The notes under the pieces are model-generated. The model worked only from the letters and a program-made list of their open reading frames with translations. It had not been told where the DNA came from and searched no databases. DNA of 64,000 nucleotides from Macrocystis pyrifera (taxonomy: Eukaryota; Sar; Phaeophyceae; Laminariales; Laminariaceae). Of this stretch, positions 1 through 64,000 are shown piece after piece. Location of the stretch: positions 2,293,232-2,357,231 of the forward strand of contig JASSKH010000022.1 of the NCBI GenBank assembly GCA_031763025.1. Reading direction: 5' to 3'. Both the position numbers and the translations under genes were made by a program. Every line of letters begins with the position of its first letter. Positions within the stretch are counted from its first letter, which is position 1.

Positions 1-67
1 AAAATAGGTAAATATGTAGGTTTTTATATACATACCATAGGTCCTGTTAACTGTGGACCCCGTAATA
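1..67 (+). mobile_element. MITE-A copy 1, cut by window start
   Basis: Right part of the MITE-A family: the internal AT-rich block, then the right inverted repeat ending CCCCGTAATA. The left end lies outside the window. 'Plus' for this family means the internal block reads AGGTAAATATATAGG. Confidence 0.85.
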
Positions 68-134
68 GGGTTGCTCAGACGTCAATATTAATACCGTACC
101 GGGCTGTCCCTTGCATTTTGCGTCCGGAGTAGTA

Positions 135-242
135 TTACGGGGGTCCATAGTAAATAGGACCTAATATTGTTATTAAAAATAGGTAAATATATAGGTTTTT
201 ATGTATACCATAGGTCCTATTAACTATGGACCCCCCCGTAAT
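135..242 (+). mobile_element. MITE-A copy 2 (Tc1/mariner- or Stowaway-like)
   Basis: Complete 108-bp element that serves as the type copy. The termini are TTACGGGGGTCCATAG and its complement, flanked by TA on both sides. About 27 bp of inverted repeat surrounds an AT-rich core of about 55 bp. There is no coding capacity. The TA duplication is supported by nested copies elsewhere in the window (42064, 63429). The superfamily is inferred from the TA target and small size; the transposase source is not visible. Confidence 0.9.
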
Positions 243-985
243 ATTGCTTTTTACTTTTTTCTGATGGGTTTTAAAACGCGCGCTTGTCGATGCGCACACA
301 ATGCTAAAGATTCAGCCTGACTGAACACTGAGGTAACGGCCAGCGAGCGCTGAATGGCGGTGCCGACCCTTAGGGATTGCAACCCCTCGAGTGACTCCGA
401 GGTCCCGGCGGAACAGCCGGTGGATCCCGGATTGTGCTTTTTTTTTTAGAGAGACACCCTATATCCATCCACACTGAGGCTAACAGTCAGCTTGCTGTGA
501 CCGTTAGCTCACTGGCGAGGGGTGCATCTCTAGCTATACAATATTGGCGGATGGTGATCAAACAACAAACCCCCCCTGCACACACACACTGAAGAACTGT
601 CTGCAAAACGTAAGGAGCGCATTGTTTCGGTCAAGTGCCGTTCCGTACTTGTACAAAGTAAGACGGGCGAGAAGTTAGCGCGTCGCTCCTCCGCTGGGGT
701 GGATTTGTCGACCCGAGCTTCCTCTCTCTCCAAACACATTTTTGAGAGGGATAGTTCGACACACACACGATGAAACGTTTTATGGCTTTGGAATGCGTCG
801 CCGTCGAGACATTCCCACAGACACCCGCGCACCTCTTTGGCCTTTTTTTTCTCACGCCTCTCGGTTGTGGTGTATCCCCCTAATTCGGCCTGGCACGCTA
901 AGCGTCGACTGCGTCCGCCTATATGTCCCATTGCTCGGAAAAAATCGTCCGAGAGAGGGGGGGTGTTATCTTATCACCCGTGTGA
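243..985. other. Intergenic, nothing recognised
   Basis: Mixed-composition DNA without a supported gene. The short ORFs on both strands show no domain. The last bases carry an isolated TATCACCCGTGTGATA-like palindrome (969-985), related to the array at 20.9 kb. Confidence 0.5.
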
Positions 986-1406
986 TACCGCTATGACCGG
1001 TAATATAAGCTCCGTTTGATGTTCATATTATAGTCAAACGGGTGTTATATTATCGGTCAGAGCGGTATTTTACTGTCACTCTGGCCGGGAATATAGTCGC
1101 CGTTTGAGTACACATCTGATTCGTAATGCTGACTATATTTTCGACCACAGTGGTATAACACTATCTCTCTGGCCGAAAATACAGTACCCATTTGACGTTC
1201 ACACCTGATTATAAACGGGGATGATATTTTCGGCGAGAGGGTGGCCATGTAGGAATAACCAGAACGAGCCTTACGTTTCAGGAACCAGCACGGTGAAAAA
1301 AAAAACTCTTATACAAGTAAGGTGCCGCTGTGATCGGCAATATAAGGACTGCTTGAACATTAATACGAAGATCAAGCGGTCCTAATAATTCCGCCCATAT
1401 GGCGAT
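986..1406. mobile_element. Four consecutive MITE-L foldback elements
   Basis: Four short inverted-repeat units lie at about 986-1067, 1071-1156, 1157-1246 and 1321-1406. Each opens with a variant of ACTCTGGCCGNAAATATAG and closes with its complement, and carries an inner inverted pair CCGTTTGA/TCAAACGG. Units are 82-90 bp and diverged from each other. The same family recurs at 18.6, 19.4 and 56.2 kb, so this looks like a tandem or clustered foldback MITE rather than a satellite. Confidence 0.65.
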
Positions 1407-1414
1407 ACATACGT

Positions 1415-1524
1415 ATTACGGGGGGGGCTATAGTAAACAGGACCAAATGTTGTTAGTAAAAATGGGTAAATATATAGGTTTTTATGTACACCATAGGTCC
1501 TGTTAACTATGGTCCCCCGTAATA
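1415..1524 (+). mobile_element. MITE-A copy 3
   Basis: Complete copy. The left end has a G-run expansion (TTACGGGGGGGG). TA borders are present. Confidence 0.85.
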
Positions 1525-1583
1525 GTTAAAGTTTTCGCCGGGGCGGGGTTGGTTGGCTTATTTCTTTACTATTTTCTTTTTAT

Positions 1584-1810
1584 GCATCCTCCACAAAAGG
1601 AGATGCTGTGTGGGGGCGGGGGGGGGGGGGGGGGGGTGGGAGCAGTGGCTTATTTTCTTCTTCTTCTTTTTTCATGTTTTCTATCCTCCACACAAAGGAG
1701 ATGCTTTGTTGAGGGGGGGGGGGAGGGGGGAAGGGTGGTCGGCATATATGTATTTTTTTTATTCTGTTACTGCTGTATGTGTCTTCCACACATAGAGATG
1801 CTGTTATTTC
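1584..1810 (+). repeat. Three hairpin units, two followed by G-runs
   Basis: The motif CTCCACAAAAGGAGATGCT, with a CTCC/GGAG stem, occurs at about 1589. Variants follow at about 1686 and 1782. The first two are each followed by a G-rich run (19 G from 1618, then an interrupted run from 1711). Spacing is roughly 97 bp with T-rich DNA between. Function unknown. Confidence 0.55.
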
Positions 1811-1931
1811 GTACTCTACGAGTGTGTTGGACTTGATATCGGACTGGAATTGCCGTTCCCACTGCCGCTGCCACATCATAGATGGAATATGATGCGAAAA
1901 AAACGAGCCGGTGTATATGTTAGAAGGAGCT

Positions 1932-2225
1932 GGGGGAGGGGGGGGGGGGGGTGTACTCAATAGGAGAGATGTACTCGATCTCATGCATGGCCGTAGTCGT
2001 ATGACCATAGACCCTCGCATCCCTACAATGCCGGGACGGAGCATGTCGGGTTTTCACCGACCAGGCAGACATTGCTTGCACCAAGCGCGAAGCGCCGTGA
2101 GGTGTCCGGCGAGTCGCATGAAGGGTGAGCTGCATCCTACTAAGAACCGCTTGTGAGGCGGACTTGCATATGGATGACAGCTTCAATGAGTTAGTTTAAT
2201 TTCCGGTGTAGCCACTTCCAGAGAC
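1932..2225 (-). mobile_element. Poly-C-tailed repeat (family PC), 5'-truncated
   Basis: On the minus strand it reads from the ACTAACTCATTGAAGC region to ...ATTGAGTAC and a run of about 20 C. The plus strand shows it as a leading G-run. The full family is ~550 bp (see 57766-58309). No ORF is conserved between copies. Confidence 0.8.
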
Positions 2226-2403
2226 GGGGGGGGGGGGGGTGTACTCGATAGGAGAGATGTACTCGATCTCATGCATGGCCGTAGTCGTATGACCATAGAC
2301 CCTCGCATCCCTACATTGCCGGGACGGAGCACGTCGGGTTTTCACCGACCAGGCAGGCATTGCTTGCACCAAGCGCGAAGCGCCGTGAGGTGTCCGGCGA
2401 GTT
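2226..2403 (-). mobile_element. PC repeat, truncated, tandem to previous copy
   Basis: Abuts the preceding copy through a 14-bp G-run and is in the same orientation. It stops abruptly after GTGTCCGGCGAG. A weaker fragment follows at 2466-2535. Confidence 0.75.
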
Positions 2404-2639
2404 GACAGGCCCCCGTGTCTGGCATGGAGATAGAGAGAGGTTGGAAGGGGGCGGGGGAGGGCGAGATGTATTAACGCCATGCATGGCCGCAGTTGCATGA
2501 CCGTATATGTTCGCATCGCGAGAGGGGGGGGGGGGGTGATAGCTGAAAGAGGTCCATACCCTTGCCGCAGGGACATAGAGAAGCTAGAACGGCTAGGTGA
2601 GGGTAAGGGGACGGGGATAGGGGGGTGGGTGGGCGCAGG

Positions 2640-2730
2640 GGCGCGTACTCACTTGTTGCTGGCCTTGAGGCATTTGACCATTGACCACGCACCCATTTCG
2701 AGACGGAGCAGCACCGTTCCTACCCCTAAG
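2640..2730 (-). mobile_element. LINE 3' end fragment (poly-C LINE)
   Basis: The complement contains a variant of GCAAGCAACAAATGAGTAC followed by a C-rich run. This is the same 3' terminus as the LINE remnant at 48.5-49.9 kb. It is heavily 5'-truncated and non-coding. Confidence 0.6.
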
Positions 2731-3654
2731 AGACACCTTCCTGACCCCTCGCGTGGGGATGGAGCCTGGATGCGGTTTAGCATTCGCAGATTAGAGGATA
2801 AATGAGGGTTTCTTCAAGAAGGGTGGGGGGGCGTGCGGGGGGAGGGGGAGGGGGACTTAGACGCATCGCGAGGGGGTGGAGCCTGGGTGCGGCGCTAGAG
2901 TTCGAAGATTTTGAGGGTAGATGAGCGCGCGATAAGAGAGAGCCGGAGCATGGGCAGCACGTGTATGTTGTTCACATCCATCAAACCGTTCGTTCTGCCC
3001 GTCGACCGTCGACACCCAGCACACCCGGCGTCCGTGCCGGTTCTTCATCCGAGAGAGATCACATCAAGCTCTGTAGTCGCAGGATTACGACGCAGAGATA
3101 ATACTTTGTAAGCGCGCAAAGGAAGTAAAAAAGGTACGCCAGGTGGAAATAGGTATCGAGAGGAGTTGTTAATAGAGTTTGTGTTGGTACAAAGTGGCTA
3201 CCGTATTTCAAGATTTTCACCGGGTTTTGTTCTCTCTTTTTTTTTTTTTTCCTGTGAGTCACGGGCGTTGAAGTTTGAAGGTGTTTGCTGCACAACGGTA
3301 ACGCTGCCGACCGGAAAGCGTGTCAACGAAAAGCAGGTGTATGTAGTAGTTACCGTACTTTTAATAGCAATATTGGTCCTATTTGCTATGGCCCACCGCC
3401 GTAGTGTCGCAACTCGCCGTGCGTGACACATAAATACGTACGAGTACATACGTGGTTCCAGGTACTGCTGTACCCGATATTGAATACGTATGTGTGTCGT
3501 ATGCTAATTTGTGTTTTGATTGTCACGCTAGGTTTTGTCATTCCTTTGGGTGTTCTTTTGCTTCTGGGGAGTGTTTTGGAGTGATCAGCGTTGACGCTCA
3601 AGCTATATATATATATAAATATCGCTTTTTCGGATGGCAAACACGCTAAGAATA
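2731..3654. other. Intergenic, nothing recognised
   Basis: A G-rich block at 2820-2860 is flanked by two diverged copies of a motif reading GGGGATGGAGCCTGGATGCGG (about 2755 and 2872). No supported gene. Confidence 0.4.
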
Positions 3655-3925
3655 GTCCGGTAGTTGTCCCTCCATAGTGCCGGTTGAGTAGTGCCGGCTG
3701 CCCTATATAGTGCCGGCTGCCCTATATAGTGCCGGTTAGGTAGTGCCCCGGTTGAGTAGTGCCGACCGCCCGACATAGTTTCCTGAGAAATCGCTCGGCA
3801 CAGATGGGATGGATTAGCCAGTGTGATGGCTAGCCGAGTAATAGTGCCGGTTGCCGCTATATAGTGCCGGTGTTGTTGCCTGGCGCTTATGGCACCGGCA
3901 CTATCGTGGCGACCGGCACAACTAG
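3655..3925. repeat. TAGTGCCGG tandem/inverted repeat block
   Basis: The motif TAGTGCCGGYTG is repeated about ten times at 19-21 bp spacing near 3675-3770 and more loosely to 3875. It ends in inverted versions (GGCACCGGCACTA) near 3890-3925. It can form several competing hairpins. No coding role is evident. Confidence 0.7.
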
Positions 3926-3989
3926 AGGGTGCTGTAATACTGCATGGAGCATAAAACTTCAACTACGTCATCCAGTCATTAAAACAGCT

Positions 3990-4094
3990 ATTACGGGGGA
4001 CCATAGTTAATTGGACCAAATATTTGTAAATCTAGGTATAAATATAGGTTTTTTATGTATAGCATAGGTCCTATTAACTATGGATCCCCGTAAT
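3990..4094 (+). mobile_element. MITE-A copy 4
   Basis: Complete; TA on both sides. Confidence 0.85.
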
Positions 4095-4191
4095 AAAGAA
4101 TAAACGAAAAAAACGTACCAGGTATACGAGTGCACAGGAACAGCAAAACAGGAACGGCCTACTACGATCACTCGAGAAAAAAAACATCTAT

Positions 4192-4300
4192 CTCGGGGGA
4201 ACATGGTGATCGGGACCAAATTTGCTCAGTAAAAATGTTGTAATATGTGATTTATTGTGTGTAATATGGGTCCTGATTACTGCTGTAGTCCCCCGTAATT
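4192..4300 (+). mobile_element. MITE-A copy 5, diverged
   Basis: The left end is degenerate (CTCGGGGGAACATGG) and the right end is CCCCCGTAAT. It is one of the most diverged copies in the window. Confidence 0.65.
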
Positions 4301-4408
4301 TTCTACTATGGTTACTGGACAGATGAGAGAGAGGGAGCACCCTCTATGGGAAGCCAGAACAAGCAAGCCTATTGTACCAGGCTGTTTGTTAACAATAGCA
4401 TATCTCCT

Positions 4409-4517
4409 TGTACGGGGGACCATAGTTAATAGGACATACGGAAAACACAAACACCCAGATATTTTTCATATTTTTACCTACAAAATTTGGTCCTATTTAC
4501 TATGGCCCCCCGTAATA
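4409..4517 (-). mobile_element. MITE-A copy 6
   Basis: Complete, reversed core. The first TTAC is reduced to GTAC. Confidence 0.8.
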
Positions 4518-4638
4518 CCTACAGCATTTTACCTGGCATGCATACGAAGTGACTTGCGCCCACCCCATTCACAGCGCGATGGTTAACAAACCAGGTACAT
4601 ACATAACAATAGGTGCGAAGGACCAGTGATCGCCCCGG

Positions 4639-5106
4639 TCCATGGTCACACAACCACGGCCATGCATGATCTCGAGTACCCCCCCCCCCCCCCCCCCCCC
4701 TATATATTTTCTAGGTTGGGTTGGCGTCGGTTGGAAACAACACTGTAAAGCATGCCGCTCACTTCTTGATGAGTTAGACAACCAGGTTACACACCGTCGT
4801 GTCCTTTTTGGCGGTCGGCTACAGCTGGTGATCTACTTGCAGTTAGATCATTTGTGCGGGGTGGACAACCTTCACTCCGCACAAGGGGAAGGATCGTATC
4901 ACGCAGTGAAAACCCGACGTGCCTCGTCCCGGCCTCGTAGGGATGCGAGGGTCTGTGGCCATACGTACGGTTACGGCCATGCATGACATTGAGTACCCCC
5001 CCCCCCCCCCCCCCCCCCCCCCCTCTCCCCCTCCCATTCCATACGACTACGGCCATATGCATGACAATTACTAAGGCAAGCAACAAATGAATACGCCCCC
5101 CGCCCC
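4639..5106 (+). mobile_element. Cluster of PC repeats with LINE-type tail
   Basis: A PC tail fragment ends in 22 C (4679-4700). A PC copy at 4714-5023 has an internal deletion near 4906 and ends in 28 C. A short hybrid piece at 5041-5106 joins the PC end (ACGGCCATATGCATGA) to the LINE end (GGCAAGCAACAAATGA) before a C-rich run. All are in one orientation. The hybrid is consistent with template switching. Confidence 0.7.
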
Positions 5107-5273
5107 GGTTAAATTAACGTCCATGCATAGCAGGGTCCATGATATGTGGACACACCCAGTTGCACACGCAAGAGTCTCCAAATATGTCTCTGGATACTCT
5201 TTTATGGTCGTACTTGGCATTTATTGCTCCAAGGTAAAGTATTTCTGCGTTGGGGCGTTTGTATTAGGCGCGC

Positions 5274-5495
5274 GGGGGTGGGGGGGGAGGGGGGGGGTGT
5301 ACTCATTATCGTGCGTGGCCGTAGTCGTAGGACCATAGACCCTCGCATACCTACAATGCCGGCATTGAGCGCGTCGGGTTCTCACCGACCAGGCAGGCAT
5401 CGCTTGCACCATGGGCGAAGCATCGTGAAGTGATTGGTGGCGAGTGGCAAAAAGGGTGAGCTGAATCCTACTCAGAACCGCTTTTTAGTCGGATT
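5274..5495 (-). mobile_element. PC repeat, truncated
   Basis: Minus-strand copy ending in the complement of the G-run at 5274-5297. It covers the last ~210 bp of the family. Confidence 0.75.
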
Positions 5496-5518
5496 TTTCT
5501 TGTTGGAGCCGGGGAGCC

Positions 5519-5625
5519 GGGGGGGGGGGGGGTGTGTGGGGGTATACTTATCATCATGCGCGGCCGAATCGTGGCCATCGGCCCTTGCATCCCTGCAGTG
5601 CCGGGGGGAGGGGGGGGGGGGGGGT
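5519..5625 (-). mobile_element. PC repeat fragment between two G-runs
   Basis: Only the last ~80 bp of the family, bounded by G-runs at 5520 and 5603, in the same orientation as its neighbour. Confidence 0.65.
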
Positions 5626-5739
5626 GATACATATCTCCACCCCAAACCCTAACGAGGCCTGTCCCTGACTGCCCCGCAATGACACTACGTGGTACATCCA
5701 TGATTTTCTGAGTAACCCTGTAGTGCATGACACTATGAC

Positions 5740-5970
5740 AGTAAATGCAGCATTTTTTCTTATTAAATTCAGTAGATCGTTACTAAATCCGGCATACCGT
5801 ACACGAAGTATCATAGTGAAACTACTTAAATCCAGCATATTTTTACTAAATCCGGTACACTTTGACCAAATCCAGCTTAATGTGACAAACTACTTACTTA
5901 AAATCAAGTATATTTTACTAACTCCAGTACATTATGACCAAATCCGGCACAATAAAAGTGACCTTCCTCA
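5740..5970. repeat. AT-rich degenerate repeat of ACTAAATCCGG
   Basis: The short motif (T)ACTAAATCCGG(C/T)A or ACCAAATCCRGC occurs about eight times at irregular 20-50 bp spacing. No ORF is conserved across it. Confidence 0.5.
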
Positions 5971-6022
5971 TGTCAAGAATCTGGCAAAAATACTCTTCCT
6001 TCCTGGGCCCCCAGAGATTGCT

Positions 6023-6136
6023 GTTACGGGGGACCATAGTTAACGGGACCAAATATTGTCAGTAAAAATAGGTAAATATATAGGTTTTCGTTTACACCGT
6101 AGGTCCTATTTACAAAGTACGCCCCCACCCGTAATG
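6023..6136 (+). mobile_element. MITE-A copy 7
   Basis: Complete, with a diverged right arm (AAAGTACGCCCCCACCCGTAAT). Confidence 0.8.
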
Positions 6137-6621
6137 CTGCGGTTTGCCCTAAACGACCTCTGTTATTATATAATAGGGTACCCCTTCGTCTCATAGAATG
6201 TGTATGTCGTGCCTGTCGTATCCAGTATGACGACACGGCGTTGCGTTGCGTACCATTAATAGCTTGCTGCGTGCTTATACATACGCCTAGCAATGATCCT
6301 TCGACGAGCGCAGCTACAAACTCGCCACCCTCGCGGTGGAAAGCTCTGGGCGCCTCGGAAAGGAAGGCAGCGATCTAATTGATCAGTTGGCGACAGGCAT
6401 AGTTGGAGGGACGGACGGATCGTCCCTGGCGCGGACGGGCGTCTGCAAAGAACGCCTCTTCCAGATCCCATCTCCGTGACCACACAGGGCGCAATTTCAC
6501 GTAGAGTACACAGGTATAAACTTGCCCTGAGGGACCGCCAGGCCGCTAGGGGAAGGGAGGAAGAAGCCTGAGGAATGCGGCCAGTGACGTGGGGATGGAA
6601 CGTCGATGAGGAATAGACTAT
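6137..6621. other. Intergenic, nothing recognised
   Basis: No domain-bearing ORF and no repeat shared with the rest of the window. Confidence 0.4.
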
Positions 6622-6796
6622 ATTATACTGGTAGCTAGAATGAAGTGTGGTGGGGAATGGGAATTTGGAAACGACAGGAAGAGAAGTGTATGAGGGATAC
6701 TACTGATTTAGGGAAGGATACTTAGTTTATACAGGAACGGCATCTCATCTACGCTATTTTGTCAGAAGGCAAGCATAATAATAATAACAATAATAA
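6622..6796 (+). mobile_element. K repeat with (TAA)n tail, copy 1
   Basis: About 175 bp, closely matching 25591-25761. It ends GGCAAGCATAATAATAATAA. The simple (TAA)n tail and sharp 3' end suggest a 5'-truncated non-LTR retroelement. The element's coding part is not recognisable. Confidence 0.6.
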
Positions 6797-6809
6797 TGAT
6801 GTAGTACCT

Positions 6810-6895
6810 CCAAATATACCGAAATATAATCACCATATCGTTTAAAAATGGGTGTAAAAATGGTGCTTATATAACGGGACAGAGTGGTATGGCGT
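6810..6895. mobile_element. MITE-L, partial
   Basis: The right end GGGACAGAGTGGTAT is clear; the left arm (CCGAAATATAATCACC) is diverged. Confidence 0.45.
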
Positions 6896-7050
6896 TGTTT
6901 TGTGACCACAGAACTCGTATCTCTCTAGGATTGAAGAATCGGCACGAACACTGGTGGTTGGGTTGTGCAGCTGGATGTCGATCGGTGGAAAGAACGGCGG
7001 TTCAATTAACGTTTAATGCGAAGAACACACACATACACACATCGTAGCGA
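6896..7050 (+). repeat. F repeat, diverged copy
   Basis: Related to the left arm of the inverted repeat at 14236-14770. It shares CACAGARCTCGTATCT, CTGGATGTCGA and the terminal (CA)n, with an extra insert near 6960. Confidence 0.6.
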
Positions 7051-7215
7051 CCCAAGACAACAATGAATGGTTTTGAGAAATTTTGGTTGTTATCAGTTAT
7101 CGACCGGCTACGCGCGCGGCGGTAGCGCCCAGCGCCCAGCGCCAGGACGGCGGGTCATACGTGTACTAATTGATATTATTTTTACTTTTTTTTTATAAAA
7201 GAACGAACAGCTATT

Positions 7216-7331
7216 ATTACGGGGGGGGGGGGCATAGTAAATAGGAACCTACGGTGTACTAAAAAAAACTATATATTTACCTATTTTTACTAACAATATG
7301 TGGTCCCATTTACTATACGGTCCCCCGTATG
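7216..7331 (-). mobile_element. MITE-A copy 8
   Basis: Complete; the left G-run is expanded to 12. Confidence 0.8.
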
Positions 7332-7376
7332 AGTTGTGTGTGAGATCGAGGATTTCGTCGAAAACTCGTCATCTTC

Positions 7377-7476
7377 TTAACCCCTTTCGTACGTACCGCG
7401 TCCCGATTTGGGGACAAACTAGTCTAATTCCAAGTGATTTGTCCCCAAAACGGGACTGCGGTACGAAAAGGGTTAA
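7377..7476. mobile_element. piggyBac-like MITE (MITE-P) copy 1
   Basis: A 92-bp element with arms CCCCTTTCGTAC and GTACGAAAAGGG is flanked on both sides by TTAA. A second inner inverted pair is ACGGGACT/GTCCCGAT next to TTTGGGGACAAA. TTAA targets with CCC...GGG termini are the signature of the piggyBac superfamily. No ORF. Confidence 0.8.
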
Positions 7477-7689
7477 AAGCTGTGTTGTGACACTGACACT
7501 GACTCTGACACTACGTAGCGATACTTCCATCGCTCGTACTTCGTACGCGGGTTTAATATGGCCTCACATGCCGGGCATGTATGTAAAACTCCGTATGCGA
7601 GGAGGACAAAATCTTGACGTTGGGAGCTGAAGAATTCCTGGAGCGGGTGTCTATATTTATTTACGAATTAATCAAATAAATGAAAATTG

Positions 7690-7800
7690 TTACGACGGGG
7701 GACCATAGTTAATAGGACCAAATATTGTAAGTAAAAATAGGTAAAGATATAGGATTTTGTGTGTGTCGTAGGTCCTGTTTACTATGGTCTCCCCCGTAAT
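7690..7800 (+). mobile_element. MITE-A copy 9
   Basis: Complete, with a 3-bp insertion after TTACG at the left end. Confidence 0.85.
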
Positions 7801-8434
7801 AATACAGATGTATGTACGAATACAGGTTCGTTTCGCACCCTCGGTGCCGTCGTATGACTCTTTTTCCCAAAATACTCGCGGACATCAACTTATTATTTGT
7901 TTTCATCTTTTCCCCCCGCTCCCCCGATCACGCAGTTTATTATGCGGTCGCCGCAACAAACAAATACTCGTCACCTTTTTTCGTCGTCATAAAATTGATC
8001 CCATCTGTTCAGACTGAAGTCCCCCCACAAGAAGGCTATGTCGCCAGTCCTGCCAGCAGTATAGTCAGGACGACATGCAGCCTGCATATACATGTGGCAG
8101 AAGTATCTGACCACCAAGAAGCAAGTTCTGGCTCAGAACGAACGCCACACGCAAAAAGGGGATTGATTGTAAAATTACGATGAATGGCACTTTCAACGGT
8201 GGGCAAACAGCAGTATTCCTCCCTACACTCCTTCTGCGAAACAACCCTCCCTATATTAGTTAGAGGTACGTATAGTACTACTGAGTATGCTCGTGTGCAC
8301 TTTCGACTGGTTCGTGCGCCGAAACATGACGAGAAATCAGTTTTTCCTTACGAACTATCATAAAAATACCTGGTATTGTAGGGAAAATGTAGACTAAAAA
8401 TGTTACGTAAAAAGGTGCAGTTTTCCTAAACTAC
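7801..8434. other. Intergenic, nothing recognised
   Basis: A 123-codon open frame (7812-8183) has no recognisable domain and is not supported as a gene. A TACCTGGTA 9-mer lies at 8367. Confidence 0.4.
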
Positions 8435-8785
8435 GGCGTCTCCGGTGGCTTGGTAGGTGGTCCGCGTGCCTGTCAAGATTAATTTCTTGGGTTCAAGTCT
8501 CACCGAGTGCATGCTCGTAGGGACTTTATCTTGCATAAAAAATTGATAGGCGGAATGCGCGAAATGAAAGCGTGAGTTAACATTAGCTACATTCGATGAA
8601 AATCGACGAGCAGAGGGAATGCTGAACCCTATGCGCGACAAAAAATAAAAGCACGTACGTACCGGGGGGGAGAAGGGACGACACCTGTGACCACGGCTTG
8701 TCCAAAAGATCGCTGAGGGTAAAACCTCCTACGATTTAGGCTGGAAAGTAAAAGTGATGATTGAAAAAAAAAAAAAAAAAAAAAA
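8435..8785 (+). mobile_element. SINE-B copy 1, full length
   Basis: About 350 bp: a tRNA-like head, a body, then TGATTG and about 22 A. The head has an A-box-like GGTGGCTTGGTAGGTGG and a B-box GGTTCAAGTCTC about 50 bp apart, as in RNA polymerase III promoters. The T-arm stem is clearer in the 13060 copy. CCTGTCA in the anticodon region resembles tRNA-Asp(GTC), a weak inference. Confidence 0.9.
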
Positions 8786-9112
8786 TGGGTGCGATTTTCC
8801 CCGCCAAACGACAAAAGACGGGTGGGGGGCGGCGTGGGTGCAGTTTCCGAAAAACATGGTTGTTTCGCAATCCCCCGAGATTGTCAGGGTTGAGGTTTTT
8901 CTCGGCCAATACGAGAAATCCCATTAGGCGCGGTTCCGACTGGTGCTAGGTGCTAGGAGGGAATAGGCCATTTTGTCGGAGGTTTTTCGGAACCGCTCGC
9001 TCCCGAGTGGCGGAAATGCCGTAAAGAAGAAAAAAAATGGCACTCTGATAATCCCCCCCCAGCGCCTAAGATAATATGCATATTTTTTTCCTGTGGAGGA
9101 GTGCACTACTAC
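8786..9112. other. Intergenic, nothing recognised
   Basis: No repeat or gene seen. Confidence 0.4.
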
Positions 9113-9222
9113 GTACGGGGAACCAAAGTGAATAGGACCTACGGTACACACAAAAAACCATATGTTTAGCGATTTTAACTATAATAATGCTATTAGGTCC
9201 TATTTCTATGGTCTCCCGTATT
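9113..9222 (-). mobile_element. MITE-A copy 10, diverged
   Basis: Both ends are mutated (GTACGGGGAACC; GTCTCCCGTATTA); the core is recognisable. Confidence 0.7.
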
Positions 9223-9633
9223 ACGAGATTACGAGATGATGAGTACCGGTATCACGTATTGGAGGGGGTTGCTGAGTACACTTATTTCCACACGGCATCC
9301 GTTTATTGTACAGCAGATACTACAGTTGTAGTAGTAGTAGTATACTCATCCACGATAAGCTTGATTGAGGAGACATCAATGAATGCTCATCATGTTGCCC
9401 GCTTTCGACGACCCCGTCTCCGTGCCGCTACGAGTACTGTGCCGCTACCGCTGTGCACCAGCACTGATGTAGTGCCCGGACCATTATTTCAAGCTATCAA
9501 TTAATAAGAATTTACAGAGTAGTACACGATCAACCATATCAAGTTTACAAGGTTCCCTCCGTACCACTACTACTACTACTACTACTACTGACTGCTGGGT
9601 CTCCCTCCGTGACCTGGACCTCCTGTGACTACT
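9223..9633. other. Intergenic with short TAC microsatellites
   Basis: Short (GTA)n near 9330 and (CTA)n near 9563-9588. No gene. Confidence 0.5.
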
Positions 9634-9737
9634 ATTACGGGGGCCATAGTAAATAGGACCAAATATTGTTAGTAAAAGTATGGAAATATATGGGTGTTTG
9701 TGTGTACCGTAGGTCCTATTAACTATGGTCCCCCGTA
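9634..9737 (+). mobile_element. MITE-A copy 11
   Basis: Right terminus shortened to CCCCGTA. Confidence 0.8.
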
Positions 9738-10370
9738 CAAGGAGCTATTGTTCCTGCCCCCTTCGACTGCCCCCTCCGGCTGCTCTTCCTAGTTTGGCTC
9801 TACTATTCGCAAAACCCACCCACACATCACTGATCGCCGGACTTGCTTCTTCCGTGCTGTACTCACCCGTCGGGAGCTTTAAGCCACAGGTAGGCACGCT
9901 TTTTCGGTTCTATAGGACCACGAAAAAAAAACTAAGACAGACGAAAGGGGAAAATACGTATTATTTTTGGTTTCTCATGTACGCTTTGCATACCTCAAAG
10001 AAAGCTTTGCATACCTCAAAGAAAGGCGTCCGCAGCCAGCTCCGAGATCCGCTGAGACAGCAGGCAGCTTGGTTGGGTTCCTGATCTGATGCGGCTGCTT
10101 GGGAGGATGGATGTGTTTCAGGCAGTTTATTATTATGTTTCTCCTCCCGCAGCGGCGCATTTCTGTCCGGCCTTGTCTTGGGTGCCGACCCTCTTGCGCT
10201 TTCCCCCCCCCCCCCCCCGGATTCTACTGGTAGTTCGTATTCCCACCTCGAAGGTCATCACATTATGCAATTGCTTAGCCGTGATTTCTAAGAAACCGAA
10301 GAATTCAAGGCGTGGTAAATGCTTGACACCCACATTCTTGACGCATATCGCCTTCTGTAGCCAGTAGTAT
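9738..10370. other. Intergenic, nothing recognised
   Basis: Contains a direct repeat of GCTTTGCATACCTCAAAGAAA (about 9982 and 10002) and a C-run at 10205. No gene. Confidence 0.4.
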
Positions 10371-10620
10371 AATAGTAGTAGTAATAATAGTAGTGATATT
10401 TTTAATAGTAGTAGTAGTAGTAGTAGCAGTAGCAGTAGTAGTGAGTGGTGGTCGTGGTAGTAGTGGTAGTAATATTACGGGGGTCCATAGTTAATAGGAC
10501 CTATGGTATACATAAAAACTCATATATTTACCTATTTTTACCAGCAATATTGGGTCCTATTTACTATGGTCCCCCGTATTAGTAGTATTAGCAGCAGCAG
10601 TAGTTGTTGTTGTTGTGGTA
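10371..10620. repeat. (AGT)n microsatellite interrupted by MITE-A
   Basis: Imperfect AGT/GTA repeat at 10371-10472 that resumes at 10581 after the MITE. The MITE landed inside it at a TA. Confidence 0.75.
10474..10581 (-). mobile_element. MITE-A copy 12
   Basis: Complete and close to consensus, inserted in an AGT microsatellite. Confidence 0.9.
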
Positions 10621-10902
10621 GCAGTAGTATAGCCCTCTCGAGTTCCCTCCCCCCCCCCCCCCCCCCCCCCGCTCGTAGCAGCCTGGTCGTTAAATCGGCG
10701 CAAGCTAAAGCCTGTAGTCCGCATCGATTCTCCTGGGCGGGGTTGTCTCTTCCTCCTGTGCCCGCCCGTTGCTGCGACCTCGTGCACACTCTCCTCGTCG
10801 CATTGCATTTAAAAAGCTTAAGAAAACAACAGCTTGGCTCAGCTGTGAGGTCGAGATGTTTCATTGAAACCCACATCTTTCTTTGCGAGCTGTGTGTGTC
10901 AT
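10582..10902. other. Intergenic with 22-bp C-run
   Basis: C-run at 10649-10670. No gene or PC repeat is attached to it. Confidence 0.5.
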
Positions 10903-11010
10903 ATTACGGGGGTCCATAGTTAATGGGACCAAATTTTGTTAATAAAAATACGTACATATATAGGTTTTTATGTATACCATAGGTCCTGTTAACCATGGAC
11001 CCCCGTAATA
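10903..11010 (+). mobile_element. MITE-A copy 13
   Basis: Complete; TA on both sides. Confidence 0.9.
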
Positions 11011-11225
11011 CTTCGATCGCGCGCATTACGTACGTAAGGATTTTTATTGGGCCTGGTGCGGCAAGCAAATAGTATTTCGTATACATACACGCCGAATATA
11101 AGAAATACTAAAATCTGAAGGTGCCATATGCCATGGTATGCATTCTACGCACAGCTGCAGAATTCGAGGGGTGTTTGTGTGAATTAACACATTTATTTCA
11201 CACCTCGGACAGATCAGCTCACGGT

Positions 11226-11790
11226 AGCTCGAGCTATCACGGGGGTCCATAGTTAACGGGACCAAATTTTGTTAGTAAAAAAAGGTAAATATATAATTTT
11301 TTATGTATACCATAGGTCATATTAACTATGTACCCCCGTAATAGCTCTTTAAGGAGCTAGCTCACCGGTGAGCTACGTGAGCTACGCATGTTTTCCTGGC
11401 TTGAGCTATAGGAGGGTAGCTCATCTGGACATGTTTTCCAAGCTTGAGCTATACAGGATAGGTCATCATCTGCACATATATGTCCAGAGTGAGCTATAGG
11501 AGCTACATGAGCTAGCTCATCTACCCCCGAGATGAGCTATAGGAGCTACAAGAGATACACATGTTTTACCCGGCTTGAGTTATAGGCGGTGGCTCATCTG
11601 CACATGTTTTCGAAGCTTGAGCTATGGACGGTGGCTCATCTGCACATGTCCTCAAACCTTGAGCTATAGGCGGTAGCTCATCTGCACATATTTTCAAAGC
11701 TTGAGCTATAGGCGATAGCTCATCTGCACATGTTTTCAAGGCTTGAGCTATAGGGGATTGATGAGATATTAATAGTTCATGAGCTGTATA
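11226..11790. repeat. 42-bp satellite, left block
   Basis: The unit contains AGCTCATCTGCACATG and CTTGAGCTATAGG; GAGCTA recurs at 11619, 11661, 11703 and 11745, a 42-bp period. Units before 11560 are degenerate. Because 42 is divisible by three, the minus strand stays open and would read a 14-residue repeat (AQALKTCADELPPI). A MITE-A copy interrupts the block's left edge. Confidence 0.8.
11236..11343 (+). mobile_element. MITE-A copy 14, inside satellite
   Basis: Inserted between GAGC-TA and TA-GCTC of the satellite, giving a clean TA duplication. Confidence 0.85.
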
Positions 11791-11834
11791 AGTGACCAAT
11801 ACAAGTGCGCAGCATATAACGATATTTCCACACT

Positions 11835-11942
11835 ATTACGGGGGTCCACAGTTAACGGGACCAAATTTTGTTCGTAAAAATAGGTAAATATATAGGTTTT
11901 TATGTATACCATAGGTCCTATTAATTATGTACCCCCGTAATA
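11835..11942 (+). mobile_element. MITE-A copy 15
   Basis: Complete; TA on both sides. Confidence 0.9.
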
Positions 11943-12051
11943 ACAACCATATATTTCTTGTACGTGCCAGGTCCAGTATGTGGTGTTAAATGAGGTCGGA
12001 TCTGCTTCTGTTTTGAAGATACCTGACGATTGGTCGGCACTCGACATAGAT

Positions 12052-12159
12052 ATTACGGGGGTCCATAGTTAATAGCACCTATGGTATACATAGAAACCTA
12101 TAGAGTTACCTATTTTTACTGACAATGTTTGGTCCTATTTACTATGGTCCTCCGTAATA
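12052..12159 (-). mobile_element. MITE-A copy 16
   Basis: Complete. Confidence 0.9.
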
Positions 12160-12283
12160 GTTTGAATTTTCGTTTTTTGACAACAGGTATATACAGCAGC
12201 TGTCAGCTGTCACCACCATGCACACCACAAGAGGCGCTCGCATAGAACACAACACCGACACCCCACAGCAACACCCCTACGAT

Positions 12284-12393
12284 ATTACGGGGGGCCATAG
12301 TAAATAGGACCTGCGGTACACACAAAAACCTTTGCCCATTTTTTCTAACAATATTTATTAGTTCTATATTATTTGCTATGGTCCCCCGTAATA
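12284..12393 (-). mobile_element. MITE-A copy 17
   Basis: Complete, with a small deletion in the AT-rich core. Confidence 0.85.
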
Positions 12394-12683
12394 GCACGCC
12401 CACGACCCGTTGTAGCTGCTCTAGCTGGGCTAAGGCCGTAGACCAGGCTGGCGGCGGGCAGCAACCGGATCCATCGATGGATGTGGACCCCACGAACAAC
12501 GTCATCGATGTGGACGAGGACAACGATCAAACCCAGGCCGAACCCAGATTATTCCTATACATACCCACTTGGGAGGGTGGGCTTTTTCGTCTATTTGTAT
12601 TGTGTTAAACGAATGGGAAACGAATGGGTTGCCGAGAAAGAGCTACAACGAGCTGCGTGCATGAGCCATGTTTACGTTATCCG

Positions 12684-13045
12684 GGGGTGAGCTATAAGCG
12701 ATAGCTCATTTGCACATGTTTTCACTGCTTGAGCTATAGGCGGTAGCTCATCTGCACATGTTTTGGAGGCTTGAGCTATCGGTTGTGGCCCATCTGCACA
12801 TGTTTCGAAGGCTTGAGCTATACTCGTAGCAGGTGGTATGTAGCTCATCTGCACATACATGTTTTGAAGGCTTGAGCTATAGAAGATAGCTCATCTGCAC
12901 GCATTTTCTCAGGCCGAGCTATAGGAGCTACATGAGCTACACATGTTTCCCCCGGCTTCAGCTATACCTGGTACTCGGCAGCTCATCTGCACATGTTTTC
13001 GAAGCTTGAGCTATACACGATAGAGGAGCTAGCTCATGAGCTGTC
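12684..13045. repeat. 42-bp satellite, right block
   Basis: Same unit as 11226-11790, with GAGCTA at 12689, 12731, 12773 and 12815, then degenerate units to the start of a SINE-B. The ~900 bp between blocks contains three MITE-A copies and unrelated DNA. Confidence 0.8.
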
Positions 13046-13059
13046 CGGGGTATGGGACC

Positions 13060-13368
13060 GGCGTCCCCGGTGGCTTGGTAGGTGGTCCGCGAGCCTGTCA
13101 AGATCAATTTCGTGAGTTCGAGTCTCACCGAGTGCATGCTCATAGGGACTTTTTCTTGCATAAAAAATTGATAAGCGGAAAGCGCGAAAGCGTGAGTTGG
13201 CTACATTCGATGAAAATCGACGAGCAGTGGGAATGCTGAACCCTATGCGCGATAAAAACTAAAGGCACGTACCGGGGGGGAGAAGGGACGACACCTGTGA
13301 CCACGGCTTGTCCAGAAGATCGTCGAGGGTAAAACCTCCTACGAGTGGGCTGGAAAGTAAAAGTGATG

Positions 13369-13406
<38 letters not shown>
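13060..13406 (+). mobile_element. SINE-B copy 2, full length
   Basis: Intact tRNA-like head with a perfect T-arm (stem GTGAG/CTCAC, loop TTCGAGT) and a ~36-bp A-tail. This copy best supports the tRNA origin. It abuts the satellite block. Confidence 0.92.
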
Positions 13407-13408
<2 letters not shown>

Positions 13409-13563
13409 AAACGTTTTTCCAAGTTGCTCGTAGCTTGCCAAGTGAGGGGATTTTTTTCCGGTGTTTATTTCATACCTGGTGTTTACTGCTCTGTTTTTTT
13501 GCGTACATATTTGGATACCATCGTATTTAGTTCCGTGCTTTCTGTGCGTATCTACTGCTGTGT

Positions 13564-13920
13564 GTGTGTTCCTCAGAGAGATCAACGGAAGACTCCCCCT
13601 TAGTCTTTGGAGTTGGGACCGCACTGTGGCCCACTGCAGCAAAACAGACGGGAAAGTGGTACCGGGGAATCCTCGAAGCAGCTGAACAGTTCATGGGCAG
13701 GTGGCACGAGGCTGAGGCAAAGCTGAGTAGACAGCGCCGTGCATCCGCTGCAGGTAGTGTTAGAGGGAATGGGGGGAGGGGTAACAGCAGGAGGGGTAGA
13801 GGGAACACCGTACAAGTGTATAGGGGCAGGGGGGGGAACAGGAGGAGTAGAAGGGAAACCGCGGTAGAAGAGAGTAGCAGAGAGACCGCAGATAGGGTAG
13901 CAAGGTACCAGGCCGACTAA
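13564..13920 (+). CDS. Possible exon or chance ORF, Arg/Gly-rich
   Basis: Open frame of 118 codons with a GTG rather than ATG first codon. It has a short hydrophobic/aromatic stretch, a Glu/Ala-rich helix-like segment, and an RG-rich tail with RGRGGN. A TTCCTCAG just inside its start could be a splice acceptor, which would make it a terminal exon. No family is recognised, and the complementary strand is also open, so it may be chance. Confidence 0.15.
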   Translation: MCSSERSTEDSPLVFGVGTALWPTAAKQTGKWYRGILEAAEQFMGRWHEAEAKLSRQRRASAAGSVRGNGGRGNSRRGRGNTVQVYRGRGGNRRSRRETAVEESSRETADRVARYQAD

Positions 13921-14235
13921 TAGGTTGGACGTTTCTTTGCTACTCGTACCGCCAACTGCTGCGGCCGTTCGGTATGCATTTTGATTTTTTTCCCTTCTTA
14001 TCCTTATGAAAGAAGTACTACATAGTGGGTGGGTGACGAGCGTATTTTGGCCCACTCACTATTGCTCTTTTTACTTAGTTAAGTGTTCACCGGGATGCAT
14101 AGTCCCCTTTTTCCTTCTCGTATCTTTCCCCTTGCACGTCCCTTTTGGCTCATGCTCGGGGTAAGTATGTATGTGTCTGAGCTTTGGCTTCCCATTTTAT
14201 TTATTTATTTGGGATTCTTCTCCTTTTCTTTTTCT

Positions 14236-14770
14236 TTTTCTTGTTCTTTTTCGGTTTGGTTTTTTCGTTGCTTCTCTTTCTTTATGGTGTATTTTGGTTG
14301 CTGGCGTATGTATGTATGTTGTGTCGGCCGCACCTAGTGCGAAGGCATGGTATTACGTAGGCTATTAATGCATTACGGTGTGTTATCTCTGTGTCGTAGT
14401 CTGTGACCACAGAGCTCGTATCTTTCTAGGGTGAAGAATCAGCACGGACACTGGGCTTGCTGGATGTCGACGAGTAGAAGAACGGTTTAATGTGAAGAAC
14501 ACACACACACACACATTAAACCGTTCTTCTACTCGTCGACATCCAGCAAGCCCAGTGTCCGTGCTGATTCTTCACCCTAGAAAGATACGAGCTCTGTGGT
14601 CACAGACTACGACACAGAGATAACACACCGTAATGCATTAATAGCCTACGAAGTACCATGCATGCCTTCGCACTAGGTGCGGCCGACACAACATACATAC
14701 ATATACGCCAGCAACCGAAATACACCATAAAGAAAGAGAAGCAACGAAGAAACCAAACCGAAAAAGAAAA
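14236..14770. repeat. Large inverted repeat of family F
   Basis: Two arms of about 265 bp, nearly identical near the centre (about 130 bp without a mismatch that I can see), flank a ~19-bp (CA)n spacer centred at 14503. Transcription would give a very long hairpin. Single-arm relatives lie at 40276-40625 and 55200-55306, and a diverged one at 6896. It therefore looks like two copies of a dispersed element joined head to head, or a foldback element. Confidence 0.9.
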
Positions 14771-15231
14771 TGTACGTGCCTTCAGTAGGAAGTATTACTG
14801 CGTGCAGTATAAAGTTTTCAGTCTTTCAGGTGGAAACTGGAAACGAAATCGGGAGGATCGAAATTGCAATTTTGTTCGACAATGTTGGTACTTGCATCGT
14901 AAACGTTCATTGGTATGCTCTGCTGCACGGTACTACTGTATACATGGTACGAGCTTGAAAAGTACGATATTTTCGGAGTATAAAATCGCTTCTTCTACGC
15001 TTATTCGCGATTACTCCCGTGTGTACATATGCCGAACTTGATCCGAACACATTTTGGGGAAACGGGTCGGGTGAAATCAATGAAAATGGTCGATCGTGAT
15101 GGAAAGCTCACTACTAGTTCTATGAAGAAACCCGTGACACTGCTGCTGCGCCTCTGACCGCTTCTGACACTCTCAACACTGCTTGTGCACAGCAATTTCG
15201 TGCAACAACGATGACGTGGTGTGTGTGTGTT
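14771..15231. other. Intergenic, nothing recognised
   Basis: A 62-codon open frame (14770-14958) follows a possible TTTCAG acceptor but matches nothing I recognise. Confidence 0.35.
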
Positions 15232-15339
15232 ACTACGGGGGTCCATAGTTAATAGGACCTATGGTATACATAAAAACCATTATATTTACCTGTTTTTACT
15301 AACAAATTTTGGTCCCGTTAACTATGGACCCCCGTAATA
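15232..15339 (-). mobile_element. MITE-A copy 18
   Basis: Complete. It is the last copy before a ~19-kb interval without the family. Confidence 0.9.
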
Positions 15340-15792
15340 GTAACAGGTGAGCTGTGTGCGGTATACTTGCCTACTACTGCTGTCAATGTAATAAAAGCGC
15401 TTTCTTTCATATTCAGCAGTTAGTCGTCGTATAACCTCCTGGTGTTTGCGTACCTCGTACATACAAGTACTTCGTATCTCGTATCGGTACACGATTGTAC
15501 GGCGAGTGAGTGTTGTTGTCATCATCATCGTCTCTGCTGGGTTTGTTCGCTTCTCGACGAAGCTGAAAGTACAGCTGAACGTCAGAAGCAGAAGAAGAAA
15601 AAATAAACGTTTATTACCAGGTGCCTGGAATGCAATAGTACTTGTATGTGCATCCTACTTCGCCGCATCTAGCTTCCTCATCCTTCATCTCTGCGCCATG
15701 GATGGGTACATATATATATGTCTTATCACCCCCCCCCGACATAATGAGTACCCCCCCCACACTATGTATTATATATACCGGTAAATATATAC
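15340..15792. other. Intergenic, nothing recognised
   Basis: No repeat or gene identified. Confidence 0.4.
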
Positions 15793-16114
15793 TTTTTTTT
15801 TTTTTTTTTCATCACTTCTACTTTCCAGCCCACTCATAGGAGGTTTTGCCCTGGACGATCTTCTGGACAAGCCGTGGTCACAGGTGCCGTCTCTTCTCCC
15901 CCCAGGTACGTGCCTTTAGTTTTTTGTCGCGCATAGGGTTCAGCATTCCCACTGCTCGTCGATTTTCATCGAATGTAGCTAACTCACGCTCTCGCGCTTT
16001 CCGCTAATCATTTTTTTATGCAAGAAAAAGTCCCTATGAGCATGCACTCGGTGAGACTTGAACCCACGAAATTGATCTTGACAGACACGCGGACCACCTA
16101 CCAAGCCACCGGGG
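15793..16114 (-). mobile_element. SINE-B copy 3
   Basis: Near full length in reverse orientation: T-run, body and tRNA-like head. The head's first bases abut a PC repeat at 16115. Confidence 0.9.
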
Positions 16115-16644
16115 GGTTGGGTTGGCGTCGGTTGGCAACGACACTGTAAAACATGCCGCTCACTACGTGAGCTAGACATCCAGGGTACCGTTTTTTTTTT
16201 TGTTTTTTTTTGGCGGTCGCCCACAGCTGGTCGTCGAGTTATAGATCATTTGTGCAAGGTAAAGAACCTTTACTCTGCACAGGGGAATTGATCGCATCAC
16301 GTAGTGTGTATGGTAAGGCGCACAAGAGGCAGCTACATAGTACTCCCATTGCTGTTTCTGGAAGTGGCTACACCGGAAATTAAACTAACTCATTGAAGCT
16401 GTCATCCATATGCATGCGAGTCCGCCTCACAAGCGGTTCTTTTACTAGGATGCAGCTCACCCTTCATGCGACGCGCCGGACACCTCACGGCGCTTCGCGC
16501 CTGGTGCAAGCAATGTCTGCCTGGTCGGTGAAAACCCGACATGCTCCGTCCCGGCATTGTAGGGATGCGAGGGTCTATGGTCATACGCTTACGGCCATGC
16601 ATGAGATCGAGTACATCTCTCCTATTGAGTACCCCCCCCCCCCC

Positions 16645-16676
<32 letters not shown>
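16115..16676 (+). mobile_element. PC repeat, full length
   Basis: About 560 bp starting GGTTGGGTTGGCGTCGG. It has an internal T-run (~16190), conserved GGCGCTTCGCGC and CGGTGAAAACCCGAC hairpins, and ends GAGTAC plus a ~45-bp C-run with one A. The hairpins and lack of an ORF suggest a non-coding RNA-derived or LINE-mobilised element. Confidence 0.85.
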
Positions 16677-16677
<1 letters not shown>

Positions 16678-16831
16678 CTCCCCCCTGCTTCAGACACGTA
16701 TGTGTACAATATATGTGCATATTATAAAATGTGAGTCTCTCATCACTCCCCCCCTCCTCCCCCAGCCTACGTCATATCACCCCCACCATCCCCCGACTTG
16801 CATCATGCTGCTTTGGACTTTGTGAAGTTCG

Positions 16832-16912
16832 GTCGTACGACTACGGCCAGCCATGCAAGACAACATACTTTCATGGTTATGGGTACACGCCCCCCCCCCC
16901 CCCCCCCCCCCC
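16832..16912 (+). mobile_element. PC repeat tail fragment
   Basis: Only the last ~60 bp (TCGTACGACTACGGCC...) before an 18-bp C-run. Same orientation as both neighbours. Confidence 0.6.
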
Positions 16913-16921
16913 GGTAGCGAT

Positions 16922-17060
16922 ATCCCAACTGCTGTTGGAGGCGTCCATATCAGGAGTAGGGAAGGTGCTGCGTCCCGAAAGCTATGCGTGGTCAATCAAC
17001 GGTTAAATGGCTTAGGCAAGCAACAAATAAATGAGTACGCCCCCCCCCCCCCCCGCCCCC
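16922..17060 (+). mobile_element. LINE 3' end fragment with C tail
   Basis: Contains GGAGGCGTCCATATCAGGAG and GGCAAGCAACAAATAAATGA then TACG and C. In one frame it reads as the end of the LINE protein (residues like GGVHIRSREGAASRKLCVVN). Confidence 0.75.
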
Positions 17061-17089
17061 AATATTAAATAAATGCCTGGTATATATAG

Positions 17090-17620
17090 GCTGGCTTGGC
17101 GTCGGTTGGCGACCACGCTGTGAAACAAGCCTCTCACTGCGTGAGCTAGACAGCCAGGGCACCGTTTATTTTTGTTTTTTTTGTTTGGCGATTACCACGG
17201 CTGGCGGTCAAATTAGATCATTTTTGTGCGGGGAGAACCTTTACTCCGCACGAGGGGGATGATCGTTTCACGCAGTGAGTATATGGTGAGGCACCCACGA
17301 GGCAGTTACATAGTAAACCGATCGCTGTCTCTGGAAATGGCCACACCAGAAACTAAATCAGTTCATTGATGCTGCTGCTGTCATCCATATGCAAGAAAAT
17401 CCGCCTCTAAAGCGATTCTTAGTAGGATGCAGCTCACCCTTCATGCGACTCGCCGAACACCTCACGGCGCTTCGCGCTTGGTGCAAGCAATGTCTGCCTG
17501 GTCGGTGAAAACCCGACGCGCTCCGTCCCGGCATTGTAGGGATGCGAGGGTCTTGGGTCATATGACTACGGCCATGCATGATAATGAGTACACCCCCGCC
17601 CTGCCCCGCCCCGCCCCCCT
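17090..17620 (+). mobile_element. PC repeat, nearly full length
   Basis: Second near-complete copy. It ends ATAATGAGTACAC then interrupted C-runs. A C/T-rich stretch with TGCGTCATAC and CTGCATCATC follows to 17735 and resembles 16739-16810. Confidence 0.85.
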
Positions 17621-17739
17621 CCCCCAACCTGCGTCATACTACCCCCCCCCCCCCCTCCACCAACCTCTGATGCATCACCCCCCCCCCCCGTCCCCGCCGT
17701 CCCCTGACCTGCATCATCTTGTTCGAAGTTTGAACTGTG

Positions 17740-18598
17740 TAATTTCGTCCCTTCTTCGGCTGGAAACAGGAAAAAACCAATCAAGATCGGGCATGCATGT
17801 CCTTTCTTGCTGCAAGTTTTGAAGTTGTTATTCCTCCCTTCCTTGTCGTATATATAGTGATTTGGAACGCGTTCATTCGTTCGAATTTCGAAGTTGTTGG
17901 TTGGTTCCGTGTACTCTTCAAGTTTTTGGAGAACGGTACGTGCGGCGAATGAATGAATGAAGGAACACGAATGAATGAATGAATGACGACGCGATCAGTC
18001 AAATGATGACGATGAGGAGGGTGGTGATAAATGATCGGGTATCCGGTGAGATCGATCGCGCTGGACCCCTGGACCACACTCTTTCGCCATGACGAACGAG
18101 TCGTCGTCAAGAGACCTCTCGGCAGCAGCCAATCACTTTTTTCCTTACGCCACCGTTGCTACTACAACTATTGTTCATAATAACTATTAATAACTGCAAC
18201 TACTGCCTACCCCCCGCCCCCCTCTATACGGCCTGCTGCTTGTTGCTTCCTTCAATCACCTGCTGTGAGCGCCTGCTCTCTTGGGGGCCCATGACTTGCG
18301 AAACCATCCTCTGACACGTACGTATACGTGATGAATTCAGTAGATAATATTAATATTATGTACGAGTGTAGCACATACGACAGCTGTCTTATAGTGCCAC
18401 GTGGATGATGATGCTGTTGTTGCTGTTGATGTTGATGCTCTTGTTTTCGCGCCGGCCGGTGGTTTTTCTTCCGAAAAGAGCAAGCAAGTGCTGCCACCAC
18501 CGCCGTCGTCGTGACTCGTGCATACGTTATTGTACTACTGCTGTGCTTGCTGCTATGTGCAAGTTGATTAACTAGACATTGCATTCGATCAGTTCACG
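17740..18598. other. Intergenic, nothing recognised
   Basis: Contains short (GAAT)n near 17947-17985. No supported gene. Confidence 0.4.
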
Positions 18599-18690
18599 GC
18601 AACTCTGGCCGCTAATACGGTGCCCGTTTGATGTCGGCATTGGAATGAAAATGGGCATTCTATTTCAGTGCAGAGTGGTCCGCATATGAT
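18599..18690. mobile_element. MITE-L copy
   Basis: Arms AACTCTGGCCGCTAATACGG and the complement of CATTCTATTTCAGTGCAGAG, with the inner GCCCGTTTGA/AAATGGGC pair. Confidence 0.6.
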
Positions 18691-19412
18691 TAGTGATGCA
18701 TACCTGGCACGCACACAACCTTGGTTATGTACCAGGTAGGACGTAGGACCAAGTATGCACAAGAACGTACCTGGTATTGTCCTTGCCCTTGGCATGCTGT
18801 GTTAATAATGAATGATACCGGTACCACGTACGAGTACCAGGCAGTTTTTTTTCCAGGGCATACGATAAGTGATAATTACATTGTTCGAAATATATACTTG
18901 TACGAGTATGATGTATTTGTCAATCACTCGTCAACCATCAATCGAAAACGATCAAGCAATAAATCAATGCGATTCTATCAACGATGATCATATAATAAGA
19001 GTTGTTTGCCATTGGAAAAGATATTTATCATATAATCCAAGAACATATATATATGGTACGACCCAGTCTGACCATAAATATAAGGTACATTTTGACATTT
19101 TGTTGCCATCAGAACCTCCCTTATATTTACGATCAGACTGGTATACGATATACATAATATGTGCAGCATACACCCAAACTACTGCTGTAGCGCCGATCAC
19201 ACATTACACCTGCATACAACAGAGTTTTGTAAAAACGAAAAAACAGCTGCATACAGCAACAATAATATCAGAATAAGAACAAGAAAACCCAAGGATATCA
19301 AACTAGAAGCTTAAAAGTGAACACTTCACCCTCAAAAAAAACTCACGGAAACTACTTCACATTGAATCGCTTTCTAAGAGTAACCACAGCAACCATAAAA
19401 CAACGCGCCTAG
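18691..19412. other. AT-rich intergenic
   Basis: Two TACCTGGTA-type 9-mers at 18730 and 18768. Open frames here have no recognisable domains. Confidence 0.4.
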
Positions 19413-19513
19413 ACACCACTCTGTCTCTCTCTCTATAGAGACCTTATTTATAATTATATTTACTCAAAATGGTGCTCAAATATATCTATCCATTAATAGG
19501 GACAGAGTGGTGT
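19413..19513. mobile_element. MITE-L copy, clear termini
   Basis: ACACCACTCTGTC and GACAGAGTGGTGT form a 13-bp perfect terminal inverted repeat around an AT-rich core. Confidence 0.7.
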
Positions 19514-19689
19514 GCTATTCCACGAGCAGTCTTTTAATACACGGCTTTTGTTTTAATCTATTTCTTCCGGTCTAGCCTCGGTCAATCATACTCCACTTGT
19601 TTCCCTTACCAAGGCCTTCTTTTGCCACCCGTTAGTGTACCCTCGTCTCTTTGAGATATTCTATTCTACTGGTAACCTGCTGTGGACTC

Positions 19690-19856
19690 CATTCACACCT
19701 CCCCACGTCATGGGTGCGGAGTCTGCCATAACCCCCCCCCCCCCGCTCCATCCCCACGCAATGCTCCATCCCCACGCAAGAAAGTAAGTCTGTCGCACAA
19801 CACACACCCTCGATCCCCACGTATGGGTCTGTCATCCCCCCCATCCCCCCCCTTAC
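19690..19856. repeat. C-rich repeat of CCATCCCCACGCCATG
   Basis: The motif ATCCCCACG recurs four times, often with GGGTCTGTCATCCCC. Related to 24015-24330. Confidence 0.5.
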
Positions 19857-19943
19857 TCCGCCTCGAAAGGGATGCGTGGTCTACGGTTTAATGACCAAGG
19901 CAAGCAACAAACGACTACCCCCCCCCCCCCCCCCCCCCCCCCC
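19857..19943 (+). mobile_element. LINE 3' end fragment with C tail
   Basis: CCTCGAAAGGGATGCGTGG then GGCAAGCAACAAACGACTAC and a 27-bp C-run. Confidence 0.7.
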
Positions 19944-20930
19944 TCCTCCTACATTTATAGCCTCTTGGCGATACACGCAGTTGGAGGTCGGAGCGGGACA
20001 CCCTCCATGAGACGGCGACCATCAGGGGCTCCGTTACGTTACCCCTCCCTTCCCTCGACCCCCTTTCCCCCCCCACCACCAAGTGATCAACGACGGGAGT
20101 GAGTGCGTAGTAGCTACCTCCGAACAAACAATCACCGATCCCCACTTGAATGGCGGCGGATTATCTTGCGCTTAGATGACAACGTTGAATTGATTCGTTT
20201 CCTGGTGTAGTGTGTAGGGGCGGGTTCAGTCAGGGACGGTCGCTCAGGGGGGTCAGCCCGCGGCCTCGTATTAGTGGCATCTATGACCTCCACGCGGGTG
20301 TAGCCGCGCTTGCTTGGGGGTCGGAGGGGTGGGTAACGCCGAGTAGGATTTATCGTTTTTGTCTGCCGCGATATTCCCGGGACGGGCGGAGCTTTCCGCA
20401 AAACCTCCCCCTCTCCGTTTAACCGCTCCCGGCAACATCCTTTTTAGTTTCCCATCCGCGGTGGGGAAGGGGTCCTCATTTTCTACCGTATACACGTGCC
20501 ACGAGAATCCTGGAAGGGGTCGTCGCGTCACTAAAGATGCATCGGGCGCATTGCTTTTCCTTCATCCTGTACCAAGCCGCGTTTCATGCTGCTACGCACT
20601 AGATATCGCGTGAAGCAGCGGGTGCGGTGGTCGTGGTGTGCTGCGTGGTCCATCTGCGAGTAAGCTCAGGGGCAAATATGGACGCTTGTGGCGCGTGTCT
20701 ACATGCCGTATCCATGTATAACACGCAAGATAACACACTCCCTGAGACGATTTCCAAGTCGAGTTTCTCCAAACCATGGGCCGGGGGGGGGGAGGGGCAC
20801 ACACAACCGAAATGGTGGCGTTGGAAATATCCCGTCGAGAAATTTCCGTAGACGCGTCGTTCGGCGCCTACACTCTCCTCTTTGTCGAGAAAAACCGGCT
20901 TTGAAGTTCGTCCCCGAGGGATTGTGTTAT
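19944..20930. other. Intergenic, nothing recognised
   Basis: Moderately GC-rich; several overlapping open frames on both strands without domains. Confidence 0.35.
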
Positions 20931-20934
20931 ATCT

Positions 20935-21139
20935 CATCACACGATGTGATACGGGGGGTGTTATCTTATCACACGTGTGATACAGTAGTGTCTGTTCTTA
21001 TCACACGTGTGATACGGCGGGTGTTTCCTTATCACACGTGCGATACGGGGGGTGGTATCTTATCACACGTGTGATACAGTAGTGTCTTTTCTTATCACAC
21101 GTGTGATACGGCGGGTGTTTCCTTATCACACGTGTGACA
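20935..21139. repeat. Array of seven CACGTG palindromes
   Basis: TATCACACGTGTGATA or a close variant occurs at about 20935, 20967, 20999, 21030, 21061, 21093 and 21124, every 31-32 bp. The spacers form a three-unit cycle (GGGGGGTGTTATCT, AGTAGTGTCTGTTCT, GCGGGTGTTTCC) repeated about twice, so there is a ~94-bp higher-order unit. CACGTG is the E-box/G-box core bound by bHLH and bZIP factors. Isolated copies occur at about 969, 22387, 22607 and 54762. Confidence 0.85.
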
Positions 21140-21200
21140 CGGTATGTCCACCGCGTTTTTGCCGCCACGGCACGTCACTGCCGCATGCTTCCCGAACCCT
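21140..21200 (+). repeat. GGTATGTCCACCGCG repeat, copy 1
   Basis: Sequence after the palindrome array resembles 22179-22245 (GGTATGTCCACCGCGTT, then GGCACRTCACYG). The array is therefore part of a larger dispersed repeat. Confidence 0.5.
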
Positions 21201-21497
21201 CCATTCCGTAAACCCGCACATTTTCGCCCCAGGAATAGGAATTGACCAGCTGTATTGAGAACATGAGGATGAGCTTTTATTTTTAGGGACGCGAAGACTT
21301 AGATTCATTGTTTCTTGGTGGCCGGCCCATACTGCATGCCCCCGCCCGTTCTTAGTCAGGTTTTTGTCCGCGGGTGAAGGGGTGATCTCCAGATTTCCGT
21401 GTGCGCGCAATGATAAACTCCAAAACAGGCCGACCTTTGAGAGTGTTAAGAGATCGCGTGATACAGCGGCTGGTGGTGGTCTGCGAGTTACAGTATG

Positions 21498-21594
21498 TTA
21501 ACCCTTTTAGGACTGCAGTCCCGTTTTGGGGACAAACTACTTATAATTTGACTGGTTTGTCCCCACAACGGGGCTGCAGTACTTAAAGGGTCAA
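21498..21594. mobile_element. MITE-P copy 2 (piggyBac-like)
   Basis: An 89-bp element, CCCTTTTAGG...ACTTAAAGGG, with TTAA on the left and TCAA (one mutation) on the right. Inner pair GGACTGCAGTCCCGTTTTGG and its complement. Confidence 0.8.
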
Positions 21595-22178
21595 GGCATT
21601 AGTCTGTTGAAACCTAAAAATAGGTTCCTTGGGTTCACCATGTACTGGAACCGCTTGGCTTTGCCACATCGAACCGTATTTCCGGCCGACCCGAATATCC
21701 CACCGTTCCAGGGCCGGGAGTAAATAAGGCCCCGGTTGGGTAGGTGATTGGCTACTACCCGAAACCTTTTATCAGTAGCCCAACAGCCCAAACAAGTAAA
21801 CATCCATCCACCTGTGTGTCATCTCGGGTGGGAGAGGGGGGCATAGACCCGGCTGTCACGTGTTTACCGTATATGTCACACTGAAAGAGAACACACCCTG
21901 GCAATGGACGAATTTTTGGAACCTTTTATTTCTCGACAAAGCGGAGAGAAAGTGCAAGAACGCCGAGGGATGCGATGCGTCCACAGAAACATCTCGAAAT
22001 CTCGACAGCCACCGTTTTCGTTGAGTATACGTACTCTGCTCCAGGCGTAAGAAATGAAGGCCAAGCGGTCCCTATATTCGCGCCCAGAGTGGTAGTCTAT
22101 GTACCCCCCTTAATAAGGACAAATCCGACTTGAAAAAATCATCCCGGTGCATATTGTATTTACGTACTATTTATTACA
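21595..22178. other. Intergenic, nothing recognised
   Basis: No gene supported. Confidence 0.35.
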
Positions 22179-22640
22179 CGGTATGTCCACCGCGTTGCAG
22201 CAAGGGCACATCACCGTCACACATGCTCTCCCCGATCTCAACGCCATACAGCAACTTCTTCGACGGATATGGCTCGGAGCGATCCCATTGGCTACGGCCG
22301 CAGGCGTGCTGTAGTGTAGCCCCTCCTCGCCCCTGTACAGCAGACGCCTGCCTATGACGAGCCTTGCCGAGACTACCGTAAAACGCTATCACACGGGTGA
22401 TAAAATATCACCCCCTCCTCAGACGAATTTCAGGGCTGATTGTCTCTACAACAGCCAGAGAGTGTAAACGCCAAGCGATAATTCTACTTACGGGAAGATC
22501 TCGAAGATAAAAATCCCAATAAGCCACCCTTCGTTCTGGTTGCATGGACTTTCCTGGCTACGGAGAAAACCTGTTCGGAAAATTCGTCGCAGGGGACGTG
22601 TTTTCTTATCACCCGTGTGATACGGTACTACTACAGTTCT
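22179..22640 (+). repeat. GGTATGTCCACCGCG repeat, copy 2, with two palindromes
   Basis: Matches 21140-21200 and carries TATCACACGGGTGATA (22387) and TTATCACCCGTGTGATA (22607). Confidence 0.5.
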
Positions 22641-23178
22641 CCTGTCACCCTAGTGAATTGTCCGGTCCCGGTGGGCGTGCTGTCTCGGGCAGCTGTGGTA
22701 GCGGTCCAGAGCGGCGACGAAGCGCGGCGTGGCGACCACGGTTGGCCAGCTTGGCGAGCTGCCATTTGGCGCTCTTTTTCCCGGAGAGTGGTGATGAAAA
22801 CTACGTCGTGCGGCGCGGGCCTGTCAGCCTTTGGAGGGCTTGGGGGAGCGGGGTCCTCCTCCTCTATGCCAAGACTGTTGGATATGTACCACAATCACTC
22901 AGCTAGCGGTCAGGTGGTATACACCACAGTGACCGCTGAGCTACCAGTCAACGCTGGCTAATACTGCTAGGCGACGATATCTAATCTAACAAATAGCCTT
23001 TTCCAAGGCTGACTGCTAGCCCAGTGGTTATAGAATACATATATATATATAACAAATTCAGCACTACAAGCCAAGACTCCTAATGAACGATGACGGGGTT
23101 GTCTCTTTCCTTGGAACCCCCCCCCCCCCCCGCCGCCGCCGGCCGATTTCGTCGCGGGTCATCTCCCATGTAGATTCC
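22641..23178. other. Intergenic, nothing recognised
   Basis: Open on both strands over 22617-22961 without a recognisable domain. A 15-bp C-run near 23119. Confidence 0.3.
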
Positions 23179-23209
23179 TCACGAGCCGATTGTTTTCATG
23201 ATTTCAGGT

Positions 23210-23836
23210 TCAAGCAAGTCCCGCTTTTCTTTCGGTTCCTTCACGCCGTAGGCTGTTAAGGTCCGCTTGTAGAACCTCCGGTAGAATCCCCAACGGTACC
23301 TTCTTGGTCCGGATAGAAGCGGACATCCTCCTACCCCGCTCCCCCCCCCCCCCCGGGCGTAGACAGGTGGGGGCTGGGACCGCTGTGGTTGGTGAGGCCT
23401 CATTATCCGCCGATTGATCATCGGGACATGCCTCTCCTCGAAAAACGGATGTTGCGCCTCCGCCGCAGATATACCTGTCTGGAACGTATAAATTATACGG
23501 CAGTGTTCGTACCCTTGCTGCGCCCCATTGTCGGCTCTGTTGCATGCTTCGAGGGATGTATCCGCAAACGTGTTCGTGACCCGCTCGAGAGATGAAGCGA
23601 GTGTACATGTCTAATGACGGCACGTCGCCACAAAACGACCACCACCGGTGACCGGGCTTGCGGCCGACGCAATCCATGCTGAACCCGTTTCTTGGTGCGG
23701 TTTTAATAGCAAGCGAGGTTGTAGTATTAATTGCTGATACCCTGCCCAGGAAGGCATTCGGTTGCAATGAGGGTGACCGCTTGATTTTGTCTGGAATGTT
23801 GGGAATGCCTGCCAGGCAACGCGCCAGATAGTCCAC
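23210..23836 (-). pseudogene. Possible decayed retroelement (integrase-like) ORF
   Basis: A 208-codon open frame, the longest outside the ankyrin gene once simple repeats are excluded. A segment at about 23611-23682 (residues FSMDCVGRKP...LDMYTRF) is reminiscent of the first catalytic Asp region of LTR-retrotransposon integrases. I see no second and third acidic residues in register, and a poly-Gly tract near the C-terminus comes from a C-run. It could equally be chance. No LTRs were found nearby. Confidence 0.22.
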
Positions 23837-24014
23837 CTCGCCCCGGCAGCACTAGTAGTACTGCTGTAGTCTGCAAGAAAGTCTGTTTGGGATGATTTCG
23901 TTACCTACTTCCGTTAAGAGCATTGACCTATCACACCTCTTGTCCTTGCTTCGAATTTCTCCAAGTAACAGTACACGCTCATCTATGCCTCAAACTTTGA
24001 ATCAAGCCGCATCC

Positions 24015-24330
24015 AGGTTCCACCCCGATGCCATGGGTGTGGGTGCATCTCGTCCTCCCCATCGATCCATCCCCACGCCATGAGTTTCGCTCTGTCATCC
24101 CCCCGCCCCCCGTGCAGCCATCCCCACGCCATGCTTATGGGTCTGCCACCCCTCCCCCTGCTCCTCTAAGCCTCTGGGCTATCCTGCAGTAGGTAGCATG
24201 TTTGGAGCGGGAAGCACCCCCCTCACGCCGTGGGTGTGGGTCTGTTCTGTCTACACCCTTCCCCCCCCCCTCCTCTGGTCCAATCCCGTTGTAGTCAGGA
24301 TGTTTCAAGCGCGACACCCTCCCATGACGC
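24015..24330. repeat. C-rich repeat of ATCCCCACGCCATG
   Basis: The motif CCATCCCCACGCCATG and GGGTGTGGGT/TCTGTC variants recur at irregular spacing, as at 19690. Confidence 0.5.
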
Positions 24331-24472
24331 GAGATGACGACCCACCAAAGAGAGGTAGTCACAGCGACGATGCACAACAACAGGTGTTACTCCTATTCGC
24401 CACCAGCACCCCTCTGCTCGCCGACCTTGATCCTCCATCACACCCCCCCAAGGCGATGTAAGGACCCTTACC

Positions 24473-24700
24473 CCGAGACACTACGTAGCGCTCCGCTTGT
24501 CGCAGGATTTTGTCCTGATAGAGCATACGTATACGAATGTCATTGTGATCTCCATCCCGCCCCCCTACGAGAGGACGCTCGATGCCTCAGCTGGTCGACG
24601 AGATGATGTACTGCAAGACTCTGTCGCTCCGCTTGTCACAGGCCACAGGGCATCCAGTCCTTGCCCCGATAGAGTGTACGTATACGCGTATTGTTGGCGC
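24473..24700 (+). repeat. Direct repeat, about 75 bp
   Basis: Two diverged copies (about 24487 and 24626) of GCTCCGCTTGTCRCAGG, then GATAGAGYRTACGTATACG. Confidence 0.55.
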
Positions 24701-25590
24701 TCTCGTGCCTCCGAAATAGTAGCGGCGGCAGACCAATCACGACCAGCGTCGCCTGCGCCCAGCCAGGTGTGTACCCGCGCTTTTTCGGGTCGGCGTGTGG
24801 TGGTTGGCGGTTAGTGGTTGCGAGTAACATGGGATCGACTTGCAGCGCGGAATTCCCGCGGGATGGCGGCGGAATCGTCCCGAAGCAGATCTACACGTGT
24901 ATGTATCTTCTCCCGAAGATCTCCTCTCCGTACGTCATGTATGTATGTACCAGGTAGTAACATGGACCAAGCACCTAACGCGTTCAGTGTCCATCCATAT
25001 ATTGTTCAAATAGTGTTGATTGTGTGCAACAAATTCCTGGCACGTATTATACGCAATGTGCATATAAGGGGACGTACGTAGAGCCATATTTCCTTTTCCC
25101 CGCGTACGACAAAACAACGCACCCTGCTTATTGCTGTGCTCTGACCGTTTGGCACACCGACACTGAATACATACCTGAGGGACTGACTGACTGACTGTGA
25201 CTGACTATATTGTTATCGACTGAAAGGACTACCTACAGCAGTTACTGCTCTCTGTCATGAAAAAACCCGTAGACTCGAAGCATCCCTACTTCTTTTATCT
25301 ACTTATTTCAGATAATGTGTTTCACATTTTCACCAGGTTTTTGCTTTGGTTCTGTCGTTGTTGCCCAGTTAGTCTGTGTATGGTCGGTAGTCGGTGTATC
25401 GGTGGGGTTGGCGTAGCGACATGAGTCCTGCGCGATTGCGTGGTGCGCGTAATTACAGGCACCAGGTCCAGTATGCACCGGTTAAATTGTTGTCGCTGTT
25501 TTGCCTTTTTTTGCTATTCCAGAATACGCGAGGGGATGGGGGGGGCGTCAGTGGTCAGCGGGACTTTTTCTCGTTTTTTTCTGTTTTTTC
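24701..25590. other. Intergenic, nothing recognised
   Basis: TACCAGGTA at 24948. No gene supported. Confidence 0.35.
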
Positions 25591-25761
25591 AATATACTGG
25601 TGGCTAAAATGAAATGTTGTGGGGAATGGGAATTTGGAAACGACAGGCAGAGAAGAAGTGTATGAGGGATACTACTGATTTAAGGAAGGATATCTGGTTT
25701 ATATATAGGAACGGCATCTACCCTATTTTGTCAGAAGGCAAGCATAATAATAATAATATTT
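25591..25761 (+). mobile_element. K repeat with (TAA)n tail, copy 2
   Basis: Near-identical to 6622-6796 (for example GGGGAATGGGAATTTGGAAA) and ends GGCAAGCATAATAATAATAA. Confidence 0.6.
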
Positions 25762-26442
25762 TGGATTCTTCTTTCTTGTGTTTGCACTCTTTTTGCGAGC
25801 ACTATGTTAATAATCATATTCACGTATGATCACGGGGAGAGTTGTCGCGAATTCACTTACAGCAAGCGAGAGTTATAACCAGAGAACGACACACGACGAG
25901 TAGAACAACAAACTGACTATTCTATGTCTATATTTCATTCATAGATAGATGTATTATTTTATTATTTGTTTTCAGCACAGAGCCACCGCCCCTATACAGC
26001 GGCTGGCTGTGGTGGTGTTGGCAGCAGTGAGTGTGGTATATTGTTTCAACAATAACAACGGAGCGATGACTCATCTCCAAAAAGTTGAACATATATTATA
26101 TACCGCACATAAATATCAAACCTACCTAAAACACATTTTTTTTCGCGGCTGTTACTTTTGTTACTCTCGGAGAGTCGTGACTTGGGATATGTGTGTGTCC
26201 TTCACATTAAACCATACTTGAACCAGTGAAACGTACATACATACATGCTACGAGTATCCAACAATGATCATAGGTATATAACGGTACATAATTAAAACTT
26301 TATAAATATAATATATATCAGCTATAATGTAGTAAGCTATACGACTACTACTGTTTAACACCCAGCAGGCAGCACAACGAGCAGGTTTTTTGTTTCTGGT
26401 TTCTTACCATCTTAATTTATATATATATATATATATATATAT
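25762..26442. other. AT-rich intergenic
   Basis: Short (AT)n at 26420-26441 just before a SINE. No gene. Confidence 0.4.
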
Positions 26443-26754
26443 TTTTTTCATCATCACTTTTACTTTCCAGCCCACTCGTAGGAGGTTTTACCCTCGACGA
26501 TCTTCTGGACAAGCCGTGGTCACAGGTGTCGTCCCTTCTCCCCCCCGGTACGTGCCTTTATTTTTTATCGCGCATAGGGTTCAGCATTCCCACTGCTCGT
26601 CGATTTTCATCGAATGTACAGCTAACTCACGCTCTCGCGCTTTCCGCTAATCAATTTTATGCAAGAAAAAGTCCCTATGAGCATGCACTCGGTGAGACTC
26701 GAACTCACGAAATTGATCTTGATAGGCTCGCGGACCACCTACCAAGCCACCGGG
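26443..26754 (-). mobile_element. SINE-B copy 4
   Basis: Near full length. The T-arm is perfect in the complement (GTGAG/CTCAC). The 3' side adjoins an (AT)n tract. Confidence 0.9.
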
Positions 26755-28150
26755 ACATACACATATAATATCTATCTGTTGTTGCAAGGAAACTATTAAT
26801 AATTTTATCAATCAATATCAAGAAGAGAGGCGGTATCGATGAGTTGAGAATTCTCCGTGTTTCGAGTATATAATATTAATAATACGAGTAATACGGGACA
26901 TATTATTAATAATATTAAGACTCTCTCGTAGGCATGTTCACACGACATAAAATACCTGCACGAGGTAAGGATATACGCCAAGACTTAAGTATAATACGGG
27001 TGGGTATTGTAGGTACAACATGATATTAATATACTTTATGTTATACGTGAGAACATGCATGTGAAGCACCCCCCGTCTCTCCCTCCCGTGTATACGAGTA
27101 TAACACACAAGAGACTATTAATAGTGCGTTACGGCGGTGGTACTATATATAGTGACCATTCCATTAATACAACAACATAAACGTTCGCATCATACATACG
27201 TACGTACGTACGTGCTGACGACTAATTAATCATATAAAATAATGACTGAACGAAGACAACAAAAAAAACAGCAACAACTACCAGAGGTATTTAATTTATC
27301 ATTCATCACTAATAATAACAAACAGCTGCAGCAGACAGAGCAGTATTTACTACTTGTAAGTACCAGCACACAGCCGCCGTGCGCGCACGCAACAGACATT
27401 GCCAGTAATAATACAACTATAACTAACTGCTGCAGTATCTGCATACTGCCGCTGTTCGAAAGTACTCTCCTCCTATTAATACCGGGTACGTACGTGGTAT
27501 ATATCTTGCTTGCTGTGTGTGGTACATGTTTTGCACCAACCAGTTACTTGTATTCGCAATACGTAACATAATAATACTTGTAAACAAACAAACAAGTTAT
27601 TATTATGATACGTGAAGGTATACAACAACAAACAGCAGTTCAGTTATTTATTCAAAGTTGCTGTAAAAAAGTAAGTATTGATAATATTAATAATAGTAGT
27701 ATCAAATACTCTGTGTAGTATTATTATTGAGATTACTGCTGTAATCCCTTGGTGTATCTTTTTTTGTTGGTGGCTTGATGAGTTGCGCGCGTATCCTATA
27801 TATCTGTCTATCCATCATAAACAAAATATGTATTTTTTAACCTCCTGCTCCTACGGGTATAGTATTTTCGTATACGTACGTATACCCATCCATGGCAGCA
27901 ACACATTCATTCTCTGTAAAAAATACGGCAAAGCGCAAACTACGCACGAAAAAAAAAAAAAAACGCAACCAACTGACCTGAACCAACTGATACACCTGTC
28001 CCATCAACCATGTGTGGGTGCCCACGCGGGCACTGGCAACTATTGGCAGCAGCATGAGAGAACAAAAACCAGCAAATACGCGCAGTAGCGGAAACATTTG
28101 GGGTCTACTGCTGTGGATTTTCGTGCGCAAAACTCTGGGAAAGCCAATCT
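26755..28150. other. AT-rich region upstream of the ankyrin gene
   Basis: Low-GC DNA with many TAATATTAATAATA tracts and (ACGT)n near 27198. Probably holds the promoter side of the 28644 gene, but I see no defined element. Includes two ACTGCTGTA-family matches. Confidence 0.4.
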
Positions 28151-28571
28151 AGAGCCGGTAACGGTGCCCAACGATATTTATTTTTGACTTTTTGTAACCG
28201 TTGGCCCCTTCGTCTTGAAGGATCGGACACCCGAAAAATGGCGAGTTTGCGTGTGAGAGATATGCGCTGCGGCCCACCGGAGACAGAGACCCAGACTGAC
28301 CGAAAAGTACGAAGAACCGGTTGCGCAAATTCTGCCTTCCTGTTCCGTTTACTCACAGCAGTACTGCACCCTCGCACACTCATCAACACAACTATCGAAC
28401 TAGCACACAGCAGCCAGCAGGAGGCGAGCACCACACCTAAGCCCACCGCAACACAAACACCTCGTGCTGCTTGGGAAATTTGGGCAAGCTCCCGTCTATC
28501 TTGGCCGTAAGGTGCCTCTGTCGACCTCGAATCTCCGAGTTCGCTCGTTCCTGCCACACAAGGCACCAACG

Positions 28572-28600
28572 ACAGCAGCAGCAGCAGCAGCAGCAGCAGC
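28572..28600 (+). repeat. (CAG)n in the 5' leader of the ankyrin gene
   Basis: About nine CAG units 44 bp before the ATG. The frame is open through it, so a longer N-terminus with a homopolymer is possible only if translation starts at a non-ATG codon; no in-frame ATG lies upstream. Confidence 0.8.
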
Positions 28601-28643
28601 CGAGAGGAGAGTTGTCACAAGAGCTAGGAAGGAAAAGCAGACA

Positions 28644-31600
28644 ATGGATGCAAGGCAAAAGATGACCTCAGCGTTCGGGCTTCGGGCGATTGACGACCGC
28701 ATGGAGGGAGACATGGCGCGCATCAAGCAAGCCACGATTGCAACGGGCCTGACCGGAGAGCTCACCCCCAGCGCCTCAGAATGCGGAGATGACAACAACG
28801 CCGCTTCCAGCTCAGAGGGAGAGCTCACACGCACGTTGTCCGCCCTGCAACGCCTTTCGGACGAGGAGCGAACCAACTTGAGACGGAAATTGGGGCAACA
28901 GCTGCAGTCTTCTCGGGAACCGGACCACGATAAGTCCAAGGCCCAGGATGATGTCATTGCGGTGGCGGCCGACTCCCCCTACCGCGTTGTTCTGCAAAAA
29001 GCTGTCGTGGAGGGCGATCTCGAGGCCGCGTCGGCCGCCCTTCTGTCTGGCGCCGATCCCAACGAACGTGACGATCTGCGCCACAGCTCTCTGCACTTTG
29101 CGGCAGCGAAAGGAGATATTGGTTGCGTGATGGAGCTCATGAGTTCTGGGGCCCGTGCAAACGTCGCGAACAACGTGAGTTCATCTTTTGCGCTTGCAGC
29201 TTGGACCTCTTTCTTCCTCCCTAGCCAAGGGTGCAGCAGAGTAAGAGCAGTCAGCACGTCGGCGAATCAAGCCAAGTCGCCCCAAAAAATGCGATGTATG
29301 CATGTATATATAGATGGAAAGTGCCTCGATTTGCCGCGCTCGATTTTTCTATCCAACGAGCTTTTTTTGAATAGCATGTACGGGTGTAAGTTTAGCTCGT
29401 CGTGTGTTGTTGTCCGCTCGTTGTCGTGTGAACTATAAGTATGGTAGCGAACGATCCGACCTTGGGATGGAACCCGCAGATGCGTACGTGTCCCAGCAGA
29501 TCCCTAAAGCGCTTGGCCTTGCATTTTTTGGGGCGGCAGGCACCTGTTTGGTGAGCGCCAGCCACCACCACCACCGCCCGAAGCAACTCGCACGTACCAC
29601 CTTTTGCGAGGTTTATCATAGATTCGGGCGGTCGCCGTGGCTTCTTGCTGTTGTCTTCCTTTTTCTCCCGAGACGAGGTCGTGTGTGCGACTGGTTGTGT
29701 GCCGAAATCATATTATTTCTGATTATTGTTGCTTTCTTCTCTCTCGGCGGATTTTTTTCTTATCGATTTGTCACATTGATCGTACGTACTTGCTTGGGTG
29801 TGCTGCTTCCCCGCCGTGAAAGTGTGAATCTTCGTATTTTTCTCCTGCGGCCCAAGCTACGCCATCCAGTGTTGGACCATCATTGCATCAAACAGCAACC
29901 ACCACAACAATAGTGACACTTTTTGCGACGATTTTCTTTTTCGCGTCTCTTTTTCGTCGTTTTTTCCTGTGATCACCGCTTGAGCGCGTTTGTTCGCTAC
30001 TGCTGTGATCATTTTACTCAATAAATGAATGCGACAGCAGCAGCAGCGTGACAGGACTTGGAAGGGTATACAAGTAGGAGTGGCACGCCCGCCTCAGACA
30101 ATTGCTTAAATAGTGAACGAGGCGCGTGATGAGTTCAATAGCCGACTCAAATCTAGTCACTGCATTTGTTCATGAACGCCATCAAGACGCCATCAACATT
30201 TATGATAGCACGCCTTTTTAGGTCTGCGTGGAACTTGATCGTACGTTCGTACGCAACAGGCAAAGTGCACAGCAGATACAACGGAAACTACTGCTGTACA
30301 AGCTATGTTACATGGCTATTATTATAGTAATAGTACGAACAGCTGTGGCAGCCCTCATTCCCAACCCTGCCCTCACGACACTGCTGTCCCCTCTCCGGTG
30401 CTTGCAAAACAAAACAAAACGTTGTTGTACGGCCTTTTCAGGTGGGGTGGAGCCCTCTGCACTACGCTGTATTGGGGGGCCATGTCGCCGCGGTCGAGGC
30501 TTTGCTGTGCGCCGGAGCATACCCATGCTTTCGCGATAACCACCTCATCTCGCCCTTGCACCTGGCTTCCACGCAAGCGGGAGACAGGGTTACTTTTCAA
30601 CGCATTGCGGAGCTGCTCGGTCCCTCGGCCCTCCTAGCTCGAGATGAGGTCAGTGCCTGATGCTTCTGCGATTACTGCGTATTGCTCGTAGGACCTACTG
30701 GGTACAAATGTGCTGCAAGTCGTGGAGCTTCACTCGCAGCAGGTTTCGTGCGTGCTTCGTTTCCCGTTTTTTTTTTTTTTTTCGTCTCCCGGTGCGTGGG
30801 TGCCTCTTCGATCGTTTTTGTCGTCGTTCGTATGATTTTTTTTGAATTTTTCGCCATGATCTCGTTGTTTTTTTTGGGGGGTTTTCGGGAGCTTTTTGAG
30901 TACGCGTCGGGCAGAAGGACCGGACGGCTTTAGTCTAGAGTAGGCAATCGTGCGCATTTAAATTTCTGCCTATAGAGTGCAGCGGTATGTTGTCTCGTGG
31001 GCCACCACCCTACGTGTGTTGGTGACGAAAAAAAGTTGAAGAAGCGTTGAGCACTGTTGATAATAACTGGTCGATGGGGTTCGAAAACAGCCAAATTAGT
31101 AGCTGGCATCTTGATAAAATACTGGGTCGCTGTTGATAAATGTGCTGTGTCTGCTGCTAAACGTGGGGCTGCAGCTGTTGCTGTTTTCGTATTTCGTAAT
31201 TTGATACAGCAGTCAGTACAATCAACTCACTCACTCCATGAAAATATGCGATACACATCAGGAATTAATACATTCATATGTGGGCCCGGCACATCTTGTT
31301 ATTGCCTCAATACATCTGCATGCGTACGCCTATAGTTGCTTGCCGGAAGTTACTTGATAAAACACAACAGCAGCAGCAGCAGTACATGGGCTTTTGCTTT
31401 GTTAACCTTTGATGTCCACTTCGTATCCCTTTTTCCTACGTAAATACCTGGTACCAGGTAATGTTGAAAATTGTCATTATTTTTTTCTTTAATTTTGAAA
31501 TACGTCAGATGTGAGTTTATTTTGTGATGAACTTTTTTGTCTACTGCTGTGTAGTACTGCTGCCCTACAAAAATAACTAATGTTTAGTGCATGTGGCGCA

Positions 31601-34600
31601 TTGGGGCCAAAAGACACTTTTGGTCTAATAAGAGGTTATTTCCTGGCTTCTTTTCTGATCATATTGATCGTAGAGCAGGTTATACCCGTGGTATGACAAC
31701 ATAGTGTCTCGGATCGGTTGCTCTTTTTATTTTTTTCTTCGCTTGTTTTCTCGTTGTATGTTGTAGGTGACCGGAACTGCTGTTTGACTTTTTTTTCTCT
31801 CTTGGGCACGCTTTTGCCTCCTGTCCTATCCGAAGCTGCTCTGTTGCCTGCTGCCCGCCCGCCTCTTTGGCTGCCCGCCGCACAACAAGATAGCCGAATT
31901 TCTACTGTTTGGTCTTGTGCGTTCGTAAGGTCGCAAAGCCGAGAATGCGTCATACCAGTACGAAGAAGTCTCCTCTGGCCACTGCTGTTTTTCCGTATGT
32001 GATCCTTACAATTCCCAGCGACTGCTGTACGTACGTACGAAACGAGTACGCGTACACTTTTCTTTTTTTTCATATCGCTTTCACTTTCCAGCGTAACTCG
32101 TACGAGGTTTTACCCTCAGCGATCTTTTGGACAAGCCGTGGTCGCAGGTGTCGTCCCTTCTCCCCCCCTGTACGTGCCTTTTTTTTTTTTTGTCGCGCAT
32201 AGGGTTCAGCATTCCCACTGCTCGTCGATTTTCATCGAATGTAGCTAACTCACGCTCTCGGGCTTTCTGCTGATCAATTTTTTTATGCAAGAAAAAGTCC
32301 CTATGTACGAGCATGCACTCGGTGAGACTTGAACCCACGAAATTCATCTTGATGGGCACGCGGACCACCTTTTTTTTTTTTTTTATACCAAGCCATGGGG
32401 GATGCAGGCTGCACGAGTGCTTCTCATTCATTATTACGTGCGCCAAATGTATGATCTCAAGAGTATCAAAATTGCTGCTGTCGTATTGGAGCAATTTTTT
32501 GCGCGGCACGTCCCGTATCCCGTACCCCCATATGCATGTAGCGGTAGTGGTCTCACAAGCCATCAGGTTTTTACTAGAAAAGCGTCAAGCACCATCAGAT
32601 TGACTAAAAAGAAAGATCAGTATTTTATACTTGCCATGTTGCCATCGCCGATAGCACGATGTATGGCATGCAGTATGCACACAGTAGGCCAGTTTGGGAC
32701 GGTTTGCTCAGATGCTGTCCTACCTTGGCGTGCCATGCGCGCCCTTCCCCTCAGCCACCCCCTCAGGCGTGACCTTTGGCTTGTTGTCGTGTCCACATAA
32801 ATCGGTGTAATCTCAACGCGTTTTAGTCCCTCCGCTCCCGGCTTGTTCATCATTTCTTGGTCAGATCGACGGGTACGTGCTCGATAATAATAATTCACCT
32901 CGTACCAGGCGGAGGGCGGCAGGCGGTACGAGTATTCATTTTTATTCTTGTCTCTGGTCAGACTAGATATTTCGTTGTGTGAGAGCGCTGGAAACTGGAA
33001 ATTGAAATGTGGCGTTGTACATGGACGAGAAAAAAAAAATACTCCGCACGCAGCAAACTGCTGTTCCGGTTTTTGGGTTTTGAAGCATGGGGCGCTATGT
33101 TCACATCCCCATATGCTCTGGTTAGAACAAGCGAATCCCCGATGCCTATTAATAGCTGCAGCGTAGTGCTTGAGCTATCGCGGGGGAGGGGGACAGCTGT
33201 GAATAATTGGCGGGCCAAAATCTGCCTTCGGCTGGTGGTTTTGGTGTTTTTGGTGGTGGGCAGACTGTCGGGTCGTCGGAGCAATTAGAAGTACCAGTTC
33301 AAAATCAGTTTTTGTTTTTTCGCGCCCCTCCCTCTCCTCGCCAGCTCAGGACGTGCGGCCAGCGGCCAGCGCCGCGCGCGTGGCCACGCGCAGAAATGTT
33401 GCACGAGTTTGTTGACCTCATCTCTTATCTCCTGCGCGGTCACTTTATATATCGTTTTTGTCATCCATTCCTTTGCGAAGAAGGGGCCCTGTACCGGCCA
33501 CGGGCAGGGCAGGGCAGGGCAGGGCGGGGCGTCCGGCATCCATTGCTTTGTTTTGTTTCGTTCACTGTTGATACTTCTTGTGATACGTAGCAAGCAGGTG
33601 GTACGCTTCGTTTATTCTCGCGATCCGAAACTGATCTGTTCTTCTGCAATGCATCATGATTGGAACCGATTATCGACAGGAAATGCAACCAACCGAACAA
33701 GGGATATTTCATGTTCCCTCGCCAATTTATCTTTGAAAGTGCCGCCGCTCCGACGACGTTGATGGCAGATATTAATATTAATATTAATTACCTGGTGGAT
33801 ACAAAATGTACACATGTGGCAGATGAATTGCAGAAGGATGGATGGAAGCTGGAACAACACTGCTTTTTTTCAGACGACCAAATTATGTCCTTGCTTCTCA
33901 TTTCCCACCCGAGGACAATTTCCTGTATACCCAAGTATCAATTTGGCGGTGGTCCACGTGATGATTTCTCCACCGCAGAGGGTTGTTGACTTATTAAGTT
34001 GTGAACCGCGAAAATTGATGACGGGTGTAGTGAACTACTCGTATCGCAAAAAAAAAAGTACACGGCAGGACACAACATCGATCGTGGAGCACGGAACTAA
34101 AAACAACCCACCAGGAAACACCAATGTTATTTACGACTCTGCCCGCGAGGCATTTGACTGGAATTCTATGTGTATTATGTTACGGGGGGGCGTAGTAGAT
34201 AAGACCCACGGTACGCACAAAAGCCTACATATTTTACCTTTTCTTACAAAGAGAATTTGGTCCTGTTTACTCTACGCCCCCGTATTAGTTTTGTCACCAT
34301 CAACGGGATGGCAAGTACTCAAAAGCTGAAAATAGCTCGGGTCACCTTGTTAACGTGAACAAAACACTTGAAATTCGGCACGCCGCGAAAAAGTTCCACC
34401 TCCCAAGAGTGCGAGTCGTGGGTCGGTTGAACGAATGAACGGGAACTCAACTACGGAACAATAAACACTATTCATGTACCTACCTTGTAGAAAGAACGGT
34501 TTGATGTTGAGAACACACGACTCGCTTGCTTTTTTTTATATCCCATCGGCCGTCAATTGTGCCGAAACGGACTGGGAAAGAGGATGCCAACTTTTGTGTT

Positions 34601-35528
34601 TTTGTGTTTCACGAATGATGGCAAGTAACTTTTTAGCCCCCCTCGCACTTTCTCTGGCTGGGTACCGTGGGTGACGGTACCTCTTTTTTTCTGTGATTTG
34701 TAGATCACGCCGACCCTGACATACCTCGGTCACACGCCAAGAAACGATTAGGGCTCCTCCCCGTTTCCTCCCTCCTCTCTCGATCAACATGTCATTCCGC
34801 ACCTTGTTGACGCCACGAAAAATTTACCCCTTCCCCCCCCGCCCCCGCACACCTCGTCCTCCCCATCTACGTTCCGTTCGGTCCCTCCCCCCCTACCTTC
34901 CCCATCACCTCGTCCTTTACGAAACCTACAGCTGGAGCAAACGCCTCTTCACGTAGCATCCTCCTGTGGTAACCGCGGCGCCGTGGCCGTCCTCCTCGAC
35001 CTTAATGCCGACCCCGAGGCAACCGACCGCAAAGGCCGCACCCCGGGGCAGTCGTTTCTGCGACAAGTCTCTAAGCGCGCACGCGCCGACATCCGGGCCT
35101 CTCTAGCAGCCGCGGTGCAACGGCGAATTGACGCGGCCGAGGCTGCCGCCGCCGCTGCGAGTTTCGGGGATGGTTCCGTCGCGCCCCCTGCTTTTTTTAT
35201 GTCGGCGTTAGCGTCGTCATTGTCCGGTTCGAGTAATTCCAGCTCGACTTCGTCTGGGGCTGGTGCAACGGCGTCGTCCGTGTTGTCTGCGATGTCCGCG
35301 TCCGGTGACCACTCTTCTCTCGCGGCCGCAGCGGCTGCGGCGGCTGCCTCTACGAAGGTGGTCATGCGGAGAGCGGGATCCACGAACAGCTACGAGGAGG
35401 CCGCTCCGGTTAAGAGGCCTTCCATGCTGAGCCTGCTGCCGGCTTGGGGAGGAAATGGGCGCGGTGCCGGAGGGGTCAGCGAGAAGGGAGGGGAAACCTC
35501 CTTCCGAACCGCATTTGCCGTGTTGTAG
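28644..35528 (+). CDS. Ankyrin-repeat protein, three exons
   Basis: Predicted CDS join(28644..29174, 30442..30648, 34932..35528), 444 residues. All junctions are phase 0, with donors GTGAGT and GTCAGT and acceptors TTTTCAG and CCTACAG. Residues 1-110 are polar, with a helical LSALQRLSDEERTNLRRKL segment. About five ankyrin repeats follow: 111-143, 146-177, 178-209 (GWSPLHYAVLGGHVAAVEAL), 210-246 (irregular) and 247-279 (QTPLHVASSCG). The tail (about 285-444) has an Ala-rich helix, a Ser-rich stretch and another poly-Ala. Ankyrin domains mediate protein binding; no catalytic domain, signal peptide or membrane segment is seen, so the role is unknown. The ATG is the first in frame, in the context ACAATGG. 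Exon 1 could be preceded by a non-coding exon. Exons are inferred from frame and repeat continuity, not transcripts. Confidence 0.8.
29175..30441 (+). other. Intron 1 of the ankyrin gene
   Basis: 1267 bp, GTGAGT to TTTTCAG. No transposon copy is recognised. Reading through from exon 1 would give an unrelated tail and a stop at 29438. Confidence 0.75.
32058..32402 (-). mobile_element. SINE-B copy 5, in intron 2
   Basis: Antisense to the gene. A T-run of about 15 is inserted within the tRNA-like head (~32370), and a second T-run expansion lies at 32180. Confidence 0.88.
34179..34287 (-). mobile_element. MITE-A copy 19, in intron 2
   Basis: Complete but diverged (GGGCGTAGTAGATAAGACC). It is the only copy between 15.3 and 40.0 kb. 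Confidence 0.8.
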
Positions 35529-36880
35529 GAGGAAGGGGGATGCTGTCGTGCGTTTGGTGAAAAGGCTCCTGTCCCTGCGGGTTTGTCAGCTATTGGTCTG
35601 CTGCGGGCCTCTTGCTTTTATCCCCTGATGACGAAGGCTTTTTTGTTACCGGGGGGGGGGGTGGACAGGGAAGGTCTACAATTATTTCGAAATATTTTTT
35701 TAGTGGGGTTTTTTAGGTTGTGGGGGCTCAAGCGAAAAGAGGTTCAAAGTGTTTGGTTTTGCACCCGGTGATGGTGAAAAAGTGGCCCGGTTGTGTGTTG
35801 CGTTAATTTTGTGCTTGAGGCGCTGGCGACGTGTTTCGCGAAAATGTCAAGAGATTTGGCAGGTGGTTTAGGTAGGCAAGGGGAATGAAAGAAAACGGGG
35901 TGTGGGTTTCCAGTGTGGTTTGCTTGTTTTTTTTTTGCTCTCTTATTATCTCAGGAGTAGGTATAGGTGTACGTTTGTGACCAGGTTTTTTTTTTTTTCT
36001 TCTTCCAACTGCAAAACGTTCGTGGGCGTCGTTTGTGGGTGCTGTGTTTTTTTTTATAGTTTTTTGTTGTCTCTTTTTTCCTTTTTTTTGTACTTTAGTT
36101 ATGAGCCTCTCCGATGAAACAGATTTTCTCCCTGCACGGAGATGGCATGGATTGTTGTCAATCACGCCAAGACCATCACCGAGCGTGCGAGAGGCCGTCG
36201 CTGGCATTAATTATCTTTTATGGGCATCTTGCTGCAGGAGCCGCGCGCTACTTGATGTCTGACTTTTTGTTCGACGTACACGCCTGTGACGGAACTAGAG
36301 AGAGAAGAGGCATGCTGCCGTAGGAAGGGTGTGTGTGTGTGTGATTCACGGCGTTTTCCTGGGTTACAGGAGACGAACTGCCCCCCCCCCCCCCCCCCCC
36401 CCTATCCTTTTTTTTCCCTGCCCTTTCCTCTTATGCCTATTATGGTGATGATGGAGCGGAATATTATTTCCGATGTGTGTTAAGTTAATGTCGATATTGC
36501 AGTTATCGGTGTGATTCCTTGGTTTTCTGGGAGGGAGTGAGTTGAATCGATCCGCAACGGTTGTTCCTCCCTCGCCCCTTCCCCTGTTGCCTTTTCCCCC
36601 ATCTCCTCGCAGCTCCCTCCCGTCCATCTGTGCGCTGCAGCATTAGCATGGCCTACAATTTAGATCTCGATATAGATTGAGGGTCTGTTGGGGCGCTCAG
36701 GTTTTGAGTTGGTCAAAAGGTCTTTTTTTTGTTTTCGTTTACTCCGTTGTCGCGCTGTTTGTCGTGGCATTGTGAAATAGTGCGTATTTTGTTCCGCTGG
36801 GAGGGGTAGGTAGGGGAGAAGGAGGCTTTTTTTTGTGCTCATGTTCCCGTATGAGACACGCGTGATTCGAACACAAGGCA
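35529..36880. other. T-rich DNA downstream of the ankyrin gene
   Basis: Presumably 3' UTR then intergenic DNA. No polyadenylation motif I would commit to. C-run of 22 at 36381. Confidence 0.4.
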
Positions 36881-36885
36881 CCCTT

Positions 36886-36940
36886 TCGGGGTGATTTCCC
36901 GAAACGATCCTCGGGGTGATTTCCCGAAACGATCCTCCAA
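36886..36940 (+). repeat. 27-bp tandem duplication
   Basis: GGGGTGATTTCCCGAAACGA followed by TCCTC occurs twice in direct succession. Confidence 0.8.
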
Positions 36941-39066
36941 AATCAGGAGGGGGGCCGGCAAGCGCAACGAAAATGGTGGATTGAGGAAGATCTCGTCGAG
37001 ATGTTTGCCTCAAGACACGAGGATGATCCGCATTCTCTCCACGCTGTCGAAAAAAAAAATCAAGCTTCTTGAGATTTTTTGTCGAGAGGAGTGTGTGGGA
37101 TATTTTTTGCGTGTTTGTACGCACGGTACTCCACCGTTTTTCTTTTCTTTTTTTTTCTCTTCTCCCGCCGTCAATGCGTGATGCATGCCCCGCATACCAG
37201 CAGCATACATCATTCGAAACGCTGCATGTACATAGAAACAGGGGCCCGCGGGCAAGAATGGGGGCTGTTGTTTGTACGTGTGATGTTGGTAGGGGAGGGC
37301 ATGCGTAGATGGTTGAATTAGGGCGTACCAGGTATAGCTTAGACTACGTGTTTTGAATTTTGTGATTTCACTCTCGTGCGTGCGTCAAGGGGTTTCAATC
37401 GGTAGAAGATCATCCCGCTATCGCTATGCTTGTTTTTTTTTTCTAAACGGGACGTCGCTGTGTCCTAAGATCCCCACGCCACCCCCCCCCCCCCCCCCCC
37501 CCCCCCCCATGAATCTTATCGGGGGAGAAAGCGCTTATAGCGGGCCGGCGGATGTTGAAATTTGAATGACTGCAACAAAAAACAAGCTTGCGGTTGTGCA
37601 AGCGAGAGAAGTCTTGTGGGGGGGGAAAAGATGGCGCGATCGATTGACTATGACGGGTAGAGAATCGGAAAAGGGGCGAGTCGTGTGTGTTGTGTTGAGT
37701 GTTTTTTTTTTTTTTTTTTTTGCATTTTTTTTTTTCTCCTATTCCAGCAGTAGGTGTTAGGTGCGCGCGCCGGGCGATATGGCCCCGGCCTACACGAGCC
37801 GTCATTTTGTACACACGCACTGCAATTTACGTATTTTTTTCGTGTGTGTGTTTTGGGTATGTAGTGAGAGGGAAGGATTAAGCAAACGGAAGTAAGGGGG
37901 GAGTCGGGATCCTCGGCGGCTGTTATGGTTGTTTTGGTACGCCTAGCCAGTCGAGTGTGGTTATTAGAGGCGATGGATGGATGGTATGCACGCTTTCACC
38001 CCCCACTACGTTTTCGTCTAGAAGATTTTTTTTCTCTCTTGTCATGATCGCTCCTGTTCGAAAAAAAAAGGAGTGTTCTCTGGGGGGTTTGCTTGATTTG
38101 GTCAAGACCCGAACTTTGATGGCGTGCAAGTACCAGGTGTCCTTTTTTTTAATAGATTGATGAGGGGGAGTGAGGTTCGGCGGACAGAAGTTGATCGAGC
38201 AGCTAGCTTTTTCTTTCTTGCTGATTTGCTTTTTCGCGTCTATTGATTTTGTCGACTAGCTAGTTCACTATTATTGTTGCCGAGAGTGTAATTCCTCAGT
38301 GAGGAATTCGAAAAACATCCACATTGGGGAGGCGAAGACAAGCGGGGCGCCGGGGATGTATCAGTATTCGGGCTTGAAGGTATTGTGGGTGTATTGAGTA
38401 CCCTGTGAGACTTGGAAGGGGACTTACAGTAGGGTATAGATCCCAAGCCCCCTCTTACCTTTATTTCCAGGTCATACTGACCATTAATAGCGGAAGAATG
38501 TACTTGACCACACAACAAAAGTCGTCGATCCTCTTTTCCTCTGTTGGTTGTCTCTTTTTTCCGACCCCTTTTTTGAAGGTAGGAAAATACGGAAGCCAAA
38601 CTGCTTTTGCTTTGTTTTTTTTTTTTTTTTTTTTTTTGCTTTTTTTTCTCGTACCCCTCCGTGGCTTGACGAAAATGAAGTCGGGTGTGCTTTCAATCCT
38701 CAATACGAGGAGGCTAGAGAGGAAGGGTGGATGGATGGTGTATGCACAAGCGGAAGGAGAGGTATTAGAAGATGTGGCTATAAACAAGAACGAAGAATAT
38801 GAACTACAGAGTAAACATTTACGACAAGTTTTGACCCGTTTTTTTCTGTTCTGACCGCGATTTGATTGCAAAACCTCCATGCAAGTGCACGTTTCATGCG
38901 TGCGTGTGCAACATATTATATGTGTATACAGCAGCAGTATACCGGTATATTCGTTTTCGGCCATAATCGTGAGTGAGTGCCGTCAGGCTGCCTCCGATTT
39001 CACCAAACACCACTCGAAACTCTTTTTACTACCGCTACTACTGCTCACGTTTTTAGGGCTATGGTT
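36941..39066. other. T-rich intergenic
   Basis: C-run of 27 (37482-37508) and long T-runs (37702-37720, ~38618-38637). TACCAGGTA at 37326. No supported gene. Confidence 0.4.
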
Positions 39067-39185
39067 CCCCAGGTAATGAATGAAACGAAGCGGATAGGTC
39101 AGCGTACAGGCAGGCGTACACGGTTCTGACGCCCGAAACATCCCGCCGTTCATGTTCAGGGGGGGAGAGAGAGTGTTGTGAGGAT
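39067..39185 (+). repeat. N repeat, copy 1
   Basis: Shares ATGAAACGAAGCGG, AGGTCAGCGTACAG, ACGGTTCTGACGCCC and CCGCCGTTCATG with 51208-51390 and 57578-58535. Class unknown; no ORF. Confidence 0.65.
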
Positions 39186-40035
39186 TTTCACAATAATATA
39201 ACATGAATACAATAATAGATGTTTACCCTCAAACTTATAGCCCGTTCACGGTAGTGTTGCTGCTCGTGCTTGGTCATCATCGGCCCAGAGACCCAACCCG
39301 ACCACAACCACAGGGCCACCACTGGTCTGTTGCTGTATGCAATAAAACAGCAGGGGGCGCAGTATCACGCGTTGCACGTCAATTCGCGTTCGTTCGCATA
39401 TTGACAAGACTTTGGTTTTTTTATAGGAGACAATGACCTCGGGAGGGAAAAAGCCTCCATATATTGTGGAAACCCTTTTCATATTTAAAGGGTGTTATGG
39501 CAGCGCTTGCATTCATGCGGTTTTTATTGATAAGGTGGCGTTTTTGTCTAAAACCTGGGCCGGGCTAAATGCCAGCCTCGACCAATCAGACAGCAGTAAA
39601 GCAAGCAGCAGTGCGTGGTGAAGGTGCACGATTGAGTGTAATTGGTACAATGTTGGTGTTGCACGAGTTTTGGTGCTAGGTGGTGTGTGTCGTGTTTCGT
39701 CGTGTTGCTCACGATGTTATTTGCAAGGTGGTGTTGTACAATTTTATGTGCAAGGTGTGTGGTGTTTGTGTAATGGTATTCATGGGACTGCATAATTACT
39801 ATCTGGTACATTAATATTAATAGTAAGTAGTCGGAACAGTCCCATCATAGTAGTGCCCCTTTTACAGTAATATTAACCAGGTAACCAGGCTATACCCTTG
39901 CTTCCATTCATACTATTATTATATCAAAATTTTGCTGTTCGGGCGTCTCAATACATGGGATAGTGGCGTGAGTCTCGTCATCATGACCACCTACTGGCTG
40001 AGAAACCTCGCTCAACTGCTTTTAGATCCAAAATT
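39186..40035. other. Intergenic, nothing recognised
   Basis: 39640-39790 is a GT-rich stretch with imperfect repeats of GGTGTTGTRCRA. No gene. Confidence 0.4.
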
Positions 40036-40130
40036 ATTACGGGGGACGTAGATAGTTAATAGGACCAAATATTATCAGTAAAAATAGGAAAAATGTATGG
40101 GTTTTTGTCTGCATGTAGGTCCTATTAACT
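40036..40130 (+). mobile_element. MITE-A copy 20, 3'-truncated
   Basis: Left arm and core present; lost after CCTATTAACT. Confidence 0.75.
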
Positions 40131-40275
40131 TTTTGGTATAGTACGATTTCGTCGGAACTACGTGCTAAAATAAGAATGGATCACATACAATACATCGCAT
40201 TCTTCTCGATCGCGCGTTCTTGAGAGGGCCACCATCAACGATCCTATTGCAGCATATACTGCTGTGTCTGCAGAT

Positions 40276-40680
40276 TATGTGTGTGTGTTCTTCACATCAA
40301 ACCGTTCTCCTACCCGTCGACATCCAGCAAGCCCAGTGTCCGTGCTGATTCTTCACCCTAGAAAGATACGAGCTCTGTGGTCACAGACTACGACACATAG
40401 ATAACACACCGTAATTAATGCATTAATAGCCTATACGCAATACCATACCTTCTCACTAGGTGCGGCCGACACAACATACATACATACGCCAGCAACCAGA
40501 ATACACCGTGAAGACAGAGAAAAAGCAACGAACAAACCAAACCGAAAAAGACAAGGAGAAGAATCCTAAATAAATAAATAAAATGGGCAGCCAAAGCTCA
40601 GACACATAATAATAATACTTACCCCGAGCATGATCCAAAATGGACGTGCAACGGCGAAGAAACGGGAAGGAAAAAGGAAA
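40276..40680 (-). repeat. F repeat, longest single copy
   Basis: Starts (GT)n TTCTTCACATCAAACCG and continues ~400 bp, matching the complement of 14100-14500. It shows that the F element extends beyond the palindrome arms and exists as a solo unit. Confidence 0.8.
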
Positions 40681-40737
40681 AAGTACGCTCTCGCTCGTAT
40701 ATTTATATACAGATATATATACGCTGGTATATATTCA

Positions 40738-41220
40738 ATCATCAGTATTACTTTCCAACCTATTATAACTCACTCGTAGGTTTGAGGTTTTATCCCTTCC
40801 TTCTGGGCGATCTTCTGGACAAAAGCCGTGGACACAGGTACATAGAGTAGGTAGGTGTCGTCCCTTATATTTCTCCCCCTCGGTACGTGCCTTTAGTTTT
40901 TGTCGCGCATATAGGGTTTATTTCTCCCCCTCGGTATACGTGCCTTTATTTTTTGTCGCGCATATATATAGGGTTCTTCAGCATTCCCGCTGCTCGTCGA
41001 TTTTTTCATCTAATGTTGCTGACTCATCATCATGCTCTCGCGCTTTCCGCTCATCATCTTTTCTTTTTTTTTGCAAGAAAAAGTCCCCACGTACGTACGA
41101 GAGGATGGCATATCTACGAGTGAGTATATATTATGTATGTATGTGCACTCGGTGAGACTCGAACCTACGAAATTGATCTGGGTTGGCACGCGGACCACCC
41201 ACCAAGCCACCGGGAACGCC
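40738..41220 (-). mobile_element. SINE-B copy 6, with internal duplication
   Basis: Expanded to ~480 bp. The block TTTCTCCCCCTCGG...GCGCATATAGGGTT (about 57 bp) occurs twice (40868 and 40920), and ATGT/ACGT microsatellite tracts expand the head. T-arm still present. Confidence 0.8.
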
Positions 41221-41365
41221 GTATATATATACATGAGTAGATAGATAGATTAAGGTACAAAGTATAATAATATATGTACCACTCACTCCAATATATACCT
41301 ACCTGCCCTTGACCTATACTCAGTACTGCCAGGTATTATTGTAATCGCTTCATCGCCCTGTGGTG

Positions 41366-41708
41366 TTTTTTTTTTTTTTTTGCTCCATCACTTTTACTTT
41401 CCAGCCTAACTCACTCGTAGGAGGTTTTACCCTCGACGATCTTCTGGACAAGCCGTGGTCACAGGTGTCGTCCCTTCTCCCCCCCGGTACGTGCCTTTAT
41501 TTTTTGTCGCGCATAGGGTTCATCAGCATTCCCACTGCTCGTCGATTTTCATCGAATGTAGCCAACTCACGCTTTCGCGCTTTTTTTTTCCCCTTATCAA
41601 TTTTTTATGCAAGAAAAAGTCCCTATGAGCATGCACTCGGTCAGACTTGAACCCACGAAATTGATCTTGACAGGCACGCGGACCACCTACCAAGCCACCG
41701 GGGACGCC
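41366..41708 (-). mobile_element. SINE-B copy 7
   Basis: Full length with a T-run of ~18 and a head ending GGGGACGCC. Confidence 0.9.
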
Positions 41709-41739
41709 GGTGTGTGTGTGGGGTCGACCTCACGATAGA

Positions 41740-41785
41740 TATTATTATTATTATTATTATTATGCTTGCCTTCCGACAACATATC
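41740..41785 (-). mobile_element. (TAA)n retroelement tail
   Basis: The complement reads CGGAAGGCAAGCATAATAATAATAA. Same 3' terminus as the K repeats but joined to different DNA. Confidence 0.5.
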
Positions 41786-41805
41786 ATCATTCATTGAATA
41801 ACGGC

Positions 41806-42279
41806 GTTTCGTGGGTTCGAGTGTTCGAATCTCACCGAGTGCAAACAAATTCGTTCGTATAGTACGAAGGAACTTATTATTATGCTGCTTCTTCTGTGTC
41901 TCGCATAAAAATCGACTGCCGAAAAGAGCGAGAGCGTGATACTCGAGTTAGCGACATACTTCATGAAGAAAATCGACGGGCAGTGGGAATGCTGAATCCT
42001 AGGAGTATGCGCGATAAAAAATAAGGCGCGTACCTGTCGGGGGTAAGAAGTGGGAACGACACCTATGACGGGGGACCATACATACATAGTAAATAGGATC
42101 AAATATTGTCAGTAAAAATAGGTAAATATATAGGTTTTTGTGTGTACCGTATGTCCTATTAACTATAGCCCTTCGTAATACCTGTGACCACGGCTTGTTA
42201 TTTGTCCAGAAGATCGCCGAGGGAAAAAACTTCCTACCAGCAGTACGAGCTAAAGGTTGGAAAGTAAAAAAGTGACTAT
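41806..42279 (+). mobile_element. SINE-B copy 8, split by MITE-A
   Basis: Lacks the A-box part of the head. The B-box region is GTTCGAATCTCACC. Interrupted at 42064-42180; the body resumes at CCTGTGACCACGGCTTG. Confidence 0.85.
42064..42180 (+). mobile_element. MITE-A copy 21, inside SINE-B
   Basis: TA repeated at both borders within the SINE. ATACAT is duplicated in the left arm. Confidence 0.85.
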
Positions 42280-42839
42280 ACAAGGATGTATCAGAAAAAA
42301 AAATGGAGGATGTATGTATGTATGTATGTATGTGATGGTATTTTACCATGTATCAGTATGTATGTATTTGCATTGTACTACCCCTACTGGTACGTAGACT
42401 CTTCCCGTGAAGAAGGCTGCCTTCTGTTTTATTGCTCCTCTGAAATGTTGTGTGACGTTGTGTGTTGGTGTTGGTGTATCTACAACCCACAAAGAAAGGT
42501 GTCACGTGACATCCAAAACTGAAAAACTTCCTCGAAACTCGTATTTTCTGCGCTGCGTGCCGTGACCATCAATAGTACGCGCGAAGTCACGTACGTACGC
42601 ACCAAAGTGGGTACGAAAACATTCACACACCCCTTTTGGCATGGCACGCCCGGAGGGGTTATTGTTATACACAGCGACAGAAATAATTTTATATCAATCA
42701 GTCTCTGGCGTTACCAACCGTCTATCGATAGGAGCACAGCGTGAACATCATGCAACAGGACGAGCAGGACAATAAAATCGCACCCTTACCGTTCGATTAC
42801 TTTCAGCTATTGCAACTCGGACACCAGTATAATAAGCAG
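42280..42839. other. Intergenic, nothing recognised
   Basis: (ATGT)n at 42310-42332. No gene. Confidence 0.4.
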
Positions 42840-42957
42840 TATTACGGGGGGACCATACATAGTAAAAAGGACCGAATATTGTTGGTAAAATTACGTGACT
42901 ATGTAGGTTTTTTTGTGTGTACCGTAGGTCTTATTTTTACCATGGCCCCCCGAAATG
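42840..42957 (+). mobile_element. MITE-A copy 22
   Basis: Complete, with ATACAT in the left arm as in copy 21. The two share a subtype. Confidence 0.85.
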
Positions 42958-43217
42958 GTATAAATGGTGCCTCTGGTAGTCTGTATCATTCCCCAACCAC
43001 GCAGTAGCCGTTTGCGTCCCGACCTTGATCCTAACACGTTGCTGAAATCATCACCAACTACTATTCTCTTCGTATATGTTATATATATATACGTCAATTT
43101 TTCCTTCGACGTCTCGAGATGGTTATTCGATCGCTCTGTCTGGTCTGCTCCACTTCGAGGTAACAAAGGCAGCAGGAAAAGTAGTCGTAGTAGCTGCAGT
43201 AGCGGTACTTCGTATAG

Positions 43218-43678
<461 letters not shown>

Positions 43679-43881
43679 TACCTGGCATAGAGCTGTAGTA
43701 CAACACCATTGGCCCTCCCGTGAAAACAAGCTGAAAGAATAAGATGTTAGGCTAACATCCTTTTACCCTTTTTCTGCCGGAGGGAGCGAGAAGGGGGTAC
43801 TCGTAGCAGTTTGAAAAAAAAGTACAGACGGCGAGCGCCTAGGCTCCACATCTATACATTTTTTTCAAATAAAAAAAAGCT

Positions 43882-44317
43882 GTGACGGGGGACCATACTA
43901 AATAGGACCTACGGTACACACAAAGCCTATATATTTCATTGATGATTTACCTATTTTTACGAACAAAATTGGTCCTGTTTACTATTTTTTCTTCATCACT
44001 TTTACTTTCCAGCCCACTCGTAGGAGGTTTCACCCACGACAATCTTCTGGACAAGCCGTGGTCACAGGTGTCGTCCCTTCTCCCCCCCGGCACGTGCCTT
44101 TATTTTTTGTCGCGCATAGGGTTCAGCATTTCCACTGCTCGTCGATTTTCATTGACAGTAGCTAACTCACGCTCTCGCGTTTTCCGCTTATCATTTTTTT
44201 ATGCAAGAAAAAGTCCCCACGAGCATGCACTCGGTGAGATTTGAACCCACGAAATTGATCTTGATAGGCACGCGGACCACCTACCAAGCCATCGGGGACG
44301 CCATGGTCCCCCGTATA
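43882..44317 (-). mobile_element. MITE-A copy 23, split by SINE-B
   Basis: Left arm and core at 43882-43985; the right arm ATGGTCCCCCGTATA is at 44303-44317. A SINE-B lies between, with AT repeated at the junctions. Confidence 0.88.
43985..44301 (-). mobile_element. SINE-B copy 9, inside MITE-A
   Basis: Near full length with a short T-run (TTTTTT). Confidence 0.9.
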
Positions 44318-44449
44318 GGTATGGCGAGCTTGGATTTCTCGAAATCTCTGTTTTCTTACCAGAATAACTTCCATCGACCAGCAGCAGCTGTTGTGTGTGT
44401 CTACGAGGATCGCGGGTGAAAGAGGTGAAGCTTCCGTCATCATTGCGCC

Positions 44450-44538
44450 CCCCCCCCCCCCCCCCCCGCCTCGAAAGGGATGCGTGGTCAATGGTCAAAC
44501 GACTAAGGCAAGCAACAAATGAGTACGCGGCCCCCCCC

Positions 44539-44571
<33 letters not shown>
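44450..44571 (+). mobile_element. LINE 3' end between two C-runs
   Basis: GCCTCGAAAGGGATGCGTGG to GGCAAGCAACAAATGAGTAC, then about 45 C with one GG and one T interruption. Confidence 0.75.
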
Positions 44572-44573
<2 letters not shown>

Positions 44574-44991
44574 GCTGGTTGTCGAGTGAGATCATTTGTG
44601 CGAAGTAAAGAACCTTTACTCTGCACAAGGGAATTGATCGTATCACGTAGTGTTCAAGGTAAGGCACCCAAGAGGCAGTTACATAGTACTCCCATTGCTG
44701 TCTCTGGAAGTGGCCACACCGGAAATTAAACAAACTCATTGAAGCTGTCATCCATATGCAAGAAAGTCCGCCTCACAAGCGGTTCTTAGTGGGATGCAGC
44801 TCACCCTTCATGCGACTCGCCGGACACCTCACGGCGCTTCGCGCTTGGTGCAAGCAATGTCTGCCTGGTCGGTGAAAACCCGACATGCTCCGTCCCGGCA
44901 TTGTAGGGATGCGAGGGTCTATGGTCATACGACTACGGCCATGCATGAAATCGAGTACATCTCTCTTATCGAGTACACACCCCCCCCCCCC
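44572..44991 (+). mobile_element. PC repeat, 5'-truncated
   Basis: Starts at the GCTGGTTGTCGAG region and ends ATCGAGTACACACCCCCCCC. Confidence 0.85.
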
Positions 44992-45180
44992 GATGCAGCT
45001 CAACGTTCATGAGACTCGCCCAGCACCTCACGTTTCGCTTCGCGCTTGGTCCAAGCAATGTCTGCCCGATCGGTGAAGATTCGACGTGTTCCGTCCCGGC
45101 ATTGTAGGGATGCGATGATCTTTCATCATAAGGTCGTACGACTACGGCCATGAATGATAATGAGTACCCCCCTCCCTCCC
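44992..45180 (+). mobile_element. PC repeat, shorter diverged copy
   Basis: Starts GATGCAGCTCAACGTTCATG right after the previous C-run, with the same orientation and a C-rich tail. Confidence 0.75.
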
Positions 45181-45299
45181 TTCTCCCTCTCCAACGAAAA
45201 AAAAAAAAAAAGCATGCCATTCCTCCAAGCTAGTACCGGTATCCCCCTCTCCAAAGATATCGTACACCGTTATTAATACTATATAAGAATACCCCCTCC

Positions 45300-45532
45300 T
45301 CCGCCCGTCTCGAGAGGGATGTTTGCGATGTCAATGCTCAAAAGACTAAGGCAAGTAGCGAATAATCTACAGGCGGCCAAACAGAAAGGGGATAAGATCA
45401 GCTTTTTTTTTCTGCGCAATAATCGTGTATGGATCAACGTAATGAGCGCCCAATTGTTGGAGGTGTCTCTATTAGGAGTAGGAACGGTTCTCCGCCTCGA
45501 AAGGGATGCGTGGTCAATGGTCAAACGACTAC
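45300..45532 (+). mobile_element. Two LINE 3' end fragments
   Basis: The first covers CTCGAGAGGGATG...GGCAAGTAGC. The second (about 45376-45532) extends farther upstream (GCGGCCAAACAG...GGAGGTGTCTCTATTAGGAG) and is cut before its tail. Confidence 0.65.
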
Positions 45533-45590
45533 ATAAACTGGCTTTCTTACGGTGTCCGCCATCTGCCATGGATGGTGGAGGGGTTCGATA

Positions 45591-45698
45591 TTTACGGGGG
45601 ACCACAGTAAATAGGACCAAATACTATTCGAAAAATAGGCAAATAATAGGTTTTTGTTTGTACCGTAGGTCCTATTTACTATGCCCCCCCCGTAATAG
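45591..45698 (+). mobile_element. MITE-A copy 24
   Basis: Complete. Confidence 0.85.
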
Positions 45699-45973
45699 TA
45701 AAACTGGCTGTCGTTGATCGTTGATGATAGGCACTTTGCTGCTGCAGCAGTAACCAGGGGTTGCTGATCAGCAACTCGGCATATGCTACTCGTTACCGTT
45801 CCTGCTGCTTCTTTTCAAACATGTCAGAACGCATGTCAAGGAAGGCAAAACGTGCGCCGTCAAGGGTCTAGGCCGGTTATTGCACACTAAAAACTAGTAA
45901 TTTGGTATCAGTCAAGGTTTGTCAAGGCAAAGTTATTGTCTGTCAAGGGGTGAAAGTGCTGTCTCTTTACATC

Positions 45974-46008
<35 letters not shown>

Positions 46009-46296
46009 AGCAAAGTGCGTACGTCAACACTAACGATCACGCCTACCGGCGGCTCACGCCAAGCCCTTGGACTTTATAGGACGCCCACCGTACTGCCACA
46101 AGCGGACAAACACACACCGTTCGTCAACAGCTGCCTTGTGTGGTGGAGCCGGGGGGCGGGGGACCTGCTGACACGCGCTACGATACAGGTATAGCAGCGA
46201 GGTAGGTAGAACAACAGTAGCATGTTTTTCTGGTAAAAAAAAAAAAAAAAAATAGAAAAATAAAAACTAGCTTACCTACGTACGGAGTTCTTCGAC

Positions 46297-46297
<1 letters not shown>
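45699..46297. other. Intergenic with (GCT)n
   Basis: (GCT)n at 45975-46007 (11 units). No gene supported. Confidence 0.5.
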
Positions 46298-46333
<36 letters not shown>

Positions 46334-46472
46334 CAATCATCACTTTTACTTTCCAGCCAACTCGTAGGAGGTTTTACCCTCGACGATCTTCTGGACAAGC
46401 CGTGGTCACAGGTGTCGTCCCTTCTCCCCCCCGGTGCGTGCCTTTAGTTTTTATCGCGCATAGGGTTCAGCG
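46298..46472 (-). mobile_element. SINE-B copy 10, 5'-truncated
   Basis: 3' half only, with a 35-bp T-run. The head is absent. This fits incomplete reverse transcription. Confidence 0.85.
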
Positions 46473-46492
46473 ACTATGCAACTTATCTTGAC

Positions 46493-46555
46493 GGGGGACC
46501 GTGCATAGTGATCAGGCCATCAGGACCCATCATACACACAGAAACCTACCGGTAT
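46493..46555 (-). mobile_element. MITE-A copy 25, fragment
   Basis: GACGGGGGACCGTGCATAG and part of the core (ACACACAGAAACC) only. Confidence 0.6.
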
Positions 46556-46564
46556 AAACACTCT

Positions 46565-46672
46565 GTTACGGGGGTCCATAGTTAACAGGACCTATGGTAT
46601 ACATCAAAAACTATGTATTTACCTATTGTTACTACCAAAATTTGGTCCCATTATCTATAGCCCCCCGTAATA
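46565..46672 (-). mobile_element. MITE-A copy 26
   Basis: Complete. Confidence 0.88.
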
Positions 46673-46805
46673 GTATTTTTTACGTAGACTATATATATAC
46701 AGTCTTGACAACCATGTTCCCCCTTGTACTTTTTTTTTTATATATACTCGAAATCGTCACGTGATCTCTTTTTCGTTGACAGTAGTCGTACATGATCTCT
46801 AGAAG

Positions 46806-47135
46806 ATGTTAAGGTCTTAGTCCGTTGGGCTAAAGGTAAAAGGTTAACCAATCGCCTACCCAATCTAAGCCTCGTGACACTCTCCCCTCCTGGAACGGAC
46901 CGGATAAACGGGTCGACGCGTGACACCAACACGCGGTTCCAATTTCTGGGGATCCAGAAGTATTTTTTCAGATTCTTGACATGAGGAAATTCACTTAAAA
47001 TTCATGGTGGACGTGAGATTCGAACTCACGACCAACTACCCATGTTCTGCCGTCGTCGCCATTTGTTAGGGTTTTACTCCGTTGGGCTAAGGGTAAAAGG
47101 TTAACCAATGGCCTACCCTATCTAAGCCTCATAAC
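46806..47135 (-). mobile_element. SINE-D copy 1, tRNA-like with duplicated A-box region
   Basis: The minus strand has an A-box-like TTAGCCCAACGGAG at 47090 and a T-arm with B-box (GTGAG TTCGAAT CTCAC) at 47010-47030, ending TCCACCA, as if from a mature tRNA with CCA added. The A-box region recurs 257 bp away (~46830), so the element is partly dimeric. A shared block (GGAACCGCGTGTTGG) lies between. Confidence 0.75.
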
Positions 47136-47357
47136 AAAGAACACCTGGAGCAGTGTTGATAGGCTGAGGGTTACACGCGTCTGTTTTTTTTTTTTTCTCT
47201 TTCTCAACGACACTTATTGTGGAGACGAGCAGCACGTATGTACGTACATATCACACCGTCCCTCAAGAAAAAGGAGCCCCAGGTGAAACCTGGGCGCTGC
47301 TACGACCCCTATTTTGCCGTTGCGCACGGCGGTAGCTAGCTACACCTGTTGTTGTTC

Positions 47358-47466
47358 TATTACGGGGGACCATAGTAAATAGGACCTACGGTACACACAA
47401 AAACCCATGTATTTCCCTATTTTTACTCACAATATTTGGTCCTATTTACTATGGCCCCCCGAAATA
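47358..47466 (-). mobile_element. MITE-A copy 27
   Basis: Complete; TA both sides. Confidence 0.9.
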
Positions 47467-47577
47467 GAAGGACCATCAGCTCCTTTAGGGGTGGCGGCTT
47501 TTAATTTATGGGCTCAATCACTGAGAAGCCCAACATCTTACAAAACCCGGCCAATATTTCTTTGCGCTATTACGGGG

Positions 47578-47664
47578 GACCATAGTAAATAGGACCAAAA
47601 ATTGTTAGTAAAACTAGGTAAATATATAGGTTTTTATGTATACCATAGGTCCTATTAACTATGG
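47578..47664 (+). mobile_element. MITE-A copy 28, 3'-truncated
   Basis: Lost after ACTATGG. Confidence 0.8.
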
Positions 47665-48025
47665 ATATACTATTGAAAGCCCCGCTATACCAACCGGCAG
47701 TAGCTGCTCACCTGAGGAGCTCAACCTGTCGCCAAGTATTGCCTCACAGAAGGCAAAATAAATAAAGTGATACCCCTACAGATACCGTGGGATGAGTCAC
47801 AAGGTGGGAAAAGAAGTACCTGGTGGTGGTGCTCGATGTGGAATTTGTAAAAGATGTAGGCGGGGGGGGGGGCAGGGGGTCTTTGAGGAGAAGGAAAGGA
47901 CAAAAACAAAACATGCAATGAAGGAATACCACCCCCGCGCTCGATGCCTGGCGGCACGCAGCAGCTCAAATTTCTTAAAAAAAAAACAAGCAAACGTGCC
48001 GGTTTAGCCTTCTTGTTCATACCCC
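47665..48025. other. Intergenic, nothing recognised
   Basis: No gene or shared repeat. Confidence 0.4.
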
Positions 48026-48320
48026 ACCCACGAGGCCGTTACATGGTAAAAGCCCATTGCTGTCTCTGGAAGTGGCCACACCAGAAATTAAGTCAATTCA
48101 TTGAAGCTGTCATCCATACGCAAGAAAATCCGCCTCAAGAGCGGTTCTTAGTAGGATGCAGCTCACCCTTCATGCGACTCGCCGCGCTTGGTGCAAGCAA
48201 TGTCTGCCTGCCTGGTCGGCGAAAACCCGACGTGCCCCGTCCCGGCATTGTAGGGATGCGAGGTTCTATGGTCATACGACTACGGCCATGCATGATCATG
48301 AGTACCCCCCCCCCCCCCCC
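48026..48320 (+). mobile_element. PC repeat, 5'-truncated
   Basis: Starts CACGAGGCCGTTACATGG, lacks the GGACACCTCACGGC block, and ends ATCATGAGTAC plus 15 C. Confidence 0.82.
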
Positions 48321-48385
48321 GTGGGGTGATTTAGTACCTACGCCCTGCCTGGTATAGCATGTATGTGTGTTCGTTGTCCTTCACT

Positions 48386-48468
48386 CAAGCCTTCTACAGT
48401 TAGACTGGAGTCCGTTTTTGGGGACAAAATGTGTATAATTTCCCCAAAACGGGAGTGCAGCTCTAAGC
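48386..48468. mobile_element. MITE-P copy 3, degenerate
   Basis: Inner pair GTCCGTTTTTGGGGACAAA and its complement are clear; the terminal CCC/GGG and TTAA are lost. Confidence 0.6.
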
Positions 48469-48487
48469 GCGCGTCTGCGGGAGGGTA

Positions 48488-49911
48488 GTGGGGGGCGGGA
48501 CTCATTTGTTGCTTGCCTTAGTCATGCATTCGACCATTGACCACGCATTCCTTTCGAGACGGAGCACCGTTTCCTACTCCTATTTGGAGACACCTGCAAC
48601 AGTCGGCGCTCATTGCGTTGTTTCCATGTATGACATAGAATCGTTTCGCTCATCTTATGCCCTCCCTGTTTCGCTGCCTATCGCCACCTTCTATCTCCTA
48701 GGATAGCGATCGATCGTTTTCCTCGCTGCTACCTGGTTCGCCAGACTCCTCCATGTCACACTCGTCTATTTCCACCCATCTCTTCTATCACATCCCGTTC
48801 CTCCTTGCACATTTCACATTCTCCTACTATTTGAGTTCTGCTCTCTATCGCTTTGCCACACGGGCACATCTGTGCATCTGCTTCCTCCTCCTCCTCCCGG
48901 CTATTGGTGTACGAGCGCCTCTTTCTTCTCTCTGGCAGGTCTATTAATAGGTCCCCTACACGAAATCGCAGTTTCAACTTTTTCGGGGCGTCCATTGGGC
49001 CGTCCGTGCAAATACGGTTTCATTCCTATTTCTTCGCTTAGCCCCCCGTATATCTCTACATGTTTCTCCGATTGCACCTTGTTTCTTAGCGCTAGCCTTT
49101 TCCCTTCTTTCTATCCTGTCTTCTACTTCTGCCTTGTACCTTCCAAACGTCTCTGCGGACATCATCTCTTCTTGGTTTCCCCCTATATCCTTCCATACTT
49201 TCTTTACTACGACATCCCACCATATTCCAGCTCGCCCTTTTGTTACTTTCTCCCATACAGCTCTATCAACTGCGACCGGCAACCTCTTCGTTAGGCATGT
49301 ATCTTACTTTCTATCGCCTTATCAACCTTCTCGTGCCTCTATTTAATTTCAGTGGGTACATTTCCGGTGCTGCTCTTATTTGCTGTGTTACTAGTCTTAC
49401 CTTGAGCATCTCGTAGTTTTTTAGCTGCTGCGATCTGTACTGTTTGCAACTTTTTTTTACGTACTTCCCGTGCCCTTCCCATACTTCTCCTGCGTATTCT
49501 AGCTTTGGTACTATCACATTCATCAGCATCCATCTCTTGGTCCTAGTGTCACAGGGCGAGTCTGTTAGGACCGTATCCATCTTGCCTATACCTGTGCTTT
49601 GCCCTTCTTTCCTATTATTTTTGCTATATGTGTATCCCAAAAACACTATTTTGATATCTCTATGCCAAGGTATGTATACTGGTCTACGATCGGCAACTCA
49701 ACTTCTCCCCACTTCCAACTGAAATTTACCGGGCCCACTTTATCTTCGCTACATACAACCTAGTTCTACTGTGCATTTCTTTGCGTTCGCCGTCCCCGTC
49801 CATTTCCTCGTGTATTCTAGCACCTTCTCTATTTGTTTCTACTATCCTTTCGGATGGTTCTGATATCCCCACGAGGTCATCCGTAAACATCAATCCCGAC
49901 ACCATGCGCGC
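48488..49911 (-). pseudogene. Decayed, 5'-truncated LINE (reverse transcriptase C-terminal half)
   Basis: On the minus strand, open segments in shifting frames give: the RT active-site motif FTDD in GLMFTDDLVGIS (49876-49887); a YADD-downstream/thumb region with MNVIVPKLEYAGEVWEG (~49480-49520) and a MYPLK segment; a Trp-rich linker; a DLPERRKR segment; then a Cys motif CPCG...GECEMC (48806-48866); and the 3' end with GGCAAGCAACAAATGAGT and a short C-rich tail. The order matches non-LTR retrotransposon ORF2. At least three frameshifts, no endonuclease domain and a start inside RT make it dead. The 5' break abuts the C-run of a PC repeat on the same strand. Confidence 0.85.
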
Positions 49912-50160
49912 GGGGGGGTACTCAATAGCATGCATGGCCGTAGTGACCCTCGCATCCCTAAAATGCCGGGACGGAGCACGTCGGGTTTTCACCGACCGGG
50001 CAGACGTTGCTTGCACCAAGCGCGAAGCGCCGTGAGGTGTTCGGCGAGTCGCATGAAGGGTGAACTGCATCCTACTACCAACCGCTTCAGAGGCGGACTT
50101 TCTTGCATATGGATGACAGCATCAATGAATTGATCTAATTTCTGGTGTGCCCACTTTCCG
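49911..50160 (-). mobile_element. PC repeat, truncated
   Basis: Same strand as the LINE it abuts. C tail only seven long here. Contains the GGCGCTTCGCGC hairpin. Confidence 0.8.
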
Positions 50161-50162
50161 CG

Positions 50163-50223
50163 CGGGGGGGGGGGGGGGGTTGATAGACCTGCACACTCAT
50201 GGCGTCGGGAGGGGGGGCAGGAT

Positions 50224-50261
<38 letters not shown>

Positions 50262-50376
50262 CGGGGGGTGTACTATTTTTTCATGCATCGCCGTAATCGT
50301 ATGACCATAGACCCTCGCATCTCTACAATGCCGCGACGGAGCACGTCGGGTTTTCACCGACCGGGCAGATATTGCT
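50163..50376 (-). mobile_element. PC repeat fragment with long G-runs
   Basis: G-runs at 50163-50180 and 50224-50261 (38 G). A PC 3' end covers 50262-50376. Confidence 0.7.
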
Positions 50377-50379
50377 TGG

Positions 50380-50870
50380 CAGGAGGGGTACGAACGTCAT
50401 GCATGGCCATGGTCGAAAATATATGACCGTAGACTCTTCCCTTCCTGGAACGCCTGGGCGGAGCACGTCGGGTTTTGATCGACGCCACGCAGAAATTGTT
50501 GCTTGCACCAAGCGCGAAGCGCCGCGAGGTGTTCGGCGAGTCGCATGAACGGTGAGCTACATCCTACTAAGAACCGCCGCTTGTGAGGCGGACTTTCACA
50601 TGGATGACAACTTCAACGGGTTAATCTATGTTCCGGTGTGGCCATTCCCAGAGACAGCAATGGGGGGGGGGTACTATGTGAATGCCTCGTGGGCGCCTCG
50701 CCATATACACACTAAGCGATACGGCCATCCTCCTTGTGCGGAGTTAAGGTTCTCCAACCCGCACAACTGATCTGTAACTCGTTCGCCAGCTGTGACCGAC
50801 CGCTAAAAAAAAAAAAAAAAAAAAACGGTACCTTTGTCTAGCTCAGGTAGTGAGCGGCGTGTTTTACAGG
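50380..50870 (-). mobile_element. PC repeat, near full length
   Basis: Begins next to GGGGTACGAACGTCATGC and extends to the A-run and TCTAGCTCAGGTAGTGAGCG at 50840-50855. Confidence 0.8.
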
Positions 50871-51099
50871 GGGGGCGGGGGGATGATGGTGGACCTTCCC
50901 CCCTCCTTCCTTCCCCCGCTCATCCACGATGCTCGCTGACGAACATACGCAGCAGCTGGTCGATAGAAAGTATACTTTATTGTTCTGATAAAATTCGGCC
51001 TGCCACAATGAATCTCTCGTGCATGTTCCATTTCGACTTGAATCGAACGTGCATCTAGATAGATAGGCGGGAAAGTTTGGACTGGGCGCCAAAAAACGT

Positions 51100-51185
51100 T
51101 TGAGGCATCTCTAATCTGGAAGGGGCGCGTGGCCAATCAATGATAAAACGACGAAGGCGAGCAACACACGAGTACACTCCCCTGT
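51100..51185 (+). mobile_element. LINE 3' end fragment
   Basis: GGAAGGGGCGCGTGGCCAAT to GGCGAGCAACACACGAGTAC; its C tail is only ACTCCCC. Confidence 0.6.
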
Positions 51186-51207
51186 GAAAACCACACCTCC
51201 CTCGTTC

Positions 51208-51390
51208 CCCAGACAATGAAACGAAGCGGGTAGGTAGGTCAGCGTACAGACGTATACGGTTCTGACGCCCCAAAGATCCCGCCGTTCGTATACAGAGGGG
51301 AGGAGAGTGCTAAAAGGACTACCCTGGGCTGGGTAATAGATCGATATTTTACCCCTATATATAGGTCAGTAGGTAACACCTTCACACACC
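51208..51390 (+). repeat. N repeat, copy 2 (most complete)
   Basis: Extends from CCCCAGACAATGAAACG through CCGCCGTTCGTATACAGAGG, then GGGCTGGGTAATAGATCGA. Confidence 0.65.
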
Positions 51391-51588
51391 CTCTCTCTAC
51401 TCCACCCCGTGTGAGCGGTGAGTCAACGCAGCGGTGAGCGTTGGCCGTTTAGAATCACCGACACCTCCGGAAGATAGCTGTAGCGACACCTTTAAAAAAA
51501 AATAACAACAATCATGGGACATCGTACAAAAGATTTACAGGTGCCGCAGTTTTCCCTGGTGGATGGTGGGTGGATGGTGGATCGGGAG

Positions 51589-51695
51589 GGGGGGGGGGGT
51601 GTACTCGATAGGAGAGATGTACTCGATCTCATGCATGGCCGTAGTCGTATGACCATAGACCCTCGCATCCCTACAATGCCGGGACGGAGCATGGA
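51589..51695 (-). mobile_element. PC repeat fragment
   Basis: Last ~95 bp only; breaks after GGGACGGAGCATG into GGATCGGGAGGGGGGG, which duplicates the flank at 51579. Confidence 0.75.
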
Positions 51696-51934
51696 TCGGG
51701 AGGGGGGGGAGAGAGAGCGTTTTTGTAGCACACAAGATTATTTCTGTTGGCAACAGTCGGGAACGGGTATCTTGTTGGGAAGAAAGGGGCAAGCTGACGG
51801 GCAAACTTGCAACCCTTCCGCCCCCCGCCCCGCCCCCCACCAAGCGGTACTTCAACGTAAAAAACGACCATCCTACCAGTAGTGCATATATATCACCAGG
51901 TTATCAATGTATCCTGGAATACAATACAAGGTAC

Positions 51935-52055
51935 TATTACGGGGGGCTACTAGAGTAAAAAGGACCCTATATTCTTGGGGAAAAAAAAAAAAGGTAAATG
52001 TATAGGTTTTTGTGTGCACCGTAGGTCCTATTAAACTATGGTCCCCCCGTGATAT
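51935..52055 (+). mobile_element. MITE-A copy 29
   Basis: Complete, with an A-run expansion (13 A) in the core. Confidence 0.82.
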
Positions 52056-52152
52056 TAATACTACGAGTATGTACGACCTAAAAAATTAACCGTTCTTGTT
52101 GATAATTGAAAAACAGTGGAATTCCAGTGACGAAAGCAATATACTGAGATCC

Positions 52153-52231
52153 CCCCGCCTCCGACATTGTATACAGGGATGCGAGGGTTTATGACCTTCT
52201 GACTACGGCCATGCATCTTATACATGCGTAG

Positions 52232-52286
<55 letters not shown>
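52153..52286 (+). mobile_element. PC repeat fragment with 55-bp C tail
   Basis: CCTCCGACATTGTATACAGG to CATACATGCGTAG, then C at 52232-52286. Confidence 0.7.
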
Positions 52287-52369
52287 TTCAGGGCAGTCAA
52301 GAAACACAACTATTCTGATGAAACGGAAACTGGCTTTCTTGCGGTGTCTCGTCTCATGGGTGATGGGGG

Positions 52370-52440
52370 GGGTGTGATAACTTGGTTGGGAGGGTGTGAT
52401 AACTTGATGGGAGGGTGTGATAACCTAACTAACTGACTGG
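52370..52440 (+). repeat. Short tandem of GTGTGATAACTTGRTGGGAG
   Basis: Three near-identical ~21-bp units. Confidence 0.75.
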
Positions 52441-52466
52441 CTTCCTTGTGGTGGGGGGAGCGGGGG

Positions 52467-52467
<1 letters not shown>

Positions 52468-52509
<42 letters not shown>

Positions 52510-52670
52510 AGGGGGGCGGTGTACTCATCAAGTCGTGCGTGGCCGTAGTCCGATGACCATAGGCCCTGCTCGCATCCCTACAATGCCGGGGACGGGGCAC
52601 GTCGTGGGGGCGCGGGGGGGGGGGGGGGGGGGGGGGGGGGAGGGGGGGGGGGGGAGGGGGGGGGGGGAAG
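52468..52670 (-). mobile_element. PC repeat fragment between G-runs
   Basis: 40 G at 52468-52507, a diverged PC end (52520-52606), then an interrupted G-run to 52668. Confidence 0.7.
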
Positions 52671-53249
52671 GAGACCTAACACCTGTTCTAATGAAGGTGG
52701 AAAAACTAGTGGTTGTATGCAGGTAGAGTAGGGGGGGTGCCTTGGCGAGGATAGAGGGCCAAACGTTCGCGACCGACGCCCCCCCTCCCCCCCCAGGCGC
52801 TGTCGGGCGATGGCACATAGCTCATCAACCAGCCAAGCATACCAACAATGTGCCGAATTGGACTCTCATGTTATCTATGTCGGGTATGCACCACGTGGTA
52901 CCAAGTCACTTTTTTTACGCTTTTCGCGGAAAAAGTAATGCACATCAATTAAAATCGCGAACAATAACTCAGTAAATAGTAATAACGACATGTCTCCACC
53001 CTGTCTCATGGTCAGTGAAATTTGGTCCACGCACGCCCCAGGCTTTTTTTTGCTTCTCTCGAAAACATACCAGGTACAGCGGTGCCTGGTATAATAAACA
53101 CATATCCTTATTTTATAAAGCTGCTCGGTAGTAGCAGTGATGATAATGGCCTCCAAACAGATTTTATATATATATATATCTGAACAAGAAAGCAGTAATG
53201 CCAGGTATGAAATAAGCACCGGAAAAGTGCCCATTCATGATGACAAGCT
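52671..53249. other. Intergenic, nothing recognised
   Basis: TACCAGGTA at 53068. No gene. Confidence 0.4.
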
Positions 53250-53376
53250 ATTACCGGGGACCATAGTAGGGGGGACCATAGTAAATAGGACCCAATATTG
53301 TCAGTAAAATTAGGGAAATATGTAGGTTTTTGTGTACATCGTAGGTCCTATTTTATTTACTGTGGTCCCCCGCATT
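53250..53376 (+). mobile_element. MITE-A copy 30
   Basis: The left arm is partly duplicated (GGGGACCATAGTAGGGGGGA). Right end CCCCCGCATTA. Confidence 0.8.
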
Positions 53377-54243
53377 AGTAAATAGGACCCAATGTTGTGT
53401 TATCAATAGTAAAAATAGAGAAATACATAGGTTTTTTGTGTGTACCGTAGGTCAAATTTACCAGGGCTTTTCGCGGGTCACGGGGTGTTCAAAATGTCAC
53501 GGGTCGGGTCGGGTCGGGTCAAGAGGTGATGAAAATCTCACGGGTCGGGTCAGGTCATGACCCGCGAGAAACGGGTCACTCGCGGGTCGGGCTAGCGTGA
53601 CCCGCGATTTTTTTTCTGCTGACCCGCGGGTCGGACCCCCGCATCCGGCCCGCGGATCTGACACTCAAAGTACTTCCTGCTCTTTTACCCAAAGGCTTTT
53701 CTCGCACAAATACCCAACAGTGCTCCTTTGGTATCTTGTTCAAACATTAAAACACTGCCAAATCCATGTACGCATGCCCGCATCCACTAATACCCACTAC
53801 AGCCAGGCCACATATCGCTTGTGGGCACAAAAATGACTATTAGAACGATTTTGAAGTGTCGACTCACGGGCCGGATCCGCAGGTCGGACCTGCGGGTCAA
53901 GATAAATAGTCTCGCGGGTCAAAGCGACCTCACCCGCATGAAACCCGTGTCTCACGGGTCAATCCGAAGGTGGCGGGTCGGGTCGGGTCGGGTCAGGAGG
54001 TTTGGAAACCTCGCGGGTCGGGTCGGGTCGGGTCAGGATATTTTCAAATCTCACGGGTCGGGTCGGGTCGGGTCAACGACTTTTTTAATCTCGCGGGTCG
54101 GGTCGGGTCCGGTCGGGTCAAGAGGCTTTAAAAATCTCGCGGGTCGGGTCGGGTCAGCTGACCCGACCCGACCCGACCCGTGAGATTTGACCTGACCCGC
54201 GAAAAAAGCCCTGAAATTTACCATTAATATGGTCCATCGTAAT
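53377..54243 (+). mobile_element. MITE-A copy 31, 5'-truncated and split by hAT
   Basis: Joined directly to copy 30. Core at 53377-53461; the right arm resumes at 54222 (CATTAATATGGTCCATCGTA). Confidence 0.8.
53462..54213. mobile_element. Non-autonomous hAT-type element
   Basis: 752 bp with termini CAGGGCTTTTCGCGGGTCA and the complement of CAGGGCTTTTTTCGCGGGTC. An 8-bp target duplication AAATTTAC lies at 53454-53461 and 54214-54221. CAGGG ends with 8-bp duplications are diagnostic of hAT. The interior is full of subterminal GGGTC/CGCGGGTCGG repeats, with five blocks of the form CTCGCGGGTCGGGTCGGGTC about 55 bp apart on the right side. No transposase is encoded. Confidence 0.92.
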
Positions 54244-54480
54244 ACGTGCAACCTCGAATTTTATTTTTTTTCCCCAAATACGTACTCACCAACTCCTTGA
54301 ATTCTGCCGCCTTACAACAGCAGTTAGTAGAGTTGTCTTCCTCGTATATCGTATATGTACACGGACTGCAGTGCGTCCCGGCTGAGGCCGTGTAAAACCC
54401 GTAGTACCACGCGCAATCGAAGTATCACGCACAGCTTGCGGAGATGAGATTCGACCAAACAACCCTCGATCTCACAGCTA

Positions 54481-54535
<55 letters not shown>

Positions 54536-54949
54536 TTGTTTTTTTTTATTTCGTAATGTACCAGGTACGTAATGTATACCTGGTATATACTTATATATAC
54601 GGCCTGGTAGCAAGTACCACAGGTAGGTAGGTACACGTATCGTTTGGTGCCCCCTCTGGCATGAGCAACTAATAAATATACCAGGTAGGTGTCGTTTATT
54701 TATGCCTCTCGACACACATCGTAACGGACGGTACCACACTAACTACTACGAACTAAGTTAATATCACACGTGTGATAGTATAACACACCCCCTTTTCAAA
54801 TGTTTTCCCTCTTTTTTTCCTCTCCACAACGAGGAGGGGGGTGCAAGCGCCTGCATGTATACACATACATAAACGCCTGTGTGGAAATATCTCGTCGGGA
54901 CCTACTCCAGAATAAGCCGCCTTTTTCGTCGTGTTTTGTTGTGCCCTAT
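54244..54949. other. Intergenic with (CTG)n and clustered TACCTGGTA motifs
   Basis: (CTG)n at 54481-54532 (17 units). TACCWGGTA at 54559, 54577 and 54679. TATCACACGTGTGATA at 54762. No gene. Confidence 0.6.
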
Positions 54950-55038
54950 CCTGTGACCACGGCTTGTCCAGAAGATCGTCGAGGGTAAAAACCTCCTACG
55001 AGTGGGGTGGAAAGTAAAAGTGATGATGAAAAAAAAAA
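54950..55038 (+). mobile_element. SINE-B copy 11, 5'-truncated
   Basis: Last ~80 bp plus the A-tail. Confidence 0.85.
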
Positions 55039-55130
55039 TATATATATATATATATCAAGATATATAGACTCTTTAAAAAAAGCAGTCCCGTTTCGGGGGG
55101 AACAAACCGCTCAAATTGCAAACAAAGTGT

Positions 55131-55340
55131 CTCGGGGGGACCATAGTTAATGGGACCAAATATTGTTAGTAAAAAAAAGGAAATATATAGGTTTTTTGTG
55201 TGTGTATGTGTGTGTATGTTCTTCACATTAAACCGTTCTTCTACTCGTCGACATCCAGCAAGCCCAGTGTCCGTGCTGATTCTTCACCCTAGAAAGATAC
55301 GAGCTCTGTAGGTCCTATTTGCTATGATCCCCCGTAATAG
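55131..55340 (+). mobile_element. MITE-A copy 32, carrying an F fragment
   Basis: Arms and core intact, but between TTTTTTGTGTG and TAGGTCC lie about 105 bp of F repeat. Confidence 0.85.
55200..55306 (-). repeat. F repeat fragment inside MITE-A
   Basis: (GT)n then TTCTTCACATTAAACCG through AAAGATACGAGCTCTG, identical to the 14.5-kb arm as far as I can compare. Confidence 0.85.
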
Positions 55341-55374
55341 TTTGTCCCGAAAACGGGACTTCCGTCCTTAAAAG

Positions 55375-56225
55375 ATCGTGTTTTCGGCTCTGAATTTTTG
55401 CCCCAGATGGTTGTGTTTTCTTGCGTGGTTATATATATGCGTATACAACATACACGGCGGTCAATGGCATGCAAAACCTTTTTTTTACTGCTCTAGGTGT
55501 GCGCAATGTAACACGTTCTTATTTCTTTCTATACCCCCCAACCCGTGAACTAAGCACGATTCAAGTGAGCACGACAGAACACCACCTGGGGCAAGCACTT
55601 GCTGTCCTACAGCATCGACACCCTGCAGCAGGCAGTGAAAGCTATATTCGCGGATGTATGATCTGAACATGCCACGGAGCGTCCACACCTGTACATATAT
55701 CTATATATATAGTTGGCTGACCTCGCACTGCGAACGGTAAATTAACGCATCTAATAACAATATACTTGGTGTGTGTATATGTCACACTGCTGTTGAATAC
55801 TACCTGGTGACATACTGGCAGCCTGGACCTGTGTGGTACTATACTGCTCAGAAGTACCGTACGAACCAACGGCATTCCGCGAAATTTCGATGTTTTGTCT
55901 GGCGGACTAACCGCGGTGCACCTATACAGCAGACAGCAGCAGCAGCACGGTCGATCGCAATGAGGTCGGTGCGTGACGCAAAAGAGAACCCCAATCCTGT
56001 GACCGTGTCCCCAAGCGTATAAACATACCAGCGGGCACCTAACAATACTAACACCAAATGTTACAAGGTACTTAGTACCAGGTATTTACTACTGTAGTAA
56101 TACCTGGTACTAAATTCCCGGTATTTATTGTTAATAGTCACCTGGTATCATTTATAGTTGTTCCCGCTACCACATAGGGCCAGTAGTATCGGCTGCAGCA
56201 AAATGCTGCTGCTGTATACCTGGTA
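55375..56225. other. Intergenic with clustered TACCWGGTA
   Basis: TACCWGGTA at 56076, 56101 and 56217. No supported gene. Confidence 0.4.
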
Positions 56226-56308
56226 TACCACTCTGGCCTGAAATATAGGGACCGTTAGAATATAATTATTCAATCAAAATGATTCTTATATTTTGGGTCA
56301 GATTGGTA
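56226..56308. mobile_element. MITE-L copy
   Basis: Arms TACCACTCTGGCCTGAAATA and the complement of TATTTTGGGTCAGATTGGTA. Confidence 0.65.
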
Positions 56309-56350
56309 ACTATTTCCCCCCTCTCTCCCGTTTTTTTTTTCCCCCATTCC

Positions 56351-56545
<195 letters not shown>

Positions 56546-56620
56546 TGTTCTACTTCACAAGCTGTTTTTGTTTTTCTTCCGCGCTTCCTTTCTCTCTTCC
56601 ACCCTGTAATCAAGCTTATT

Positions 56621-56655
<35 letters not shown>
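56621..56655. repeat. (TCAA)n
   Basis: About nine units. Confidence 0.95.
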
Positions 56656-56656
<1 letters not shown>

Positions 56657-57577
56657 CACGCCATTTAATTGAAAGCTCAAAGCTCAATCGATTAACTTGC
56701 TGTTGTTGCCAGGTTCGAGTAAGTATTGATTGTTGTGACTCAGATCCGGGTCACCCGACATCGTAGCAGGCTCTCTCTTCTTTCTTCCTACCCCACACTA
56801 CGTACGCTTCGTGCCTTCTTGGCATTTTTTTTTCATCGCGAGAAGACGTCGGGGGCCCTTTCTTCCCTCGATGACTCGCGCGTCGACCTGCGCACTCTGC
56901 GGCAAGGTGTATCGAACACGGTCGGTAGGTATGGCATGGCACGCCACGTAAGTAGGACGGTATCAAAGTAGGAGGCACTACTACAACAGCAGTTTCATGT
57001 TGAAAAGACTACAACAGCAGCATCGTATCATGTTGCAAAAAGGACTTTATCCTGGGGCGGGGAAATCGATCGATCTTTTATCCAGGTCCAATCACAATCT
57101 GTGAGCTCGGATCTTCAGGGTAGTGTAGGCTTTTCAGGTACTTCGGTTCCTGTTGGGATCACAGGTACGAGCGAAGACCCAACCTAACCCCTGACTCTAA
57201 CCCTATCCCTAAGCCTAATCCTGACCCAGACCTCAAACCGCAGCCAAAACGGGCCAAAACTGGCCATAAACGCGGCTGATCGCTAACCACGAAATTTCTC
57301 GATTACGGACGACGATTCCGAAGTAAGTGCAGACCGCGCTACGCAATTTTCAAGTATAAAACACCCCTAAAAAGATCCTCTAGCTCACAGATTGCAAAAC
57401 TTCCTCCATTTATCCCTACGCGTAGCTCAGCAGGTGTAATAAGTACCTTCACATTTGGCGTCGTCAAGGACACACACGGGTTCAAAATCTCATTTCCAAA
57501 GTTTCTTTCAAAGAAGAAGAAGCGTTTGCGCGTGCTTCCCTGAACAAACACGTACGTACCATCTCCCTTGTTTTCCC
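56656..57577. other. Intergenic; degenerate CCCTAA-like stretch
   Basis: 57181-57230 holds several imperfect CYTAAYCCY units. An N-repeat fragment is at about 57035-57090. No gene supported. Confidence 0.4.
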
Positions 57578-57765
57578 CAGCAGGTGTTGAAACGAAGCGG
57601 GCATAGGGTCAGCGTACGGCCGTTCGTTGCTGTTGTTGTTGTTGTTGTTGCTTTTGTTTTTATCACATTAACTTATCCCCACAATGCAATGCAGTCCGTG
57701 ATCGCAGGACAGACCGTGTACCGTACCGACGCCCCAAAGATTCCGCCGTTCAGAGGGGAGGGGGA

Positions 57766-58309
57766 CGGGGGGGGGGGGGTGTACTCGATAGGAGAGATGT
57801 ACTCGATCTCATGCATGGCCGCAGTCGTATGACCATAGACCCTCGCATCCCTACAATGCCGGGACGGAGCATGTCGGGTTTTCACCGACCAGACAGACAT
57901 TGCTTGCACCAAGCGCGAAGCGAAACGTGAGGTGTCCGGCGAGTCGCGCATGAAGGGTGAGCTGCATCCCACTAAGAACCGCTTGTGAGGCGGACTTACT
58001 TGCATATGGATGACAGCTTCAATGAGTTAGTTTAATTTCCGGTGTAGCCACTTCCAGAGACAGCAAGGGGGGAGTACTACGTAGCTGCCTCTTGGGTGCC
58101 TTACCTTGAACACTACGTGATACGATCAACTCCCTTGCGCAGAGTAAAAGTTCTTTACCTCGCACGTATGATCTAACTCGACGACCAGCTGTGGGCGACC
58201 GCCAAAAAAAAAAAAAAAAAAAAACGGTACCCTGGATGTCTAGCTCACGTACGGAGCGGCATGTTTTACAGTGTCGTTGCCAACCGACGCCAACCCAACC
58301 CATATATGA
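57766..58309 (-). mobile_element. PC repeat, full-length reference copy
   Basis: Minus strand: GGTTGGGTTGGCGTCGGTTG at 58300 to GAGTACACC and 10 C at 57768. It sits in the G-rich GAGGGGAGGGGG of an N repeat. Confidence 0.88.
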
Positions 58310-58317
58310 TATATAGT

Positions 58318-58440
58318 GGGGGGGGGGGGGGGGGGTACTCATTATCATGCATGGCCGTAGTCGTACGACCATAGACCCTCGCATCCCTACAATGCCGGGA
58401 CGAAGCACGTCCGGTTTTCACCGACCAGGCAGGCATTGCT
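58318..58440 (-). mobile_element. PC repeat, truncated, tandem
   Basis: Joined to the previous copy through TATATAGT and a 19-bp G-run; same orientation. Confidence 0.8.
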
Positions 58441-58791
58441 TTAGGAGGGAGGGAGGGAGAGTGTTGCAGATATTATCCTGAGCTGGGCTGGGTAAAATCG
58501 ATCGAATATTTGAATATTTACTCCTGTAACTCAGTAGTAGGTGTATCACTATAGGCGGAAAAAATGTACCATTCTGGGCGTAAATGTAAGAACCGGTTGT
58601 TATGCGTATTGCTATGTAAACGATCCTTACATTTTAGTCCAAAATGGAGCCTGGTTGTTGTGGTGGTGGTGCCCGTCTGGTCGTACTTATAGAAGGTGTA
58701 TCTTAAGGAGGTGCATTCAGACCGCACCTCGTATCGCACAGGGACAAAATACACCTTCTGTTGACGGCCCGAGTGGTTACGTAATACTATT

Positions 58792-58902
58792 GTTGCGGGG
58801 GGGGTCACAGTAAATAGGACCTACCGTACAGATAAAAACCCACATATTTCCCTATTTTTACTAGCAGTATTTGGTCCTATTTACTTTGGTCCCCCGTAAT
58901 AG
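58792..58902 (-). mobile_element. MITE-A copy 33
   Basis: Left arm diverged (TTGCGGGGGGGGTCACAG); the rest is typical. Confidence 0.85.
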
Positions 58903-58933
58903 AAGGGAGAGAGCCACGCTTCGTCTCGTGACC

Positions 58934-59163
58934 CTTTTTTTTTTTTTTCAATCATCACTTTTACTTTCCAGCCCACACACTCGTAGGAGGTTTTACCCTC
59001 GACGATCTTCTGGACAAGCCGTGGTCACAGGTGTCGTCCCTTCTCCCCCCCGGTACGTGCCTTTATTTTTTGTCGCGCATGGGGTTCAGCATTCCCACTG
59101 CTCGTCGATTTTCATCGAATGTAGCCAACTCACGCTCTCGCGCTTTCCGCTTATCAATTTTTG
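58934..59163 (-). mobile_element. SINE-B copy 12, head missing
   Basis: T-run to TTATCAATTTT, then unrelated DNA. Confidence 0.85.
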
Positions 59164-59252
59164 ATGTGGGTACTAGTGAGTGCAGTATTAATGATGGTAT
59201 AATACCAGTCAGTATGAGAGGAGGAAGGGTAGATTAAAGTCCCAAAAAATAT

Positions 59253-59602
59253 TATGTTAAGATCTTACTCCGTTGGGCTACTGGTAAAAGGTTAGCCGAT
59301 CGCCTACCCAATCTAAGCCTTACAACACTCTCCCCCCCCCTGGAACGGACCGAATATACGGGTCCACGTGCCACCAAACACGCGGTTCCAGTTTTCGGGG
59401 ATCCAGAAGTATTTTTTTTTCCGATTCTTGACGAGAGAGGAAATTCACTTCTCTTTAAAAAGCAATTTCATGGTGGACATGAGTTTCGAACTCACGATCA
59501 ACGACCCATGTCCTGCCGACGACGCCATATGTTCAGGTCTTCGTCGGTTGGGCTACTGGTATAAAAAGTTGACCGATCACCTACCCAATCTAAGCCTTTT
59601 TT
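59253..59602 (-). mobile_element. SINE-D copy 2
   Basis: Same structure as 46806-47135: T-arm GTGAG TTCGAAA CTCAT, end TCCACCA, and the A-box region twice, 274 bp apart. Confidence 0.72.
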
Positions 59603-59629
59603 TACTAGAGATGTACATCAACTCATAAT

Positions 59630-59712
59630 CACGTGTTGATCATGATTAATTTTTGGTGATTAATTTTAGTCACTGATGTGATTAAGTTTTGTTGATTAAT
59701 GATCATTAATCA
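59630..59712. repeat. GATTAAT-rich repeat
   Basis: GATTAA/TGATTAAT recurs about seven times. Similar GATGATTAGTTG/GTTGATTAAT lies at 60410-60440. Confidence 0.5.
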
Positions 59713-59718
59713 GCTATT

Positions 59719-60405
59719 TGTGGGGCGGAGCCCGGGCAGGTTCTCTCTTATGTGGTTGTGGTGTGGAGGACACACCGAGGCGGGTTGGTGTCTCGAGTCT
59801 AAACGGAACGGACTGAGTCACCTATGTTGACCTTGAACTTGTGTGTAATGAGGCGGTACAATCTAGTTGTGGGGAAAGGGGACCGAAGGGGGGGGGAAGG
59901 GGACCTGGTATCCACATCACCCCCCTCTTTTTTGAGACGTGTGCCACTGCGCGTCTTAAATAAAAAGGTGTCGACTTGGGGAAACAGGGCGACGAAAGAG
60001 GGTGTATACCTTCTGAGTCGAATCAGTGGGGTTCATCCTTGAATTCACCGCGGGTACGGATGGGGCTGCGGGCTTGAGCGACTGCGACACGTTTGGCGCA
60101 ACAGGGGTACTTACAGGGGGGAACCAGCATGCAAGGCACTCACAGCAGTCAATAACGAGTTAACCCCTTCAAACTTGCCCTTGGCGAGATGCTCGGGCAT
60201 CGAATCAACCTGCTGACGACGCCAATGTGGGGCGGAGCCCCGGGCAGGTTCTCTCTTGTGTGGTTGTGGTGTGGAGGACACACCGAGGTGGGTTGTGGTG
60301 TCTCGAGTCTCTTCACGGGACGGAGTGAGTCACCTGTGTTGACCTTGAAACTTGTGTGTAATGAGGCGGTACAATCTAGGGGAAGGGGACCTGGTATCCA
60401 ACACA
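59719..60405 (+). repeat. Pair of ~180-200-bp direct repeats
   Basis: Copies at 59719-59919 and 60226-60405, both starting TGTGGGGCGGAGCCC and ending TGGTATCCA(A)CA(T)CA, with ~306 bp between. TG...CA ends suggest LTRs of a miniature retrotransposon, but there is no convincing polypurine tract or flanking duplication, so a plain duplication is as likely. Confidence 0.5.
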
Positions 60406-60435
60406 ATGATGATTAGTTGTCATGATCATGACTAG

Positions 60436-60801
60436 TTGATTAATTTCCGACCGAAAAAAGGGGCGTTTTTTTTGTGTAACCGTAAAAAAACATGCCTTCT
60501 GTGGCGCAACCGAGAGGGATCTCTTACGCGTGCAGAAGAAGAGGTCAGGAAAGCCGACGCTGAGGTTGGCGGAACCTTCTCTCGGCGGTCTCATGCGGGA
60601 GGCGGCTGCGAGAAAGAGCCTTCTCAAGAAGAAACACCAGAGATGACACGCAAGGTTTGACCTGCCGCTTCCATGGCAACGAAGCCGCGAACGCTAACTC
60701 TGTCCAAAAGGGACGAAATCATGAACGAATGGGAGCTCTATAACAAGTCGGAAGAGGTTGCCGAGGGTGCGGTCGAAGCCGCAGGCGGGCCCCTTGGGTG
60801 A
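60436..60801 (+). CDS. Short ORFs, possible remnant
   Basis: A 74-codon frame (60436-60660; Glu/Arg-rich end RAEEEVRKADAEVGG) is followed by ATG 60673 to stop 60801 (42 codons; TLSKRDEIMNEWEL). Composition is more gene-like than the surroundings. No family recognised. Confidence 0.15.
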
Positions 60802-60849
60802 TGGCTAAAGGCCTCGCGCATCTATCCCCGTATTGTCATGCTAGCCTGC

Positions 60850-60959
60850 TATTACGCGGGTCCATAGTTAACAGGACCTATGGCATACATAAAAACCTAT
60901 ATATTGAGGTATTTCCACTAACAATATTTGGTCCTGTTAACTATGGACCCCCGTAGTAG
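60850..60959 (-). mobile_element. MITE-A copy 34
   Basis: Complete. Confidence 0.88.
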
Positions 60960-61238
60960 TACCTTGGGGTTCAAGCGTCATCTGCCGCATCCGAACACGT
61001 CTTTCCCGTAGGTGGCCTTATTGTTACCCAAGAAGCGCAGTCGTTTGGGCGGGGGGGGGGGACATATAATTTTTCCTTTCTGAAAGCATGTAAGCACAAA
61101 CCCTGGCAGAAGGTTCTTCCGCTGTATTCTGAATGGACTGCTACCCATCACTCAGTCAATTTTAGGGGTCCGTCTGGCTACTGCTCTCAGCGCAGCGAAG
61201 GATGGCGGCAATCTAGCATGCATTACTTCAAGAGATAT
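60960..61238. other. Intergenic, nothing recognised
   Basis: G-run at 61051. No gene. Confidence 0.4.
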
Positions 61239-61348
61239 TCTTACGGGGGGCCATAGTAAGTAGGACCAAATATTGTTGGTAAAAATAGGTAAATATATAG
61301 GTTTTTATGTATACCATAGGTCCTGTTAACTGTGGACCCCCGTAATAA
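61239..61348 (+). mobile_element. MITE-A copy 35
   Basis: Complete, near consensus. Confidence 0.9.
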
Positions 61349-61879
61349 TAGTATGGCGCCTTGCGTTGTATCGTAAGCACGCGAATAGTGGCCAGATACC
61401 CAGGGGGGGGTATCATACGTGTTAGGAGGGGCTTTTGGGGGGCTTTGGTGCTGCCGATTATTTGCGTGCAGTGGAACAGAGCAGCAGTTATACTTGAGAG
61501 AGCGTGCGGCGGAAGGGAATCCGTGCATGAGCACAGCAGGAATATATACTGCCGAACCGAAGTGCGCAGGGCGAAAAAAACGTTAAATTAAGCAAAATAT
61601 TGAGCAGAGTAAAAAGTAGGACCGAGGGACACACGGCACGGCACGACACAGCAAGCAAAAAAAAAGTCAGTAGCAAGCAGCAAAGCAAAACGAAGCAAAG
61701 CAGGACGATGCACAACAAGTAAGCAGTATAACAGCAAGTAGCAGCACAGCACAGCAGTACACAGCCAGCAAGACTAAGAAGCAGCGACAAAATTAAAGAG
61801 AAGGGCCCTGTCCCCATCCCATTCTCCCATCAACACAACAAAAACGAACACATAGCAGGTACTTACTGCTGATATTACT
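61349..61879. other. Low-complexity AGCA-rich intergenic
   Basis: 61630-61790 is dominated by AGCA/GCACGACA words. The open minus strand (Leu/Cys-rich) is a composition artefact. Confidence 0.5.
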
Positions 61880-61994
61880 AACACGGGGGTCCACAGTAAG
61901 TAGGACTTGCTTACGTTAGACACAAAAACCTATATATTTCGCTTTTTTTACTGACAATAATTGGTACTATTTACTCTAAGGTCCCCCCGTAATC
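61880..61994 (-). mobile_element. MITE-A copy 36
   Basis: Complete with several substitutions. Confidence 0.82.
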
Positions 61995-62448
61995 ACGATA
62001 AACATACACCACTCTGTCCTTAAATATTAGTACCTTTTGTATATTTGATATGCAGTACAAAAAATTCCTTTCACAGGGAACGCGTGGAATACCCTTTTCT
62101 TTGTATACGAAGTATACATGCGATAAATAACGGGATGTGGTCTGTTTACTAGTAGACCGAATGTACGTACATATCGTATCTGACTACGTATACACTACTT
62201 TTTACGCTGTCCGAGCAATGTGTTACGCGATAAATAACCTCCTTTTACTGCTGTACAGCAGCAGCAGCAGTACTGCTGTACCGTCCTCGAAGATATATCC
62301 ATCTCACTCTAGCCCCAAGCAATAATACGTCACCAAGAACCAGCAAGTCCCAACAAAAGTGAGGTTAATACAAAAGGACGACATATATATATATATGCTT
62401 GCCGGCACAACAAGAAGAAATAAACGCCACAAAACCAGCCTGTACGGG
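61995..62448. other. Intergenic; partial MITE-L at the left
   Basis: ACACCACTCTGTCC at 62008 is a MITE-L left end without a clear partner. ACTGCTGTA at 62247 and 62272. Confidence 0.45.
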
Positions 62449-62569
62449 CGGGGGGTTGTACTCATTATCGTGCATGGCCGTAGTCGTATGACCATAGGCC
62501 CTCGCACCCCTACAATGCCGGGACGGAACACGTCGGGTTTTCACCGACCAGGCAGTACGGGCGGGGGGT

Positions 62570-62600
<31 letters not shown>
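62449..62600 (-). mobile_element. PC repeat fragment
   Basis: PC 3' end at 62449-62556, then a ~30-bp G-run (62570-62600). ACGGGCGGGGGG is duplicated at both borders. Confidence 0.75.
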
Positions 62601-62800
62601 CGGGGCAGTGAGCACTAAGTATTAAAACAGTACCGCACTACAGGCGCTCGTTTAGTGGGGACAAAACTCTACTTGTGATGACGGAGTCAGATTCGGTTTC
62701 TGCTTACAGCCGACGAGGGGGGAAGGAAGGAGGGCTGCAAGCAGTCTCAAGACTTCTCGCGATGAAAAAAATGTTGAAACGCACGAACCGTAGGGGGAAG

Positions 62801-62901
62801 GGGGGGGGGGGGGGGGGGGGGTACTCGACAGGAGAGATGTACTCGATCTCATGCATGGCCGTAGTCGTATGACCATAGACCATAGACCATAGTAGGGGGA
62901 A

Positions 62902-62934
<33 letters not shown>
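62801..62934 (-). mobile_element. PC repeat fragment between G-runs
   Basis: 21 G, ~70 bp of PC end, a triplicated GACCATA(GACCATA), and 32 G. TAGGGGGAAGGGGG precedes both G-runs. Confidence 0.72.
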
Positions 62935-62935
<1 letters not shown>

Positions 62936-62955
62936 AGAAGAGAGCCATTACTACC

Positions 62956-63063
62956 ATCACGGGGGACAACAGTAAACAGGACCTACGGTGCACACAAGAT
63001 CCTATATATTTACCTATTTTTGTTAACAACATTTAGTCCTATTTACTGTGGTCCCCCGTAAAT
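62956..63063 (-). mobile_element. MITE-A copy 37
   Basis: Complete. Confidence 0.85.
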
Positions 63064-63096
63064 ACTTGTGTGACCCGGGACCCGAGATGCTACTAC

Positions 63097-63212
63097 TATC
63101 ACGGGGGGGGGGGGGGCATAGTTAATAGGACCTACGATACACACAAAAACCTTTATACTTACCTATTTTACTCACAATATTTGGTCCTATTTACTGTGGT
63201 CCCCCGAAATAG
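63097..63212 (-). mobile_element. MITE-A copy 38
   Basis: Complete; left G-run expanded. Confidence 0.85.
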
Positions 63213-63403
63213 GACGGAGAGAGAAACGTGGGGCGAAGATGCTGCATGGATGGGATGCAGAATAAAACAAAACGAACAAGCAAACAGCTGTAGTGCACAG
63301 CTGCTGCAGTAGTTGCTACAGAAAAAAGGCAACCCTTCCCCTGTGGTACAAAATCGCACTGTACGGCCCAGCTGTAACTGTGTGTATATTTCCATGTAAT
63401 AAT

Positions 63404-63546
63404 TCGTCCCCGAAACAAGGTGCGGTCCTATTACGGAGGACCATAGTAAATGGGACCAAATAATGTTAGTAAATATAGGTAAATATATAGGTTTTTTGTG
63501 TATTCCGTTGGTCCTATTAACTATGGTTCCCCGTAATAAAAGGGTT
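63404..63546. mobile_element. MITE-P half, split by MITE-A
   Basis: GTCCCCGAAACAAGGTGCGG on the left and AAAAGGGTT on the right are the right half of MITE-P; a MITE-A lies at the TA between them. Confidence 0.6.
63429..63538 (+). mobile_element. MITE-A copy 39, inside MITE-P
   Basis: The host sequence reads GGTCC-TA-AAAGGGTT across the insertion, so the duplicated target is TA. Confidence 0.85.
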
Positions 63547-63559
63547 TTTTTTGACAGAC

Positions 63560-63560
<1 letters not shown>

Positions 63561-63649
<89 letters not shown>
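63561..63649. repeat. 89-bp uninterrupted C homopolymer
   Basis: Longest homopolymer in the window. No PC or LINE terminus is attached on its left (TTGACAGACA), unlike most other C-runs here. Length in the source DNA may differ because such runs are hard to sequence. Confidence 0.9.
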
Positions 63650-63915
63650 AGATTTCGTTTGTTTATTGGATGTACGGCAGGGAGTAGGACCTCTTTTTTG
63701 CTCCCGTTGTTTTCTTTTTTCGGGGTCCTTATTTATGAGTGTGATCAACGTCAAAGCTCATTGTCGGATGGCAGGAATAACTAATGCCTGCTAAATGACT
63801 ACACACTAACAGTATATAACATCATAAATAAAGTAACCAGTATATTGCGATTGCAGCTATCAGTGCACTATTTTTCGGGGAGAGGAGAGGCTCGTGACAG
63901 CTACTGTATTTCGTT
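63650..63915. other. Intergenic, nothing recognised
   Basis: No gene or clear repeat. Confidence 0.4.
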
Positions 63916-64000
63916 GCGGTCTCAGTCCGTCGGGCTACTGGTAGAAGAAAGTTGACCGATTGCCTACTACCCATCCTAAGCCTTGCAGCAACCGACTGTT
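63916..64000 (-). mobile_element. SINE-D copy 3, cut by window end
   Basis: GCGGTCTCAGTCCGTCGGGC and CCGATTGCCTACTACCC match the A-box flank of copies 1 and 2. Confidence 0.65.

Follow-up and report, generated by a model that had tools for sequence, protein, structure and literature searches.

In the brown alga Ectocarpus, the RTE-X LINEs RTEX-1/RTEX-2_Ec32 occur together with a non-autonomous element of ~600 bp, RTEX-N1_Ec32 (PMC12477816). The RTE-clade LINEs of Lepidoptera encode an endonuclease (EN) and a reverse transcriptase (RT), have a 3' UTR that is extremely short and consists of simple repeats, and are present in many 3' partial copies (PMC2887409). Insertions of Bov-B, another RTE-clade LINE, are rarely flanked by targets that resemble its 3' repeat and follow a T-stretch/TA signature (PMC13295347). 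Non-LTR elements specific for microsatellites have been described, such as Togen, (TG)n, and some HERO families; Togen and HERO belong to groups with a restriction-like endonuclease, and target-specific families in general are found mostly in early-branched groups, Tx1 and R1 (PMC4640811). The 3' repeats tabulated for a set of green algal RTEX elements include no (C)n (PMC3747384).

Here we describe a LINE and a non-coding element of ~507 nt, termed PC, from a window of 64,000 nucleotides of the genome of the kelp Macrocystis pyrifera. The two very probably insert preferentially, and in one orientation, into C-tracts that are already present. As far as published descriptions can be compared, the pair resembles that of Ectocarpus: in both brown algae an abundant LINE is accompanied by a shorter partner that is conserved at the LINE 3' end and has a 5' part of unknown origin, while the accessible text on the Ectocarpus elements mentions no poly-C end or target (PMC12477816). 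The kelp LINE has in common with the Lepidoptera LINEs, as described in the accessible text, the EN and RT, the very short simple-repeat 3' UTR and the many 3' partial copies; slippage was proposed there as the source of the repeat (PMC2887409), whereas in the kelp the repeat appears to be the landing site as well. As in Bov-B, where the available description has an RTE-clade LINE and a SINE with a common 3' end that both terminate in repeats (PMC13295347), LINE and partner end alike, but the kelp targets match the 3' repeat and no upstream signature was seen at 29 sites. Preferential insertion into a simple repeat is also known from Togen and HERO, again judging from the accessible text (PMC4640811); unlike in these elements, the kelp endonuclease matches Exo_endo_phos, and the LINE targets a mononucleotide run, as does its SINE-like partner.

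No poly-C-targeting or poly-C-ended LINE or SINE was met among the titles and abstract openings searched, mainly of open-access papers, and a poly-C target for a LINE and its SINE-like partner appears to be new relative to the known microsatellite-specific elements. If true, this would add a mononucleotide target, in an APE-type, RTE-like lineage, to those elements, and would account for part of the poly-C tracts in the Macrocystis pyrifera genome. The finding is relevant to the question of why elements of this kind terminate in simple repeats. Since the target equals the 3' repeat in a large fraction of the LINE and PC copies, and the order of events is seen at one empty site, the idea of pairing between repeat and target is directly testable.

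Four long LINE loci (L039–L042) were read for coding content. A reverse transcriptase domain (RVT_1, E 1.6e-31) was matched in L039 and an APE-type endonuclease domain (Exo_endo_phos, E 1.1e-10) in L040, with frames broken in every long copy read. The best PDB sequence matches of the RT are LINE-1 ORF2p and R2 proteins; the endonuclease piece of L040 matched no solved structure by sequence. The predicted RT is of the LINE type, as expected of a non-LTR retrotransposon. The frame terminates in ..TKASNK-TGA within the 3' tail that the LINE has in common with PC (AAC AAA TGA GTACG-Cn), so a LINE 3' UTR is practically absent. Its arrangement, ..KASNK-TGA, GTAC(G) and C's, corresponds to the very short simple-repeat 3' UTR of the RTE group. 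The element looks RTE-like, and the name RTE-X would rest on its likeness to the Ectocarpus LINE/partner pair. Among the 120 of 207 protein matches listed, most of them nameless, the named close relatives are from Ectocarpus, which provides the nearest, from Sphacelaria and from two bacterial MAG records; the relatives P0011 and P0163 also terminate in KASNK. The two MAG records, P0013 and P0121 (Hyphomicrobiales and Parasphingorhabdus), contain pieces 90% and 81% identical to the LINE, which are probably algal DNA in bacterial bins. No exact match to the LINE end was found in viral contig and genome contig collections, which may omit this or very near genomes.

The LINE and PC end in the same sequence, ATGAGTAC(G/A), followed by C's. 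The initial annotation had noticed this common ending in the window, and it is well borne out: ATGAGTACNCCCCCC, allowing up to two mismatches, is matched 27 times in the 64 kb, compared to 0.65 expected and a maximum of 3 across 100 shuffles. Genome-wide (537,376,219 bases in 223 contigs), the exact PC end, CATGATNATGAGTAC-C7, has 1,046 matches (521+525), and the exact LINE end, AAGGCAAGCAACAAATGAGTAC, for which C's were not required, has 3,856 (1936+1920); the reversed control gave 0 in both searches. The earlier estimates of about 20 PC copies and nine or so LINE ends were roughly correct, with 17 PC and 9 LINE rows obtained by BLAST in the window, two of the latter being 25-nt poly-C matches and not copies; six LINE ends are present at up to three mismatches.

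The ends were studied in a sample of copies reaching the 3' end (86 LINE, 77 PC), assembled from BLAST chains in the window and fetched loci. A run of at least six C's (C6+) lies within 30 nt 3' of the end in 73/86 LINE and 68/77 PC copies, and the C's begin at, or one base past, GAGTAC in most of them. The three bases after GAGTAC are GCC (48/86) or CCC (19/86) in the commonest LINE classes, and ATC (26/77), ACC (19/77) or CCC (18/77) in those of PC. The ATC class represents a dimer tail, ATCGAGTAC-ATCTCTCCT-ATCGAGTAC-A-Cn, where GAGTAC again adjoins the C's. Of the 93 C7+ runs on both strands of the window, 14 come immediately after GAGTA(C) or are separated from it by a single base, and 38 of the 70 C8+ runs adjoin no recognised element end; many C-runs in the window are thus not visible tails.

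The similarity between the two families extends beyond the terminal motif. The last 66 nt of the LINE align with the last 74 nt of PC, which rules out that ATGAGTAC is all they have in common, and the description of the families as otherwise unrelated has to be abandoned. The predicted folds of the two tails are also similar, with a closing stem GUGCUC/GAGUAC and hairpins GUCYC/GGGAU and UGGUC/GACUA; compared to shuffled tails, folding is not significant (z −1.5 for LINE and −0.9 for PC). Because a 3' tail of 66–74 nt with a similar predicted fold is common to both, the two are a LINE and its SINE-like partner. The sequences support such a pairing through the common tail, as had been suspected from a much shorter stretch, and PC has both the 3' tail and the 3' repeat in common with its partner, as a SINE would. 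Searches of the 64-kb window found no tRNA, and no Rfam family reached its gathering score, which gave no origin for the PC head; Rfam matches at two loci, L001 and L060, are all below the gathering scores of the families. The 5' truncations of the LINE cluster, with 25/86 copies starting 61–68 nt before the 3' end, where the predicted closing stem has its 5' base (e.g. the copy starting at 44466). Reverse transcription may often stop as it exits the folded tail, which would explain this cluster. The 77 PC copies have no comparable truncation cluster.

C-runs are found at the other end of the copies as well. Among truncated copies, 55/85 LINE and 29/48 PC copies have a C6+ run in the 30 nt on their 5' side, compared to G6+ in 0 and 0, A6+ in 1 and 1, and T6+ in 1 and 0; of 30-mers taken at random from the same DNA, 3.7% contain C6+ and 3.4% G6+. 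Nearly full-length PC copies have C6+ in the 45 nt on their 5' side in 26 cases out of 29. For the LINE, the proportion is 22/28 at identities of at least 95%, 13/21 at 90–95%, 20/33 at 80–90% and 0/3 below, indicating that the 5' run is commoner among young copies; the PC values, 5/9, 11/16 and 13/23 by falling identity, are without clear trend. Throughout the genome, C8 occurs up to 11 nt before CCGTCTCGAAAGGGAT, a LINE truncation point, at least 577 times (577 on the reverse strand, once per copy among the matches listed; 2425 on the forward strand, where overlapping starts were counted), versus 0 and 0 for G8. At 29 sites, the sequence 5' of the run showed no base preference, and no T-stretch of the kind described for Bov-B was seen upstream. 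The absence of a 5' C6+ run from 30/85 LINE and 19/48 PC truncated copies, and from 6/28 of the youngest LINEs, counts against a target model. The specificity, as judged from the young LINE copies and the empty site described below, is a strong preference and not exclusive.

The origin of the 5' runs was followed in the 84 truncated copies that have one. By script, 30 runs lie after the end of another copy, 8 after a tail-like motif and 46 after neither; by eye, at least two of these 46 (L004, minus strand; ~5.5 kb in the window) come after decayed PC tails, and another (L062, plus strand) comes after a MITE-like end. The first two groups are what would be expected if the C's were a true poly-C tail, gained in RNA or cDNA regardless of the target, with all 5' runs being tails of older elements; the extra C's at two sites (see below) would fit as well. 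Yet 46 of the 84 runs have no flagged element end before them, although for three or more of the 46 this is wrong or doubtful, which rejects older tails as the source of all 5' runs. The true-tail explanation also conflicts with an empty site at L064, and we consider it very improbable.

At L064, a 190-nt LINE copy (99%) is inserted in a host repeat that weakly matches a chromodomain (E 0.031, which does not reach the Pfam cut-off). A query of 137 bases, consisting of both flanks and the duplication once, was used to find copies of the host repeat without the insertion. Of 242 candidates, 40 were scored, and every one of these runs across the joined site, covering at least bases 1–136. Among 20 fetched uninserted copies, 16 have C8 (C8-TTCCA), one each has C9, C10 and C11, and one reads CCCCGCCC. 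The occupied copy reads C8-TTCCACG, followed by LINE..ATGAGTAC and then by G-C13-TTCCACG-TCACC. Since the uninserted copies carry C8, the run is older than the LINE insertion at this locus, contrary to its being simply a tail. The target-site duplication consists of TTCCACG preceded by up to 8 C's, and five or more C's are new.

The same C8 in uninserted copies is at odds with the 5' run having been created during insertion, where C's would be joined to the 5' end of the new copy without a template or by a template jump, e.g. to another RNA's C-tail. Arrays of element, C-run and element in the window would fit such a process, as would the lack of a duplication at many copies, but exact duplications contain the run together with unrelated bases past it, and this origin is hardly probable. 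Lengths of long C-runs from long-read assemblies are unreliable, which could raise suspicion of an assembly artefact or homopolymer drift. However, the bias is strand-specific (C versus G, 55 to 0, 29 to 0, and at least 577 to 0) and C8 recurs in 16/20 separate empty sites, so an artefact is extremely improbable.

Three PC copies in the window lie between exact C-containing repeats of 18, 15 and 11 nt (Table 1). The copy at 51.6 kb has C8 on its 5' side and C12 on its 3' side. The initial annotation had asked whether target duplications flank the C-run; the duplications found take in the end of the run. At score ≥6, they were detected in 22/161 copies versus 7.25 by chance (maximum 11, 20 shuffles), and by a stricter test in 9/115 versus 2.3 by chance (maximum 7), a figure that includes two tandem artefacts at L044 among the nine copies. 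Duplications are thus detectable in a minority of copies, which counts against the explanation we favor; those consisting purely of C's are invisible to these tests. When 20 more short copies, picked for a C8 5' flank, were read by eye, a few seemed duplicated (e.g. L093 and L095) and many gave nothing clear.

The 3' run is longer than the 5' run in 30, shorter in 12 and equal in 5 of 47 LINE copies (p 0.008); a hand-picked subset of 22 LINE pairs gave 14 longer versus 8 shorter (p 0.29), and 14 PC copies gave 5 longer, 7 shorter and 2 equal. A gain of C's is demonstrated at single sites only, from 8 to 13 at L064 and from 8 to 12 at 51.6 kb, and is compatible with slippage or with a C-stretch at the 3' end of the RNA. 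The initial annotation took a poly-C tail to imply unusual priming or slippage. This survives for the C's added at these two sites, whereas the run itself is mainly a pre-existing target tract, in view of the empty site and the C-containing duplications.

Tracts of poly-G/poly-C may break or open, for example through a G-quadruplex, and reverse transcriptase could then prime on the G-run laid bare, with no need for its own endonuclease to make a specific nick. Such capture of breaks would agree with the C-run as the sole target feature found and with the small proportion of detectable duplications. The clean duplications of 11–18 nt and that of L064 look like staggered nicks instead, and an endonuclease domain exists in one copy; we regard break capture as unlikely.

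Building on the orientation-specific 5' runs, the one empty-site locus, the C-containing duplications of a minority of copies and the LINE frame that ends in the common tail, we propose, with considerable confidence, that the non-LTR retrotransposon (APE-type endonuclease and reverse transcriptase) and the ~507-nt PC insert preferentially, and in one orientation, into pre-existing C-tracts. In the model that fits best, the G-run of the tract would prime reverse transcription on C's at the 3' end of the RNA. The endonuclease would nick the G-strand within or at the edge of a C-tract, and the freed ...GGG-3' end would pair with C's located behind the folded RNA tail. When reverse transcription is target-primed, the first nick, and with it the 3' end of the primer, lies at the left edge of the duplication. 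Here this edge falls within the C-run; the primer therefore has G's at its end, which are able to pair with an RNA whose tail precedes C's. Because C's follow the source copies, read-through transcripts would carry them. Reverse transcription would begin at the paired G's, occasional slippage adding C's, and the other strand would be cut a few bases past the run. Each insertion would leave C-runs on both sides as new targets, which would account for the nested arrays in the window. The 3' repeat might thereby act as a guide, the C-stretch at the end of the folded RNA tail picking G-run targets and the insertions making or lengthening them, such that the pair builds its own poly-C habitat; we put this forward tentatively, at somewhat less than even chances.

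The features of the window discussed here are collected in Table 1. The LINE copy in its third row, 48500–49903, is a poor example of a poly-C end, reading ATGAGT-CCCGCCCCCC. The PC copy immediately 5' of it, is placed between a C16 run and the LINE 5' end, an arrangement that we interpret as one C-tract having been hit by two insertions in succession; it could instead have arisen by a template jump.

Table 1. Element copies and target duplications in the window, with positions counted from its first letter.
Positions	Strand	Feature	Evidence and remarks
44466..44526	+	LINE 3' fragment (97%) beginning at stem base	BLAST; 5' flank is C20 run 44448-44467
48025..48305	+	PC copy	BLAST; followed by C16 run 48305-48320
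48500..49903	-	5'-truncated LINE copy, RT and C-terminal part	BLAST chain, 83% to reference piece; translation with stops; 3' end at 48500
49907..49917	-	Target duplication CCCCCCGCGCG, element-3' copy	Exact + strand repeat CGCGCGGGGGG at 49907-49917 and 50159-50169
49918..50158	-	PC copy immediately 5' of LINE	BLAST; 11-nt direct repeat on both sides
50159..50169	-	Target duplication CCCCCCGCGCG, element-5' copy	At end of C16 run 50164-50179
50278..50378	-	PC fragment	BLAST
50408..50869	-	Diverged PC copy (75%), reference positions 50-492	BLAST
51578..51595	-	18-nt target duplication CCCCCCCCTCCCGATCCA, element-3' copy	Exact repeat; four extra C's at 51596-51599
51600..51691	-	Short PC copy, dimer tail	BLAST; C12 run 51588-51599 after its 3' end
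51692..51709	-	18-nt target duplication CCCCCCCCTCCCGATCCA, element-5' copy with C8 run	Exact repeat
62442..62456	-	15-nt target duplication ACCCCCCGCCCGTAC, element-3' copy	Exact repeat
62457..62554	-	PC copy (92%) between 15-nt duplications	BLAST
62555..62569	-	15-nt target duplication ACCCCCCGCCCGTAC, element-5' copy	Exact repeat; adjoins C31 run 62570-62600

Other repeats were observed in the window. A repeat family of ~325 nt with an internal CCCTTCT-C7 (13060–13384, 26416–26618, 41382–41557, 43978–44302, 46300–46471 and 58948–59123) offers a natural test of the frequency of LINE and PC insertion at C7. An isolated C89 run at 63561–63649 adjoins no recognised element end. A MITE-like short repeat, TTACGGGGG(A/T)CCATAGT...ACTATGG(A/T)CCCCCGTAA, is found in both orientations (e.g. 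10898–10969, 11231–11302, 47564–47635 and 61235–61306), and the repeat families D5, D6, D9–D11, D15, D18 and D19 are pieces of it. A near-perfect hairpin at 14310–14700 has one pair of arms 150 nt long (99%) and another 40 nt long (100%), and a 97% complementary relative is located 26 kb away, as a related arm at 40278–40415 (I18). A 42-nt unit is repeated in tandem at 11527–11794 and 12639–12948 (D12 and D16), and a long TAG/CTA trinucleotide tract at ~43075–43690 gives open frames of one residue. Ankyrin repeats were matched in the open frames 28404–29435 and 34752–35525, which are perhaps exons of one gene.
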